From Bacteroidia bacterium (GTDB lineage: Bacteria; Bacteroidota; Bacteroidia; J057; JANWXU01): a stretch of DNA of 58,988 bases. The notes beneath the pieces are model-generated. The model saw only the letters and a program-made list of their open reading frames with translations. It had not been told where the DNA came from and did no database searches. This document shows, one piece after another, positions 1 through 58,988 of the stretch. The position numbers and the translations under genes are program-made. The number at the start of each line of letters is the position of its first letter. Position 1 is the first letter of the stretch. The stretch covers positions 1 to 58,988 of the forward strand of contig JANWXU010000009.1 of the NCBI GenBank assembly GCA_025057395.1. The letters are read 5' to 3'.

Positions 1-1
1 T

Positions 2-163
2 ATTCAAGATCCTAATGGAAAGCAGATATACGAAGAAATTGTAGAGCCGGGAATAGGAAAGTATAGCAAGATATTAAGCTTTCCGCAGGTAGCTAAGGGA
101 GCTTATATTATTACTCTAGAAAGTAATAGCCAAAAGAAGTCACAAAAAATAATTATTCGATAG
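2..163 (+). CDS. C-terminal end of a T9SS-secreted protein (partial)
   Basis: The window opens inside an open reading frame that runs to a TAG stop at 161-163. The 53 visible residues include the pattern PNGKQIYEE, then KGAYIITLES, and end in KIIIR. This is the ending of a type A T9SS C-terminal sorting domain: a beta-rich tail with a G-x-Y-x-[IVL] strand and a basic end. In such proteins the tail directs passage through the type IX secretion pore and is then cut off. The functional part lies outside the window, so the role of the protein is unknown. A terminator hairpin follows 25 nt downstream, marking the end of the transcript. Confidence 0.8.
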   Translation: MQDPNGKQIYEEIVEPGIGKYSKILSFPQVAKGAYIITLESNSQKKSQKIIIR

Positions 164-188
164 GTATTTTCACTTTTTTAGTAGTTAA

Positions 189-220
189 AGCTACCCTTTT
201 GAGGGTAGCTCAATTTTTTT
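189..220 (+). terminator. Rho-independent terminator
   Basis: The inverted repeat AGCTACCC (189-196) and GGGTAGCT (203-210) closes a 6-nt loop and is followed by CAA and seven T residues. It lies just after the stop codon of the partial T9SS cargo gene. Confidence 0.8.
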
Positions 221-361
221 GTTTAAAAGTTATATAAATTAAAAAATTATTTAATCGTTGTCCAATTTTTTACGAGTACTTAATTAATACTGTAGCATTT
301 TCAGAAGGAGTTGGCTGGTTCTTTGTGGAGCTTAGGCCCCTTTTATTTTTTGATAAAGTAC

Positions 362-392
362 TTTGAAATTTGATTTGATATATCTACATTTG
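362..392 (+). promoter_or_regulatory. Bacteroidota-type promoter
   Basis: TTTG (362-365) and TACATTTG (385-392) are separated by 19 nt. This fits the known Bacteroidetes consensus (TTTG near -33, TAnnTTTG near -7). Transcription would start near position 399 on the plus strand. No credible protein gene lies downstream before the convergent gene that ends at 785, so the likely product is a non-coding RNA. A short inverted repeat, TGCAAC/GTTGCA (391-405), overlaps the presumed start site. Confidence 0.55.
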
Positions 393-399
393 CAACAAA

Positions 400-700
400 G
401 TTGCATTTATGAGATAATAAATAAAATTAGTCTTGGTTAATAAGAACATTAATTACAAACTAGGGCTAGTATAAGGCTTAAAATAACACTAAGAGGGAAG
501 TATTTTTTTAATACGTAGCTTACGAAACAAAACGAAATAAGTTGGGATATAGTCGCGTAGTTTAAGTAGGAAAGCAGTTACTAAAACTCTAAATATTGTT
601 TTTTTTAACCCTTCTGATGAGGTCGGGAACGGAGTGTACAAGCAATTTTAGTTGCATAGGTCTAATACTTGTGCCTCCCTCTCCCGGCCATATTTTAAGT
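400..700 (+). ncRNA. Candidate non-coding RNA with long GC-rich hairpin
   Basis: This stretch lies downstream of a good promoter and has no convincing reading frame. It is strongly AT-rich except at about 618-690. There, two 22-nt arms (621-642 and 668-689) can pair without bulges: eight base pairs GGTCGGGA/TCCCGGCC at the base, a mismatched middle section, and six pairs at the top. The 25-nt loop contains a smaller GCAA/TTGC hairpin (642-655). The borders are guesses: the 5' end comes from the promoter, the 3' end from the end of the hairpin. No known RNA family could be assigned. Confidence 0.35.
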
Positions 701-784
701 TATTTTATTTTTTATTTTCGTGAATTTTTTAACAAAATCAAATTAATGAAAAAAATTATTTTTTCTCTTTTTAGTTATTTTTAG

Positions 785-2065
785 TTATTTTGTGAGCCGC
801 ATTCCAATAAAGACAATATCATCGATTTGAGGTCTATCGCCCTTCCATTCTTCAAATATTTTATTTAGCTTATCTCCCTGTTCTGGCATACTTAAATTTT
901 GGATTTCAAGTAAAACTTGCTTGAGGTGTTTATACATAAATTTTTTTCCTTTAGGTCCTCCAAATTGGTCTGCATAGCCGTCGGAGAAGATATAGAGTGC
1001 GTCTCCGACTTGCAATTCTATACAATGTTGTGTAAAGTCGGATTCTTTGTATTGTCCTCCTCCAATAGGGAATTTATTAGGCTTATATTCAACTAGTTCA
1101 TTATTTCTGACCATATAAAGGGGGTTATTGGCACCTGCGTAATATACTTGAGGCACGGATAAATCAAAGGAAAGTAGAGCCATATCCATTCCGTCTTTAG
1201 AATTAGAGTCTGCATCAATTTGGTGCAAATTAACTTGTATTGAAATATTCAACATATTGAGAATTTGCGCAGGCTCAACAATTCCTTTTTCATTTACAAT
1301 TTGATTTAAGAGTGAACTTCCCATAACCGACATAAACGCGCCGGGTACACCATGCCCTGTGCAGTCTGCAGCTGTAATAATAAAGCGATTTTTAACTTGT
1401 CCTATCCAATAAAAATCTCCGCTTACAATATCGCGGGGTTTGTAGAGGATAAAAGAATCGGGGAATACAGAAAAAAGTTCTTCTTTAGAGGGTAGGATAG
1501 CTTCCTGAATACGGCGGGCATACTTAATGCTATCCATAATTTCTTCATTTTTATGTTCAATTACTTTAAAGGCTTGTTGTAGTTCGCGAGTGCGCTCATC
1601 GACCAAAGCTTGTAATTCTTCTTGCTTTTGCTTCTGCATTTGAATGTTTTTTTCATTTTGCTTTCTAAGCCTTTGAATAATGGTTTGGAGAATTTTTTTG
1701 GAAACTTCTACCTGCATAGAAAGCAGGACGAAAAAATCATCTTGGTTGAGTTGTAATAAAATAGTTCCATTTTGAATTGCTGTAACCGAAGCGGAGCGAG
1801 GAGCATTATCAATTAAAGAAAATTCTCCAAAAAAATCACCGCTGTTTAGCTCCGCAAGGGTAATATCTTCGGAATGAATTTTTACTCTTCCTTGAAAAAT
1901 AATATACATACAGTCTCCCGTAGAGCCTTTTTCAAAAATAAGGTCTCCGTCATTTACGTGAATTTCAATGAGGTGGTCAGCTAAAAAAGAAATTACACTA
2001 TCTGGAATACCCTGAAAGATTTCTATATTTTTTAAGATGTTAATTCTCTCTGCTGTTACAATCAT
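785..2065 (-). CDS. Cyclic-nucleotide-binding domain / SpoIIE-type phosphatase
   Basis: This is a 426-residue cytoplasmic signalling protein. Residues about 12-130 form a cNMP-binding domain; its phosphate-binding cassette is visible as GEFSLIDNAPRSASV (about 80-94), with E81 and R90 in the positions that contact cyclic nucleotides. A glutamine- and lysine-rich coiled coil (about 135-185) links it to a PP2C-like SpoIIE serine/threonine phosphatase (about 195-425). That domain has metal-ligand aspartates in SGDFYW, AADCTGHG, DGMDMA and SDGYAD. In this family the sensor domain controls dephosphorylation of an anti-sigma-antagonist or similar target. The gene lies 28 nt downstream of the HD-domain gene and is probably co-transcribed with it. 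The start ATG at 2065 puts the sensor domain right at the N-terminus. Binding of cAMP or cGMP is inferred, not shown. Confidence 0.88.
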   Translation of the reverse strand: MIVTAERINILKNIEIFQGIPDSVISFLADHLIEIHVNDGDLIFEKGSTGDCMYIIFQGRVKIHSEDITLAELNSGDFFGEFSLIDNAPRSASVTAIQNGTILLQLNQDDFFVLLSMQVEVSKKILQTIIQRLRKQNEKNIQMQKQKQEELQALVDERTRELQQAFKVIEHKNEEIMDSIKYARRIQEAILPSKEELFSVFPDSFILYKPRDIVSGDFYWIGQVKNRFIITAADCTGHGVPGAFMSVMGSSLLNQIVNEKGIVEPAQILNMLNISIQVNLHQIDADSNSKDGMDMALLSFDLSVPQVYYAGANNPLYMVRNNELVEYKPNKFPIGGGQYKESDFTQHCIELQVGDALYIFSDGYADQFGGPKGKKFMYKHLKQVLLEIQNLSMPEQGDKLNKIFEEWKGDRPQIDDIVFIGMRLTK

Positions 2066-2093
2066 ATGTCATTTTCTTGTACTTTATAATTAC

Positions 2094-2675
2094 TTAGCCA
2101 ACAAGCTCTTTTATTTCTCGCAAGTGTTTCTGCTTTTTTTCCTCTCTTAGGAGACGAGAAGACTCAGTAAAATATCGATGGTTTTCTAAAAAATGTACTT
2201 GATGAATATACCATTCTTTCAGTGTTGTTTCTTTGCCGTAAGCCATCCATTCACGCCGTAGGGTATGTGCTATGCTATAAAAATCATCTCTTCCAAGGTA
2301 ATCCAAATCTGCATCGCATAAAATCTGTTCTAATTTAGTTTTGGGTTTTTGGGGGAAGGCGGTAGCAAGAATCATATTTGCAATTTGCTCCACTTGAAAG
2401 GTAGAAAACCCAAGCAAAGGCAAGCATTCTCTTGCAAACTTAGCAGCTAACGCTTCATTGTCTACATAGCGAAATGCAAAGCCCGAATCGTGCCACAGGG
2501 CTGCAGTCTGGAGCAATAATAGATCTTCTTCGCTTACCTCCTCTAATTTAGCTATTTTTTCTACTGCTTCAAGTACGTCTCTTGTATGGTGCAGACCGTG
2601 GTAGTATAAATTATTGGGAAGCCTCTCTTCTAACCATTCCCAAATATAAGAACTAACTCTGCTAAATTTAACCAT
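2094..2675 (-). CDS. HD-domain phosphohydrolase-like protein
   Basis: This 193-residue soluble protein carries the HD superfamily signature: H29-H30 in YHGLHHT, H62-D63 in ALWHDSGF, and a distal acidic motif CDADLDYLG (about 120-128). These are the expected metal ligands of a small metal-dependent phosphohydrolase, a class that often cleaves nucleotides or cyclic nucleotides. The gene directly precedes the cNMP-binding phosphatase (gap 28 nt). Together they could form a module in which one protein degrades and the other senses a nucleotide messenger; this is inference from position. The protein is not of the HD-GYP type, because no GYP motif is present. Confidence 0.75.
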   Translation of the reverse strand: MVKFSRVSSYIWEWLEERLPNNLYYHGLHHTRDVLEAVEKIAKLEEVSEEDLLLLQTAALWHDSGFAFRYVDNEALAAKFARECLPLLGFSTFQVEQIANMILATAFPQKPKTKLEQILCDADLDYLGRDDFYSIAHTLRREWMAYGKETTLKEWYIHQVHFLENHRYFTESSRLLREEKKQKHLREIKELVG

Positions 2676-2830
2676 AGCTTATCATTATTGTTTTTACACC
2701 CCTTTTTTTGTATTACATGAGAAGAATCAATGAAGTCCCAAACCTTCAACGTTAACCAGTAGTTTTAATCAATTTTGAATTGCTTATTGGCTAGTAAAGA
2801 TATCAATAAATTAACAATAACTAATTATAA

Positions 2831-2852
2831 TTTTATTCATGTGTGAATAAAA
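2831..2852. repeat. Perfect inverted repeat upstream of the HD gene
   Basis: TTTTATTCA (2831-2839) and TGAATAAAA (2844-2852) are perfect inverted copies around TGTG. The repeat lies in the 244-nt gap between two minus-strand genes, ten bases from a terminator hairpin. It could be an operator or a minor mRNA structure. No other strong signal was seen in 2676-2862. Confidence 0.4.
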
Positions 2853-2862
2853 TTTGCAAAAG

Positions 2863-2893
2863 AAAAAGCCATAACTGAGAGTTATGGCTTTTT
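2863..2893 (-). terminator. Terminator of the PKD-repeat gene
   Basis: A 13-bp perfect stem (AAAAAGCCATAAC, 2863-2875, with GTTATGGCTTTTT, 2881-2893) closes a 5-nt loop. The A-run on its left reads as a U-run on the minus strand, 26 nt after the stop codon at 2920. The symmetry would let it act in both directions. Confidence 0.85.
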
Positions 2894-2919
2894 CTAAACT
2901 CACTCTAAAACCAAAATAC

Positions 2920-5900
2920 TTATTGTTTTTTCACAACTTTTGTAATATAATGAGTATCCACCGAATCTCTTAAAACTATCCAGTATACACCCGCAGGTAA
3001 TTCCTCCATGGAAATAGCAGAAGGAGTATCCGTTCTTAAAATGATAGTTTCTTCCTTCAGTATCCTTCCTAAGACATCTATACACTGGAGAAGGTAGCTA
3101 TCATTATTAAAACTCTCTATCCACAGAATATTTGTAGTAGGGTTGGGATAGACTTTTATTGTCTGTTTCAAAATATCTTTTGTATCCCAGGCAGTGGGGG
3201 TAAAATTATAGGGTGCGGAAACTGCTCGGCAACCTTTAGCATCAGTAATTTCTACTGTGTAATTCCCTGCTGTGGAGGGCGTGTAACTACGCGCTGTGGC
3301 TCCATTAATTGGAACACCTTCCCTATACCATTGATATTGAACATCTACAGTACTCGCAGTAAGCACTCCTCCGCTTTCAGTAATAATAGGGGCAGGAATA
3401 GGGATAACATTAATAGTGATTGTATCGTGTGCAACTTCTGTACCTTTACGAACAGTAACAGTGTAAGTAGTAGTGGAGCGCGGAGAAGCTACTGGATTTT
3501 GAATATTAGCATCATTCAGTCCTGTAGTAGGGCTCCAACTTATTCTTACGTCAGAAGTAAGCGGAGTAATAGTAGTTACTATTGTATAACTTTCACCACA
3601 CTTAATTGTAGCATCCGGGCCAGCATTAACTCGCAAGGGCTGAGCATTATTTTCACAAACAATGTAATTAGGACGGGTAAAAGTTACAGAACAATTAGTG
3701 TTTTTTAGCGTAGCTTTAAGAGTAACGGTGTAAGTCCCAGTATTAGTATACGTGTGCCTAGGATTTACTAAGTTAGAGGTTTTACCATCACCAAAGTCCC
3801 ATTCAAAGTTGTAGTTATTAGGGTTAGGAGTGGTGTTATTGAATTGTACAACGAAGGGGGGAGTGGTTAAGAAAGTGGGGGTAGCATCAAAGCTAACTGG
3901 GAAATTAGCAGGTGTTACGGTTACTGTTATTGTATCACGAGCTATTTCATTGTTTAGCTGCGCTGTAACGGTATAGGTAATTGTTCTATCTGGAGTAGTA
4001 ATTGGATTAGAAATATTAGGATTATTAAGGAAGGTAGCTGGTTCCCACCGAAAAGTAGCATTGGGCTTATTGGTTGTAGCTCTCAACTGCAAGGGGGAGC
4101 CGCAACTTGTAGAAACATCACTACCCGCAAAGACTTGCAAGGGGGTAGCAGTTCCATCATTAATTCGGATATAAGAATTGCGAGTTAATGTATCGTAGCA
4201 TTCTGTATTTGCACGGTATCCTATTAGCATTACTGTATAAACCCCATTGCTTTGATAAGTATAGGTATGGGTAGGATTATTATTTTGAGAGCGATTACCG
4301 TCGCCATAATCCCAAATATAATTTAAGCTGTTTACGCCTTGAGGGGGGGTTGTATTTTGAAAAGTTACAGTAAATGGGCGAGCATTAAGAGTAGTAGGAG
4401 TAGCAGTAAAATTAAGACCATACCTAGCAGGTAATACTCGTATTATTATTGTATCTCTTGCAATTTCATTTCCATTCCTTGCAGTTACTACATAAGTAGT
4501 GGTGCGAGAGGGACTAGCTATAGGATTGGGTATGTTAGGATCGCTAAGTCCTGTAGCAGGCACCCAGCTAAAAGTAGAGTTGGGTTTATTAGCGGTTGCC
4601 TGTAATTGAGTACCATTGCCACATACGATGTTGCGATCAGGGCCTGCGTTTACTGAAAGAGCAGGAACTGTAATCTTAATATAATCTATGCGCGTAAGAG
4701 TATCAGCACATGGAGTACCTACTTGGCGAACGATTAAACGAACCGTATAAGTTCCTGGGGCCTGGTAAGTGTGAGTTGGGCTAGTTTGAGTAGAAGTATT
4801 TCCATCGCCAAAATTCCATAAATATTCGTATTGTACGCCTACACCTGGTGGAGTTAGATTAGTAAACTGAACAGTATAAGGAGGCTGAGTTAAATTTGTT
4901 GGGTTGCCCGTAAAGTTAACTCTAAAGTTAGCTCTTTCCACAAAGACTGTGACTACGTCTGTGGCTGTTTCGTTACCATTGCGAGCGATTACGGTATAGG
5001 TCGTAGTAGTATAAACACGAGCTATAGGGTTAGGAATATCAGGATTATCAAGACCCGTAGTGGGCTGCCATCTAAAGCTCGTATTAGGCTTATTAGCCGT
5101 AGCATTTAGTTGGGCTCCCCTTGGAAAGCCACAAGGAATAGTTACATCTTGCCCCGCGTCTACAGTTAAGGGGCCTGTACTTCCAGATCCACAAACAATA
5201 TAATTAGGTCGAATAAGAGTATCACGGCATTCTGTCCCTTGCCTTCGGGCTATTAATCTTACCGTATAGGTGCCTGGATTTTGATAGGTATGAGTAGGAT
5301 TGGTTTCCCTGGAGGTATTGCCGTCTCCAAAGTCCCATAAGAACTCCATTTGAAGGGGTGGAGTCATATTTATGAACCGGGTAGTATAAGGGGGAGTAGG
5401 AATATTAGTAGGATTGGCTGCGAAATTAACTCGGAAGTTAGCCCGCTCTACGAAAATTGTTACCTGGTCGGTTGCTACTTGGTTACCGTTACGTGCAGTA
5501 ACAGTATAAGTAGTAGTTTGGTCTAAGTTGGTAACAACGGGGTTAGGAATATTAGGATTGTTTAAGCCCCGAGTAGGTTCCCAGGAAAATGTAGTATTAG
5601 GCATGTTGGCTACAGCATTTAGACGAATAGGAATGGGTGAGCCGCACGTAGTAGTTTGGTCTTGCCCCGCATCTACAGTTAACCTAGCAAGAGTGCAAGT
5701 TATATTTTTACGAATAGTATCTCCACAGGGAGAGCCAGGGCGCCGCACAATTACTTGTAGGGTGTAGTTTCGACAGCTTTGGTAAGTGTGAGTAACAATA
5801 CGTTCGGCAAAAGTGGTAATTCTTTCGTTTCCGTCTCCAAAAATCCAAACGAACTCGGCTTGTGGGTTGAATGTCAAATTAATAGCTCTGATATCAAAAG

Positions 5901-6789
5901 GCTCTGTATTGAATACAGAATCTTGTAGCATGATATTAGCATTGAAATTTTCTCTTATTACCGTTACAGTTACATCATCTTGCGCTGTTTCTGTACCATT
6001 ACTTACAGTTACGGTATACGTAGTGGTTACCGCAGGAGTAGCAGTGGGAGTAGGACTATAAGGATCATCTAGCCCTGTAGTGGGTTGCCAACTGTATGTT
6101 ACATTAGGCTGCGAAGCCCTCGCTCTTAATTGTACGGATTCACCACAACGCACCTGCACGTCAGGCCCTGCATTTACTCTTAATCCACTTGTCATTTCAT
6201 CGATAGGTACTTTATAAGCTACTTGAATTTGTTGCGTGCTGGGTAATGGAGGAAGTTCAGGGTCAATAGGCTCACCCGTTTCGGGATCAATCTGTTTTAT
6301 AAAATAATTGAATATAAAATACACCGAATCTTCAGGTGCAGTACGAGCTTGTGGTGTACCACTGATATTAAAGCAAGCGAAAATGGGCGTTTGAGTATCA
6401 ATAGGGGTTAAATTACCTGCATTCCCAATTTCTCCCTGGTTGCCATCCGCTGGATTATTACTTTTAATTGTAATATTCAAACCACTAGGTAAATTTTCAA
6501 CACCTACCACTTCTACACGGCTTAAGTAAAATTCTTGAGGTGGAATCCAGGGAAAGGGAAACAGCCTTACTAGAATTGTGCGAGAAAAAGCAAATTGGCC
6601 AGTAGTGTTGTAAGTAACATTTACAGAACCTACTCTTGCTACGTAAGGATGAAAGCAGATTGCCGGAATTTCGGGCTCATCTACGTTACATCGCTGCGTT
6701 GGCAAGCACTGACTGTAGCTTTGTTGCGTGCTATAGTAAAAGAAGCAAGTAAAAATAAGCAAATACAAAAGGTATCTTCCGTATCTCAT
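2920..6789 (-). CDS. PKD-repeat cell-surface protein with T9SS sorting domain
   Basis: This is a 1,289-residue secreted protein. It begins with a signal peptide (residues 1 to about 27, ending in SYSQ). After a unique N-terminal part of about 200 residues, two modules alternate. One starts with V-[DN]-AGxD...CG and runs through W-x-P-x-TGL and TTYTVTARNGNE (six copies). The other is a PKD domain with the signature W-[DN]-[FY]-GDGN-x(6-7)-P-x-HTY (five copies). The end is a type A T9SS sorting domain (IKVYPNPTTN near residue 1208, ending KVVKKQ). PKD-like folds are adhesive or spacer elements, so a surface adhesin is the best guess; no enzyme motif is visible. A TAACTTTG box (6807-6814, minus strand) lies just upstream of the start and may be the -7 element. 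The gene is monocistronic with its own terminator. Confidence 0.88.
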   Translation of the reverse strand: MRYGRYLLYLLIFTCFFYYSTQQSYSQCLPTQRCNVDEPEIPAICFHPYVARVGSVNVTYNTTGQFAFSRTILVRLFPFPWIPPQEFYLSRVEVVGVENLPSGLNITIKSNNPADGNQGEIGNAGNLTPIDTQTPIFACFNISGTPQARTAPEDSVYFIFNYFIKQIDPETGEPIDPELPPLPSTQQIQVAYKVPIDEMTSGLRVNAGPDVQVRCGESVQLRARASQPNVTYSWQPTTGLDDPYSPTPTATPAVTTTYTVTVSNGTETAQDDVTVTVIRENFNANIMLQDSVFNTEPFDIRAINLTFNPQAEFVWIFGDGNERITTFAERIVTHTYQSCRNYTLQVIVRRPGSPCGDTIRKNITCTLARLTVDAGQDQTTTCGSPIPIRLNAVANMPNTTFSWEPTRGLNNPNIPNPVVTNLDQTTTYTVTARNGNQVATDQVTIFVERANFRVNFAANPTNIPTPPYTTRFINMTPPLQMEFLWDFGDGNTSRETNPTHTYQNPGTYTVRLIARRQGTECRDTLIRPNYIVCGSGSTGPLTVDAGQDVTIPCGFPRGAQLNATANKPNTSFRWQPTTGLDNPDIPNPIARVYTTTTYTVIARNGNETATDVVTVFVERANFRVNFTGNPTNLTQPPYTVQFTNLTPPGVGVQYEYLWNFGDGNTSTQTSPTHTYQAPGTYTVRLIVRQVGTPCADTLTRIDYIKITVPALSVNAGPDRNIVCGNGTQLQATANKPNSTFSWVPATGLSDPNIPNPIASPSRTTTYVVTARNGNEIARDTIIIRVLPARYGLNFTATPTTLNARPFTVTFQNTTPPQGVNSLNYIWDYGDGNRSQNNNPTHTYTYQSNGVYTVMLIGYRANTECYDTLTRNSYIRINDGTATPLQVFAGSDVSTSCGSPLQLRATTNKPNATFRWEPATFLNNPNISNPITTPDRTITYTVTAQLNNEIARDTITVTVTPANFPVSFDATPTFLTTPPFVVQFNNTTPNPNNYNFEWDFGDGKTSNLVNPRHTYTNTGTYTVTLKATLKNTNCSVTFTRPNYIVCENNAQPLRVNAGPDATIKCGESYTIVTTITPLTSDVRISWSPTTGLNDANIQNPVASPRSTTTYTVTVRKGTEVAHDTITINVIPIPAPIITESGGVLTASTVDVQYQWYREGVPINGATARSYTPSTAGNYTVEITDAKGCRAVSAPYNFTPTAWDTKDILKQTIKVYPNPTTNILWIESFNNDSYLLQCIDVLGRILKEETIILRTDTPSAISMEELPAGVYWIVLRDSVDTHYITKVVKKQ

Positions 6790-6999
6790 AGATAGTCAAT
6801 CTTATTCAAAGTTAAGTAAAATTTTTTTAGGTTGTGAATCTCTTTATTCTTTATCTTTAAATTATTAAAAATTTTTTAATGTAACTATACAATGCTCCTA
6901 AACTGCAAAATCAAAGTTAACAAAAAGCAAGGAAGGTGAAAAAAATTATTATGCGAAATTTATGTTTTGCTAAATTATAGCCAGTTTAGAAGGCAAATT

Positions 7000-7704
7000 A
7001 TGCAAAAAGCAGCTAATTTCACAATTAATAATTCTGAACAGCTTATTTATTGGTGGCAAACGCTTCCTCCAAATTGGAAATATTCTTGTCTTTATGCTTT
7101 AGGTTATTTGGAATATCAATGTCTAAAAGTGAATGACTCGTATTTGCAAAACACAAGAAGTTTCTATTACTATGTTAGCACTCAAAGGTACTATGTATTT
7201 TCTCTGCGCGTTTCAACTAATCAAAATAGGCGCTTTCTGAAAACATATCTTGAGTGGTTATCCCTGCTAGATATTTATCGAATTACGCAATTGCAGCATC
7301 TAACACTTTGGAAATGTAATACCTTGGAACCAATTTTAATTCTTCAACAACTTAAAAGTTTGAGTATTGCGCAGAATCCTATTACCGACCTAAGCCCTCT
7401 AGTCCATCTTTCTTTTCTTGAACATTTGAACTGTACAGGAACGCTTATTCGCTCGCTAGCTCCTCTGCGAAAATTATCTAAGCTTAGTTTCCTAGATATT
7501 CGAAAATGTACCCAGCTACCGGTTTACGAAATTTTGGAATGGTTAGCTTGTTCTAGGTGTATTACTTTTTCAGATATTCAATTTAACTTACAGCCCGAAA
7601 AAGCCACCCAACCTATATGGGAAGATAAGAATAGTTATGGTATATTACTATTTGCTCTAGCTTTTATACTTACTGTTTTTGTAACTCAGCTTTTTAGGAC
7701 GTAA
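7000..7704 (+). CDS. Leucine-rich-repeat protein with C-terminal membrane anchor
   Basis: This protein is about 234 residues long from the ATG at 7000; the frame is open back to a TTG at 6967. The ATG is preferred because AGAAGG lies just upstream. The middle contains about four short leucine-rich repeats with the pattern LxxLSIAQNPITDLSPLxxL and SLAPLRKLSKLSFLDI. The last 22 residues are a hydrophobic segment followed by RT, so the protein is probably tail-anchored in the inner membrane with the repeats in the cytoplasm. There is no signal peptide. LRRs bind other proteins; the partner is unknown. The PepSY-like gene starts 52 nt downstream. Confidence 0.6.
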   Translation: MQKAANFTINNSEQLIYWWQTLPPNWKYSCLYALGYLEYQCLKVNDSYLQNTRSFYYYVSTQRYYVFSLRVSTNQNRRFLKTYLEWLSLLDIYRITQLQHLTLWKCNTLEPILILQQLKSLSIAQNPITDLSPLVHLSFLEHLNCTGTLIRSLAPLRKLSKLSFLDIRKCTQLPVYEILEWLACSRCITFSDIQFNLQPEKATQPIWEDKNSYGILLFALAFILTVFVTQLFRT

Positions 7705-7756
7705 GTAAAAATGTAAGATTTATAATAATTTTTTGTAAAATTTTGCTTTCAGAACA

Positions 7757-8452
7757 ATGATTACTCTGAATAATAATACTCTACACTTTAACGCTAAATC
7801 ACTACTAGTACGAAAGCTAGTGTGGAGAGGGCAGTTTCTCTTATTTAGCGGATTTTTAATTTGGAGTTTCGCTCTAAGTCATACTTGTGCACAAGTGCCC
7901 GATATACCTTTTCGAGTAAAAGCAAAGTTAAATCAACTTCATCCTAATGCTCAAAATGTTAGTTGGCGAATGCCCCAGTCGTATCAGTATGAAGCCTTTT
8001 TTACTGCATCGCAAGTTCCGGCAATAGTTTGTTTTGATTCTCTTGCAAATATTGTTGCTCAAGGAATTGCAATCGATATGGAGCAAGCTTCTGATGAGCT
8101 TAAAGATAATCTGGTCTTGGAAATTCAAGAACAAATGAAAGAACATGCTACCGAAGATGTGGAAGTAAATATATTTATTGTTTTGTCTCCCGGTAAGGAT
8201 ACACTTTATTACCTGGATATATCTAACGAATTAGAAATTGATAGAACCATTCTAGATAAAAGGGGAAGGGAACTTAAAAATTATGAAGTTACTATAGTGC
8301 AAGAAAATGATACCCTAAGTGCTATACATGCTCCCGCCGATACTCCAGAACCTGAGCCAGAAGAGCAAGAAAAAGATAGAGATATAGAAAAAGAAATAGA
8401 GGAAGATGACGAGGAGGACGATGAAAAAGAGGAAGAACCGCTTGATGATTAG
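7757..8452 (+). CDS. Secreted PepSY-like protein with acidic tail
   Basis: This 231-residue protein has an N-terminal signal peptide that ends near the CAQ at residues 44-46. A downstream in-frame start could shorten the unusual leading segment, but none is clearly better. Residues about 50-150 show the pattern of periplasmic PepSY-like (BLIP-like fold) domains: KLNQLHPNAQNVSW, YEAFF, and a following short aspartate-containing strand. The last 35 residues are almost all Glu, Asp and Lys (from EPEPEEQEKD to EEEPLDD) and must be disordered and strongly acidic. Such a tail might bind divalent cations; this is inference. The function is unknown. Confidence 0.6.
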   Translation: MITLNNNTLHFNAKSLLVRKLVWRGQFLLFSGFLIWSFALSHTCAQVPDIPFRVKAKLNQLHPNAQNVSWRMPQSYQYEAFFTASQVPAIVCFDSLANIVAQGIAIDMEQASDELKDNLVLEIQEQMKEHATEDVEVNIFIVLSPGKDTLYYLDISNELEIDRTILDKRGRELKNYEVTIVQENDTLSAIHAPADTPEPEPEEQEKDRDIEKEIEEDDEEDDEKEEEPLDD

Positions 8453-8544
8453 GCTTTAGGCATTTAGAAAAGCAAAAAGATTTTATTTTCTACTCTTAAA
8501 TTTTTTTATTTGCACCACTAAATTGAGTTTAACTCCTAGCTTGT

Positions 8545-8931
8545 TTGGAAACATTAGTAAACTTTACTATAAGGCTTGCGCCGAAAAATCGACAAAGGCT
8601 AGCTTATCTACTCAGCTTTTTCTTGAGTACTATAGTGCATCAAGAGCAAAAGCAAGAAATTGAAATTATTCAGGGAATGTTAAATAAATTAAAGCTTGAA
8701 GAGCTTATTTATAGCTATACCGAGATAGTAGCTTTTATGAGTCTTTCTACTATTGCACTAGAAAATAACTACCTAACTGAAGATTTTAAGCAAGAAATCC
8801 TTTTTTTAAGGAATCTTTTGGAAGTAAGCTCTCAAAATGAAAAAGGAATTACTTTTCTAGAGTACTTAACCCACAACAATAAATCACTAACTGGAAAATT
8901 AATTGGATTAAAGGACCGGTTTATTGATTAA
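8545..8931 (+). CDS. Small hypothetical protein upstream of ychF
   Basis: This 128-residue, apparently soluble and helical protein is not recognised. The frame begins with TTG at 8545, five codons after an in-frame stop; the first ATG in frame is only at residue 45. Either the TTG start is real or the N-terminus was lost. The stop lies 14 nt before the start of ychF, so the two genes are probably co-transcribed. The sequence is rich in Leu, Ile and Glu and has no membrane segment or clear motif. Confidence 0.45.
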   Translation: METLVNFTIRLAPKNRQRLAYLLSFFLSTIVHQEQKQEIEIIQGMLNKLKLEELIYSYTEIVAFMSLSTIALENNYLTEDFKQEILFLRNLLEVSSQNEKGITFLEYLTHNNKSLTGKLIGLKDRFID

Positions 8932-8945
8932 TGACTAAGTAAAAA

Positions 8946-10040
8946 ATGGGCTTTAAGTGTGGGATTGTAGGTCTTCCAAATGTTGGTAAATCAACCTTAT
9001 TTAATACTCTTGCTAATGCAAGTGCCGAAGCAGCTAATTATCCTTTTTGCACTATTGAACCCAATGTAGGAGTGGTTCCCGTTCCTGATCCTCGCCTTGA
9101 GCAGCTTGCTCAGTTAGTAAAACCCCAAAAAGTACAACCTGCCTTTGTGCACATTGTAGATATTGCGGGTCTAGTAAAGGGTGCTAGCAAGGGAGAAGGA
9201 TTAGGTAATCAATTTTTAGCTAATATTCGTGAATGTGATGCTATTTTACACGTCCTTCGCTGCTTTGATGACCCTAATGTTGTACATGTGGAGGGCAGTG
9301 TTGACCCCTTAAGAGATAAAGAAATCATAGATATTGAGCTACAGCTCAAAGACCTAGAAACATTGGAAAAAAGATGGCAAAAGGCACAAAAAAATGCTAA
9401 AGGCGGAAATAAAGATGCGCAGCGAGAAGCAGAATTGATTAAAAAAGTTATGGAGCATGTGGAAAAGGGGCAGTCTGTAAGAACTATGCTCTTGAGTGAT
9501 GAGGAGAAGTCGCTTCTAGCGGATAGTTTTTTGCTTACTGCAAAGCCTGTTTTATATGTTTGCAATGTAGACGAAAACCATTTGGAGGGCAATACTTATA
9601 CCCAAGCAGTACAAAAAATTGCTTCTCAAGAGGGTGCTGAAATGATTATTATTTGTGCAGCTTTGGAAGCACAAATATCAGCCCTTCAGGACCCTCAAGA
9701 AAAACAAGAATTTTTAGAAGCTATGAATATTAAGGAGCCGGGTCTTAATAAGCTTATTCGTGCTGCTTATCGCCTTCTAGGATTGCAAACTTATTTTACA
9801 GCGGGTCCTAAAGAAGTACGAGCCTGGACCATTCGAATTGGAACTCGGGCACCACAGGCAGCGGGTATCATTCATTCTGATTTTGAAAAAGGCTTCATTC
9901 GTGCTGAAGTTATTAAGTTTGAAGACTATATGCGTTATCAAAGCGAAGTGGCAGTGAAAGAAGCGGGTAAAATGGCTATTGAGGGAAAAGACTATATAGT
10001 ACAGGATGGTGATATTATGCACTTTCGATTTAATGTTTAG
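8946..10040 (+). CDS. ychF: Ribosome-associated GTPase/ATPase YchF (Obg-like ATPase)
   Basis: At 364 residues the protein matches the usual family length. The P-loop GLPNVGKST (residues 8-16) is followed by switch II DIAGLVKGASKGEGLGNQFL (Walker B region), a helical insertion (about 130-190) and a C-terminal TGS domain (about 280-364, containing FTAGPKEVRAW). YchF hydrolyses ATP rather than GTP, binds the ribosome and takes part in oxidative stress control in other bacteria. The ATG at 8946 gives the canonical N-terminus MGFKCGIVG. Confidence 0.97.
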   Translation: MGFKCGIVGLPNVGKSTLFNTLANASAEAANYPFCTIEPNVGVVPVPDPRLEQLAQLVKPQKVQPAFVHIVDIAGLVKGASKGEGLGNQFLANIRECDAILHVLRCFDDPNVVHVEGSVDPLRDKEIIDIELQLKDLETLEKRWQKAQKNAKGGNKDAQREAELIKKVMEHVEKGQSVRTMLLSDEEKSLLADSFLLTAKPVLYVCNVDENHLEGNTYTQAVQKIASQEGAEMIIICAALEAQISALQDPQEKQEFLEAMNIKEPGLNKLIRAAYRLLGLQTYFTAGPKEVRAWTIRIGTRAPQAAGIIHSDFEKGFIRAEVIKFEDYMRYQSEVAVKEAGKMAIEGKDYIVQDGDIMHFRFNV

Positions 10041-10096
10041 TTTTATTTTAGATAAATCCAATGCTATTTTAACCTGGCGATAATTTTTATATACCC

Positions 10097-10417
10097 ATGA
10101 ATGAAATTACGGTTGAATTACTAAAACAAAGGCTTGATAAAGGGGAAAGATTAATTTTGATAGACTGTCGTGAGCCCTATGAATTTGAAGTAAGTCGTCT
10201 AAGTGAGTATAATTATCCCTTGGATAGGATAGAAAGTTTAGTAGTAGATTTTGAAAACCAAAAAGAAGCTGAAATTATCGTATATTGTCGTTCTGGAAGG
10301 AGAAGCCTTATAATGGTAAATATGCTCCAAAGCTTAGGCTTTCAAAATGTAAAAAATTTAAAAGGAGGAATACTTGCTTGGCAGGCTCAAATTGATTCTT
10401 CTTTACCAGTAGCATAG
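10097..10417 (+). CDS. Rhodanese-domain protein
   Basis: This single-domain rhodanese has 106 residues. It has the N-terminal motif LIDCREPYEFE (about 20-30) and the active loop YCRSGRRS, where the cysteine would carry a persulfide. The motif NLKGGILAWQ near the C-terminus is typical. No signal peptide is present, so it acts in the cytoplasm, probably in sulfur transfer. It follows ychF after 56 nt. It resembles other cytoplasmic rhodaneses in general features but lies far from the sulfur cluster at 53-56 kb. Confidence 0.9.
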   Translation: MNEITVELLKQRLDKGERLILIDCREPYEFEVSRLSEYNYPLDRIESLVVDFENQKEAEIIVYCRSGRRSLIMVNMLQSLGFQNVKNLKGGILAWQAQIDSSLPVA

Positions 10418-10685
10418 AATAATAAATTAAAATCTTATACTGGATTTTTCTATTTTAGTAGGAGGTAAGCTTGTAATTTTATTTAAACTTCTATCAGCAC
10501 TAGTGCTTTATAAGTAGGACTATATTTCTCTTGCCAAATTTGGAGAATTTTTTAAAAGCTTTTTGAGCCTTTGTTGGGTAGCTATTTAATAAAATAAAGC
10601 TTAGCTAATTTCGAGGGGGGTACATATATTTCCAACTTACCAAAGACGCAACTCTACAAGAAAATATTTTTCTGCTTTTCCATAA

Positions 10686-13010
10686 TTAACGCTCTTGGCT
10701 TCCGCTTTGTTGTAGTTTCTTTTCCAATTGCATAGGATTGATATTTTCTGTATTTTTTCGCTTGAAGATTTCAATACGGGTAGTAGGAGTACGCGGAGGC
10801 CAATAATTATTACTTGTATCGATATCAGCAGTTTCTAAGTAAGGATCTAACGTAATATTTTTTATATTTTTATTGGTTAAAAATACTTTTGTTACACTTT
10901 TATCATTGAGACGCCAAATTTCGGCGGGGATCCGGTGTATTTCTTTAGTTCCGTCTTCAAATTCAAATTCTAAAATAATTGGCATAATTAGGCCCCCTAC
11001 GTTCTTGAATTTGATTTCGTAGTAATTATCGTTTCTCTCTAGTAATTTTTTTTCTTCTTCGGTTAAGTTTTCAAGATAGCGTTTGTACTGCATTTTATCT
11101 AAATAGGTTACCGCAAAGGGGTCATAAGTATTATAAAAATCACGGGCGGCAGAATCTGCCTCTACTTGAGTTTGTATTATAGCTGTTTGATTACGTAAAT
11201 CGCTGATATATTTAGGTTGTTCTTGGACTTGTTGTTTTTTAAGCGCTTTTTCAATTTCAGGGTTTTGTGTACTAAGTTTATATAAGCGTACACTTTCGAT
11301 GGCTATATCTACTGGTTCTGTGCCATAAAACCAACCTCGCCAAAACCAATCCAAATCCACACCCGATGCATCTTCCATTGTTCTAAAAAAATCTTCTGGA
11401 GTAGGGTGCTTGAACATCCAACGTTGAGCATAAGTTTTGAACGCAAAATCAAAAAGCTCTCTACCCATTATTGTTTCTCTAAGAATATTTAGGGCAGCAG
11501 CAGGTTTGCCATACGCTACATTTCCAAATTGTAGAATAGATTCAGAATTGGTCATGATAGGAACCATATTGGCAGGGTCTCCTTTCATAAAGTCTACGAT
11601 TTTATGGGCAGGTCCACGTCTGGAAGGATAACCTCTTTCCCATTCTTGCTCAGTCAAGTATTGCAAAAAGGAATTTAATCCCTCATCCATCCATGTCCAC
11701 TGCCTTTCGTCGGAATTAACAATCATAGGAAAATAATTATGTCCCACCTCGTGAATAATAACGCTTATCATTCCATATTTTACTCTCTCGGAGTAGGTAC
11801 CATCTTTTTCTGGACGGCCGCCATTAAAGCAAATCATAGGGTATTCCATTCCAATTTGATCGGTATGTACAGAGATGGCTACTGGGTAAGGGTAATCAAA
11901 AGTATACTTAGAATAGCATTTTAGAGTATGGGCAACTACCCGAGTAGAATATTGTTCCCATAGCGGATTGCCTTCTTTAGGGTAGAAAGACATTGCCATC
12001 ACAGTTCTATTTCCCATTTTTACTGCCATAGCATCCCAAATAAATTTACGAGAAGAGGCAAAAGCAAAATCTCGGACATTTTGTGCTTCGAAGACCCAAG
12101 TTTTTTTAGTAGTAGCCCGCTTTTTTTCTGCTTCTTTAGCTTCTTGCTCTGTGATGACGATAACAGGCTTATCAAAAGACTGCTCTGCTCTTTTGAGGCG
12201 CTCTCTTTGTAATGGAGTAAGACAAGCATTAGGATTTTTTAAAATGCCGGTAGCAGCTACTACGTGGTCTGATGGAGCTGTGATACTTACGCGATAATTT
12301 CCAAAGTTGAGTGTGAATTCTCCCCTTCCTAAAAATTGCTTATGTTGCCAGCCTTGAATATCGTTATAAACAGCCATGCGAGGGTAAAACTGAGCAATTG
12401 CATATAAATAGTTACCGTCTTCGGCAAAGTATTCATAACCTGAACGCCCCCCCCATTTAATTCTATCATTAATATTATACCAGTATTTTATTTCGAAGGT
12501 GAAAGTAGCTCCAGGTTGTAGAGGCTGGGGAAGATCGATGCGCATCATGGTTTTATTTATAACATAATGCAAAGGATTGCCATTACGTTCTCTTACAAAC
12601 TCAATCTTAAAGCCCCCATCAAAGTCGTAGTATAATTTTCTTAGGTCATTAAAGCTATTGATTTCTGCCATGCTCATAGTTTCGGTAGTTTGGGCATCGG
12701 CATCTTGGGCTTTTTGGTTTTGGTCTAATTGCAGCCATAGATAGTTGAGAATATCAGGCGACTTGTTGATATAAGTAATTGTTTCAAAGCCATAGATTCG
12801 CTGTAAAGAATCATCTAGTTCCACTTCAATATCGTAGTTCACCTGCTGTTGATAATATTGATGCCCTGGAGCTCCCGAGGCAGTTCTATAGGTATTAGGA
12901 GTATTCCATTCTTCATTAAGTTGCTTAAACTTAAGAGCAGCTGTATTATTTTGTGCCTTAGTAAAAGAGAAGGTAAGTAACAAAAGGATGAGAGAAGATG
13001 CTATTCTCAT
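10686..13010 (-). CDS. M1-family metallopeptidase, secreted
   Basis: This 774-residue zinc peptidase has a signal peptide (residues 1-20, ending TKAQ). The zinc site is HEVGH (H420, E421, H424) with the third ligand E443 in WMDEGL, spaced as in the M1 family (HExxH-x18-E). The exopeptidase motif is seen as GMEYPMICFNGGRP rather than the classical GAMEN, as is common in the Bacteroidota branch. The protein probably acts in the periplasm or at the outer membrane, trimming peptides. It lies 1 nt from the HupE-like gene and forms a minus-strand operon with it and the DUF6702-like gene. Confidence 0.92.
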   Translation of the reverse strand: MRIASSLILLLLTFSFTKAQNNTAALKFKQLNEEWNTPNTYRTASGAPGHQYYQQQVNYDIEVELDDSLQRIYGFETITYINKSPDILNYLWLQLDQNQKAQDADAQTTETMSMAEINSFNDLRKLYYDFDGGFKIEFVRERNGNPLHYVINKTMMRIDLPQPLQPGATFTFEIKYWYNINDRIKWGGRSGYEYFAEDGNYLYAIAQFYPRMAVYNDIQGWQHKQFLGRGEFTLNFGNYRVSITAPSDHVVAATGILKNPNACLTPLQRERLKRAEQSFDKPVIVITEQEAKEAEKKRATTKKTWVFEAQNVRDFAFASSRKFIWDAMAVKMGNRTVMAMSFYPKEGNPLWEQYSTRVVAHTLKCYSKYTFDYPYPVAISVHTDQIGMEYPMICFNGGRPEKDGTYSERVKYGMISVIIHEVGHNYFPMIVNSDERQWTWMDEGLNSFLQYLTEQEWERGYPSRRGPAHKIVDFMKGDPANMVPIMTNSESILQFGNVAYGKPAAALNILRETIMGRELFDFAFKTYAQRWMFKHPTPEDFFRTMEDASGVDLDWFWRGWFYGTEPVDIAIESVRLYKLSTQNPEIEKALKKQQVQEQPKYISDLRNQTAIIQTQVEADSAARDFYNTYDPFAVTYLDKMQYKRYLENLTEEEKKLLERNDNYYEIKFKNVGGLIMPIILEFEFEDGTKEIHRIPAEIWRLNDKSVTKVFLTNKNIKNITLDPYLETADIDTSNNYWPPRTPTTRIEIFKRKNTENINPMQLEKKLQQSGSQER

Positions 13011-13011
13011 A

Positions 13012-13617
13012 TTACCAAAACTTTGTTTGGAGTATTAAGACTAAAGCAATGCCTGCCGCCGCACCTGAAATAAACAGATTTTGGTCTCTTTGAATAATAG
13101 GAAAAAATAAATTAATTCCTAGAAGTAAAGCAAATAGCAATACAATTATAACAATTTGTCCTATTTCTATGCCTATATTAAAGGCTAAAAGAGCAGTAAA
13201 AATATCAGCTTCTTTTCCAAGTAGAGAACGTAAAAAATTAGAAAAACCTAGCCCATGAATTAATCCAAAAAAGAGAGTAAGAAGGTAACTTTTCCAGCGT
13301 AAGCGGAATAGAGAACTTAGGGGTTGATTATTTTGCCCCAGATTAGTTAATGCTGTTATGAAAATTGTTAGAGGAATTAAAAATTCAATAATTGGAGTGG
13401 AAAATACAACTAGTTGAAAAGTTGCTAGAACCAAAGTAGTGCAATGCCCTAGGGTAAAGGCTGTAATAAGAACTAGTAGTTTTTTCCATTCTTTCATAGA
13501 GTAAGGTGCACATAAAGCGAGTATAAAAACCAGGTGATCATATGCTTCAAGGTTAAGGATATGAAAAAATCCAAGCTCTAGGTAGCTCACAAAACTTTCC
13601 ATTATTAGATTATTCAA
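13012..13617 (-). CDS. HupE/UreJ-family membrane protein
   Basis: This integral membrane protein has 201 residues and about six hydrophobic segments. It has the family motifs GxxHILxxEAYDHLVFILALC at the N-terminus, TLGHCTTL, and ELIHG-like FGLIHGLGFSNFL in the middle. Histidines and aspartates in these segments suggest metal transport, and some relatives accompany Ni hydrogenases or ureases. None of those enzymes is nearby. The start overlaps the stop of the upstream gene by 4 nt, which points to coupled translation, and the M1 peptidase follows at once. The order DUF6702, HupE and M1 peptidase is, as far as I know, often seen in Bacteroidota. Confidence 0.82.
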   Translation of the reverse strand: MNNLIMESFVSYLELGFFHILNLEAYDHLVFILALCAPYSMKEWKKLLVLITAFTLGHCTTLVLATFQLVVFSTPIIEFLIPLTIFITALTNLGQNNQPLSSLFRLRWKSYLLTLFFGLIHGLGFSNFLRSLLGKEADIFTALLAFNIGIEIGQIVIIVLLFALLLGINLFFPIIQRDQNLFISGAAAGIALVLILQTKFW

Positions 13618-14135
13618 TTAAATTCGAAATATGCACGATAAGAATTACGTGTTAAATGTGTACTTCTTGTTTTACCGTGAATCCTAATATGAAGCATATT
13701 AATTTGTGAAGGAAATTCTTTGAATAGTATAGTATTTTGAACAATAAGCATAGGTATGGTTTTAATAGGTTTAGATTCCAGGTAGCACCAAGTAACTTCT
13801 TCTTCCTCTTCTTTACCTACAAAAGATAAATCAAGCTCCTGGTTTTCTTTCACCCATATTTTAATATGTTCTTTCAAATAAAGTTTAAGTAATTGATTAT
13901 TATCAAAATTATTTTTGGCTTGAAAGTTTTTTAGGGCTAATTGTAAGTCGTCGGTGAAGATGCGAATAGAGGCTTCTAAACATTGAGTTTGAGAATTGTG
14001 CTCTATTTGTGTGAGACTTACATAAAATGGATGATTCGAGGAGCTTTCACCTACATTATAAATAATTAACAAAAAAAATAGTATCCACTTAATCCAATTA
14101 TTATCAAAATTTTGCTCAGCTATTAGAAACTTCAT
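13614..14135 (-). CDS. DUF6702-like exported protein
   Basis: The ATG at 14135 gives a 173-residue protein with a hydrophobic N-terminal segment (WIKWILFFLLIIYNVG), probably a signal peptide. The frame stays open to an ATG at 14243, but that would bury the signal behind 36 polar residues, so the inner start is preferred. The mature part begins NHPFYVSLTQIEHN and contains IRIFTDDLQLALKNF, a pattern I associate with the DUF6702 family of Bacteroidota periplasmic proteins. The function is unknown. Its stop overlaps the start of the HupE-like gene by 4 nt. Confidence 0.68.
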   Translation of the reverse strand: MKFLIAEQNFDNNWIKWILFFLLIIYNVGESSSNHPFYVSLTQIEHNSQTQCLEASIRIFTDDLQLALKNFQAKNNFDNNQLLKLYLKEHIKIWVKENQELDLSFVGKEEEEEVTWCYLESKPIKTIPMLIVQNTILFKEFPSQINMLHIRIHGKTRSTHLTRNSYRAYFEFN

Positions 14136-14352
14136 GTTATTATTTGAGCGAGGATAAAACTTCTGTGATAAAAGTTTATACGGCAAAGAAATCTTATTCG
14201 ATGGCTCAATTTTCGAATTGTTAAAAGAGTGAGAGGTAGGCAAGTTAGAAAAATAAAGTTTACGATTGTACTCTATTAAAATTAAGGGGAGACAGAATTT
14301 TATTTAGTAGCAGTAATTACAAAAAAAGAAATTTCATAATTTCCTGACCTGT

Positions 14353-14378
14353 TATATAAATAAATATATATAAATAAA
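14353..14378. repeat. Short AT direct repeat before the reductase gene
   Basis: TATATAAATAAA occurs twice (14353-14364 and 14367-14378), 2 nt apart, about 20 nt before the start codon at 14396. It may be part of an AT-rich promoter or a slippage-prone tract. Confidence 0.4.
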
Positions 14379-14395
14379 TAACTGTTTTTTTGTAA

Positions 14396-15307
14396 ATGAA
14401 GTTAAAGACTGTTGTAGTAACTGGCAGCAATGGCTTACTAGGACAAAAGGTAGTAAATTTGCTGGCTCAACGTCCTGCAATAGAGCTTATTGCTACAGGT
14501 TTAGGCTATAACCGAAATCCAGAAACGAAGGGTTATACTTATCATTCTGTGGATGTTACTAATTCATTAGCCCTACGAAAAATCTTTGAGACTTATAAGC
14601 CTACTGAGGTAATTCACACTGCTGCTATGACTAATGTAGATGCTTGTGAAAAGGATCCTATAACGTGTCAGAAAGTAAATGTAGAAGCAGTAGCAAACCT
14701 ATGTGAATTATGTAAAGAATTCCAAACCAAACTTATTCATGTTTCTACCGATTTTATTTTTGATGGCAAGGAGGGGCTTTATACTGAAGAGGCGGAGCCC
14801 AATCCTCTTTCGGTATATGGAAAGGCTAAGTACGAGGCTGAAAAAATTATCATTTCAAGTTCAATTTCATATGCTATAGCGCGAACAATTTTGTTATATG
14901 GTGTAGCTCCGAATTTAAGCCGCACTAATATAGTGCTATGGATTATACAGAGCCTGCAAGCCGGTAAAGCGATTCAGGTGGTATCGGACCAATACCGAAG
15001 CCCTACTTTAGCTGAAGACCTAGCAGATGGGCTAGTAGCAATTCTTTTGAAGGAAAAAACAGGAATTTATCACTTATCGGGCCCCGAGGTGATGTCTATA
15101 TTAGAAATTGCCTATACTGTTGCTGACTATTTCGAGTTAGATAAGTCTTTGATTACACCCACTACTACGGCGGCTTTAGGGCAGCCTGCACTGCGTCCCC
15201 CCCGAACTGGTTTTATTTTGCTGAAAGCCAATTTAGAACTAGGCTACAATCCCCATTCTTTACGAAATGGCTTAGCTATTGTAAAGCAGCAACTAGAAGA
15301 TTTATAA
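14396..15307 (+). CDS. RmlD-like sugar-nucleotide reductase (SDR)
   Basis: This 303-residue protein is an extended short-chain dehydrogenase. The NAD(P)-binding motif is TGSNGLLG (residues 9-16), the active site has S117-T118 and Y141xxxK145 (VYGKAKYE), and the segment HTAAMTNVDACEKDP is typical of dTDP-4-dehydrorhamnose reductases (RmlD/RfbD). The likely role is the last step of dTDP-rhamnose synthesis or a related sugar reduction. The other rml genes are not in this window, so the exact substrate is open. The next gene begins 2 nt after the stop. Confidence 0.8.
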   Translation: MKLKTVVVTGSNGLLGQKVVNLLAQRPAIELIATGLGYNRNPETKGYTYHSVDVTNSLALRKIFETYKPTEVIHTAAMTNVDACEKDPITCQKVNVEAVANLCELCKEFQTKLIHVSTDFIFDGKEGLYTEEAEPNPLSVYGKAKYEAEKIIISSSISYAIARTILLYGVAPNLSRTNIVLWIIQSLQAGKAIQVVSDQYRSPTLAEDLADGLVAILLKEKTGIYHLSGPEVMSILEIAYTVADYFELDKSLITPTTTAALGQPALRPPRTGFILLKANLELGYNPHSLRNGLAIVKQQLEDL

Positions 15308-15309
15308 TC

Positions 15310-16011
15310 ATGATTTATTTTACGCCAGACTTTTTTGATTTTTTTCAGCAGCTTAGTCAAAATAATAATAAAGCTTGGATGGATGCGCATAAAAAGATAT
15401 TCGAGGAAGCTGTTAAGTTTCCCTTTCGCAGGTTGGTAAGTGATTTTTTGGAAAAGTTGTATGAATTGGAGCCTACTTTTCCTACTCAAAAGCCAGAGCA
15501 CTGTATTTTTCGTATTAATCGAGATATACGATTTTCTTCTAATAAGGAGCCTTACAAAACTCACGTGGCAGCTTATTTTTGTCGAGGGGGTAAGAAAAGC
15601 GAACGGCCTGGCTTTTACATACACTTAAGTGCCCAAGATTCTTTTGTAGGCGGTGGCTGCTATGAACTTTCTAGTAGTAATCTAAAAAAAATACGTCAGC
15701 AGATTTACTCCTGCTCCCAGGAATTTATGGCTTTGGTTAATGAGCCCTCTTTTTTAAATACGTTTGGTGAAATACAGGGCACAAAAAATAAAGTGTTGCC
15801 CAAGGAATATAAAAAAGTAGCTCAGCAGATACCCCTTCTTTATAATAAGCAGTATTATTTTTTAGTAAGCCTATCTAAGGAACAAATTTTAGGTCAAAAT
15901 TTGCTAGAGCTGCTTACTAGCTATTACCGAATAGCCTTGCCTATTTTAAAATTTTTTGAAAATGCTTTTCTTATCGAAGACTGTTCCTCTTGCTCAGATT
16001 TTTATTTATGA
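15310..16011 (+). CDS. DUF2461 family protein
   Basis: This 233-residue soluble protein matches the DUF2461 (TIGR02453) family. Key features are the start FTPDFFDFFQQLSQNNNKAW, the motif RINRDIRFSSNKEPYKTH (about 74-91) and HLSAQDSFVGGGCYELSS. The family is widespread but has no established function. The gene lies 2 nt behind the RmlD-like gene and must share its transcript. Confidence 0.9.
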   Translation: MIYFTPDFFDFFQQLSQNNNKAWMDAHKKIFEEAVKFPFRRLVSDFLEKLYELEPTFPTQKPEHCIFRINRDIRFSSNKEPYKTHVAAYFCRGGKKSERPGFYIHLSAQDSFVGGGCYELSSSNLKKIRQQIYSCSQEFMALVNEPSFLNTFGEIQGTKNKVLPKEYKKVAQQIPLLYNKQYYFLVSLSKEQILGQNLLELLTSYYRIALPILKFFENAFLIEDCSSCSDFYL

Positions 16012-16183
16012 GTAGAAGTTTTAACTAGACTAAATTTTACAGTTTCATTAAACTTTTTTTTAATATTGCTGTTTAGTAGCAAGAGTTACTAATTCCTATT
16101 CTCCTTATCAAAAAAGATTGCCTTCCTAGAAATTAGTTATTAGTAAGTAAATACCCAAACTAAAACTAAAATTCAGCACAAGT

Positions 16184-17248
16184 ATGGAAGAAAATAAAGA
16201 AAGAGCGAGTGAAAGTAAATTAGGGGGCTTTAGAGATAAATATTTTTCAGAGGGCCTTTTATGGTTTTGCAGAATTTTTGTAGGTTTACTATTTACCATT
16301 TCAGGCCTTATAAAGGTAAATGATATTACGGGTTTTGCTTACAAATTAGAAGATTATTTTAATGTATTTGAAAATGATTTTGGTTTACCTGCTCATTGGT
16401 TTGCCAGTTGGGCAATTCTTCAGTCAGCACTTATTTCTATTTTTGAGGTAGCAGTAGCTATTACGCTACTTATTGGTTTTTGGCCGCGTCTAACAGCTGG
16501 TTTATTGTTAGGAATGATAATCTTTTTTACTTTTCTTACCGGCTATTCCTGGCTTTTAGAGCGAGTGCAAGATTGCGGCTGTTTTGGCGATGCCCTAAAA
16601 TTAACACCCTTTCAGTCTTTTATGAAGGATGTGGTGCTTACGGTTTTAATTGGTTACATATACCGTTATCGTGGAGAAATAAAACCCTTAATGCCACCTA
16701 AGTTAAATGCTAGCACAGCAGCCATAGCAACATTGCTTACTACATTTATCACGTATTACTGCTATGCGCATTTACCTATTATCGATTTTCGCCCTGCTTG
16801 TGTAGGCTGTAATCTTAAAGAAAATGTAACCGAAAAAGAAGTTGAAGAGGGTGTTTTTGAAGCCAAGCTTAAGAGCTATTCTCCTATGCAAAATGATTGT
16901 CAAGTAGATGAGTTTAAGGGGAATACGCTGCTTTTTATTATTCCTAAGCTTCATAAGCTAGGTGATGAAGAGATTAAAAATCTTATACAGCTATATCAAG
17001 CTGTGAAAAATGATGTACAAGTACTAGCAGGAGTTAGTGCTTCTCCTACTTCAAAAGTGCAGGAGTATAAACAAAAATATAATATTCCCTTTTGTATGTC
17101 TTTGCAGGACGAAACGATGCTTAAAACGATGATACGTTCTAATCCGGGCTTTATTTTATTAAAAGATGGCATTGTAATTGGGCAATGGCATTATAATGAT
17201 ATTCCTAGCCGTGAGACTATTTTGAAAACACTGGATAAAAGTAAGTAG
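16184..17248 (+). CDS. DoxX/MauE-like membrane protein with thioredoxin-like C-terminus
   Basis: This 354-residue protein belongs to the BT_3928-type family of Bacteroidota. Residues about 20-165 form four or more membrane helices with FRIFVGLLFTISGLIKVND and the conserved DCGCFGDALKLTP motif, as in MauE/DoxX proteins that handle disulfide electrons. A fifth helix follows (about 170-195). The last 130 residues look like a thioredoxin-fold domain (from GNTLLFIIPKLHKLG to NPGFILLKDGIVIGQWHYND), but no CxxC pair is visible at the expected place. The cysteines in CVGC just after the fifth helix might take over. A role in envelope redox chemistry is inference. Confidence 0.78.
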   Translation: MEENKERASESKLGGFRDKYFSEGLLWFCRIFVGLLFTISGLIKVNDITGFAYKLEDYFNVFENDFGLPAHWFASWAILQSALISIFEVAVAITLLIGFWPRLTAGLLLGMIIFFTFLTGYSWLLERVQDCGCFGDALKLTPFQSFMKDVVLTVLIGYIYRYRGEIKPLMPPKLNASTAAIATLLTTFITYYCYAHLPIIDFRPACVGCNLKENVTEKEVEEGVFEAKLKSYSPMQNDCQVDEFKGNTLLFIIPKLHKLGDEEIKNLIQLYQAVKNDVQVLAGVSASPTSKVQEYKQKYNIPFCMSLQDETMLKTMIRSNPGFILLKDGIVIGQWHYNDIPSRETILKTLDKSK

Positions 17249-17329
17249 CTAAATTTTAAGCACTTCAAAAAAGAGCTATGAGTTGGATTCTTAGAGAAAC
17301 TCATGGTTCTTTTCTTATTATTTTAGGGG

Positions 17330-18388
17330 GTGTTAAAATTTATAATAAAGCGAGTTCTTTTATTACTTCCTACTCTCTGGGGGGTTGTTACTTTGCTTTT
17401 TATCATTTTTGCATTGCTAGGAGATCCTAGTCGAATGCTTGTTGGCCAAAGAGTAGATGCCCAAACATTAGCAAGCATAAGAAAAGAATTAGGGCTGGAT
17501 AAACCTCTTTGGATCCAGTATTTTCTTTATTTAAAGGATTTAAGCCCTGTAGATTATTTAGATGCTTTTCAATTACAATCAGGTGTATATTATTATTGGG
17601 CGCCCCTAGGAACAAGCCCAAAAGGAGCCTGGGTGATTAAATTACCCTATCTAAGGCGTTCTTACCAAAACGGAAAGAGTGTGGCTTCTCTGTATTTGGA
17701 GCATTTGCCAGCTACCCTTTTGCTGAGCTTTAGTAGTTTAATTTTAGCCGCTCTTGTAGCTGTTCCTATGGGCTTGTTAGCTGCTTACTACCGATTTTCT
17801 TTTTTAGATTATTTTCTAAGTATTGGAGCTGTTATAGGGGTCTCTACTCCTTCTTTTTTTGCTGCTATTTTCTTTTTATGGTTTTTTGCTATTTATGCTC
17901 ACTCATGGACGGGGCTCAATGTTTGTGGTTATATTAAAAGTGAATCTATATGGGGCAATAGTATTGTTTGGCATTGGCAGAATTTAATTTTGCCGACTCT
18001 TACCTTAGGCCTTCGTCCTATGGCTATTCTTTTTCAGTTGATGCGAGGGGCAGCTACCCAAGTTTTGCAGCAAGACTACATTCGAACTGCAAGGTCCAAG
18101 GGTATTCGAGAAGTATTTGTGATGCTACGCCATGTATTTCCTAATGCTTTTAGTCCTGTTTTTACAGCCCTTTCTGGCTGGTTGGCAGCCCTCCTTTCAG
18201 GCTCTTTCTTTGTTGAATATATATTTGGTTGGCCGGGCATAGGCAAATGGACTGTAGATGCTTTACACGCTAATGATTACCCTATAGTATTAGGCAGCTG
18301 TATTTTTACTGCTTTTCTTTTTATGATTATTACATGTATAAATGATTTATTTCTTGCTTATATAGACCCTAGAATTCGACTTCTATGA
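17330..18388 (+). CDS. DppB/OppB-type ABC transporter permease
   Basis: This 352-residue inner-membrane permease begins with GTG at 17330, preceded by AGGGGG. The family N-terminus RVLLLLPTLWGVVTLLFII and motif LGLDKPLWIQY are present. The cytoplasmic EAA-type loop reads DYIRTARSKGIREVFVMLRH (about 245-264), which docks the ATPase. Six membrane helices are expected. The family imports di- or oligopeptides, or nickel. The second permease, the ATPases and the binding protein are not adjacent, so the rest of the transporter must be encoded elsewhere. Confidence 0.9.
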   Translation: MLKFIIKRVLLLLPTLWGVVTLLFIIFALLGDPSRMLVGQRVDAQTLASIRKELGLDKPLWIQYFLYLKDLSPVDYLDAFQLQSGVYYYWAPLGTSPKGAWVIKLPYLRRSYQNGKSVASLYLEHLPATLLLSFSSLILAALVAVPMGLLAAYYRFSFLDYFLSIGAVIGVSTPSFFAAIFFLWFFAIYAHSWTGLNVCGYIKSESIWGNSIVWHWQNLILPTLTLGLRPMAILFQLMRGAATQVLQQDYIRTARSKGIREVFVMLRHVFPNAFSPVFTALSGWLAALLSGSFFVEYIFGWPGIGKWTVDALHANDYPIVLGSCIFTAFLFMIITCINDLFLAYIDPRIRLL

Positions 18389-18574
18389 AAAAATAGAACT
18401 TACATAGAATCATTCAAGTATATTTTTTAAATTTGAATTAAAGCTAGTAAGTAATTACGTAATAACACGTATTTTTCAATTAAATTTTTATAATTTGAAA
18501 ATAATCCTCATTTTAGCCTACCAAGTAATCGAAGTCTTTTGGAAAATATTCGTTTAGTTAGAAGCTAGCAAAGC

Positions 18575-20845
18575 ATGTTTAATAGCAATAAATATAGACA
18601 TACTATTAGCATAGGCATATGCGTAATATTTTGGCTTATACTTTACTCCTTGCCACCAGGAGTAGCGCAGGTAGACTCTTTAAAAAGAAAAGGAATTTTT
18701 GTTTTTTCAGTAGAAGATGTACTAAATCTACCTGTAGAGGTTTCTGAACCTATTGTCGTAACAGCCTCTCGCCTTGCCCAAAAACAATCTGAAGCTCCTG
18801 CCAATATTTACATTATCACTGCAGAGCAAATTCGCAATCGTGGCTATTTTAATTTATTAGACATTCTAGGGGATATAGTAGAATATAAAACTGAGCAGTA
18901 TGGCAATTCTACAAACTTTAATGATATTACTACTCGTGGTATTAGGGGGCAGCTAATGTTTATTATCTTACTCAATGGTATAAGAATTTCTTCTCCCACT
19001 AATGAAAATTTACCTATTGTAGAAAATTTTCCAATTCGTTCTGCTAAGCAAATTGAAATTGTTACTTCTCCGGCTTCTTCAGTGTATGGAGCTGATGCGA
19101 TTGCAGGAGTTATAAACATTATTACTTACAAACCCGAAGAATTAAATAGTTTACAGGCTACTATATATGGCGGGTTGTATAACCAATGGGGTGGAAATAT
19201 TATGGCAGGAAAGAAATGGGGGAATTTAGGCATATTTCTAAGTGGACACTACCACTATGATGAATTACCCAATTTTAGTAAATTTTATCCAGATAGGTAT
19301 CAAGGCTTAGAGTCATTAAAGACAGGTTCTTTTTATACCGCTTTTGGCCCAATGACTCCTCGAACCCCTGTATCGCCCGAATATGGTCATCTTCTTGCTG
19401 CCTACAACCTGCAGGGTATAGTTACTTATGGCGATATAAGTCTCACTATTCACCGTAATTATACTCGTTTCCCTAGCTCTATTTACTATACTCCCAACAA
19501 TGCTGTTTACAACTCTAATGCTTTTATTGCACCTAGTGTAACTATGGGGAGTATGGCTTTCACCCGAAATTTTGGAAGGCTTTATAATTTCACTAATCTT
19601 ACCTACAGTGAATATTACATATCCCCATACTCCAATTATAGAAATTTATATAGTGGTATGGAGCCAGGATATAAGTTTGGGATGGGAAATATGTTTCAGC
19701 TAGAGCAACAAAATGCATATAATTTTAGTAGTCGTATTAGTTTGGGTTGGGGGTTTAGTTTTCAAAATTTTTTTGCTATGCCGCGCGGAGACGATTTGGA
19801 TAGAGTAATTGACCCTAATAAGTCTATACAAGCCAACATTAATGGAACGCCATTTCCTGCTACTTTTTATACGATGAGGTATTCAAATACAGGGGCCTAT
19901 ACTCAAATAATATATAAACCATTTTCCAAGTGGGTATTAACTGCAGGGGCGCGTTTTGATTATAATACTCGTTACCGGTCGTTGTTTAACCCAAGAGTAG
20001 GAATGGTATATTTGCCATCCAAAAATACTAATCTCAAGCTATTCTATGGAGCTGCTTTTTTGGCACCCCCACCTTGGCGAGTTTTTGAGCATTATGGAAC
20101 CTTTTTCCCTATTGATGATAGTGCAAAAGTATGGAAATCGGCATTTTGGCAGCTTCCTAATACTAATCTAGGTCCTGTTACGGCCCATTGTGTTGACTTT
20201 ATTGTGAAACAGAAATTAAGTGACCTTAATATTTATTTTTCTGTTTATCACATCTGGCTTGCAAATTTATTTTTTCGAGTTTCCGATGCAGAGTATACCC
20301 AAATTTATAATGGGCAGTATCAGGGCAAGCCAGTAGATTATATTCAGGTGAATATTAACGGAGGTGAGCAAAGAAATTACGGGGGTACTTTAGGAATAGA
20401 GTGGCAAAAAAAATTAGTTCGTAAAAATGAACTTCGATTGAGTAGTGCTTTAGGCTACGTAGAAGGACAGCAGATTTTTGATGGTACTATTATTGAAATC
20501 CCCTATATCTCTACTTTGCAGTATCGGGCGATAGCAGAGTGGTTTTCACCAAAATTCAGTGTGGTAGCTAGAGTCATCGCAATGAATGCGCAGAGGACAG
20601 TGGCCACTACGGATAAAGGAGATAGGCATCTTACCCTGCCAGGGTATTGGGTTTTACATTTAAGTGCGGGTTATCAAATATTTCCATATTTGCGCTTAGG
20701 GGTACATCTGGTGAATGTAACTGATCAGCGATATTATAATGTACAAGAAGAAGCGTTGGTGGATAGATCCACTCATTTAGGAATGCCCCAAAATCCTTTT
20801 CGTATTGTATTTTCAGTAGATTACAATTTTAACTTAAAGAAATAG
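18575..20845 (+). CDS. TonB-dependent outer-membrane receptor
   Basis: This 756-residue protein has a signal peptide (1 to about 31, ending GVAQ). A plug domain follows at about 55-180, with EPIVVTASRLAQKQSEAPAN, the RGIRGQ motif and PASSVYGADAIAGVINIITY. The rest is a 22-strand beta-barrel. There is no carboxypeptidase-like N-terminal extension and no SusD partner, so it is more like a vitamin B12, siderophore or metal receptor than a glycan (SusC) receptor. The substrate is unknown. It starts 186 nt after the permease gene; the sensor kinase gene starts 37 nt after its stop. Confidence 0.93.
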   Translation: MFNSNKYRHTISIGICVIFWLILYSLPPGVAQVDSLKRKGIFVFSVEDVLNLPVEVSEPIVVTASRLAQKQSEAPANIYIITAEQIRNRGYFNLLDILGDIVEYKTEQYGNSTNFNDITTRGIRGQLMFIILLNGIRISSPTNENLPIVENFPIRSAKQIEIVTSPASSVYGADAIAGVINIITYKPEELNSLQATIYGGLYNQWGGNIMAGKKWGNLGIFLSGHYHYDELPNFSKFYPDRYQGLESLKTGSFYTAFGPMTPRTPVSPEYGHLLAAYNLQGIVTYGDISLTIHRNYTRFPSSIYYTPNNAVYNSNAFIAPSVTMGSMAFTRNFGRLYNFTNLTYSEYYISPYSNYRNLYSGMEPGYKFGMGNMFQLEQQNAYNFSSRISLGWGFSFQNFFAMPRGDDLDRVIDPNKSIQANINGTPFPATFYTMRYSNTGAYTQIIYKPFSKWVLTAGARFDYNTRYRSLFNPRVGMVYLPSKNTNLKLFYGAAFLAPPPWRVFEHYGTFFPIDDSAKVWKSAFWQLPNTNLGPVTAHCVDFIVKQKLSDLNIYFSVYHIWLANLFFRVSDAEYTQIYNGQYQGKPVDYIQVNINGGEQRNYGGTLGIEWQKKLVRKNELRLSSALGYVEGQQIFDGTIIEIPYISTLQYRAIAEWFSPKFSVVARVIAMNAQRTVATTDKGDRHLTLPGYWVLHLSAGYQIFPYLRLGVHLVNVTDQRYYNVQEEALVDRSTHLGMPQNPFRIVFSVDYNFNLKK

Positions 20846-20882
20846 TTTGCTAGCTTCTTTTAGTTTAATACAGTGCTCAACA

Positions 20883-23800
20883 ATGAAAAAAAAGTTTTTG
20901 CGTAAAATTGGTATTATTGTAGGGTTTTCTGTAGCAACTTATACTTCTTCTTATGCCCAGAATGTAAATCAGCTTATTTCCCGTTTAGCTACTGAAAAAA
21001 ATGATTCTGTTCAAGTGCATCTTATGCTTCAAATAGCTACTCTTGAAGTAAATGCTAAAAACTGGGAAAAGGCACGTACTTATGCAGAAAATGCTTTGGA
21101 GCTTTCTACTAAAATTACTTATGGAAGAGGACGTGGCGAAGCTCTTTTGCAGCTAGGAGAAATACATAAAAAAACAGGCAAACTTAATTCTGCCATTAAT
21201 TATTACTTGCAGGCTTTACTTACTTATGAAATTATTGGGGATAGAAATAAGCTTATTTTTACCTATAACGAATTAGGCTCTATTTATCAGCAATCTTTCC
21301 TTTATGAAAAAGCAGTAGATTACTATACCAAAGCGCTAGAACTGGAGAGAAAGCAACAAAATAAAGGAGGGCAGGTAATATTTCTCTCTCGTATAGCCCA
21401 ATGTTACTTAGAGGCGGGGAAATATAATGAAGCTTATAACTACTTTAATCAAGCTTTAGCTTTGCAGAAGAAAGAGGGTTCTGTGGCAGAACAAATAGCT
21501 ATTTACAAGAATATGGCTATTGCAGCAACCCTAGCACAAAAATATTCCGATGCACTTGAAGCAAACCTAGCTCTATTGAGTTTGTATGAAAGCCAAAAAG
21601 ATATAGAAAACCAGACTTATACTTTAAATAATATAGGCTTTGTTTACCAAAAAATGGGTAATGATGCTAGAGCAGTAGAGTACTTTAATAAAGCTTTTGC
21701 TCTTAATAAGCAACTTTTGACCCAGAACATTGGAAATCGTTCGAATGCTTCAGCACTGCTCATCAATATGGGGTTTATAAGTACCTACCTTAAGGATTAT
21801 ACTAAAGCAATAGATTATTACCGCGAAGCTCTTGCAATTGAAGAAAAAGAAAAGGATAGCGACGGTATAGCCCGAGTCTCTAACTATTTGGCAGTGACTT
21901 ATTTTGTAGGAGGTTTAGGAATTAATGAATGTATTGAGTACGCTACTAATGCAGCTAAAATTGCAGAGTCTATTGGAGCTAATGATATTCTTTTACAGAG
22001 TTATAAAATTCTTTCCGAAGCATATAACAAAAATAACGACCCGCAACAAGCTCAAAAATACTTTAAATTATATAGTAATTTAAAGCAAGAACTAGATAAA
22101 AGAGAACTAGCTCAGAGGGAATCTTTAGTACAAAGTCAAATAGAAATAGAAAAGAGGGAAAATGAGCTTCGACTCTTAATTGCAGAAAAGGAAAAGCAAG
22201 AGCTTGCGTTAAATAAGTCTATTCTGGAAGCAGAAAAGAGAGAAAAGGAGCTTGCTCTCAAACAAAAAGAATTAGCTTTGCTCAAGCAAAAGCAGGAGCT
22301 ACAGGAACAAACTTTGCGTAATCAACAGCTAGAAAAGGAGAGGGTAGAGCAGGCTCTTCGTTTGGCAAAGGAGCAGCTTATTACGGATAGAAAAAATAAA
22401 GAAATTTTAGAGCTACAAAAAAATCAAAAAATTCAGGAGCTAGCTCTTAAGCAGCAGGAATTAGAAAAGAATGAGAAAGAAAAAACTATTCGCTTATTGC
22501 AGGCAGACCAGGCGATAAAAGAGCAAAGATTGCAGGAAGAAAAAAGAGCAAAAAACTATTTGATAGGTATTGTTTCTTTAGTAGGACTTTCATTTGCTAC
22601 TTTTTTGTATGGGTATATTCAAAAGCAAAAGGCTGCCAAAATTTTAGCTAGGCAAAAAAGAGAAATTGAAGAAGCAAATCAAAAACTTCAACAGGTAAAT
22701 GAGCTTATACAAGAGCAAAATAATTTATTAATTGCCAGCGAGGAAGAACTTCGAAGTAATCAAGAGGAGCTTCAAGCTGTGAATGAAAATTTAGTAAATA
22801 CCCAAAAAGAACTTGTTGCTAAAAATGAATTTTTAGAAAAGGCTCTTCATGAATTAGAAGAATCTAAAAAACAAATTGAAGCGCAGCAAGCGCAGTTAGT
22901 GCAATCAGAAAAAATGGCTGCCTTGGGCCAACTAATAGCAGGAATTGCCCATGAGGTAAATACGCCCCTAGGAGCAATTCAAGCATCAGTAGGTACCATA
23001 GAGCGTGCCTTGAACAACACCATTCACAAGCTTCCTAAGCTATTAAAGCAGCTCACGCCGGCAGAAGAAGAATGTTTTTTTGACCTTTTAGAAAGAGCTT
23101 TGCATAGCAAACCTGAGATTTCTTCTCGCGAAGAACGAAAAAAGAAAAAAGCTTTGATTGAAGAATTAGAAACAGCTCAAGTTCCACAGGCTTCGGCAAT
23201 TGCAGATAGCTTGTGTGACATGGGAATCTATGAAAATGTAGCAGCTTATTATCCTCTTTTTTATCATGATAATGTTCTCGAAACATTAAGTGTTGCTAAC
23301 TATATAGCATCGCAGAAAAGAAATAGTCAAACTATTAAGATAGCAGTAGAAAAAGCTTCTAGAATTGTATTCGCTCTTAAAAACTATGCGCGTTTTGACC
23401 ATAGTAATGAACCCGTGCAAGCAAGTATTATTGATACCCTAGAGACAGTGCTTACCCTCTATCATAATCAGCTTAAGCGGGGTGTTGAGGTAATTAAAAA
23501 CTACCAAGAAATTCCACCTATAGAGTGCTTTCCAGACGAATTAAATCAAGTGTGGACTAATATAATTCACAATGCTGCTCAAGCTATGGATTATAACGGT
23601 AAATTAGAAATTACAGTAGAGGCAACGGAAGAATATGCTTTAGTGCATATTACCGATACTGGAAAAGGAATTGCTCCAGAAATTCAGCACCGGATTTTTG
23701 ATGCTTTTTTTACTACAAAAGCTGCAGGTGAAGGAAGTGGCCTTGGGCTAAGTATTGTGAAAAAAATTATACAAAAGCACCAAGGAGATATTTGGTTTGA

Positions 23801-23885
23801 AAGTGTACCAGGCAAAACTACTTTTACTGTTAAGTTGCCCTTTGTACTTAGAAAACAGCAGGAGCCAGAAAAACAACTTTCTTAG
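20883..23885 (+). CDS. TPR-containing sensor histidine kinase
   Basis: From the ATG at 20883 the protein has exactly 1,000 residues. A signal-like segment (about 1-25, ending SYAQ) leads to about eight periplasmic TPR repeats (about 30-400). A long Gln/Glu/Lys coiled coil follows, then one membrane helix near 560 (NYLIGIVSLVGLSFATFLYGY) and another coiled coil. The kinase core shows the H-box ALGQLIAGIAHEVNTPLGAI with the phospho-acceptor His, an insertion of about 120 residues before the X-region, then the N-box NIIHNAAQAM and G-boxes DTGKGIAPE and GEGSGLGLSI. The insertion is typical of a Cytophagales kinase subgroup. The frame is open upstream to a TTG at 20847, but the ATG gives a clean signal peptide. 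The receiver gene at 24005 is the probable partner. Confidence 0.93.
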   Translation: MKKKFLRKIGIIVGFSVATYTSSYAQNVNQLISRLATEKNDSVQVHLMLQIATLEVNAKNWEKARTYAENALELSTKITYGRGRGEALLQLGEIHKKTGKLNSAINYYLQALLTYEIIGDRNKLIFTYNELGSIYQQSFLYEKAVDYYTKALELERKQQNKGGQVIFLSRIAQCYLEAGKYNEAYNYFNQALALQKKEGSVAEQIAIYKNMAIAATLAQKYSDALEANLALLSLYESQKDIENQTYTLNNIGFVYQKMGNDARAVEYFNKAFALNKQLLTQNIGNRSNASALLINMGFISTYLKDYTKAIDYYREALAIEEKEKDSDGIARVSNYLAVTYFVGGLGINECIEYATNAAKIAESIGANDILLQSYKILSEAYNKNNDPQQAQKYFKLYSNLKQELDKRELAQRESLVQSQIEIEKRENELRLLIAEKEKQELALNKSILEAEKREKELALKQKELALLKQKQELQEQTLRNQQLEKERVEQALRLAKEQLITDRKNKEILELQKNQKIQELALKQQELEKNEKEKTIRLLQADQAIKEQRLQEEKRAKNYLIGIVSLVGLSFATFLYGYIQKQKAAKILARQKREIEEANQKLQQVNELIQEQNNLLIASEEELRSNQEELQAVNENLVNTQKELVAKNEFLEKALHELEESKKQIEAQQAQLVQSEKMAALGQLIAGIAHEVNTPLGAIQASVGTIERALNNTIHKLPKLLKQLTPAEEECFFDLLERALHSKPEISSREERKKKKALIEELETAQVPQASAIADSLCDMGIYENVAAYYPLFYHDNVLETLSVANYIASQKRNSQTIKIAVEKASRIVFALKNYARFDHSNEPVQASIIDTLETVLTLYHNQLKRGVEVIKNYQEIPPIECFPDELNQVWTNIIHNAAQAMDYNGKLEITVEATEEYALVHITDTGKGIAPEIQHRIFDAFFTTKAAGEGSGLGLSIVKKIIQKHQGDIWFESVPGKTTFTVKLPFVLRKQQEPEKQLS

Positions 23886-24004
23886 AAAAGATAATTTTTT
23901 AATAAAGTATTTTTGATTCTTCTTAATATGAAGTAAATTGCTATAACTATTGATATTCAAATACTTAAACTTAATTTGATATAATCTTCAATATTTTATA
24001 CACT

Positions 24005-24400
24005 ATGAGCACTAAAAAAGCTATTCTTTGTGTGGATGACGAAAAAATCATATTAGATAGCATTAAAGAGCAACTAAAACCCTATTTAGGTAAGGATTAT
24101 ATTTTAGAATTTTCTGATAACCCACTTGATGCACTGGACATAATTCATGAATTACAGGAAGATGGTATTGAAGTAGGTGTAATTGTTTCAGATTGGCTGA
24201 TGCCGGAGATGAAGGGAGATGAATTTTTAATAAAGGTGCATCAAGAAAATCCCTCGATTATAAAAGTAATGCTTACAGGGCAGGCAGACGCTTCAGCTAT
24301 TGAAAGAGTAAAGAAAGAAGCTAATTTATATCGCCTACTTCTAAAACCATGGAAGGAAAGTGATTTGGTAGATACCATTAAGAAAGGTTTAGCCTCTTAA
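24005..24400 (+). CDS. Single-domain response regulator
   Basis: This 131-residue CheY-like receiver has the acidic pair CVDDEK (about 10-15), the phospho-acceptor in VSDWLMPEMKGDEFL (Asp near 62), the switch Thr in MLTGQA, and the lysine in LLKPWKESD. There is no output domain. It lies 119 nt behind the TPR sensor kinase and probably receives its phosphate. The DW-[LM]-MP and KPW signatures are shared with the receiver at 57879-58286, so the two belong to the same subfamily. Confidence 0.93.
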   Translation: MSTKKAILCVDDEKIILDSIKEQLKPYLGKDYILEFSDNPLDALDIIHELQEDGIEVGVIVSDWLMPEMKGDEFLIKVHQENPSIIKVMLTGQADASAIERVKKEANLYRLLLKPWKESDLVDTIKKGLAS

Positions 24401-24423
24401 GAGGTTAGCTTGAATGAAAATTT

Positions 24424-24453
24424 TTTGAATTTGGCAATTTTATTATATCTTTG
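24424..24453 (+). promoter_or_regulatory. Promoter of the tRNA-Pro gene
   Basis: TTTG (24424-24427) and TATCTTTG (24446-24453) are 18 nt apart and match the Bacteroidetes consensus. Transcription would start near 24460, about 30 nt before the mature tRNA. Confidence 0.65.
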
Positions 24454-24488
24454 TACATCCTTGCACTTACAAATTCAAAAGTAATGTT

Positions 24489-24562
<74 letters not shown>

Positions 24563-24576
24563 CAAAATTCCAAAGG

Positions 24577-24617
24577 CTACCTCTGAGTGTACCTATGTGC
24601 TTAGGGGTAGTTTTTTT
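24577..24617 (+). terminator. Terminator after tRNA-Pro
   Basis: CTACCTCTGAG (24577-24587) pairs over 11 positions (two G-U pairs) with CTTAGGGGTAG (24600-24610). Seven T residues follow directly. Confidence 0.88.
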
Positions 24618-24740
24618 ATCTTGTATTTATATTTTATGCTTATACTTAGGTTTTCAAAAATGGTAATAGTATTTTATTTTAATATTTGCATTGTCAAATA
24701 ATTATTTGTATATTGCTCTAAATGAAATATAAATATAAGC

Positions 24741-24989
24741 ATGGTAGGAACAGCAAAAGTATTAATAGATTCTATTATTTTTAATCGTGCTAAGGGTGAC
24801 GATATGGTTGCAGCAATGATAAGAACCAAACTTGCATTGAAGGGAATTAATTGTACTAAATATAAGGGGGACACGCCAGATGATCCTAAAATTATTGAAA
24901 GATTATTAGCGATTGCTCGTGATTTTGGTATTGCAGAACCTGTAATGAAGCAATATGAAAGCTATCGTCGCCGTATCCAAGCACAATAG
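24741..24989 (+). CDS. Small conserved-looking protein upstream of FIST gene
   Basis: This 82-residue, basic, soluble protein reads as real because it is compact and fits closely to the next gene. It contains GDDMVAAMIRTKLALKGI and PKIIERLLAIARDFGI, suggesting a helical fold. The family is not recognised with certainty. The last 35 nt overlap the start of the FIST gene in another frame, so the two products are probably made together. A role as accessory protein to the FIST sensor is inference. Confidence 0.6.
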   Translation: MVGTAKVLIDSIIFNRAKGDDMVAAMIRTKLALKGINCTKYKGDTPDDPKIIERLLAIARDFGIAEPVMKQYESYRRRIQAQ

Positions 24990-26067
24990 TCCGGTAGAGG
25001 CGGCTAGTGAAATTGCTAAAGGACTAGCTCTAGCTACTGAACCATTAGCGCTGGTGGTAGTCTTTGCTTCATCGGCATACGATCCGAATACTTTAGCTAC
25101 AGAGTTAGGTAAACAAATTACGGTTCCTTTTATAGGTTGCACTACTGCTGGAGAATTTGCAAGTGGTATTGTTTTGAAAAATGGTATAGTAGCGCTAGGA
25201 CTTTTTTCAAGCCTTATTCGAAAAGTATCGATAGCAGCAGTAGAGAATTTATCTTCGGGTATAGAATTAGCCCAGCCACTAGAGGTTTTAGCTGCACCCT
25301 TTGGTAAACCGCTTTCCGAACTTGATGTAAGAAAACACGTAGGCTTAGTTTTTGTAGACGGCTTGAGCAAAGCAGAAGAGAAATTAATGGAAAAGTTAGG
25401 GGATAGCACGGATATTATTTTTGTAGGAGGTTCTGCGGGTGATGACTTGAAATTTCAAGCTACATATGTATTTGCTAATGGTAAAGCCTACACCAATGCA
25501 GCAGTATTAGCTCTTTTAGAGCCCGCTGTACCCTATAAGATTGTAAAAACACAAAGCTTTAGGGTTTTAAATCAAAAGTTAGTTGCCACAAAAGTAAATG
25601 AAAAAGAAAGGGAGGTGCTAGAATTTAATGGTTTGCCGGCAGCAAAAGCCTATGCTCAGGCACTAGGTACTACTGAGGAGCAACTACCTAATTTTTTTAT
25701 GCAAAATCCGGTAGGTCTAATTGCTGATACTGAACCTTTTGTTAGAAGCCCTCAGCAGGTGAAAAGTAATAGTGTGATATTTTATTGTAATGTACTAGAG
25801 GGGATGGAGTTAGCCCTTTTAGATTCTACTGATATTGTCAAAGATACACATCAGGCTCTTCAACAGGTAGAAAAAGAACTAGGTTCTATTTCTGCAATCC
25901 TCAACTTTCACTGCATTTTACGTACTCTACAGCTCATGCAAACGCCTGGCAAACTGGAGGAATATGCCCAGCTTTTCAAGGCCTACCCTAGTATAGGCTT
26001 TAGTACCTATGGCGAGCAATATCTAGGCCATATTAACCAAACTTCTACTATGTTAGTTTTTGCTTAA
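24955..26067 (+). CDS. FIST-domain sensory protein
   Basis: This 370-residue cytoplasmic protein carries the FIST N domain (about 25-220) and the FIST C domain (about 225-360). Visible signs are PFIGCTTAGEFASG, FVGGSAGDD near residue 155, VGLIADTEPFVRSP, and the late segment NFHCILRTLQLM with its conserved cysteine, followed by GFSTYGEQY. FIST domains are thought to bind small ligands such as amino acids and often work with kinases, phosphatases or cyclases. No output domain is fused here. The start ATG at 24955 lies inside the preceding gene. Confidence 0.9.
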   Translation: MKAIVAVSKHNSPVEAASEIAKGLALATEPLALVVVFASSAYDPNTLATELGKQITVPFIGCTTAGEFASGIVLKNGIVALGLFSSLIRKVSIAAVENLSSGIELAQPLEVLAAPFGKPLSELDVRKHVGLVFVDGLSKAEEKLMEKLGDSTDIIFVGGSAGDDLKFQATYVFANGKAYTNAAVLALLEPAVPYKIVKTQSFRVLNQKLVATKVNEKEREVLEFNGLPAAKAYAQALGTTEEQLPNFFMQNPVGLIADTEPFVRSPQQVKSNSVIFYCNVLEGMELALLDSTDIVKDTHQALQQVEKELGSISAILNFHCILRTLQLMQTPGKLEEYAQLFKAYPSIGFSTYGEQYLGHINQTSTMLVFA

Positions 26068-26102
26068 TTGGTAAAGGTTTTTTGTGTGTTGTTATATTAT
26101 AA

Positions 26103-27050
26103 TTATAATAAGGGCAAGTTTACCTTTTTTTGTAAGCGGTAGAAAGTTTGCCAGAATTTATTTATTATTTTTACTTTCAGGGGAGGTGAAAAGATTTTGT
26201 TAAATGTGTAAAGGTCTGCACGTCGGTTAGGGGCTATAATATTAGGGTGATGGGTAATACTAATTTCTTGGGTGGCAACGTTTGCCATGGGGTGTTTGTT
26301 ACCAAAATAGGCAATATTAGTTCCCTCACCATCGAACCCAATATTACTTACTAAATTTACGTTCGGTGTGATAGAAAGTCCATGTTGGCATAAATTGGTA
26401 AAAAACCATTGATAAGACCATGCTGTGCGAATAATGCCCTTATAGCAGAGGTGAAACTTTTTTTTCCAATACTTTTGTTCTCGAAAAGTAGGAAAAAAAT
26501 AACTAAGATAGTTACCTTTTAAAAAAAGGGGCCATTTACCCATGTGAATATCAAAGTATTGCCAAGCTCGGCGCCATGTTGCCCACCCCCATATATGAGG
26601 ATATATTGAAAAATAATAAGCAGCATCTCCCCATTTTTGACCATCTTGCCAGTTATTACCGCCAATGTGCATGATTCGTGTATCGTTTTTGTAGTAATCA
26701 AGCAATGTTTGACAATAATAAAAAAAGCTTAGGTGGGGGAGGCAATCATCTTCCAAAATAATGCCCTGCTCTTCGTAGCTAAAGAACCAGTTTATAGCAC
26801 CGCTGACTCCCAGTTTACATCCCACATTCTCTGGTAGAAAGTTTTTTTTTACTATACACGGCCAATCGACTTGGTCGATAATAGCTCGCGTTGCAGCACA
26901 GGCCTCTTGGTCACCTACTTTATTAGGCCTTGGACCATCGGCACTAACATATAGTTTGGTAGGTTGGATTTCTCGAATGCGTTGAAATACTTGTCTTGTA
27001 GTTTCTGGCCGATTAAATATGATAAATAAGATAGGTGTTTCGAAAGCCAC
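26103..27050 (-). CDS. Glycosyltransferase, family 2-like (GT-A fold)
   Basis: This 315-residue protein begins with TPILFIIFNRPETTRQVF, a nucleotide-sugar binding start typical of a GT-A group related to hemolytic-protein HlpA/GNT-I-like transferases. The acidic metal motif EDDC (about 97-100, in GIILEDDCLPH) replaces the classical DxD. The segment HIWGWATWRRAW is also characteristic. No membrane segment is present. It probably decorates surface polysaccharide or protein. The acceptor and donor are unknown. Confidence 0.83.
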   Translation of the reverse strand: MAFETPILFIIFNRPETTRQVFQRIREIQPTKLYVSADGPRPNKVGDQEACAATRAIIDQVDWPCIVKKNFLPENVGCKLGVSGAINWFFSYEEQGIILEDDCLPHLSFFYYCQTLLDYYKNDTRIMHIGGNNWQDGQKWGDAAYYFSIYPHIWGWATWRRAWQYFDIHMGKWPLFLKGNYLSYFFPTFREQKYWKKKFHLCYKGIIRTAWSYQWFFTNLCQHGLSITPNVNLVSNIGFDGEGTNIAYFGNKHPMANVATQEISITHHPNIIAPNRRADLYTFNKIFSPPLKVKIINKFWQTFYRLQKKVNLPLL

Positions 27051-27189
27051 ACTTTCTTGCTTAATAGCCTCTTCTTAATGGTAAATTTATATAAAAATCT
27101 TAGAAATCAAGAATTGGATTTGAGTGAACTATAAATGGGTATTTCTTGTAGTAAAGAGGAAAGTAAAAAAGTGTAACACAAAGGATTTT

Positions 27190-27963
27190 ATGGTTTCAAA
27201 ATTAAAGAAGCTGCTAGGATGGGGAGCTATTTTTAGTTTTTGTTTGAGCTACGGGGCAGGGGCATTCTCGCAGAAGAAAAGCCGAACAGATAGTGTTGTG
27301 TATACTTCAAAGTATCCTTTGTTCTCATACGGAATGAGAATAGGCTTTAATTTAGCTGCTTATCGGGGGGTGGAGGTCAAGAATGCTAATACACATCCTG
27401 GTTTTATGGGCGGCACTAGCCTAACAATTCGTTTAAACCCAAAGTGGGCAATACAGCCCGAACTTTTATTTTCACAAAAATCTGCAAGTGCACTGTATAT
27501 TGTACAAGAGCAAAACGATACACTAGGAGGAACTATATTAACTACTGTAAGAAACGATGCACGGCTAAATTTTTCTACTATTGACCTTCCATTGCTTGTC
27601 AAATACTATTTTGCAAGTTCGCCTCAGTTTAGTGCTTTTTTTTCGGGAGGTGCTTTTTTAAGTTATACGCTAGGCTTTTCGGTAGAAGGAATATCAGACG
27701 TTTATCTGGAGGGCGACCTTTTCAATGCAATTTTTGGGCGCAATACAAAAGTTCTTTTTCAGAGCGAACCTATTGATGCTCGTAGATTTAGTTTTTCTAA
27801 ATTTGACTGTGGCTTTGTTGTGGGCGGAGGTTCTATTTACAACCTAGGCTTAGTGCGCCTAACTTTTGATATTCGCTACGCCATGGGAGTACCTGATATT
27901 GACCATAAACCTACTATTATTCGTACCGGCGCCTTTATTTGTTTGGTAGGTATTGAATTCTGA
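27190..27963 (+). CDS. Outer-membrane beta-barrel protein (PorT-like)
   Basis: The ATG at 27190 gives a 257-residue protein with a signal peptide (about 1-28, ending AFSQ). The frame extends upstream to a GTG at 27124, but that would put 22 polar residues before the signal. The mature part alternates beta strands, with GMRIGFNLAAYRGV, an NPKWAIQPELLFSQKSA strand pair and a C-terminal strand ending in aromatic F. This is the pattern of the PorT/OMP_b-brl_2 family. PorT itself belongs to the T9SS machinery, but many family members have unknown roles. Confidence 0.72.
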   Translation: MVSKLKKLLGWGAIFSFCLSYGAGAFSQKKSRTDSVVYTSKYPLFSYGMRIGFNLAAYRGVEVKNANTHPGFMGGTSLTIRLNPKWAIQPELLFSQKSASALYIVQEQNDTLGGTILTTVRNDARLNFSTIDLPLLVKYYFASSPQFSAFFSGGAFLSYTLGFSVEGISDVYLEGDLFNAIFGRNTKVLFQSEPIDARRFSFSKFDCGFVVGGGSIYNLGLVRLTFDIRYAMGVPDIDHKPTIIRTGAFICLVGIEF

Positions 27964-28115
27964 AAGCTTTTATAAGTTATTTTTAATACAATTTTTTGAG
28001 TAGTTACTTCTGCTGGTATAAAACAAAAATGTGTTATTTAGAATAATTCTATTTAATTTGAAGCATAAGGAATTTTTCATCTTAAAGATTAGTTAAAAGC
28101 TCAAAAGGAAGGGAA

Positions 28116-28550
28116 ATGGTTTATGTAACAAGAAAAGTTCATTTTAATGCTGCCCACAGAATGTACAACCCTACTTGGAGTAAAGAGAAAAACCAAAGTG
28201 TTTTTGGGCCTTGCAGTAACGAAAATTGGCATGGTCATAACTATGAATTGGAAGTTACTGTTTGCGGAGAGCCTGATCCAGATACAGGATATGTTATCGA
28301 CTTACGACTGCTAAATCACTTAATAGAAGAAAAAATACTCAATAAAGTAGACCACCGTAATTTGAATTTAGATGTAGACTTTATGCAAGGAATTATTCCT
28401 TCTTCTGAAAATTTAGCAATTGCTATTTGGAAGGAGCTTGCCCCGCATATTACTCCTCCGGCCTTTCTTTATAGTATCCGTTTATTTGAAACGCCTCGTA
28501 ATTTTGTTGAGTATAAAGGAGAAACATACATAATTACTAAGCAGGACTAA
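28116..28550 (+). CDS. 6-pyruvoyl-tetrahydropterin synthase / QueD family
   Basis: This 144-residue protein has the zinc ligands H in FNAAHRM (about 13) and WHGHNYELEV (about 41-46), with the catalytic Cys in GPCSNENW (about 34). The downstream VDHRNLN motif is also present. The family converts dihydroneopterin triphosphate to 6-pyruvoyltetrahydropterin or to 6-carboxytetrahydropterin for queuosine. The Cys-x3 spacing alone does not settle which. The adjacent folE gene (46 nt downstream) makes the substrate, so the pair forms a short pterin or deazapurine route. Confidence 0.9.
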   Translation: MVYVTRKVHFNAAHRMYNPTWSKEKNQSVFGPCSNENWHGHNYELEVTVCGEPDPDTGYVIDLRLLNHLIEEKILNKVDHRNLNLDVDFMQGIIPSSENLAIAIWKELAPHITPPAFLYSIRLFETPRNFVEYKGETYIITKQD

Positions 28551-28595
28551 TCAGTTGCATAGAAATATAATTTTGAAATTATTATTCAAAACGAC

Positions 28596-29261
28596 ATGGA
28601 ACTACTCCTATTAGAAAAATATTTACAAATGGGCGAGGAGCACACCTCATGGAGCAAGCACACTCCTATATGCCCGGAAGCCTTTAATCGTTATTCTAAA
28701 GAAGAAAAAATCCAAATTATTGCTGAAAAGTTTAGAGATATAATGCAAACACTTGGTCTAGATTTAGAAGATGATAGTTTAGCGGGTACTCCTTACCGGG
28801 TGGCCAAAATGTATGTTGAGGAAGTATTTGCGGGTCTTGATCCTAAGAATATGCCTAAAGTAGCTCTCTTTGAAAATAAGTATGCCTATAATGAAATGCT
28901 TATTGAAAAAAATATAACTGTTCATTCTATGTGCGAGCATCATTTTGTTCCTATTATTGGTGAAGCTCATGTGGGTTATATTTCAAGTGGCAAGGTAATA
29001 GGCTTATCTAAAATTAATCGTATTGTGAAATATTTTTGCAAGCGTCCTCAAGTACAAGAGCGACTCACTTGTGAGATAGCAGAGCACCTTGCCCAAGTGC
29101 TTGAGACTAAAGACGTAGCAGTAATTATCAATGCTAAGCACTACTGTGTTGCAATGCGCGGTATTGAGGATAATACTAGTACTACTATCACTGCTGTATA
29201 TAAAGGGAAGTTTGAAGAGCCTTTTTATCGTGAACAATTTTTACGTCTGTTAAATATATAA
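28596..29261 (+). CDS. folE: GTP cyclohydrolase I
   Basis: This 221-residue enzyme opens GTP to form 7,8-dihydroneopterin triphosphate. The zinc site is HSMCEHHFVPIIG (Cys and His ligands), and the substrate segment GEAHVGYIS, then GLSKINRIV and the C-terminal TSTTITAVYKGKF are all present. The first 20 residues are more variable; the start ATG at 28596 is supported by the gap to the upstream PTPS gene, and a second ATG lies 11 codons in. It is co-directional with the PTPS-like gene, which uses its product. Confidence 0.97.
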   Translation: MELLLLEKYLQMGEEHTSWSKHTPICPEAFNRYSKEEKIQIIAEKFRDIMQTLGLDLEDDSLAGTPYRVAKMYVEEVFAGLDPKNMPKVALFENKYAYNEMLIEKNITVHSMCEHHFVPIIGEAHVGYISSGKVIGLSKINRIVKYFCKRPQVQERLTCEIAEHLAQVLETKDVAVIINAKHYCVAMRGIEDNTSTTITAVYKGKFEEPFYREQFLRLLNI

Positions 29262-29281
29262 GGCAAAATAAATTAAAAAAG

Positions 29282-29312
29282 CTTCTAAAAGTATGCCGGC
29301 TACTTTTAGAAG
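29282..29312. terminator. Bidirectional terminator between convergent genes
   Basis: A 12-bp perfect stem (CTTCTAAAAGTA, 29282-29293, with TACTTTTAGAAG, 29301-29312) encloses TGCCGGC. A-runs on the left and T-runs on the right serve both folE (plus) and the membrane gene ending at 29341 (minus). Confidence 0.85.
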
Positions 29313-29340
29313 TTTATCAAATTCTATCAAAGTAAAATTT

Positions 29341-29805
29341 TTAGAAGCGATAGTATATACCCAATCCTAGGTAAGGATAAAGTACCATTTCATTTTTTTC
29401 ACCAAAATTTACTAACCCTGCTCCTAGTTCAGGTGCTAAACTCAAAGTAGCAAAATTTCCTTCTATGATTTCTTCTAAGAAAAATTCCATTCCAACTCCC
29501 CCTGCTAAGCCCAAAGAGGTACGCTGAAATTTATAGCTCCATATTCCTATACTTGCAAAACCATATGCACTATAAATCCGTTCATTATGAAAGCGATAAA
29601 GACCGCGAAAGAACAAGCCCCTATCGTACCCAAAGGGATCGATTCCTACCTGTAAGGTAAATACATTACTTGTGTTGTAGTATGCTGTTATTCCGCCTAT
29701 TGGCCATGCGCCTAATAAGCCTACACCCCATTGCTTATTATCTGCTCGGCTTTGTAGACAACAAAAAAGTAAAATAAATAGTGATATCAACAATTTATTA
29801 TGCAT
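29341..29805 (-). CDS. Small outer-membrane beta-barrel-like protein
   Basis: This 154-residue protein has a signal peptide (about 1-21, ending SRA). The rest alternates polar and aromatic residues, as in small beta-barrels: GVGLLGAWPIGGITAYYN, FRGLYRFHNERIYSAYGFA, and a C-terminal strand YLGLGIYYRF ending in Phe. No family is recognised with certainty. It sits 15 nt downstream of the heptose-epimerase gene and is probably the last gene of that operon. Confidence 0.6.
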   Translation of the reverse strand: MHNKLLISLFILLFCCLQSRADNKQWGVGLLGAWPIGGITAYYNTSNVFTLQVGIDPFGYDRGLFFRGLYRFHNERIYSAYGFASIGIWSYKFQRTSLGLAGGVGMEFFLEEIIEGNFATLSLAPELGAGLVNFGEKNEMVLYPYLGLGIYYRF

Positions 29806-29820
29806 AGAGGGTAAAATTTA

Positions 29821-30804
29821 CTAATCATTAAAATCAGGCGTGTAATAGCGTTGAGGTATTAAATATTCTTGTATATACTCTGTTATTCCTTCTTCTATTG
29901 AAGTAAAGGCAGCTGTATATCCTGTACTTCTTAGTCGTTTTGTGGTAGCCGCAGTATAATATTGGTAGCTGTTTCGAATATCCGATGGAATATCGATAAA
30001 TTCAATTTTGGGGGGTAGTTCCAAGTTACGGAATACAATTTGGGCAAGCTCTAGAAAGCTACGTGCTTGACCTGTTCCTAGGTTATAAATACCTGAATGT
30101 TGGCGCAGTTCCATGAAGTGGAAAATTACAGACAAAACATCTTTTATATATACAAAGTCTCTTTTTTGTTCGCCATCTCTAAAATCGGGGTGATGTGAAC
30201 GAAATAATTTTAACTTTTGGGTATTTTTTATTTGATGAAAGGCATGCCAAATGACGCTTGCCATTCGACCTTTGTGGTATTCATTAGGCCCGTAAACGTT
30301 GAAAAATTTTAATCCACACCAAAAAAAAGGCTGTTCTTTTTGTGTAGAAGCCCATAAATCAAATTGTTGCTTAGAGCAGGCATAAGCATTTTGAGGAGCT
30401 AGCCGCGGGAGTAATTGGGGGTCATCATCAAAACCCCATTCCCCCTTTCCGTAGGTGGCAGCACTCGATGCATATATCAGCGGGATATAATGCTGCACGC
30501 ATGCTAGCCAAATATTTTTTGAAAATTGTAGGTTGAGTTCTTCAAATGTAGTTTTATCTTGTAAAGTAGTATCTGTACGCGCTCCTAGATGAATAATAAA
30601 CTGTATATGCTTTTCTTTGCCCTGGAGCCATTCAAAGAAAACAGAGCGTTCTACTAATTGGCGTACTTGGCACTGAATAAAATTTTTATGCTTATCAGTT
30701 CGAGAAAAGTCATCTACTAAAATTAGATCTTTATATCCTTGTAGATTTAAAAAAGTTGCTAAGCAACTTCCAATAAAGCCCGCTGCCCCTGTAATAACAA
30801 TCAT
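29821..30804 (-). CDS. hldD: ADP-L-glycero-D-manno-heptose 6-epimerase-like
   Basis: This 327-residue extended SDR enzyme begins MIVITGAAGFIGSC (NADP-binding). It carries ARTDTT, the segment YASSAATYG, Y139xxxK in AYACSKQQFD, FFNVYGPNEYHKGRMASV and the late LGTGQARSF. This combination is diagnostic for HldD (RfaD), which makes the heptose of the lipopolysaccharide inner core. The gene begins 3 nt after the PspC gene. The other heptose genes are not in the window. Confidence 0.9.
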   Translation of the reverse strand: MIVITGAAGFIGSCLATFLNLQGYKDLILVDDFSRTDKHKNFIQCQVRQLVERSVFFEWLQGKEKHIQFIIHLGARTDTTLQDKTTFEELNLQFSKNIWLACVQHYIPLIYASSAATYGKGEWGFDDDPQLLPRLAPQNAYACSKQQFDLWASTQKEQPFFWCGLKFFNVYGPNEYHKGRMASVIWHAFHQIKNTQKLKLFRSHHPDFRDGEQKRDFVYIKDVLSVIFHFMELRQHSGIYNLGTGQARSFLELAQIVFRNLELPPKIEFIDIPSDIRNSYQYYTAATTKRLRSTGYTAAFTSIEEGITEYIQEYLIPQRYYTPDFND

Positions 30805-30807
30805 AAA

Positions 30808-31416
30808 TTAGTCCTCTAATCTAGACTGTTTTTGCTGTTTATCTATAAAATTTAAAATAATTCCAGTAATAATATATAGAGCAACTATGATGCCACCCGT
30901 AATTAAAAGAAGAATAACTAATACTAGGCGCACCAACGCTACGTCCAATCCTAATTTATCAGCAAGCCGTGCTGCTACCCCTAGTAATACTCGATCTGAG
31001 CGTTTTTCTAACAATAAATTGCGAACTAAAGGATTTTTTTGATTTTTTCTATTTCGCGAATTTTCTTGGATCCATCTTTGGTAAAGTTTATCGATTTTTT
31101 GGGATAGTTCCCTTAAGGGAACATAAGAAACTTGATTTAGGGTATAGAGTCCTCCTAGCACGAGGAGAACAATTGCCAAAGTGCATAAAATAGGAGTGAA
31201 CTCGAAGTTGGAAGATGTAAAAATTAAAAAGAAGGCCATCACCAGAAATACGATACCAAATGACATAAATGCTCCCGGTGCTTGAGCCTGCCTTTTTTTA
31301 TCTTGGGCTAGTAACTCTTCGTTGTAGCGAATCAGCTCTTCTGCTTCTCTTTTTTTGTGTTCTATTTTTTTACTATCTTCCTGATATTTCCAAAAATCTT
31401 GTAGTTCTTCTATCAT
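30808..31416 (-). CDS. PspC-domain membrane protein
   Basis: This 202-residue protein has a charged N-terminal coiled coil (about 1-45), two membrane helices (about 50-95), a basic linker, and a C-terminal PspC domain (about 135-195) with RVLLGVAARLADKLGLDVAL and a last hydrophobic helix. PspC proteins sense envelope stress or act as anti-sigma-like regulators. The start ATG gives MIEELQDF. It heads the operon with hldD. Confidence 0.8.
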   Translation of the reverse strand: MIEELQDFWKYQEDSKKIEHKKREAEELIRYNEELLAQDKKRQAQAPGAFMSFGIVFLVMAFFLIFTSSNFEFTPILCTLAIVLLVLGGLYTLNQVSYVPLRELSQKIDKLYQRWIQENSRNRKNQKNPLVRNLLLEKRSDRVLLGVAARLADKLGLDVALVRLVLVILLLITGGIIVALYIITGIILNFIDKQQKQSRLED

Positions 31417-31517
31417 TTGTTATTGATTGTTTGAGATTTTGAATCATTGAATGCACAATAAAAATACACAAATTTCTTAGGTAATAGTACTAATTTTTTA
31501 GTACTAGTAACTAGGTT

Positions 31518-33449
31518 TTATTTCACTTCTATTTTAATTTGCTGGGGCTGGAGGCTTTCTAATGTTTTCATTGCGTTTAAGGCACCCGGATTTTTAGGAT
31601 CTAGTTGTAGTGTTTTTTGCCAAAGTGCTCTAGCAGTATCGTAAGAAGCTAATTGATAATATGCTACTCCCATGTTGTAGTAATACTCAGGAAAATTAGG
31701 ATTTAGGGGAATGGCTTTATTATAGCAATTAATAGCTTCTCGGTATTTTTGTACGGTTAGGTAGTAGACAGCTAGATTGCTCCAAGCTAAAGGATTGGCA
31801 GGGTTGTATTCAATTGCTTTTTTCAATGCCACATATGCAGAATCATACTGTTTAGCATTATAAAAGCGTAGTCCTTTTTGGATGTACCCCTTACTCATCC
31901 AGTCCAAAGCTTCATGGTATTTGGGGTGAAGGGATAAAGATTTCTGGAGGTAGTGCACCCCCAAATTCCAGTACTTTTGAAATTTTTCTTCCGATTTAGC
32001 TGTATCCGGGTCTAAAGCATAGCTCATGTATACCATTCCTGCACCACAATTGGTTAGAGCACTGTTAGGGGCATTTTTTACATCTGCCAGAAATAAAGAC
32101 TTATTATCATACCAATCAGGGTTCCGCTTGTAAGTTTTATAGCCCAATAAGACCAAAACTATTATGAAAGCTGCTATTGTAGTATAATTGAAAAAAGAAA
32201 ATTTTCTAGCCATAGAGCTAAGTCCCCATTCCCAACCTAGGCCTGTTACAAGGGCAATGCCCAAAGAAGCTTGATAAATCATGCGCTCGGCTACAACGCC
32301 TGTATCAATAAATAGATTCGAGGCGATAGAAGCTGAACAATAGAAAAATAAAATAGCATAAGCAAATTTATTTTTATGACGTAGTTGCCAAAGCGCCCAG
32401 AGACAAAGAACAGCATGCATTAAAAACCATACCCAAACAATTCCATCTGAAAATGTACGATATTCAATTTCCTTATAATTGTAGTCTGAAGAAAGCGGAT
32501 GTGGAAAAAATAGTAGGCGTATATACATTCCTAGGGTTACCAGCGAGGTAGCATAGCGAACTTCAGGCGGCGAGTTTAAATATAAATTGGCAATAATTTC
32601 ATTGGATTTATTGGCTAAATCAAAACCAATTACCTTGATGCGGATTAAAAAATAAAATAATACTACTATTGCGTACAGAGCTGTAATTATGCCAATTGTA
32701 CTTATTTTTTTTCTAGTAAAATAGAAGAGCGAAAGTGGTAAAATAGCTAAGAAGGTGATACCATTTTCTTTAGAAAGAAGAGCCAAGAAATAACAAAATA
32801 GAGCCAAAGGAACCAACCATATTTTGTTGCGGTTTAACCATTCCAGACATAAATATAAACTCAAAATAAGTAGAAGAAAAGATAGTACTTCGTCCCGTCC
32901 TTTTAGATTTGTAACTCCTTCTGTATGAATAGGGTGCAAAGCAAAAATAAGAGCTGTTGCAAATGAGGCTATGTGCTGTTTAGGAAATACATAGTTACGC
33001 AATAAAAGAAGAAGAATGATAACTGAAATTGCAAAAAGGATAATATTATTAAAATGATAAATGTGGGGATTAGCTTGAAAGAATTGATATTCAATGGCAA
33101 AGGTAATAGTAGATAAAGGGCGGTAATAGCGGTTGGCATGGCGTTTGGTTACAGGGTGACCTGCTAAAGTATTTTTTATCAAAATATCTCTTATACCCGC
33201 TATACCTTTCATTGTGAATTCATTTTCGTGAATTTGTAAGCCATCGTCAAAGGCAAAATCATTACGGATAGCATTACCGTAGGCCAAGAAAATGGCAACT
33301 ACCAAAATAAATATTTGTATATATAAATTTTTCCAAGAGAGACGCGTATAGCGTGGCTCTGTGGCTGTTTGCGTTTCTTTTACTTTTGTCTCTACGCCAA
33401 CTCCCTTAAGACTTGATGATACCCCCATGTTATTGCTTGCCCAAACCAA
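31518..33449 (-). CDS. TMTC-like multi-pass membrane protein with TPR repeats
   Basis: This 643-residue protein has about ten membrane helices (about 30-430) and four TPR repeats (about 490-635). Key motifs are NDFAFDDGLQI, YRPLSTITFAIEYQFF and HPIHTEGVTNLKGRDE. They match the family of eukaryotic TMTC O-mannosyltransferases and related GT-C proteins, in which Asp residues of the first loop are catalytic. A bacterial role in glycosylating exported proteins is plausible but not shown. The gene stands alone, and its upstream region lacks a full promoter match. Confidence 0.8.
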   Translation of the reverse strand: MVWASNNMGVSSSLKGVGVETKVKETQTATEPRYTRLSWKNLYIQIFILVVAIFLAYGNAIRNDFAFDDGLQIHENEFTMKGIAGIRDILIKNTLAGHPVTKRHANRYYRPLSTITFAIEYQFFQANPHIYHFNNIILFAISVIILLLLLRNYVFPKQHIASFATALIFALHPIHTEGVTNLKGRDEVLSFLLLILSLYLCLEWLNRNKIWLVPLALFCYFLALLSKENGITFLAILPLSLFYFTRKKISTIGIITALYAIVVLFYFLIRIKVIGFDLANKSNEIIANLYLNSPPEVRYATSLVTLGMYIRLLFFPHPLSSDYNYKEIEYRTFSDGIVWVWFLMHAVLCLWALWQLRHKNKFAYAILFFYCSASIASNLFIDTGVVAERMIYQASLGIALVTGLGWEWGLSSMARKFSFFNYTTIAAFIIVLVLLGYKTYKRNPDWYDNKSLFLADVKNAPNSALTNCGAGMVYMSYALDPDTAKSEEKFQKYWNLGVHYLQKSLSLHPKYHEALDWMSKGYIQKGLRFYNAKQYDSAYVALKKAIEYNPANPLAWSNLAVYYLTVQKYREAINCYNKAIPLNPNFPEYYYNMGVAYYQLASYDTARALWQKTLQLDPKNPGALNAMKTLESLQPQQIKIEVK

Positions 33450-33644
33450 AAATTAAATTATTACAAATAAAGCAATTGTGAAGTTTTAAATCAAAATTAA
33501 CTTAGCCATCAAGTTTTTGTACTATCTTCCTTTGGGGCCTAAAAACCAAGCCTAATTTTTAATTTTTAAATACTTTTTCTTATTTGTGAAATCCTTTTTT
33601 TTAAATTTAGTATATTTTTGAATTGACGCTGGTTCCTATTTCCT

Positions 33645-35597
33645 ATGAGTGAAACAAATGATTTAGTTCCGCAAAACTATAATGAGTCAGATTTACAAAA
33701 ATTAATTATTGAACTTCGAAAAAGCAAAGCGGATTTAGAGGCAAGAAGGTTTGTAGAGGCAAATCTGGCGCGTTTTTCTTCTATTATTCGCTTTCAGCCA
33801 GATGATACACTAGAAAAGTGGGCAGATAGAATTATGGATGAGCTAGTAAGTTGTGTTAACGGTCTACAGGGTGCTTTTTATGTAGCTGAGGAAAACGAAT
33901 ACTATCAATCTCAATTGCGGCTTATAGGAACTTTTGCTTACGATAAAAAACATTTAGCAACTACTATTCCCTTCGGAGAGGGGTTAATAGGACAGGCAGC
34001 AAAGTCGCAGAAGCCCTATTACCTTAATGCTAATTATCAATTACAACCTAAAACCTATAGCAGTTTAGCTCAATTAGAACTTAAGTCTGTGATTATTCAG
34101 CCTCTTATCTTTAATGATAGGGTTGAAGGGCTTATTGAGATATCTAGCGGCGTAGAATTTTCACCACAGGAAATTGAATTAGTACGCAGCCTTTCTGAAA
34201 ATATTGCTGCTAATCTGCGTTCTGTGCAGCAGCAAGCTACTCTTAAGCGACTTTTTGAAGAGGCACAGAAAAAAGCACAACAATTAGAGGCGCAAGAAGA
34301 GGTAATGCGCCAAAATATGGAAGAGTTGCGAGCCACACAAGAAGAAATGAAAAGAGTAGAGCGAGAGCTTAAAGCCCAAGATGAAGCTATTAACCGCGCC
34401 TATGCTACTGCCCAATTAGACTTGGAAGGAAATATTATTTTTTGCAATACTTTATATGCTCAACTTTCTGGTTATACTCAAGAAGAATTGATTATGCAGT
34501 CCTTGCAAAAGTTATGGGTACCTAGTACTGCTTTAGAAGCCGAATATAAGCAATTTTGGCATCAGCTTCGACAAGGGGAAGTTATTTCGGGACGCTTTAA
34601 AAGGCTGCGTAAGGATGGTTCTATTTATTATATACAAGCTAGCTATAGCCCCGTTTTAGGAATTGATAAAAAGCCCTTGAGAGTCGCAGAATTTGCATGG
34701 GATATTACTGAGCAGGTGAAAGCAGAGCAAAATCTTACTAATACTAATGATGAGCTACGGGCTCAGATTCAAGCTATTCATCGTTATAGTCTAGTGTTAG
34801 AGTTAGACTCAATAGGTAATATCTTACATGCTAACCGAAATTTCTTAGCTTTATCCAATTTTACAGAAGAAAACCTAAAGAGCCAGCCCTTTACACAGTT
34901 ATTAGACCAAGAAGCAAGAGGTGCTTTTGAGGAAGCTTGGGCTCGGTTACGAATGGGAGAAGCTATAAACCAAGAAGTTAAATTGCAGCCAAATGGTAAG
35001 AATCAAATTGTATGGATGCATGCTATTATGATTCCCCTTTTTGAGACCGGAAAATTATCTAAAGTTTTAGTCTTTGCTTGCGATATTACTCCACGAAAGG
35101 AGCAGTCTTCGCTGCTTCAAAAGGCTGTTTTTGCTTATCGCCGGCAACAGGAAGAAACTCAAAAATTAAAAGAAATGTTACGTATGGCCTCTAAACAAAT
35201 TCAAAAACTACAAGCAGAAAAAAAATTCATCGATACCACCCTAAGCCAATTTTTAGCAATTCTAAATTTAGATATGCAAGGAAATATCTTAAAAGCCAAT
35301 AGCTTTTTTTTCACTTACTTTTCCCTTGAACCTGCAACCACAATTGGCAAACCATTTGACTACTATTTTCGATTTGTCGCGGAGAATAACAACATCTCTG
35401 CCCCAGATGCAACAGATACAACAATGCTATGGCAAAATTGGATACATCAACAAGTGCCCTTGCCTAAGCAGGTGGAGTACATTGCTACCCCTCAAAATCA
35501 GTTAAAAACGATTTGCCATGCTTTTTACTTTCGAGAACAAGCTTCAGAAGAAGGACCCCATATTCTTGTTTTTTTGTTACCCTTGCCACAAAATTAA
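33645..35597 (+). CDS. GAF-PAS sensory protein without output domain
   Basis: This 650-residue soluble protein has a GAF domain (about 60-195, with GEGLIGQAA and a short PYYLNAN segment), a Gln/Glu-rich coiled coil (195-250), and three PAS domains at about 250-365, 375-485 and 535-645. The first two end in the DIT(E/P) motif expected after a PAC segment. No kinase, cyclase, phosphatase or DNA-binding domain follows, so it must act by protein contact. The SpoIIAA-like gene faces it at 35654-36013. The ligand is unknown. Confidence 0.85.
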   Translation: MSETNDLVPQNYNESDLQKLIIELRKSKADLEARRFVEANLARFSSIIRFQPDDTLEKWADRIMDELVSCVNGLQGAFYVAEENEYYQSQLRLIGTFAYDKKHLATTIPFGEGLIGQAAKSQKPYYLNANYQLQPKTYSSLAQLELKSVIIQPLIFNDRVEGLIEISSGVEFSPQEIELVRSLSENIAANLRSVQQQATLKRLFEEAQKKAQQLEAQEEVMRQNMEELRATQEEMKRVERELKAQDEAINRAYATAQLDLEGNIIFCNTLYAQLSGYTQEELIMQSLQKLWVPSTALEAEYKQFWHQLRQGEVISGRFKRLRKDGSIYYIQASYSPVLGIDKKPLRVAEFAWDITEQVKAEQNLTNTNDELRAQIQAIHRYSLVLELDSIGNILHANRNFLALSNFTEENLKSQPFTQLLDQEARGAFEEAWARLRMGEAINQEVKLQPNGKNQIVWMHAIMIPLFETGKLSKVLVFACDITPRKEQSSLLQKAVFAYRRQQEETQKLKEMLRMASKQIQKLQAEKKFIDTTLSQFLAILNLDMQGNILKANSFFFTYFSLEPATTIGKPFDYYFRFVAENNNISAPDATDTTMLWQNWIHQQVPLPKQVEYIATPQNQLKTICHAFYFREQASEEGPHILVFLLPLPQN

Positions 35598-35653
35598 GAT
35601 AGCTTCTAAGTTTTTAAGGTGAGTGAATGATAGTAGTGAGTTTAATTTATAAT

Positions 35654-36013
35654 TTATGCTAAAAGCCAGTTTTTAGCTCTTTCTATTTCTTGAGGGGTAA
35701 AACAGCGCATTTGCCACAATACAAAAAAATTTTGCCAGCGTGTAATTAAGTCAACTTCTGGTTCATCACTAATAACAGCAATTTTATGGAAACCCTTCCA
35801 ATGAGTAAATCCTAATTGGGCAAGAGAAAATAACGAACGGTAAGTAAAATCGGATAAACTTTGGATATACCACATGAAATTGAGTGGTTTCCCAAGCTTT
35901 ATAAACTCTTGCATCTCCTTTTTTAATTTTTCGATATCTTGGCGAACAACAGGAGGGTAAAATTTAACTTCTACCAGGTTATTTTCTAAATTTTGCTGGA
36001 TTTGAATAGGCAT
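35654..36013 (-). CDS. SpoIIAA-like (STAS/SEC14) protein
   Basis: This 119-residue protein matches the SpoIIAA-like family. It has a beta-strand start, HWKGFHKIAVISDEPEVDLI in the middle and the end FTPQEIERAKNWLL. The family binds lipids or acts in the stressosome-like partner-switch style; most members have no known role. It overlaps no other gene and is convergent with the GAF-PAS gene. Confidence 0.7.
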   Translation of the reverse strand: MPIQIQQNLENNLVEVKFYPPVVRQDIEKLKKEMQEFIKLGKPLNFMWYIQSLSDFTYRSLFSLAQLGFTHWKGFHKIAVISDEPEVDLITRWQNFFVLWQMRCFTPQEIERAKNWLLA

Positions 36014-36222
36014 ATAGGTATTGAGAATTCTGTAAAAATATGAAAAATTTACTGCTTTTTTGTAGCCACTTACTCGTTTTGTTTTTGGGGAACCCTAAGG
36101 AAAGTTTATACTAAACTATAGGCCCTTTTTATAAAAGATTACGAGCTTTTAGCTCTTTCTTTGTATCTTGCAAGAAATACAAACCTCAAAATCCTACTTC
36201 AATAAAATTATTCTTTGAAACT

Positions 36223-39200
36223 ATGTGTTTTGCACAGCAAGTTTTATACAAAGCCTTATTACGTCTCTTGCTTTTAGGAATCTTTTGTCTGAGCAGTATC
36301 GGGTGGGGAGGGCTTAAGCTCCAAGTTGTTGCGCAGAATGTTTCTGTGCCTGGTACAGGTAGCGATACACGAACTCTTTGTAGTGGCACAATCTCAGACC
36401 CGGGCGGAACCACTAGTAATTACTTTAATAATGCTAATGGAAGACTTACTATTTTTCCACAAAACCCCTGCCAAAAAGTAAGACTTGAATTTATAGATAT
36501 TAATACTGATTCTAACAATGATATTATTCGTATATATAACGGCCCTACAACAAGTGATAATTTAATAGCTACTCTTTGGGGTAGTCCTCTGGCAGGGGGA
36601 GGGGTTCTTATATATGCTTCTACTCACTTTCAGGGTGCTCTCACCATTGAGTTTATATCGGACGGGAGTGGTGTAGCAAGGGGGTTCTTAGCTTCTGTTA
36701 GTTGTTTTCCAGAGTTACCTCTTATTCCTCAGGTTACTGCCCCTACTCTCTGTGGGGCAGGGAGCGCAACCATATCTGTACAACTTTTTGAAACATCTAG
36801 TCGACAAGTACGTTTATTCAGCGCCTCTTCTGGTGGTACACCCCTAGCAATTGCTGCGGCAGCTCCATATGAGCTTGCTACTCCTACAATTAATACCACT
36901 ACGCAATTTTACGTAGAAGCTTTTGACCCTGCGACTAGTTGCGCTAGTGAAAGAATTCCAGTAACGGTTACAGTTCGAAATCGCCCAGAAGCTCCTACGG
37001 CTGCTGATTTACAGAGGTGTGGAATAGGTTCAGTAACCATAACAGCTACTCTTAATAATAGTAGTGGTATAGGAGTACGTCTTTTTAGTCAATCGGCGGG
37101 AGGAACTATTCTTGCAGCTCAAAATTCACCACCGTTTATTCTTGTTACCCCATCTATTAATAGCCTAGGAAATACGCAGTTTTATTTAGAAAGTTATGAA
37201 TTGATACCTGGTGGTTGCAGTAGCCAGCGTGTTCCTGTAAATGTTACGGTTCTGGAGCAGCCTGATAAACCAAGTATTCAAGGGCAGGCGCGTTGCGGAG
37301 CTGGTACTTTTAGTTTTTCATTTAGCCCTAGTTTAGAATGGGATATTATTGGCTTATATACTCAGCCAGCAGGGGGGATCCCCGTGGCAGAGCAAACTGC
37401 AACACCCTATATCTTAACAGTAAATGTTACCACCACCACTACTTATTACCTGGAGACTAAAAAATCGAGTACTAATTGTGCAAGTGCGCGTTCAGGGGTA
37501 ACATTACAAATAAATCCTCTTCCCTCAACCCCAACTATATCTAATGTGGAGCGTTGTGGCAGGGGGGCTATTACCTTTACTTCTCTGCAAAGTCCTACTT
37601 TTAATGAATTGCGTTTATTCCTTCAGGAAAGTGGTGGGACTCCTCTAACAATTTCTTCTACCTCCCCTTATTCTCTAAGTGCTGAAATTACTACTACTAC
37701 TAGTTTCTATATAGAAAGCTATAATACTCAGACAGGTTGTGCCAGCGCTACTAGAGTTTTGGCTATTGCTACTCTTAGAGAAGTTTCTGAAATGAAGTTT
37801 GATGTTACTCATACGTGCTCTGCCAATGATACTAGTTCGACTTTAAGTTACACAGGAACGGCCTTGGCAGGTGCAACTTTCAGTTGGAATTGTGATGGAT
37901 GCTTACCTGCTAATCCTACCGGGCGAGGACCCCACCGTGTAAAGTGGAATACCCTGGGAAATAAAAGAATTACACTTACTATCAGAGACCAGAATGGGTG
38001 CACCCAAAGCAAAGAAAGTTTAGTATTAATAGGACCCCCAACTAATCAGAATGTACTTCTTACCTCTAATTCTCCTATTTGCGAAGGTCAGACTCTCAAA
38101 GTAACTGCTCCTTTTGTGGCAGGTGCTACCTATAATTGGTCTATTCCTATTGGGCAAAGTCCTAGTACTAATGAAATTATCCTTGGGGGAGCTAGTATTT
38201 TTGCTACTGGTACTTATAATGTAGTTATCAACGTTCCAGGATGTGCGCCCTTAAGCGGAAGTACTAGAGTTACTATTCAGCCTAATCCTAATTTTTCATT
38301 AGGGCACTCAGGACCCGTTTGTGAAGGGGGTACGCTAAGTCTAACCGCTGAAAATATTCCGGGTGCTCTTTATCGATGGGCAGGACCTAATAATTTTGCT
38401 TCCACTGAACCTAACCCTATCATTAATACCGTAAGTTTAGGTGCAGCTGGTGTGTATACTTTAACCGTGACCCAAAATGGGTGCTCCACTACTCGAGTTA
38501 CTTCTTTGGTAACAGTTACACAATTGCCCTCAACGCCTTCTATTCGTGCTAATACTCCCTTGTGCACAGGGCTTACTCTCAAACTAGAAACCACTGAAAT
38601 ACCTGGTGTTTCTTATCTATGGCAGGGTCCTAACGGGTGGCGTTCCACTCTAAAAGACCCCATAATTACTGGCGTGACTACCGATTTTTCGGGTAGGTAT
38701 ACTTTGTCAGTAACTGCGCCGGGTTGTAAAGCAGTATCTAATAGTGTAGATGTAATAGTAAACCGTCCTCCCTCTGTTTCTATAAATAGCAATAGTCCTA
38801 TTTGTGCAGGTAGTTCTCCGCTCCTTTTGACAGCTAACTTTATTCAAGACGCATTATATAATTGGCGCGGACCTAATAATTTTTCCTCTAATGCTCAAAA
38901 TCCTCAAATTTCGCCCGTTTCTACTGCATTTAGTGGTTTATATGTATTAGAAGTTACTGTTCCGGGCTGCGCACCCGTGATTGCTACTACTAATGTAGTT
39001 GTAAATCCTTTTCCAGCCGTAACCCTTAGTGGAAATACTCCTTTATGCGCTGGTCAATCGTTAAATCTTAGTGTTACCCTTATCCAAGGAGCTACCTATC
39101 GATGGAAAGGTCCTAATACAGAAATTACTACTACTGAACCTACGCTAAAATTAGATAATATGACTTCTGCTAGTGCGGGAATTTATCAGGTAGAAGTAAA

Positions 39201-42200
39201 TCAAAGGGGCTGCGTGCCTGTGTATGCTACTTTAAGTGTCGCGGTAAATACTCTGCCCTTGAGCTTTTCTGTAGGTTCTAATAGTCCACTCTGCAGCGGA
39301 AACACATTAGTTCTTACTGCTAGTTCTATTCCTGGTGCAATTTATAATTGGAGTGGGCCTAATGGATTTTCTTCTACGCAGCAAAATCCTGTTTTAATAA
39401 ATGCCAGCATTAATGCTGCGGGGCGTTATACTGCTGTAGTAACGGTACCGGGTTGTGCAGGCGTATTAACCAATTCTGTAGAAGTAGAAGTAATAAGTAC
39501 TAACTTGGTTGCTGGAAGTAATAGCCCTGTATGTGCAGGAAATAGCCTTAGCTTAACTGCCGGAACTACAGCTAATGTGTTGTCATATAGTTGGCGAGGG
39601 CCGGCAGGTTTTGCTTCTAGTGAAGCTAATCCAGTAGTGCCCAATGTTAATACTGCTTATACAGGTACTTACACCCTTACGATTAATGTAGCAGGTTGTG
39701 GAGTAAGTAGTGTAACAGTACCTGTGACGGTAAATAATCCTCCGGCTGTACGTGTTACAAGTAATTCTCCTGTATGCACTAATTCTACGCTTTCTTTTTC
39801 AGCTAGTAATGTTGCTAATGCTACATATAGCTGGATAGGACCTAATAATTTTAGTAGTAATACTCCTAGTGGAAATATTTCTTTTGTTACTACCGCTAAT
39901 AGCGGAATTTATACTTTGACGGTTACAGTTCCTGGTTGTCCTTCTTTCACGGAAACATACGAATTTAGCGTGATACAGCGGCCTGCTACTGCTCTTTTTT
40001 CCGGAGGCACTCAGTATTGTGTAGGTGATAATTTAATACAAACAATTAGTAACCCTGAGGCAGGCGCTTCCTACACTTGGATAGTACCAGGCCGAGGAAG
40101 TTTCAGGGGCTCAACCCTCCGTATTGATTCTGTTTCTTTAGAAAATAGTGGTACCTATCAAGTAATTTCTGTAATTGGAATTTGTAGTACCACTACTACT
40201 CGAAATATTACTATTAATCCTTTGCCCCTTTCACCTTCTATTAGCAGTAATAGTCCTGTTTGCGAAGGAGCAACTATTAATTTAACAGCAATTGGAACTA
40301 ATATTTTTTGGCAAGGACCTAATAATTTTGTTGCTACTACTAGCAGCGCAAGTTTACCTGCCACTTTAGGTGCTGCAGGTCATTACAAAGCTTATGCTAT
40401 TGCCAATGGCTGCACTTCAGCTCCTGCGACGCTGGAAGTGGTGGTCAATCGTGCAATTGCAGGTACTGTGGCAAGCACTAATGCACCTGTTTGTGTAGGC
40501 CAAGATTTACATCTTAGAACTCCAGAAGTACAGGGGGCCTCTTACCTTTGGCAGGGACCTGGGGGGTTTAGTAGCAACTTACGAAATGTAACTTTGTCAA
40601 ATGTAGAATCTTTTCGTAATGGGGTATACACTCTTACAGTTACGCCAGCGGGCTGTCCACCTGTTACTACTACTATTAGTGTAGAAGTAAATTCTCAACC
40701 CAAAACTTTACAGGCTTTTGCTAATTTGCCAGTTTGTGCTGGAGATACCCTACGTCTTAGCGCTACTGTTTATAATAATGCTACTTATGAATGGAACGGC
40801 CCCGGACTTAACGCTACAGGGCAAAATTTAATTATTCCTAATGTTAGCACTGGTGTAAATGGTGTACATACCCTTACCCTAACGGTAGCGGGTTGTCGTC
40901 CTATAACTACTACCCTAAATGTTGAGATTACTCCTTTACCTGCCACGCCTTTAGGTGGAAGTAATGCTCCAGTTTGCAGTGGTGGAACGCTTAGCCTAAC
41001 TACTCCGCCGGACCCTTCTATTACCTACTACTGGCGTGGTCCCCAAGGTTTTGAAGCTCAGGGACCTAGAGCAGTAATTAATAATGTAACCCCTAGTCAA
41101 GCAGGAACTTATACCTTAGTAGCTATTGCTAATGGCTGTACTTCTCGGAGGGCATTTGTAAATGCTTCAGTTATAAATACTCCTGTAAAACCTAATATAA
41201 ATACTAATTCTCCTCTTTGTTTAGGGCAAACGCTTAATTTATCTACTACTCCTAGTCCTGGACTTACTTACTTATGGAGTGGCCCTAATGGCTTTAGTTT
41301 TAATCAGCCTACAGGTTCTATTAACTCAGTTACGGCGGCTAATGCGGGGGTTTATTCGTTGGTTGCTTTTAATGGGGGGTGTGCTTCTGAGGTGGCTACA
41401 GCTAGAGTAATTATTTCTACACCGCCCTCTAACGTAGTAGCTACTAATAATGGACCCCTTTGTGCCGGTTCACAACTCAATTTAGGAGCTTCTTTTGTTT
41501 CCGAGGCAATTTATGAATGGCAAGGTCCTAACGGTTTCACTGCTTTTACTATCAACCCAACATTGAATAATGTAACTACCTTAAATAGCGGAGAATATAC
41601 CCTACAGGTCACTGTGCCAGGATGTAATCCTATTACAACGACTACCCGTGTAATTATCCATGAAGTTCCTTTTTGGGTGGATATTATTACTAATTCTCCT
41701 CTCTGTGCTGGAGATGTTTTGACTTTATCTGCTCCTATTATTGAGGGGGCTGCTTACTTGTGGAATGGGCCTAATAATTTTTCTGCTACTAATGCTACTC
41801 CTACTCGTTTTAATGTAAGTACTGCAAATGCAGGTAGTTATAATGTTTTGATTACTATTCCAGGCTGTAATCGCACTTTGGTAGCTTCTACAAATGTTAT
41901 AATAAATCAGTCTATTGAACCGGTAGCTACCAATAATGGACCTATTTGTGAAAACAGCCGTTTGATATTAAATGTAACGAGTGCTAGCCAAGCTACTTAT
42001 CAATGGGAGGGGCCGGCAGGTTTTGCTGCTACTGGGCAAACACAGCTATTAAGTAATGTTACGGTAGACCAGGCGGGTACCTATACTGTTACGGTAAGCA
42101 TTCCGGGCTGCCCCACAAGGATAGCTACTACGAATGTAGTAATTAATCCTGCTTTAACTAATATTAACATTCAAAATAATAGTCCTATTTGCTCGGGGCA

Positions 42201-45200
42201 AACGCTCCTTTTATCTGCCGATGAGATTTTAGGGGTAACCTACCAATGGCGTGGTCCTAATAATTTTACTTCTAGTCGTTCGGTAATTCAGCTTACCAAT
42301 GCTTCTCCCTCTGTAAGTGGTGTATATAGCCTTGTAGTAACTCCTAGGGGCTGCCCCCCACTATTTAAGACAACTTTAGTAACAGTAGAACCTACTCCAG
42401 TACGACCTAGTATTATTTTAGAAGGTAGTCCTTGTGTAGGTTCTGCTATTACTATGAGTATTGCTGCTCCTATAAGTGCTTTTTATAGCTGGTCAGGACC
42501 TAATAATTTTGCTGCTAATGGTATTCAAGTTTCTATTCCTAGCCTGAGTGTTTCTAATGCTGGAGTTTATTCGGTAGTTGCCATATCTGGTAATTGCACT
42601 TCCGAAGCTGGAACTAGAGCTTTACAAGTTTTATTACCTCCTTTACAGCCTTTGGTAGGGAATAATGGGCCTCTATGTCCGGGTCAAACTTTGAATTTAA
42701 CCGCTACTCCTATACCTGGTTTAGTTTATGCCTGGAGTGGACCTAACAATTTTAAGGCTTCTTCTAATAATGTTTCCATTAGTAATGTAACTAGCCTAAA
42801 TGCCGGAGTGTATAGCCTAGTGACTATACAAAATGGTTGTAGTTCGAGTGTTGCTACTACGGCGGTTACAGTAAGAGAAGCTATTAGTGCTTCAGCAGTA
42901 AATGCTAGCACTCCAGTTTGTACGGGTTCTCAAATTAGTCTTACGGCTCCTTTCAACTCTATGGCTACCTATAATTGGCAAGGGCCTAATGGCTTTGTGG
43001 CTAGCACTGCTACGGCTATCCGCTCTAATGTTACGTTAAATGATGGGGGTATTTATACTCTAACCGCAGTGCTTAACAACTGCACTACTACAGCCACTGT
43101 AAGAGTAACTGTGAATGCTACTCCAGCTCAACCTTCGATAGCTGCTCCACGCATAGTTTGCAAAGGTTCGTCGCTATTATTGCAAACGTCTGCGGTTCCT
43201 AATGCACGATATATGTGGAATGGTCCGGGCGGTTTTGTGGATTCTGTACAAAATGCTACTGTACGGAATCCTCAAAGTGGAATTTATAGTTTAGCACTAG
43301 TAGTCAATGGTTGTACTTCTAGCACAGCCACAGTTTCTATCAATGTTAATGAGACAGTAGTTTCTATAAGTGCAAATCCTTTAACTATCTGTGCAGGCGA
43401 AACTACAACGCTTACTTTTGTGGCGGTGGGTACTGCTCCTTGGGCTTTGAATTATCAAGCTAATGGAGTTTCTCAAACTACAACAATACCTGCTTTTGGT
43501 ACTCCTAATTTTGGTCAACAACTTGTTACTGTCCGTCCTACCCAAACTACTACTTATGTTTTAACTTCCGTGACCGACGGAAGCGGCTGTACTTTTTCAC
43601 TCAATCAAAGTATCGTTGTAAATGTGCAACCTTTGCCTTCTAACCTAAGAGCAACGAATAATAGCCCCAAATGTGTGGGAGCTAGTGTCCAACTTAACGT
43701 TAATACTATTGCCAATGCTTCTTATTTATGGCGCGGTCCGGGCGGCTTTATTTCTGAAGTTCAAAATCCCGTTATTTCTAACGTGCAAACTGCAAATACG
43801 GGAGTGTATAGCGTTTATGCTATTGTGGGCAACTGTACTTCTGTGGCCGCTACTACGCAGGTTCTTGTAACTCCGCTTTCCAGTGCTTCCATAAGTGGCT
43901 CTTATACTTTATGTGTAGGCCAACCTACTTTGTTGCCTGTTACTCTAAATGGTACGCCACCTTGGAGCCTTACTTACCAAGTAGGTACTAGTGCACCAGT
44001 TACAGCTAATAATTTAACTAGTTCTCCGGCAAATATTAGTGTTACTATACCTGAGGTAGGTAATACTACAGTTACGCTTTTAGCGGTACAAGATGGTAAT
44101 GGTTGTACTTCAGGGAATGTAAGTGGAAGTGCTTCGGTTCGAGTAATTAATCGTCCAGTAATTACGGTAGTTTCTAAAGAAAGTGCTATTTGTGGCAGGG
44201 GTGGAAGTGTTTTGGTTACTGCTACAGGAGGTAGCGGTAGCTATGTGTACGCTATAGAGAGTTTGAATTTATCGAATACAAATGGCGTATTTACAGGCTT
44301 GCCAGCAGGCTCTTATACAATTACAGCTCGAGATGGGAATTGTAGCGGTGCAATTGTAGTAACTATTGATGGAAATTTGGTAACAAGTATTACTAGTACT
44401 TCTACTACTATGAATACCATTACCGTAACTTGGCAAATTCTCAATGGTGCAAGTGGATATAATATTCGTTATCGAGTAAGCGGTTCGGGGGCTGCCTACC
44501 AGCAGCTTAGTAACGTAGCAGGGCCAAGTGCTACAATAACGGGCTTGCAACCCTCCACTACTTATGAGGTAAGTGTGCAGCCAATTTGCCCGGGGGGTAC
44601 TCTGGGGGAGTGGTCTTCTAGTGTGAGTGCAACTACTCAAAGTACTTCGGGGGGCGGCACCTCCACTACCTGTAGCACTCCGAGTTCGCTTTCTGCTTTT
44701 GCTGTAGGCTCTACAACTGCCACTCTTGCTTGGACACCCAGTCCTGGTGTAGCTTGCTATGTTATTAGTTATGGCTTACTGAGTGTAAGTCCTTCGAATT
44801 GGACTGAGCTTTTAGTGCCAGGTAGCAGTAGCAGCCAAACCCTGACTAACCTTCTACCCAGCGCACAATATGGTTATAGAATTCGGGCTAACTGTACACT
44901 CTGTAGTACTAGAAGTGGTTCTTTAACTAATTGGTCTAATACCTCTTCATTTACTACGAGAAGTAGCCGAGAGCAAAACGAATTAGCATTTTTAGAACCC
45001 CAAATGCTTTTGTATCCTAATCCTAATAAAGGAAAGTTATATTTGGTTTTCCAACAGTTGGGGTTGGCAAATCAAGTGGAGCTAAAACTTTATGATGTTA
45101 GGGGTAAGCATATTACTACTCAAAATTTAATAATAAGCCAGGAGGCGAGCAGTCAGGGTATACCAGTTGATTTTGGAGAACTTGCACCAGGTATTTACTT

Positions 45201-45255
45201 ATTAAGTATCGAGGGGAGCGGTGAGGCGCAAAAAGTGAAATTTGTAGTAGAGTGA
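36223..45255 (+). CDS. Giant repeat-containing T9SS surface protein
   Basis: This 3,010-residue protein is one of the longest in the window. After a hydrophobic signal (about 1-37) it has a CUB-like domain (about 45-165, with LEFIDINTDSNNDIIRIYNG). Four Ig-like modules follow (about 170-530), each with a CGxGxxT start and an RLF...GGTP core. From about 616 to 2,640 there are about 25 Ig-like units; 22 share C-x-G-x-x-L-x-L...A-x-Y-x-W-x-GP-[NG]-x-F...G-x-Y-x-L-x-V...GC. Units 23 and 25 are a different type (PW.L.YQ). A SprB-like repeat (about 2,650-2,715), two fibronectin type III domains (about 2,720-2,915) and a type A T9SS sorting domain (from LLYPNPNKGK) end the protein. No enzyme motif is seen. 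A surface adhesin or matrix protein is most likely. The paired cysteines per unit may form disulfides. Confidence 0.92.
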   Translation: MCFAQQVLYKALLRLLLLGIFCLSSIGWGGLKLQVVAQNVSVPGTGSDTRTLCSGTISDPGGTTSNYFNNANGRLTIFPQNPCQKVRLEFIDINTDSNNDIIRIYNGPTTSDNLIATLWGSPLAGGGVLIYASTHFQGALTIEFISDGSGVARGFLASVSCFPELPLIPQVTAPTLCGAGSATISVQLFETSSRQVRLFSASSGGTPLAIAAAAPYELATPTINTTTQFYVEAFDPATSCASERIPVTVTVRNRPEAPTAADLQRCGIGSVTITATLNNSSGIGVRLFSQSAGGTILAAQNSPPFILVTPSINSLGNTQFYLESYELIPGGCSSQRVPVNVTVLEQPDKPSIQGQARCGAGTFSFSFSPSLEWDIIGLYTQPAGGIPVAEQTATPYILTVNVTTTTTYYLETKKSSTNCASARSGVTLQINPLPSTPTISNVERCGRGAITFTSLQSPTFNELRLFLQESGGTPLTISSTSPYSLSAEITTTTSFYIESYNTQTGCASATRVLAIATLREVSEMKFDVTHTCSANDTSSTLSYTGTALAGATFSWNCDGCLPANPTGRGPHRVKWNTLGNKRITLTIRDQNGCTQSKESLVLIGPPTNQNVLLTSNSPICEGQTLKVTAPFVAGATYNWSIPIGQSPSTNEIILGGASIFATGTYNVVINVPGCAPLSGSTRVTIQPNPNFSLGHSGPVCEGGTLSLTAENIPGALYRWAGPNNFASTEPNPIINTVSLGAAGVYTLTVTQNGCSTTRVTSLVTVTQLPSTPSIRANTPLCTGLTLKLETTEIPGVSYLWQGPNGWRSTLKDPIITGVTTDFSGRYTLSVTAPGCKAVSNSVDVIVNRPPSVSINSNSPICAGSSPLLLTANFIQDALYNWRGPNNFSSNAQNPQISPVSTAFSGLYVLEVTVPGCAPVIATTNVVVNPFPAVTLSGNTPLCAGQSLNLSVTLIQGATYRWKGPNTEITTTEPTLKLDNMTSASAGIYQVEVNQRGCVPVYATLSVAVNTLPLSFSVGSNSPLCSGNTLVLTASSIPGAIYNWSGPNGFSSTQQNPVLINASINAAGRYTAVVTVPGCAGVLTNSVEVEVISTNLVAGSNSPVCAGNSLSLTAGTTANVLSYSWRGPAGFASSEANPVVPNVNTAYTGTYTLTINVAGCGVSSVTVPVTVNNPPAVRVTSNSPVCTNSTLSFSASNVANATYSWIGPNNFSSNTPSGNISFVTTANSGIYTLTVTVPGCPSFTETYEFSVIQRPATALFSGGTQYCVGDNLIQTISNPEAGASYTWIVPGRGSFRGSTLRIDSVSLENSGTYQVISVIGICSTTTTRNITINPLPLSPSISSNSPVCEGATINLTAIGTNIFWQGPNNFVATTSSASLPATLGAAGHYKAYAIANGCTSAPATLEVVVNRAIAGTVASTNAPVCVGQDLHLRTPEVQGASYLWQGPGGFSSNLRNVTLSNVESFRNGVYTLTVTPAGCPPVTTTISVEVNSQPKTLQAFANLPVCAGDTLRLSATVYNNATYEWNGPGLNATGQNLIIPNVSTGVNGVHTLTLTVAGCRPITTTLNVEITPLPATPLGGSNAPVCSGGTLSLTTPPDPSITYYWRGPQGFEAQGPRAVINNVTPSQAGTYTLVAIANGCTSRRAFVNASVINTPVKPNINTNSPLCLGQTLNLSTTPSPGLTYLWSGPNGFSFNQPTGSINSVTAANAGVYSLVAFNGGCASEVATARVIISTPPSNVVATNNGPLCAGSQLNLGASFVSEAIYEWQGPNGFTAFTINPTLNNVTTLNSGEYTLQVTVPGCNPITTTTRVIIHEVPFWVDIITNSPLCAGDVLTLSAPIIEGAAYLWNGPNNFSATNATPTRFNVSTANAGSYNVLITIPGCNRTLVASTNVIINQSIEPVATNNGPICENSRLILNVTSASQATYQWEGPAGFAATGQTQLLSNVTVDQAGTYTVTVSIPGCPTRIATTNVVINPALTNINIQNNSPICSGQTLLLSADEILGVTYQWRGPNNFTSSRSVIQLTNASPSVSGVYSLVVTPRGCPPLFKTTLVTVEPTPVRPSIILEGSPCVGSAITMSIAAPISAFYSWSGPNNFAANGIQVSIPSLSVSNAGVYSVVAISGNCTSEAGTRALQVLLPPLQPLVGNNGPLCPGQTLNLTATPIPGLVYAWSGPNNFKASSNNVSISNVTSLNAGVYSLVTIQNGCSSSVATTAVTVREAISASAVNASTPVCTGSQISLTAPFNSMATYNWQGPNGFVASTATAIRSNVTLNDGGIYTLTAVLNNCTTTATVRVTVNATPAQPSIAAPRIVCKGSSLLLQTSAVPNARYMWNGPGGFVDSVQNATVRNPQSGIYSLALVVNGCTSSTATVSINVNETVVSISANPLTICAGETTTLTFVAVGTAPWALNYQANGVSQTTTIPAFGTPNFGQQLVTVRPTQTTTYVLTSVTDGSGCTFSLNQSIVVNVQPLPSNLRATNNSPKCVGASVQLNVNTIANASYLWRGPGGFISEVQNPVISNVQTANTGVYSVYAIVGNCTSVAATTQVLVTPLSSASISGSYTLCVGQPTLLPVTLNGTPPWSLTYQVGTSAPVTANNLTSSPANISVTIPEVGNTTVTLLAVQDGNGCTSGNVSGSASVRVINRPVITVVSKESAICGRGGSVLVTATGGSGSYVYAIESLNLSNTNGVFTGLPAGSYTITARDGNCSGAIVVTIDGNLVTSITSTSTTMNTITVTWQILNGASGYNIRYRVSGSGAAYQQLSNVAGPSATITGLQPSTTYEVSVQPICPGGTLGEWSSSVSATTQSTSGGGTSTTCSTPSSLSAFAVGSTTATLAWTPSPGVACYVISYGLLSVSPSNWTELLVPGSSSSQTLTNLLPSAQYGYRIRANCTLCSTRSGSLTNWSNTSSFTTRSSREQNELAFLEPQMLLYPNPNKGKLYLVFQQLGLANQVELKLYDVRGKHITTQNLIISQEASSQGIPVDFGELAPGIYLLSIEGSGEAQKVKFVVE
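38040..44155 (+). repeat. Array of about 25 Ig-like coding repeats
   Basis: The units are about 240 nt (79-82 residues) long. At DNA level the most constant part is around the WxGPN codons (TGG...GGACCTAATAATTTT in many copies). The units are diverged at 40-60% by eye, so the array is old rather than freshly duplicated. It is not a CRISPR: there are no identical short repeats or unique spacers. Confidence 0.85.
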
Positions 45256-45316
45256 TTTTAATAATAATGTTTGAGAAAAATTTTTGCTAGTTAATTAGAA
45301 AATTTGGAAAATATAA

Positions 45317-45356
45317 GGTCTCCTAACTCTTTAGGCTTAGGAGGCCTTTTTTTTAT
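45317..45356 (+). terminator. Terminator of the giant gene
   Basis: GGTCTCCTAA (45317-45326) pairs over 10 positions with TTAGGAGGCC (45337-45346), followed by ten T residues. It lies 62 nt after the stop codon at 45255. The remaining gap to 45581 holds nothing further that I recognise. Confidence 0.9.
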
Positions 45357-45581
45357 TATTAACTTCTAATTAGCTGCACTTTTTTCTTTCCTTAGGCAGT
45401 GAATCCTCCAGCAAAATATCTTCAGAGTAACATTTTGAATGCTGTGGCTGTATAAAGAATTAGTTAGCCTCTTAACTTATTTTAAGTTAAACTATGTTTT
45501 TCCTTTTATTCTACCTGTGACCCTTCAAATTTTCAATTCAACTCTATTGAAAAAAGTTTTTGTTTAGTCTATAATTTATTT

Positions 45582-46076
45582 ATGGACTTTTCATTTGTTT
45601 ACTACAGGAACTTAAATTTTGCAACAAAGATTCAGCTTCCACTCCTATGGAAGGTGCGGGAACTTTATATTCCCCTATGGCAGGAGCTAATAATATTGTT
45701 TTATAATTATGGGGAGTTGTTTGCTATAAATCCCTATTATTGTAGGTGCTTGTACTTTTATATTTCCAGTATGCCAGAATATAGGCACTTAATGCCCTAT
45801 CTTTTTTATGAACATCCTCTCATTCAGAATTCTAAATTGAGCCTTAGTTTAGTTTTTACCAGATACAACTACTCAATGTTGGAGTTTCCAATCGCTGTCA
45901 ATTTGGGCCCATTCACACAAAGTTTTGTGAAGGAAGAGTTGTATCAAAAGGGTGGATTTATATTTTCTGAATTACTTCGTAAAAAGTTGAATAGTATTTT
46001 ACAGTGTGAAAACAGTGATGAGGAATTGCTAGAGGAAATTTGTATACGTATTGATAGGGAGACTAGAACTTGTTAG
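45582..46076 (+). CDS. Orphan hypothetical protein (164 aa)
   Basis: This 164-residue protein is not recognised. It is unusually rich in Tyr, Phe and Leu, with no signal peptide or clear membrane span. The frame is well separated from its neighbours, begins with ATG, and has no rival frame of the same size. It could be a recently arisen or lineage-specific gene. Its C-terminal part (from RKKLNSIL to IDRETRTC) looks helical. Confidence 0.45.
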   Translation: MDFSFVYYRNLNFATKIQLPLLWKVRELYIPLWQELIILFYNYGELFAINPYYCRCLYFYISSMPEYRHLMPYLFYEHPLIQNSKLSLSLVFTRYNYSMLEFPIAVNLGPFTQSFVKEELYQKGGFIFSELLRKKLNSILQCENSDEELLEEICIRIDRETRTC

Positions 46077-46185
46077 TTTGAGAAGTTGTCCAATAAACTC
46101 AATAAAATATTATAGCAAGCAAGAGCTGCTATGTGTTGCTTATACAATGTTTACTTTATATTTCAGAGCTTAGGATGGCAAGATA

Positions 46186-46230
46186 TACAAGGCACCAATA
46201 GGATGGATTATTTCTTTTTGGTGCCTTGTA
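46186..46230. repeat. 13-bp perfect inverted repeat
   Basis: TACAAGGCACCAA (46186-46198) and TTGGTGCCTTGTA (46218-46230) are perfect inverted copies separated by 19 nt. No T-run follows, so it is not a typical terminator. It lies in the 292-nt gap between two orphan genes. It could form a stem in an RNA or be the remains of mobile DNA; there is no transposase. Confidence 0.6.
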
Positions 46231-46368
46231 TCCTAGTTTAAAATTGTGCTGCGTATAGAAATACAGTTTCTACTTTAAGACTTCACAGGTGAGAAAAGTA
46301 TTTTGAATTAAGAATGAACTAAAAGAAATTGTTTATCTACTTCAAGTATTTCCTAATAAGACTATAAA

Positions 46369-46605
46369 ATGCAGGCAGGACCTACCTTTTTTGAAACAAA
46401 CCTATTACCCTATTCTTATCTTCAGAATTTATACAATACCATATTGCAGCTAAAGAGTTTGGGTATAGAGCAGGGAAGGTATTTGACTTTGGAAGAGTTA
46501 TTGCAAGCTGCATTATTAATTTATCCCCCTTGCCGCTCATTATCGCAGCAACAAATTTTAGTTCTCCTCATTGCTTGTTTTCCGCAGTTAGAGGCAATTA
46601 TGTAG
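46369..46605 (+). CDS. Orphan small hypothetical protein (78 aa)
   Basis: This 78-residue protein has a leucine-rich helical content (YLQNLYNTILQLKSLGI, LLQAALLIY) and no known motif. It starts with ATG and has no competing frame. With the gene at 45582 it forms a pair of orphan genes in an otherwise gene-poor stretch. It may be real or a chance frame. Confidence 0.35.
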   Translation: MQAGPTFFETNLLPYSYLQNLYNTILQLKSLGIEQGRYLTLEELLQAALLIYPPCRSLSQQQILVLLIACFPQLEAIM

Positions 46606-46715
46606 TTTTTACCTGTTGGTTCTTGTTTTTGTCTTTATTTTTTTTAGTAGGTAGTATGTTATGCAGTTACTGCAAGTTAAATTTGCAGCGATATTAAATT
46701 TCGAGTGAGTATAAT

Positions 46716-46747
46716 AAAAAGCCCCTTGCTTATAATTGCAAGGGGCT
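46716..46747 (-). terminator. Terminator of the subtilase gene
   Basis: AGCCCCTTGC (46720-46729) and GCAAGGGGCT (46738-46747) form a perfect 10-bp stem. The A-run at 46716-46720 is the U-run of the minus-strand transcript. It lies 24 nt after the stop codon at 46772. Confidence 0.87.
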
Positions 46748-46771
46748 GAGGTTATATAAAATATCTTGTAT

Positions 46772-49102
46772 TTACTGGATCAAAATTTTAATACTATGCA
46801 AGCCTTGGGTATCTGAAATGTGTAAAAAATAGAGGCCAGGTGCTATTTCGCCAAAATTAATAGGATGTATTGAATAGTGGGTGGTAGGAGAAATTTGTTC
46901 TTGCCACATTATTTTGCCTTGTAAATCTACTAATCGTAGTTGTAAAACGGAGCCCGCAAAATTTTCGAGCTGTAAATTAGTAAAACCTGTTGAGGGGTTA
47001 GGATATACTAAAGCTGAACGGGCTATTTTATTTTGGGTATATTCTACTGAAGAAAGTCCTAGTGCACTACGAATAGCAGCATAGGCGTCTATTTTTCCCC
47101 ATCCCCAAGTATTTGAGCCACCGTTAGGGATAGAACCCGTAAATTCATCTTTTATAGCAGTGCTAATGATAATATTTTTTATTTGTGTGAAGTTTAGGTT
47201 TCTATTAGCTTGTAAAAGTAGTGCAGCAATTCCTCCTACCATAGGAGTAGCCATTGAAGTACCTTCGTAAACAGCATACTTAGCAGTATCTCCATTGACG
47301 ATGTCAAACTTTACAATAATACTATCTGCAACACTGGGGTCTCTTGCTGAAACAGCAGAGGCTATTACGTTACCCGGTGCAGTGATTTCAGGTTTGGTTC
47401 TGCCATCGTGGGTAGGTCCTCTGCTACTAAAGGGAGCTATATCACCCACAGTAGCTGACATTTGTATTTTACGAGTATTACCCTTATAATCTTTATACTC
47501 ATTTTTGGTAGTATAAGCTCCTACAGTAATTACGCCCCTAGAAGTTCCTGGAGTTAAGATCATGTAATTATTATCTCCTGCAACAGTACCCGGAACTGGA
47601 GTACCTACAAAAGGAATTCGGTTGGAAAAAGGAAGTCCTTGCATTGGTCCAACGTTCCACGCATGAATAGTACCGCTAGCAGCTTTTATTTTCATTTTGA
47701 AAAAACGTAGTTTACTAATTAGGTCTAGCGGGTTATTGATATTGATAGGAACATTATTAATTATAGTAATACTCAAAAATGGTTTATTATTAATGGCAGC
47801 TCGTGTTATTCCTTCCATGTAAAGGTAGATAGTATCTTTATCAACGAGAGCAAAAGTATCTAGTGGTTCCGGGGAAGAAACTCTAAAACTAGGAAAGCGC
47901 ATTTGGGTTTGTCCTTGCACGTTTATCAATTCCATTTGCACTTCAAAATCTTCGCCCTCTTCACCCCAAATTGAAATTCTTTGGGGTAAATATTTTAGAA
48001 ATTCTGATATCATGGGCAAGGTAACAGGAATAGTAGTAATTTCATCGTTATTGAAAGTCTTTTTAAGGTGCCCGGCTATATTGCCTGAGTTTCCAGCCCC
48101 CGCTACTAAAACTACACCTGAGTTTTCATTAGTAATATTTTCTAAGCCTTTTTCTAGTAGCGAATTTCCATCCATTGCTTCCAGAAGGCCGCCGAAACTC
48201 ATATTCACTACACAGGGCTTATTCAACTTCTTAGCTTTACTTACAACATACTGTACAGCATCTAAAATTTCGCTATGGGCTGCCGGAAAGGTATCTGTAG
48301 ATAAGGAGGGAGTTACTGCAATAATATCTGCTTCAGGCGCAATACCCCGAAATGCAATGCCGCTTCCATAGCCACTACCTGCTGCAATTCCTGCTACATG
48401 TGTAGCATGGGTAGCTGTAGTAATAGATTGGTTCATATCTGACTTGATTGAACGAAGTTGTGCTTCGGTAGTGTACTCGGCGCCATAATCAAACCCTTCG
48501 GGAGGAGTACCTTCTTTAGCACCTTGATTCCAATAGCTTATTATGCGATAACGCTGCCCTGTGGTATCTCGGAATGTAGGATGCAAGAAATCAAAACCCC
48601 CGTCGATGATTCCAATTATTACATTTTGTCCTAAGTACTTTGAGGGTAGATTAAAGCCTTCGTGTACTAAATTTACTCGGGTTGTTATTCTTGCTTTATC
48701 GAGCAAAAGTTTGTATGGCTGATCTATTTCAAAATATTCTATTCCGGATAGTTGCTTGAAGGAGGCAAGAGCCATTAGGGGAATATTAACCGTCCAAATG
48801 TTTCCAGCTTTGGAACGAATTTCAATTCCTAATTTTTTCAGCTCCTGTTCAACAACATTTTCAGTAATTTTAATCAATCCGCCTACTTGATAAGTACCGT
48901 TTCTGTTTTTTAAGTTAAAGAATTTTATTTCAGCGGGATCTAAGCCCAAAGCAGCATCATTTTTATTAGCTGCTTTTTTCTCAATTTTTCTAAGTAGTCT
49001 ATTAGCTTGAGGCGAAAATTGTACTTGCGCTCTTAAATAAGAGCAAGTTACAAAAAATAAGCAAAAGAGCGCTACTGTAAATAACTTATTATCAACTTTC
49101 AT
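46772..49102 (-). CDS. Subtilisin-like serine protease with T9SS sorting domain
   Basis: This 776-residue secreted S8 peptidase has a signal peptide (about 1-25, ending LRAQ). A propeptide-like part runs to about 150. The catalytic triad is Asp167 in GIIDGGFD, His235 in THATHVAG and Ser616 in EGTSMATP. Between His and Ser lies an insertion of about 200 residues, as in the family with a PA-like or beta-sandwich insert. The end is a type A T9SS sorting domain (VYPNPSTGF near 695). It is probably released or bound at the cell surface to degrade protein. A TATCTTTG box (minus strand, 49127-49134) may be the -7 element, but no good -33 box is visible. Confidence 0.93.
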   Translation of the reverse strand: MKVDNKLFTVALFCLFFVTCSYLRAQVQFSPQANRLLRKIEKKAANKNDAALGLDPAEIKFFNLKNRNGTYQVGGLIKITENVVEQELKKLGIEIRSKAGNIWTVNIPLMALASFKQLSGIEYFEIDQPYKLLLDKARITTRVNLVHEGFNLPSKYLGQNVIIGIIDGGFDFLHPTFRDTTGQRYRIISYWNQGAKEGTPPEGFDYGAEYTTEAQLRSIKSDMNQSITTATHATHVAGIAAGSGYGSGIAFRGIAPEADIIAVTPSLSTDTFPAAHSEILDAVQYVVSKAKKLNKPCVVNMSFGGLLEAMDGNSLLEKGLENITNENSGVVLVAGAGNSGNIAGHLKKTFNNDEITTIPVTLPMISEFLKYLPQRISIWGEEGEDFEVQMELINVQGQTQMRFPSFRVSSPEPLDTFALVDKDTIYLYMEGITRAAINNKPFLSITIINNVPININNPLDLISKLRFFKMKIKAASGTIHAWNVGPMQGLPFSNRIPFVGTPVPGTVAGDNNYMILTPGTSRGVITVGAYTTKNEYKDYKGNTRKIQMSATVGDIAPFSSRGPTHDGRTKPEITAPGNVIASAVSARDPSVADSIIVKFDIVNGDTAKYAVYEGTSMATPMVGGIAALLLQANRNLNFTQIKNIIISTAIKDEFTGSIPNGGSNTWGWGKIDAYAAIRSALGLSSVEYTQNKIARSALVYPNPSTGFTNLQLENFAGSVLQLRLVDLQGKIMWQEQISPTTHYSIHPINFGEIAPGLYFLHISDTQGLHSIKILIQ

Positions 49103-49126
49103 TCTATATAGAGTATGTTTTTATAG

Positions 49127-49134
49127 CAAAGATA
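49127..49134 (-). promoter_or_regulatory. Possible -7 box of the subtilase gene
   Basis: The minus strand reads TATCTTTG, identical to the -7 box of the tRNA promoter in this window. It ends about 24 nt before the start codon. The TTTG partner is missing at the right distance. Confidence 0.35.
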
Positions 49135-49355
49135 AATAAGTCTTTTTATACTTATATTATTAAAGATAAACCTTGCTCCTTCTTTTGTATTGAATGAGTT
49201 TTGTATTGAATGAGGGGGAGAAGAACTAATTGAGAAAATTGGATACTAGTTTCTTTTACAAATTAATGCAGGGTACTTGGAGGGAGAAATTGAAAAAAAT
49301 GATAAAAATTCAAGATAGGGTAGGGGTGAGCCTAAGAACAAAGAGAAGCAAAATT

Positions 49356-49388
49356 AAAAAAAGGAAAGAAGAAATTTTCTTCTTTCCC
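49356..49388 (-). terminator. Terminator of the gene at 49389
   Basis: The complementary arms GGAAAGAAGAAA (49363-49374) and TTTCTTCTTTCC (49376-49387) meet almost without a loop. The A-run at 49356-49362 gives a U-run on the minus strand, directly after the stop codon at 49389. Confidence 0.75.
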
Positions 49389-50081
49389 CTAATGAATAGC
49401 TGCATTATTAAATGGTATAGCTCGATATTTTTCGTCAAAAGTCCAATAAACCTGGTAATAGCGATTATCACTACCAATTCGATTAATACAACCTAGTTCA
49501 ATATATATTTTATCTTTGGGTAGCTTTCTAGCAGCTATTTTTACTGCTACTTTTCCATTATTTCCTATTTCGGAAGCTTTAATTAGAGTATCTGGGTCTT
49601 CTTGCCCATATTTGCTAGCTCTAATACAAGTAATATTGAACATTTGATAGCGTACTTCCTTAGGATTTTCGTTTACCATATCGGGATGGGCGTTAAATTC
49701 AATCGTGATCGTATCACTTTCTTCTATGCGTCCTTCCCATTTTTTTTGAAGGTAACCTACCTGATAATCTTTGGTTAATTTTTGAAAGGTTTCTTCATTT
49801 TTTAAATGATATTGCCTATCGATATAAACAAATAATCCTTCACGATTAAGCAAATAAAGTAGTTTATTGTTGAGATAAAATTTTATTTCTGGCTCGAAGT
49901 ATTGTCTTGCTAGCAGGTCAAACTGGCTCTCATCGCAAGAACCCTGCGATATTTGTTCTTGAGGGGTGTTTGGAGCCTGCTCTTTGTTAGGGCCTTGGGC
50001 ATGGACTTTTAGAAGTAAATGTGCTGCCAGGAAGAAATATAAGCTAAGATAGCACATTATTATTAAAATGAACCGTTTCAT
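49389..50081 (-). CDS. Secreted hypothetical protein
   Basis: This 230-residue protein has a clear signal peptide (about 1-29, ending KVHAQ). The mature part contains an N-terminal Gln/Pro-rich linker (about 30-45) and then a mixed domain with LARQYFEPEIKFYLNNKLLY and IEFNAHPDMVNENPKEVRYQ. It is not recognised. It may reside in the periplasm or be a lipoprotein-like protein, but no lipobox cysteine is present at the cleavage site. Confidence 0.65.
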   Translation of the reverse strand: MKRFILIIMCYLSLYFFLAAHLLLKVHAQGPNKEQAPNTPQEQISQGSCDESQFDLLARQYFEPEIKFYLNNKLLYLLNREGLFVYIDRQYHLKNEETFQKLTKDYQVGYLQKKWEGRIEESDTITIEFNAHPDMVNENPKEVRYQMFNITCIRASKYGQEDPDTLIKASEIGNNGKVAVKIAARKLPKDKIYIELGCINRIGSDNRYYQVYWTFDEKYRAIPFNNAAIH

Positions 50082-50202
50082 AATGAGTAATAGATTAAAG
50101 GTTAATTTGCGTTGTAAAGAAAGAAATTTTATTGGTGCTCCCTTTAATCTATTCGATTAGTGAATACTACTTTAGCTTGAAAAGCTTTTTTGGGCAGACT
50201 TA

Positions 50203-51495
50203 CTAGGCTCTACTGAGGGTAATTACAGTAATTTCTGGAAAAATTCCTATTCTTCCTGGAAATCCGATAAATCCGAATCCTCTATTAACGTAGAGATATT
50301 TTTCTCCTTCTTGGTATAAACCTGCCCAGCGCGGGTATCTTAGACTTACTGGGCTCCATTTGAAATTGCCTATTTCAACGCCAAATTGCATGCCATGAGT
50401 ATGTCCGCTTAAAGTGAGATCTATGCGTTGCTTGCAGCGTAGCACTTGCGCATCCCAATGGGTGGGGTCATGAGAAAGTAAAATTTTGAAGCACTGCTCT
50501 TCTACACCTTCTAAAGTGACTTTTAGGTCTCCGTACTGAGGAAAAGGAGGCCTACCCCAATTTTCTACCCCTAGAATGGCTATTTTTTGTCCTTCCTTAT
50601 GAAGAAAGTAGTTCTGGTTTTTTAACAAATGCCAGCCCAGGGCTTTATGAGCAGCTTGCATTTCTCCTTGCTCCTTAAGTAAAGCTTCTTTACTAGAATA
50701 GCGTGCGTAAAGTCCATAATCATGATTGCCTAGAATAGAAAAAACTCCATTAGGAGAGCGTAGACGGGAAAGTAAGTCGAAAATTTTTTCAATTTCTTTA
50801 GTAAAGTTATTTACTAGATCCCCTGTAAATACAATTAGGTCGGCTTCTTGGGCTAAAATCAAATCTATTCCTCTTGCTACTGCTTCCTTATCGCTGAGAC
50901 TACCGGCATGAATATCAGAAATTTGTACTAAACGGAAGCCATTAAACGCATCTGGTAAATATCGGCTTCGAATGATAATTCTGTGCACTTGGTAATTGTA
51001 GGCGCCAAATGTGAGGCCATGTGCTACACCCAAAAAAGGCAGAGAGGCTACAAAGATTCCTGTCTTACTTATAAATTCTCGCCTAGGCATCCAGAGGGTT
51101 TCTACATGTGCTTCTAGAGAAATAGAGTTGGTAATTTGTGGGGGCGCATAGATTTTATTTAATTTAGATTTAACGTACTTTTGGACTGCATAAGCTATTC
51201 TATAAATATCCTCTAGCAACAAGAAAATTGCGATCATAATTTTAGGGGCAAGCAATAGAATAAAGCCCCCAAAGGCGGTCCGCAACATAGGACTATTGGG
51301 TCCTTGCGAAATGCCTGCGGTTAGAAAAATTAATAACAAGACCAAAAGATAGGAGATGTTTACGGTCCAATAAACATATCTTACTAATGCTTTTTTAGCT
51401 ACTACTCGGATTGACTGAAAAACGTACCAATCGAGAGCAATTACTAACAAAAAACTGAGCCCAAATCTCAAAATGAGCTCTGGTAGTGATAACAT
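50203..51495 (-). CDS. Membrane-anchored metallophosphoesterase
   Basis: This 430-residue protein has four membrane helices (about 1-115) and a calcineurin-like phosphoesterase domain (about 185-428). The metal ligands are in VQISDIHAGS (D, H), FTGDLVNN, LGNHDYGLY, LLSHDPTHW and SGHTHGMQFG. The family includes YkuE/YaeI-like enzymes, which can cleave lipid-linked or other phosphoesters; the substrate is unknown. The catalytic domain follows a twin-basic segment (RREFISKTGIFVASLPF) that may cross the membrane, so the domain could face the periplasm. Confidence 0.9.
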   Translation of the reverse strand: MLSLPELILRFGLSFLLVIALDWYVFQSIRVVAKKALVRYVYWTVNISYLLVLLLIFLTAGISQGPNSPMLRTAFGGFILLLAPKIMIAIFLLLEDIYRIAYAVQKYVKSKLNKIYAPPQITNSISLEAHVETLWMPRREFISKTGIFVASLPFLGVAHGLTFGAYNYQVHRIIIRSRYLPDAFNGFRLVQISDIHAGSLSDKEAVARGIDLILAQEADLIVFTGDLVNNFTKEIEKIFDLLSRLRSPNGVFSILGNHDYGLYARYSSKEALLKEQGEMQAAHKALGWHLLKNQNYFLHKEGQKIAILGVENWGRPPFPQYGDLKVTLEGVEEQCFKILLSHDPTHWDAQVLRCKQRIDLTLSGHTHGMQFGVEIGNFKWSPVSLRYPRWAGLYQEGEKYLYVNRGFGFIGFPGRIGIFPEITVITLSRA

Positions 51496-51660
51496 AGCAG
51501 GATTAAAAATTTTAATGGCGCTAAAAAAATTTTAGGTTATGTTATGTGAGGCTAAAAAAATAAAATTTCTTGTAATTTGGGTTATCTAAAGTATAACAAA
51601 TATTTAATTTAATCTTTCGTAGAAAGAAACAAAATTATGCCCTATGTTTCCAAAATTTTT

Positions 51661-53130
51661 TTAAAATAGATAGTCCAAAATTAAATTTATATGCCACATA
51701 TCGACGCGGTTAATGCGGAAATTATCAGGAATTTCTTTAGGTTTTTGAGCTGTTTTGTTGACGATGAGAAATCTTATATTTAAGCCCTCTAGGTAGCTAG
51801 TAAATTTGTACTGAAATTGGATCAAGAAATGGTAGTAGGCAGGAAGTCCATATTTATTGAGAGGTACTTTTTGTATGTCAGGTGGATTGACTTGGCTAAT
51901 GCCTAATTCTGTAAATAAATTTTTGATAGGTAAGGGAGAGCTGTATTTAAGTGTTAATGCGTATAAATCAGCATTTCCTTCTAGGCGCTCCCTAGGTAGG
52001 CTTACAAAAAATACTTCTCTTCCCCATTCTCTTGGAAATAAAAATCTTCCTTGGGGGCCAATCCGTAAATAGTTCATGGAAAATATGCCTTTGCCTAAAG
52101 TAATGCCTATTTTACCTCCTATTCCCCAGGCTTTTTCGTTGGGCAGGATATAAGCCTTGGAAGGATTTGGATTTCCACCCTCTTGGATTGGCGTTTGAAA
52201 AAAGCCTTGTATTCCTATGACTGGAGCTGTTTCAAAAGTTTTAATTTTCAGTTCAGTTTGTAGAAAAGTAGTATTGAATACGTTTTCAACAAGATAATTC
52301 CACCCCTCTAGCTGCCATTGATAGACCTTACTTTTTTTATGATATTTAGCTCCTATGAGCGCAATTCCTTTGGTTCGAGTATTATTTTTATAAGATTCGG
52401 CTACGCCTAGGGGGTTACGCCCAAAAGGATATACACCAAAAGATTCTTCGATAGAATACCAATCTACAGTACCACGAAGCGTAGCTTGATTAAAAAATGC
52501 GGCTATTATATCCCATTCAAAAAAACGATATTCTGCTAGTATTCCACTAAAGATATTAGGGCGCATTCGGTTGTCTTGTTCGTTGAGTAAGGGAGTATTA
52601 ATTTTTTGCCGCCCTATTTTTAACAAGAAATTTTTTTTCTGATAACTTAAGTATAACTCTTCCAGGCGATCTAGGTCATGGGTGTTGTGAATCCGGTTCA
52701 TATCGTACAGGAGAATTTCATAGCGGTTTCCTGCTCCTGTTATAGGGTCTGCTTTTCTTATATTATTTTCGAAAAGCTGGAATACGAAAAAGCCACTAAA
52801 ACCTATCCGAAAACCTTTCCAAAAAGGAGTAGTATAGCCAAGGCCCGCCCCTATTGCCATAGTATTGTAATCTAAGAGCGGACCCTGGTTGATAGTTTGC
52901 ATATAATTAGAACGAAGATGAATAGAAATTCCTCCTTTTTGTAGAAAATATTTGAGTTTTCGAGGGCAAGTATCTGAAGGAAATTGAAATTGGTGGCAAT
53001 ATTTGCCTAAGTCTGTTACCCCACTATAGGGCGTACTTGCTAAGTTTTGTGTATGCTCGTGAACAGAATCTTGAGCGATTTGGGTGGTTGTGGGGGTGGG
53101 CTGGTTTTGACTTAAGGCACTTTGCAACAA
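51661..53130 (-). CDS. Predicted outer-membrane beta-barrel protein, signal peptide frameshifted
   Basis: The open frame starts with TTG at 53130 and has 489 residues, with a barrel-like pattern: IGAGLGYTTPFWKGFRIGFS, FLLKIGRQKINTPLL, and a last strand INLILDYLF ending in Phe. The general look is that of porin-like channels. The N-terminus lacks a full signal peptide in this frame. In another frame, an ATG at 53171 begins MARKTISVFSFFF, and adding one base to the T9 run on the minus strand (53133-53141) joins it in frame to YLLQSALSQ, a perfect signal peptide. So the intended start is 53171. Its neighbours on the 5' side are the YeeE-like genes; a role in passage of sulfur compounds is inference. 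Confidence 0.72.
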   Translation of the reverse strand: MLQSALSQNQPTPTTTQIAQDSVHEHTQNLASTPYSGVTDLGKYCHQFQFPSDTCPRKLKYFLQKGGISIHLRSNYMQTINQGPLLDYNTMAIGAGLGYTTPFWKGFRIGFSGFFVFQLFENNIRKADPITGAGNRYEILLYDMNRIHNTHDLDRLEELYLSYQKKNFLLKIGRQKINTPLLNEQDNRMRPNIFSGILAEYRFFEWDIIAAFFNQATLRGTVDWYSIEESFGVYPFGRNPLGVAESYKNNTRTKGIALIGAKYHKKSKVYQWQLEGWNYLVENVFNTTFLQTELKIKTFETAPVIGIQGFFQTPIQEGGNPNPSKAYILPNEKAWGIGGKIGITLGKGIFSMNYLRIGPQGRFLFPREWGREVFFVSLPRERLEGNADLYALTLKYSSPLPIKNLFTELGISQVNPPDIQKVPLNKYGLPAYYHFLIQFQYKFTSYLEGLNIRFLIVNKTAQKPKEIPDNFRINRVDMWHINLILDYLF

Positions 53131-53132
53131 GT

Positions 53133-53141
53133 AAAAAAAAA
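53133..53141. repeat. Nine-base homopolymer at the frameshift
   Basis: A run of nine A on the plus strand (T9 on the coding strand) lies in the signal-peptide codons of the outer-membrane protein. A run of ten would restore one uninterrupted frame from 53171. Such tracts are prone to slippage in cells and to errors in sequencing. Confidence 0.85.
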
Positions 53142-53236
53142 GGAAAAAACTGAAATCGTCTTTCTAGCCATATGAAGTAAGGGTTAATTAATGGTTAATT
53201 CATAAAACGAGTTTTTTTGTGTTAAACTAATTTTTC

Positions 53237-53833
53237 TTAATGGGGTAATTTTTCTCTTAATAGGCCGTATATCCATGTTCCGGCGATTGCTGAAAGTAGA
53301 GTGACCACAATTACAGTTGCGCCTGTACCAACTTGAGCAAATAAAGGTCCGGGGCAGGCCCCTGTCATTGCCCATCCTATACCAAATAATAGCCCTCCAA
53401 AAATTTGTCCTTTGTTAAACTTTTTAGGGTGAAATTCAATTTTTTCACCGTAGATGGTTTTGATATTAAACTTTTTAATGAGAGCTACTGAGACGGCTCC
53501 TACTAATACTGCACTTCCGATTATTCCATACATGTGAAAAGATTGCAATCGAAACATTTCTTGAATGCGAAACCAGCTAATAATTTCTGCTTTGACAAAA
53601 ATGATCCCAAATATCCATCCTACTACTAAGTATTTTAGGTTGTAATACCATTTATGAGTTAAATGGCTTTCATTAAGGCATATGGCATCTAGGGAGCGAA
53701 CTTCAAAATCAGTATTTGTTTCTGTTAATTCTGTGGCTACAGGAATGCCGTTTACCTCACTTTTTGGAGGTAAGGCCTCACCTTGATAATTAACTATCTT
53801 TTTTTCAATTTTTTCAATATCTACGGTTTGCAT
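53237..53833 (-). CDS. YeeE/YedE-family transporter half (DUF6691-like)
   Basis: This 198-residue membrane protein has a polar N-terminal extension (about 1-65) and four membrane helices. The diagnostic motif is GGLLFGIGWAMTGACPGPLF, where the cysteine would bind or carry sulfur. It resembles the second half of the YeeE/TsuA thiosulfate transporters. The first half is encoded by the gene directly upstream (gap 83 nt). The two halves probably assemble together. Confidence 0.88.
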   Translation of the reverse strand: MQTVDIEKIEKKIVNYQGEALPPKSEVNGIPVATELTETNTDFEVRSLDAICLNESHLTHKWYYNLKYLVVGWIFGIIFVKAEIISWFRIQEMFRLQSFHMYGIIGSAVLVGAVSVALIKKFNIKTIYGEKIEFHPKKFNKGQIFGGLLFGIGWAMTGACPGPLFAQVGTGATVIVVTLLSAIAGTWIYGLLREKLPH

Positions 53834-53916
53834 GTTTTTTTACTTTTAAATTTGTAATAGCAGTTTTACGGTATGCTACATGTGTATAGTATAAATAATG
53901 TTAAGTTTAGTCAAAA

Positions 53917-54486
53917 TTATAAGCCAAGTATGAGAGGAAGAATCCAATTGGCAGTAATAAACCCTCCTACCATAAAGCAACAAGTAGCAATAAGAGAAGG
54001 AATTTGTAAGGTAGAGAGCCCCATAATAGCATGACCACTTGTGCATCCGCCGGCATAGCGCGTTCCAAAGCCTACTAGAAAACCTCCTACTACCATCAGG
54101 AGCCAACCCTTAAGGGTAAGAAGATTTTGCCAAGAAAACAGTTGAGGTGGAACTAAACCATTGTAATCATTTATTCCATAGCGGGCTAGCTCCTGCACTA
54201 GCGTTGGATGAACTTTTACAGGACTTGGCGAGCTCAAGAAATGAGCGCTAAAAATACCTCCTAGCAAAATACCTGCAACAAAAAATAAATTCCATACTTC
54301 TTTTTTCCAGTCGTATTTAAAGAAAGGAATGTTGGCTGGAAAGCAAGCTGCACAAATGTGCCGTAATGACGAAGAGATACCAAAAGATTTATTTCCAATA
54401 ATCAATAAAGTTGGTACTACTAACCCTATTAAAGGCCCTGCTACATACCAAGGCCATGGTTGTTTTAATATTTCCAGTATGTTCAT
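53917..54486 (-). CDS. YeeE/YedE-family transporter half
   Basis: This 189-residue protein has four or five membrane helices and the signature VGFGTRYAGGCTSGHAIMGL with its conserved cysteine. A second cysteine pair lies in the loop ICAACFPANIPFFKYDW. The family (YeeE/TsuA) takes up thiosulfate in enterobacteria, passing it along membrane cysteines. The gene follows the rhodanese gene by 26 nt and precedes the partner half. Confidence 0.9.
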   Translation of the reverse strand: MNILEILKQPWPWYVAGPLIGLVVPTLLIIGNKSFGISSSLRHICAACFPANIPFFKYDWKKEVWNLFFVAGILLGGIFSAHFLSSPSPVKVHPTLVQELARYGINDYNGLVPPQLFSWQNLLTLKGWLLMVVGGFLVGFGTRYAGGCTSGHAIMGLSTLQIPSLIATCCFMVGGFITANWILPLILGL

Positions 54487-54512
54487 ATTTTTATGCTCTA
54501 GATTGTAAGTTG

Positions 54513-54848
54513 TTATGAGTTATTTTTTAACCTTTCTACAATTTCTTTTACATCTTGCCAAGCTCCGCCATTTATTACGTTTTGAATTCCACTACTTTCT
54601 AAGATAGACTTAGCTATTCCGCTTCGATTCCCTGTACGACAAAAAACTAAGATATATGGCTTTTCACGTAACACTGGCAGATAGTTAGTGATTACATCTA
54701 GCGGAATATTCACTGAGCCTGGTACATGCCCCATCTCAAATTCAGCAGGTGTTCTAACATCAACTAAGTAGGCTCCTTTTTTAACGTATTCTTCAATAGC
54801 CGATGTTGTACTATTGTTTTTGAAAAGATTATTAAAAAAGTTATACAT
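54513..54848 (-). CDS. Rhodanese-domain protein
   Basis: This 111-residue rhodanese carries YLVDVRTPAEFEMGHVPGS and the active loop FCRTGNRSG with the persulfide cysteine. It has no signal peptide. It lies between the MBL-rhodanese gene (gap 96 nt) and the YeeE genes and could hand on sulfur that enters through the YeeE proteins. Confidence 0.92.
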   Translation of the reverse strand: MYNFFNNLFKNNSTTSAIEEYVKKGAYLVDVRTPAEFEMGHVPGSVNIPLDVITNYLPVLREKPYILVFCRTGNRSGIAKSILESSGIQNVINGGAWQDVKEIVERLKNNS

Positions 54849-54878
54849 GGCTTTGTAATTTTATTAAATTGATAAGTG

Positions 54879-54937
54879 ATACCAGGGATAGCTTCTTATT
54901 AAGGCATAAGAAAGAATCTATCCCGGGTATTTTTTTT
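54879..54937 (+). terminator. Strong hairpin with T-run on the plus strand
   Basis: ATACCAGGGATAG (54879-54891) pairs with CTATCCCGGGTAT (54918-54930) with one mismatch; TTCTTAT/ATAAGAA adds an inner stem. Eight T residues follow on the plus strand. On the minus strand, the direction of both flanking genes, the U-run is missing. It may terminate an antisense transcript or act as a processing or stability element between the two sulfur genes. Confidence 0.6.
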
Positions 54938-54944
54938 AGATAAT

Positions 54945-56363
54945 TTAAGATAAGTTCATCACTTTACTTTGGCAGACGTAATTTGTGCGTGGTACATTAG
55001 TTTGAGCAATTGCCTGAAAGCCACCCTCGATTTCCGTAAAATTTCGGTAGCCACGAGCTTGCAGAATACTTGCTGCCATCATGCTTCGGTATCCTCCTTG
55101 GCAGTGAATGTAAAAATGTGCCTTGGGATCAATTTCTCGAATCCACTCATTGATATAAGCTAGGGGTTTATTATAAGCTTCTTCTACATGTTCAGCTGCA
55201 TATTCACTTTCTCGGCGTACATCGAAAACAAGGCTTTCGCCCGCCTTAAATCTTTGGGCGAATTCTTGAGCGGTGATACGGTTCACGGTGTCTACTTCTT
55301 TGCCCGCATCTATCCAAGCTTGGATTCCACCCTTGAGGTAGCCAATTACATTATCAAATCCTACTCGGCTCAGACGCATTACTGTTTCCTCCTCTCTTCC
55401 GGGCTCCGTAACTAACAATAGCGGCTGTTTTACGTCTACAATTAAAGTACCTACCCATGGAGCAAATTCACCATCTAAACTAATGTTTACAGACTGGGGG
55501 ATAAAAGCTTTCCAGAAAACAGTATCGTGTCGACTATCTAAAATAAGTGCGCCACTTTCTTCGGCGGCTGCCTCGAATTCTTCAGGAGTTAGTGGCCTAA
55601 GTCCTTTATTTAAAACGTTATCATAGCTTTCGTAGCCCATTTTGTTCATTACTGCATTCATCCCAAAGTAACCTGGTGGAGGGGTTAGGCCTTGTAGTAC
55701 TGCTTTTATAAAGGCCTCTTTATTGGGTTGATTTAGTGCGTAATTTACCTTTTTTTGGTTGCCAAGGGTATCTACAGTTTCTTTCATCATGTTTTTACCG
55801 CACGCACTGCCTGCACCGTGCCCCGGGTATACAATAATATCATCTGGAAGGGGTAAAATCTTATTATATAGGCTTTCGTATAGAAGCCCTGCTAGTTCTT
55901 CTTGAGTTAGTCCCGTAGCCTTTTGTGCTAAATCAGGGCGACCCACATCTCCTAAAAACAGAGTATCGCCTGTGAAAATAGCATACTCTTTGCCATTTTC
56001 GTCGATTAATAGGAAAGTAGAACTTTCCATTGTATGTCCTGGCGTATGGATTACTTTGATTTTTACATTTCCTACTTCAAAAACTTGGTTATCTTCTGCA
56101 ATAATTGCTTCGAAAGCAGGATTAGCTGTAGGACCGTAGACTATAGGGGCTCCCGTCTTTCTACTTAAATCTAGGTGCCCTGATACAAAGTCAGCGTGGA
56201 AATGCGTTTCAAATATATATTTAAGTTTTACGTTATCTTTACGGATTCTCTCTAAATAGGGTGTAGTTTCCCTTAGAGGGTCTATAATTGCCGCCTCCCC
56301 GTTACTGGTTATATAATAAGCGCCTTGTGCTAAACAGCCCGTATAAATTTGTTCTACTTTCAT
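54945..56363 (-). CDS. MBL-fold hydrolase fused to two rhodanese domains (persulfide dioxygenase-like)
   Basis: This 472-residue protein has an ETHE1/Blh-like metallo-beta-lactamase domain (about 1-230) with ETHFHADFVSGH and, later, HTPGHTMES and YPGHGAGSACG. Two rhodanese domains follow. The first (about 265-350) has lost the active cysteine (the loop reads VTEPGREEE). The second (about 365-462) keeps it in HCQGGYRSM. Family members oxidise glutathione persulfide to sulfite and pass sulfur to the rhodanese site. It is the first gene of the sulfur cluster and has a 576-nt gene-free stretch upstream. Confidence 0.93.
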   Translation of the reverse strand: MKVEQIYTGCLAQGAYYITSNGEAAIIDPLRETTPYLERIRKDNVKLKYIFETHFHADFVSGHLDLSRKTGAPIVYGPTANPAFEAIIAEDNQVFEVGNVKIKVIHTPGHTMESSTFLLIDENGKEYAIFTGDTLFLGDVGRPDLAQKATGLTQEELAGLLYESLYNKILPLPDDIIVYPGHGAGSACGKNMMKETVDTLGNQKKVNYALNQPNKEAFIKAVLQGLTPPPGYFGMNAVMNKMGYESYDNVLNKGLRPLTPEEFEAAAEESGALILDSRHDTVFWKAFIPQSVNISLDGEFAPWVGTLIVDVKQPLLLVTEPGREEETVMRLSRVGFDNVIGYLKGGIQAWIDAGKEVDTVNRITAQEFAQRFKAGESLVFDVRRESEYAAEHVEEAYNKPLAYINEWIREIDPKAHFYIHCQGGYRSMMAASILQARGYRNFTEIEGGFQAIAQTNVPRTNYVCQSKVMNLS

Positions 56364-56939
56364 AGTATTTCTCTTGGTTTGAATTTTTAGTACAAAGAAA
56401 ATAAAATTAAAATGGCGATTTCAGCTACTTTAGTTACATAAATTTTTTTTTAAGAAAACTTTTAGAATTTTAAATGAGTAGTTGCCCTAGTCCTTAAATT
56501 AGGAGTGGGAAAAGCTTATAGAGTGCTTAGTTTATTTCAAGAGTTAGAGAAATTGATTTTTGCAGGGATTCGAAAAAAATTTACATAAGTGAAGTAGGGG
56601 AGGAAACAATAAAAACTCTGCCAGAGACTAATTTTTTGCTTACAGGGAGTTATTCAAATGAATAACTAGTTTGGACTGGTAAGTATATATGGGTTTGAAT
56701 GTGCAGCTTTGTAGTTGCTCTGACATGGCATTAGTTTGAAGCAGAGATTGAGTGAGTAAATAAGTTTAATAGAGGAGAGAATAACTTTTGAGTTAAAGCT
56801 TTGGGCAATTAGGATAAACTAAATTTATAAATGTATGGGTAGGAAAAATAGAATGTTTTTTTATGATTACACGATAAAAAAGTGTGAAGAAATTAGCTGG
56901 GGGAAAAGAATGTAGTAGCATTCTTTCCCCGTCTTTAAG
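56364..56939. other. Gene-free stretch of 576 nt
   Basis: No credible reading frame is seen on either strand. The part near 56364-56450 probably holds the promoter of the MBL-rhodanese gene. AGTTATTC (56648-56655) and GAATAACT (56660-56667) are perfect inverted copies around AAAT. I see no tRNA, rRNA or recognisable riboswitch. Confidence 0.5.
56899..56931 (-). terminator. Hairpin after the coiled-coil gene
   Basis: GGGG(A)AAAGAATG and CATTCTTTCCCC pair with one bulge around TAGTAG, nine bases past the stop codon at 56940. The minus-strand U-run is weak, so this is a probable rather than certain terminator. Confidence 0.5.
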
Positions 56940-57188
56940 TTAGTTTTTAGATAGCCCCATTCTTGCTTCCAAACTTGTTAAAGTACGTTGGATTCTAGCA
57001 AACTCGATATCGCTAAGGTATCTTAAACCGATTCGTTCTACTTCATGAATAGTATCTAGGTGCCTGTCAATTTCACGAAGCTCCATAATAGCTTTACCAT
57101 TATCGGTTTTGATATTGGTAAGCTCATTGTTTAAAAACTCCTTAGCTTGTGAGATTCGATTTTCTAGAGTTCTGATATCCGTTATCAT
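56940..57188 (-). CDS. Small coiled-coil protein
   Basis: This 82-residue soluble protein is almost all helix, with heptad-like spacing (ITDIRTLENRISQAKEFL and RHLDTIHEVERIGLRYL). It is not recognised. It stands alone between two hairpins and starts with ATG. A regulator or a small structural protein is possible. Confidence 0.55.
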   Translation of the reverse strand: MITDIRTLENRISQAKEFLNNELTNIKTDNGKAIMELREIDRHLDTIHEVERIGLRYLSDIEFARIQRTLTSLEARMGLSKN

Positions 57189-57307
57189 ACTTCTATATGT
57201 AGATTGTATGCAAGGGAACTAATTTAGTACAGAATTTTATGCTTGTCAAGAAGTTTTTGAGATATAAGGAATTTTTTAGGTAGGTGACTGGGCTTTCTGG
57301 AAATAAA

Positions 57308-57865
57308 TTATTTACATTTTTGTGCTAAAACTTCATGAGGGTCGGGCAACCCTCTTTCTTCAGAAACATCAATATTTAATTCTATAGCCTTTTTTAAATC
57401 GGAACAGCCTTCTTTGTTATTAAGGTCCAACTTAGCAAGTCCGCGCATATACCAGGCTTTTGCAAGCTTGGGGTCTTTTTGAATGGCACTATTAAAGTCT
57501 CGAATGGCATTAGTGGGGTCATCTAAGTCGTAATTTGCAATTCCTCTTTCTAAGTATAAGACAGGATTTTGGGGATTGAGTTCAATAGCTTTTGTAAAAT
57601 CAGCTAAAGCGCCGTTGGGTCCATTGTAGTTTTGCTGCTCCCATCGTGCTTTAGCTCTCAAGTGATAGGCTTGCTCATTGCGGGGCTCTTTGTTTATCAG
57701 TTGAGTTAAAACTTGCTCTGCTTCTTTATAGCTGCCGTTTTCTAAAAGTTCAACAGCCTTGTTAAGTAGATCAATATTATTTTGTGCTTTTGATAAATTA
57801 TTTTTTCCTAAAATGAAAAATGAGATGAGGAGCAAGATTGAAATTTTTTGAAAGAAGATAATCAT
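57308..57865 (-). CDS. Secreted TPR-repeat protein
   Basis: From the ATG at 57865 the protein has 185 residues, with a signal peptide (about 1-27, ending LSKAQ) and about four TPR repeats (about 30-170; for example NPQNPVLYLERGIANYDLDD and WYMRGLAKLDLNNKEGC). The frame is open to 58003, but that would overlap the receiver gene and bury the signal. It starts 13 nt after the receiver gene stop and is probably co-transcribed. Confidence 0.8.
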   Translation of the reverse strand: MIIFFQKISILLLISFFILGKNNLSKAQNNIDLLNKAVELLENGSYKEAEQVLTQLINKEPRNEQAYHLRAKARWEQQNYNGPNGALADFTKAIELNPQNPVLYLERGIANYDLDDPTNAIRDFNSAIQKDPKLAKAWYMRGLAKLDLNNKEGCSDLKKAIELNIDVSEERGLPDPHEVLAQKCK

Positions 57866-57878
57866 ATGCTGAAAAATT

Positions 57879-58286
57879 TTAAGTAATAGGCTTGAAATTA
57901 AGTAGTGTAAATAACTTTTCAAGAGAAGTTTTTCCATCCCAGGGTTTAGGGATGATGCCTGCGTAATTTTTATGTTCTGTAAATTCCTGGAGCACTTCTT
58001 CATCAGCTCTGCCCGAAAACAAAAGAACAGGTACTTCTGGAAAGCGCCTTAAGAGTTGAATTAAAAACTTATCTCCTCGTACATCAGGCATCATCCAGTC
58101 CGTGATTACTACCGAAGGTAGTAAGTTGTTATTTTTTAATTCAGCATCAATAAGAGCCCATGCGTCCGAAACTGAAAGAGCGGTTAAATAACGAAATTTA
58201 TCTTTAAAGATAACGCTCAGCTGTACGGAAAGCATTTTCATGCTAAGCGCATCATCATCTACAATTAAAATATAGGGCTTTGCCAT
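57879..58286 (-). CDS. Single-domain response regulator
   Basis: This 135-residue receiver has the acidic pair VDDDAL (about 9-14), the phospho-acceptor in ITDWMMPDVRGDKFL, a Ser in LLFSGRADE as switch residue, and the lysine in IPKPWDG. It has no output domain. It shares the DWMMP and KPW signatures with the receiver at 24005-24400. No kinase is adjacent. The TPR gene follows after 13 nt, and the secreted gene at 58299 precedes it by 12 nt. Confidence 0.92.
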   Translation of the reverse strand: MAKPYILIVDDDALSMKMLSVQLSVIFKDKFRYLTALSVSDAWALIDAELKNNNLLPSVVITDWMMPDVRGDKFLIQLLRRFPEVPVLLFSGRADEEVLQEFTEHKNYAGIIPKPWDGKTSLEKLFTLLNFKPIT

Positions 58287-58298
58287 AGTACCAAAAGG

Positions 58299-58763
58299 TT
58301 ACTTGTTGATCACATTTTTAGAAATATTCCCCACTTTATCGTTCGATAAGTAAGCAACAATAATTGACGCACAACCAGACCCCGATTCAAAGCTAGCTGC
58401 AATTGTGTATTGACCGGCTATACCAAATTCAATATCATAATACCCATTATTGGTGGTAACATCTTTACTAGTGAAAACACGTAGGCCTGCCTTATCAAAA
58501 ATATTAATGGATAATGGTTCATTTTTATCGGATCTTCCACAAGGAATAATGCGATAGGTAATTCCAGTGAGAAAAGTATATTTAAGCTTGGCTTGTTCAT
58601 TGGGGAACAGCTGAGCGCGATAATAAAAGTTTCCATCTGAATTAAAAGGCGGAATCAGATGGCTACAATCTTGCATATTTTTTTCACATTGCCCCTTTAC
58701 CCATACAGGGAGTAAAAAAAGCAATATAGTAATAAATATTACTATGTTGATGTAATTTGGCAT
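58299..58763 (-). CDS. Small secreted hypothetical protein
   Basis: This 154-residue protein has a signal peptide (about 1-24, ending VKGQ). The mature part has five cysteines, aromatic residues and strand-like segments (FYYRAQLFPNEQAKLKYTFL, YRIIPCGRSD, GYYDIEFGIAGQYTIAASFE), suggesting a small beta-sandwich stabilised by disulfides. The family is not recognised. It is 12 nt upstream of the receiver gene and overlaps the preceding partial gene by 22 nt. Confidence 0.65.
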   Translation of the reverse strand: MPNYINIVIFITILLFLLPVWVKGQCEKNMQDCSHLIPPFNSDGNFYYRAQLFPNEQAKLKYTFLTGITYRIIPCGRSDKNEPLSINIFDKAGLRVFTSKDVTTNNGYYDIEFGIAGQYTIAASFESGSGCASIIVAYLSNDKVGNISKNVINK

Positions 58764-58987
58764 AGCACTATTTTTTTACGAATATCACCTGCTTTTGTGC
58801 GTATCGACTCAATAGTTGCATTATCGAATATGTAGCTAGCAGTGCCCCCTACTTTTGTAATACCAGATTTAGGGTCTACTTGCGTCTTCCCTGATTGCTG
58901 TTTAACCTCAATTTTATTAAAATGCTGCTGCAGTTCTTTGAGCTCTCGAGTTAAAAAAAGGGGGTGGGGATGAGAATTTTCAAGTAT
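58742..58987 (-). CDS. C-terminal part of an unidentified gene (partial)
   Basis: The frame enters from the right edge and ends at a TAG at 58742-58744. The 81 visible residues include RELKELQQHFNKIEVKQQSG, then KVGGTASYIFDNATIE and a basic end. No family is recognised. The stop lies inside the next gene (22-nt overlap), so this is the leading gene of the same operon. Confidence 0.6.
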   Translation of the reverse strand: MLENSHPHPLFLTRELKELQQHFNKIEVKQQSGKTQVDPKSGITKVGGTASYIFDNATIESIRTKAGDIRKKIVLCQITST

Positions 58988-58988
58988 T

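Follow-up and report, generated by a model that had tools for sequence, protein, structure and literature searches.

A run of nine Ts on the minus strand parts the signal peptide of an OprD-like porin from its barrel, and on balance we judge that this T9 is an under-called T10, a length-dependent consensus error that leaves the assembly one base short. The miscount is favoured because the gene is joined in relatives and because, elsewhere in this assembly, long A/T runs disrupt genes of unrelated function in a similar manner. In the living cell the tract would then be ten Ts and the porin, with an ordinary signal peptide, would start at the ATG at 53171, the apparent frame break arising where the assembly consensus misses one T. 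The locus would thus be, with somewhat better than even probability, an ordinary intact porin gene closing a sulfur-compound gene cluster.

A signal peptide and a porin barrel in different frames

The porin frame occupies 51661..53130 on the minus strand of the window (the whole stretch of DNA analysed, 58,988 nucleotides) and encodes 489 aa with a match to Pfam PF03573. It is open from 53163 to 51664, with a TAG at 53166-53164 immediately before, and within the open stretch from 53163 there is no ATG ahead of the tract; the first start codon is the TTG at 53130, and the frame offers no better start. The N-terminal half lies in a short, signal-peptide-like frame (53112..53171, minus strand) of 19 codons, which opens with the ATG at 53171-53169, translates as MARKTISVFSFFFTCCKVP followed by a stop and ends at 53112. 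From 53171 onward the minus strand reads ATGGCTAGAAAGACGATTTCAGTTTTTTCC-T9-ACTTGTTGCAAAGTGCCTTAA: the short frame runs through ATG, GCT AGA AAG ACG ATT TCA GTT TTT TCC into the T9, then continues out of frame as ACT TGT TGC AAA GTG CCT TAA. The T9 (53133..53141, A9 on the plus strand) forms codons 11-13 of the ATG frame, and as the site of the frame break it is one base short of the joined reading. With one T added, both frames fuse into the product MARKTISVFSFFFYLLQSALS|QNQ, a standard signal peptide which the porin possesses in the joined reading only, as its homologues do. Re-reading the frames bore out an earlier note on this DNA in its coordinates and in its account of the signal-peptide-like frame that begins at 53171 and is lost at the T9, of a long frame lacking a proper start, and of a T10 that would yield one signal peptide with a typical cleavage site.

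The TTG at 53130 could be taken as the true start of a porin with no signal peptide, being the first listed start codon of its frame, but we hold this to be very improbable: a barrel porin requires export, the signal peptide lies just upstream in 79 of 80 homologues, and the residues after the TTG resemble the end of a signal peptide, with the TTG-started product opening on the cleavage-site end LLQSALS|QNQ.

A distant OprD-like porin in a sulfur gene cluster

The porin exceeds the Pfam cut-off for OprD (PF03573, 30.8 bits against a cut-off of 25), scores well under the cut-off of the NCBIfam Opr model, and is the only OprD match in the whole genome (4.08 Mb, 244 contigs). The solved structures nearest by sequence are the Occ porins OpdO and OpdH, both weak matches (PDB E about 1e-3). 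It resembles the OprD/Occ family at a distance, and differs from it in belonging to a subfamily from Bacteroidota whose genes accompany YeeE/YedE sulfur genes. Of the Sec signal peptide and 18-strand barrel by which the family is recognised, the former is seen for this porin in the joined reading.

The ATG at 53171 sits 65 bp downstream of one YeeE/YedE-type sulfur transporter half (Sulf_transp / DUF6691, 53237..53833), which neighbours the porin in 75 of 80 homologue loci; the other half (Sulf_transp, 53917..54486) does so in 72 of 80. Beyond them, also on the minus strand, lie a rhodanese-domain protein (54513..54848), a further member of the cluster, and a persulfide-dioxygenase-like MBL-fold/rhodanese fusion (54945..56363) found beside the porin in 70 of 80 loci. 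A TsdA-like cytochrome is present in the same locus in 34 of the 80. The stretch 51661-56363 of the window, with the porin, the YeeE/YedE pair, the rhodanese and the MBL-rhodanese fusion, matches a cluster widespread in Bacteroidota (70-75 of 80 loci). Judged by gene context only, the porin likely provides outer-membrane passage for a sulfur anion such as thiosulfate.

Since the remaining 489-codon frame is unbroken and the neighbourhood is conserved, the porin is not an old pseudogene. A genuine deletion of one base could have inactivated it recently in this strain, homopolymers being prone to mutation, in which case the T9 would be real and uniform; the remaining frame is nevertheless intact, the gene cluster is complete and a null of such age is rare a priori, and we regard such a deletion as a slim prospect.

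Homologues join the two halves and lack the tract

A six-member alignment, searched against genomes with a single representative of each species, gave 571 relatives, and the best 80 of these (38-56% identity, mostly Cyclobacteriaceae) form the homologue set. No close homologues came from a single-protein search of genome contigs, and no same-genus or same-family genome was present among 60 relatives. In 79 of the 80 homologues an ATG and a hydrophobic signal sequence stand in frame just upstream of the conserved barrel, whilst no A/T run of 8 or more occurs in any of the 80 5' ends (a run of 7 occurs in two). Only this assembly, then, shows the split; one expects an intact gene, and as a switch the tract is not conserved. 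The comparison of N-termini that the earlier note had proposed gives no homologues that lack a signal peptide and start at the TTG, which the note had named as a refuting outcome, and it agrees with the note's claim that signal peptide and porin are one gene split by a single base.

Neither the length nor the position of the tract is out of the ordinary for this genome, given a signal peptide rich in Phe. In the 4.08 Mb assembly, A/T runs of exactly nine occur 232 times and longer ones 45 times, the window has a GC content of 37%, TTT makes up 83% of Phe codons, and four other genes in an 820-kb sample of the assembly carry an in-frame T9 within a hydrophobic N-terminus. What is unusual, by comparison with the homologues, is that the tract parts two halves which homology puts together.

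Ribosomal -1 frameshifting at T-TTT-TTT could in principle fuse the frames, and the slippery heptamer is indeed in phase with the ATG frame, yet no downstream stem was found (z about 0.2 and 1.4) and the layout is not conserved in the 80 homologues, which leaves this reading scarcely credible.

Frame breaks concentrate at the longest homopolymers of the assembly

Coding potential was scored either side of every tract in the 820-kb sample, which was enriched for tracts of at least 9 and yields small numbers. A stricter scan replaced an earlier search for frame changes, whose mixed background model was too blunt and whose candidates were mostly gene boundaries, and a separate scan aimed at short N-terminal fragments picked up the porin together with an M23 (EnvC-like) peptidase. 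In-frame coding A/T tracts numbered 460, 160 and 92 at lengths 7, 8 and 9. Nine apparent shifts at length 7 were inspected in part, three at length 8 proved to be gene boundaries, and the only break found at length 9 was that of the porin. At length 10, 13 tracts were in frame and 4 broken (including dnaX), and at length 11 none was in frame and 1 was broken. With dnaX left out and the M23 peptidase counted, 5 of 18 tracts of 10 or more break frame in the sample, compared with 0 of 92 at length 9 (p = 7e-5).

The genes affected are of mixed function: a LolD-like (L118:4252), a GldA-like (L124:1525) and an Opp/Yej-like ABC ATPase (L025:5470), each broken at an A10; a TPR/PD40 protein broken twice, at an A11 (L117:5752) and a C9 (L117:6601); and the M23/EnvC-like peptidase on contig C29, where a T10 (L107:1526-1535) splits the signal peptide as in the porin. 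In contig coordinates the tracts of the three ATPases lie at C189:16251, C215:17324 and C173:16470. Counting the porin and the C9 and excluding dnaX, six of seven breaks are one base short, whilst the seventh, in the GldA-like gene, has an extra base. For the LolD-like gene the family profile has space for four residues here, a spacing consistent with an A11 where the assembly has an A10. An argument that this gene is essential, and its break therefore false, was dropped, as three intact paralogues score equally; with these present, the break is not necessarily false.

Two AT-rich genomes of the same order served as controls. None of their 22 coding tracts of 10 or more was broken, against the 5 of 18 here (Fisher p = 0.013), and their sole true break was in dnaX. 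An apparent control break at L224 is likely a gene boundary, and another at L237 is an antisense reading of an intact gene. The control genome G001 (52% GC) was excluded from the rates, as its small amount of training sequence led to an excess of false calls.

The excess of breaks thus grows as tracts lengthen and takes no account of what the genes do, as expected of homopolymer error in an assembly, and the breaks in the ABC ATPase, TPR/PD40 and M23 genes are probably errors of this kind. Lying at the longest homopolymers and in mixed genes, mostly lacking one base and absent from the controls, they match consensus under-calling, and for the porin we infer an error introduced by sequencing or assembly, not a change within the cell. 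Some findings count against this. The assembly is otherwise reliable at the inferred true length, with 13 A/T10 tracts in frame, and this T9 could therefore be real; the GldA-like break, moreover, is an extra base and not a missing one. A sequencing or assembly error had been the main alternative in the earlier note, and the breaks at long homopolymers in unrelated genes now make it the better-supported reading. In a GeneTack survey, homology-validated singleton frame breaks were expected to be mostly sequencing errors (PMC3711429); the porin resembles these singletons in having a one-base break in one genome that is absent from homologues, and differs in that breaks here concentrate at the longest homopolymers of one assembly.

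Possible slippage during transcription and the split dnaX genes

The dnaX gene is split at an A10 in the window's genome (L017:2941-2950; C66:22941 in contig coordinates) and in G008 (L240:1280), and apparently also in G001 (L267:1242). Two-frame dnaX genes with ten As have been described as transcriptional slippage genes, and dnaX was excluded from the counts because it is a known gene of this kind (PMC3711429). These splits suggest programmed dnaX slippage in the group.

The porin could be read likewise: the DNA would truly carry a T9, and RNA polymerase would add a U in some transcripts, so that some porin is made from the ATG at 53171. Insertions by RNA polymerase predominate at A/T runs and increase with run length (PMC5574713), in Shigella mxiE the two frames are united when one U is inserted at a run of Us (PMC1088944), and the split of dnaX at an A10 here and in two relatives fits the known dnaX type (PMC3711429). 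The porin shares with mxiE and with Thermus dnaX a U (or A) run between frames that one added base would join, as in mxiE (PMC1088944), but the conserved run and two frames that would mark programmed slippage are found in no porin homologue. The sample moreover has at least 92 coding A/T9 tracts that stay in frame, which suggests that slippage at nine is not costly, and hence weak. We consider this reading of the porin improbable.

Possible phase variation and other poly-T runs

The earlier note had also pointed to tracts that switch surface proteins on and off by slippage. Were the T tract often to gain or lose bases by slippage in replication, cells would alternate between exported porin, at tract lengths that bring the frames together, and none (T9), and the sample sequenced would have been mostly OFF. 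The geometry suits such a switch: the T9 in codons 11-13 is a homopolymer inside the start of the coding sequence, with signal peptide and barrel in different frames, as in phase-variable genes, and porins and surface proteins are frequent targets of such switches (PMC3711429). A 5' homopolymer in the gene of an outer-membrane protein, where one base turns ON to OFF, is likewise the arrangement of Helicobacter pylori sabA (PMC2715451) and of the Campylobacter jejuni tracts (PMC8808543). The porin differs from these in its nutrient-type character, its place in a sulfur cluster and a tract that is not conserved and is seen here at one length. A phase-variable gene would be expected to retain its tract, but no run of 8 or more stands among the 80 homologues; T9 is also commonplace in the genome, and the same kind of break strikes a peptidoglycan peptidase as well as ABC ATPases. 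The literature, when searched, offered nothing specific on homopolymer switching within the signal peptides of Bacteroidetes. With the tract in none of 80 homologues, the gene in a sulfur-metabolism cluster and breaks in unrelated genes, the on/off switch is not supported, and we rate it unlikely.

That it keeps some probability is mainly because of two other poly-T runs in the assembly, one (T51) upstream of a predicted secreted protein and one (T30/T14) in another signal peptide. The T51 run (L187:1166-1216, contig C188) precedes the ATG of the predicted secreted protein (MRTFISTIIIPLLLGC...), which has no Pfam match, by about 61 bp and adjoins two promoter-like elements of the form TAnnTTTG, the Bacteroidota -7 motif. 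Contig C79 starts (L188:1-60) within T30-AATATA-T14, and this sequence shares its frame with the signal peptide of a serine hydrolase that resembles beta-lactamases (PF13354). Both runs may be low-complexity assembly artefacts or real poly-T contingency loci, and for the T51 run in particular the choice lies between an artefact of assembly and a promoter switched by poly-T.

Implications for the porin and its assembly

If the T9 is an under-called T10, as we favour, homopolymer frame breaks at lengths of about 10 or more in this assembly should be given no biological meaning, and annotation of the porin should begin at the ATG at 53171 and present it as the exported product of a sulfur gene cluster that is conserved. 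Bacteroidota are better known for switching via DNA inversion, and a real break would mean that in this phylum a porin of nutrient type is switched by poly-T. It is a distant prospect, but the bacterium might then toggle the export of its sulfur-cluster porin by poly-T slippage in the signal peptide, and the porin gene would be one among several contingency loci of the poly-T kind.
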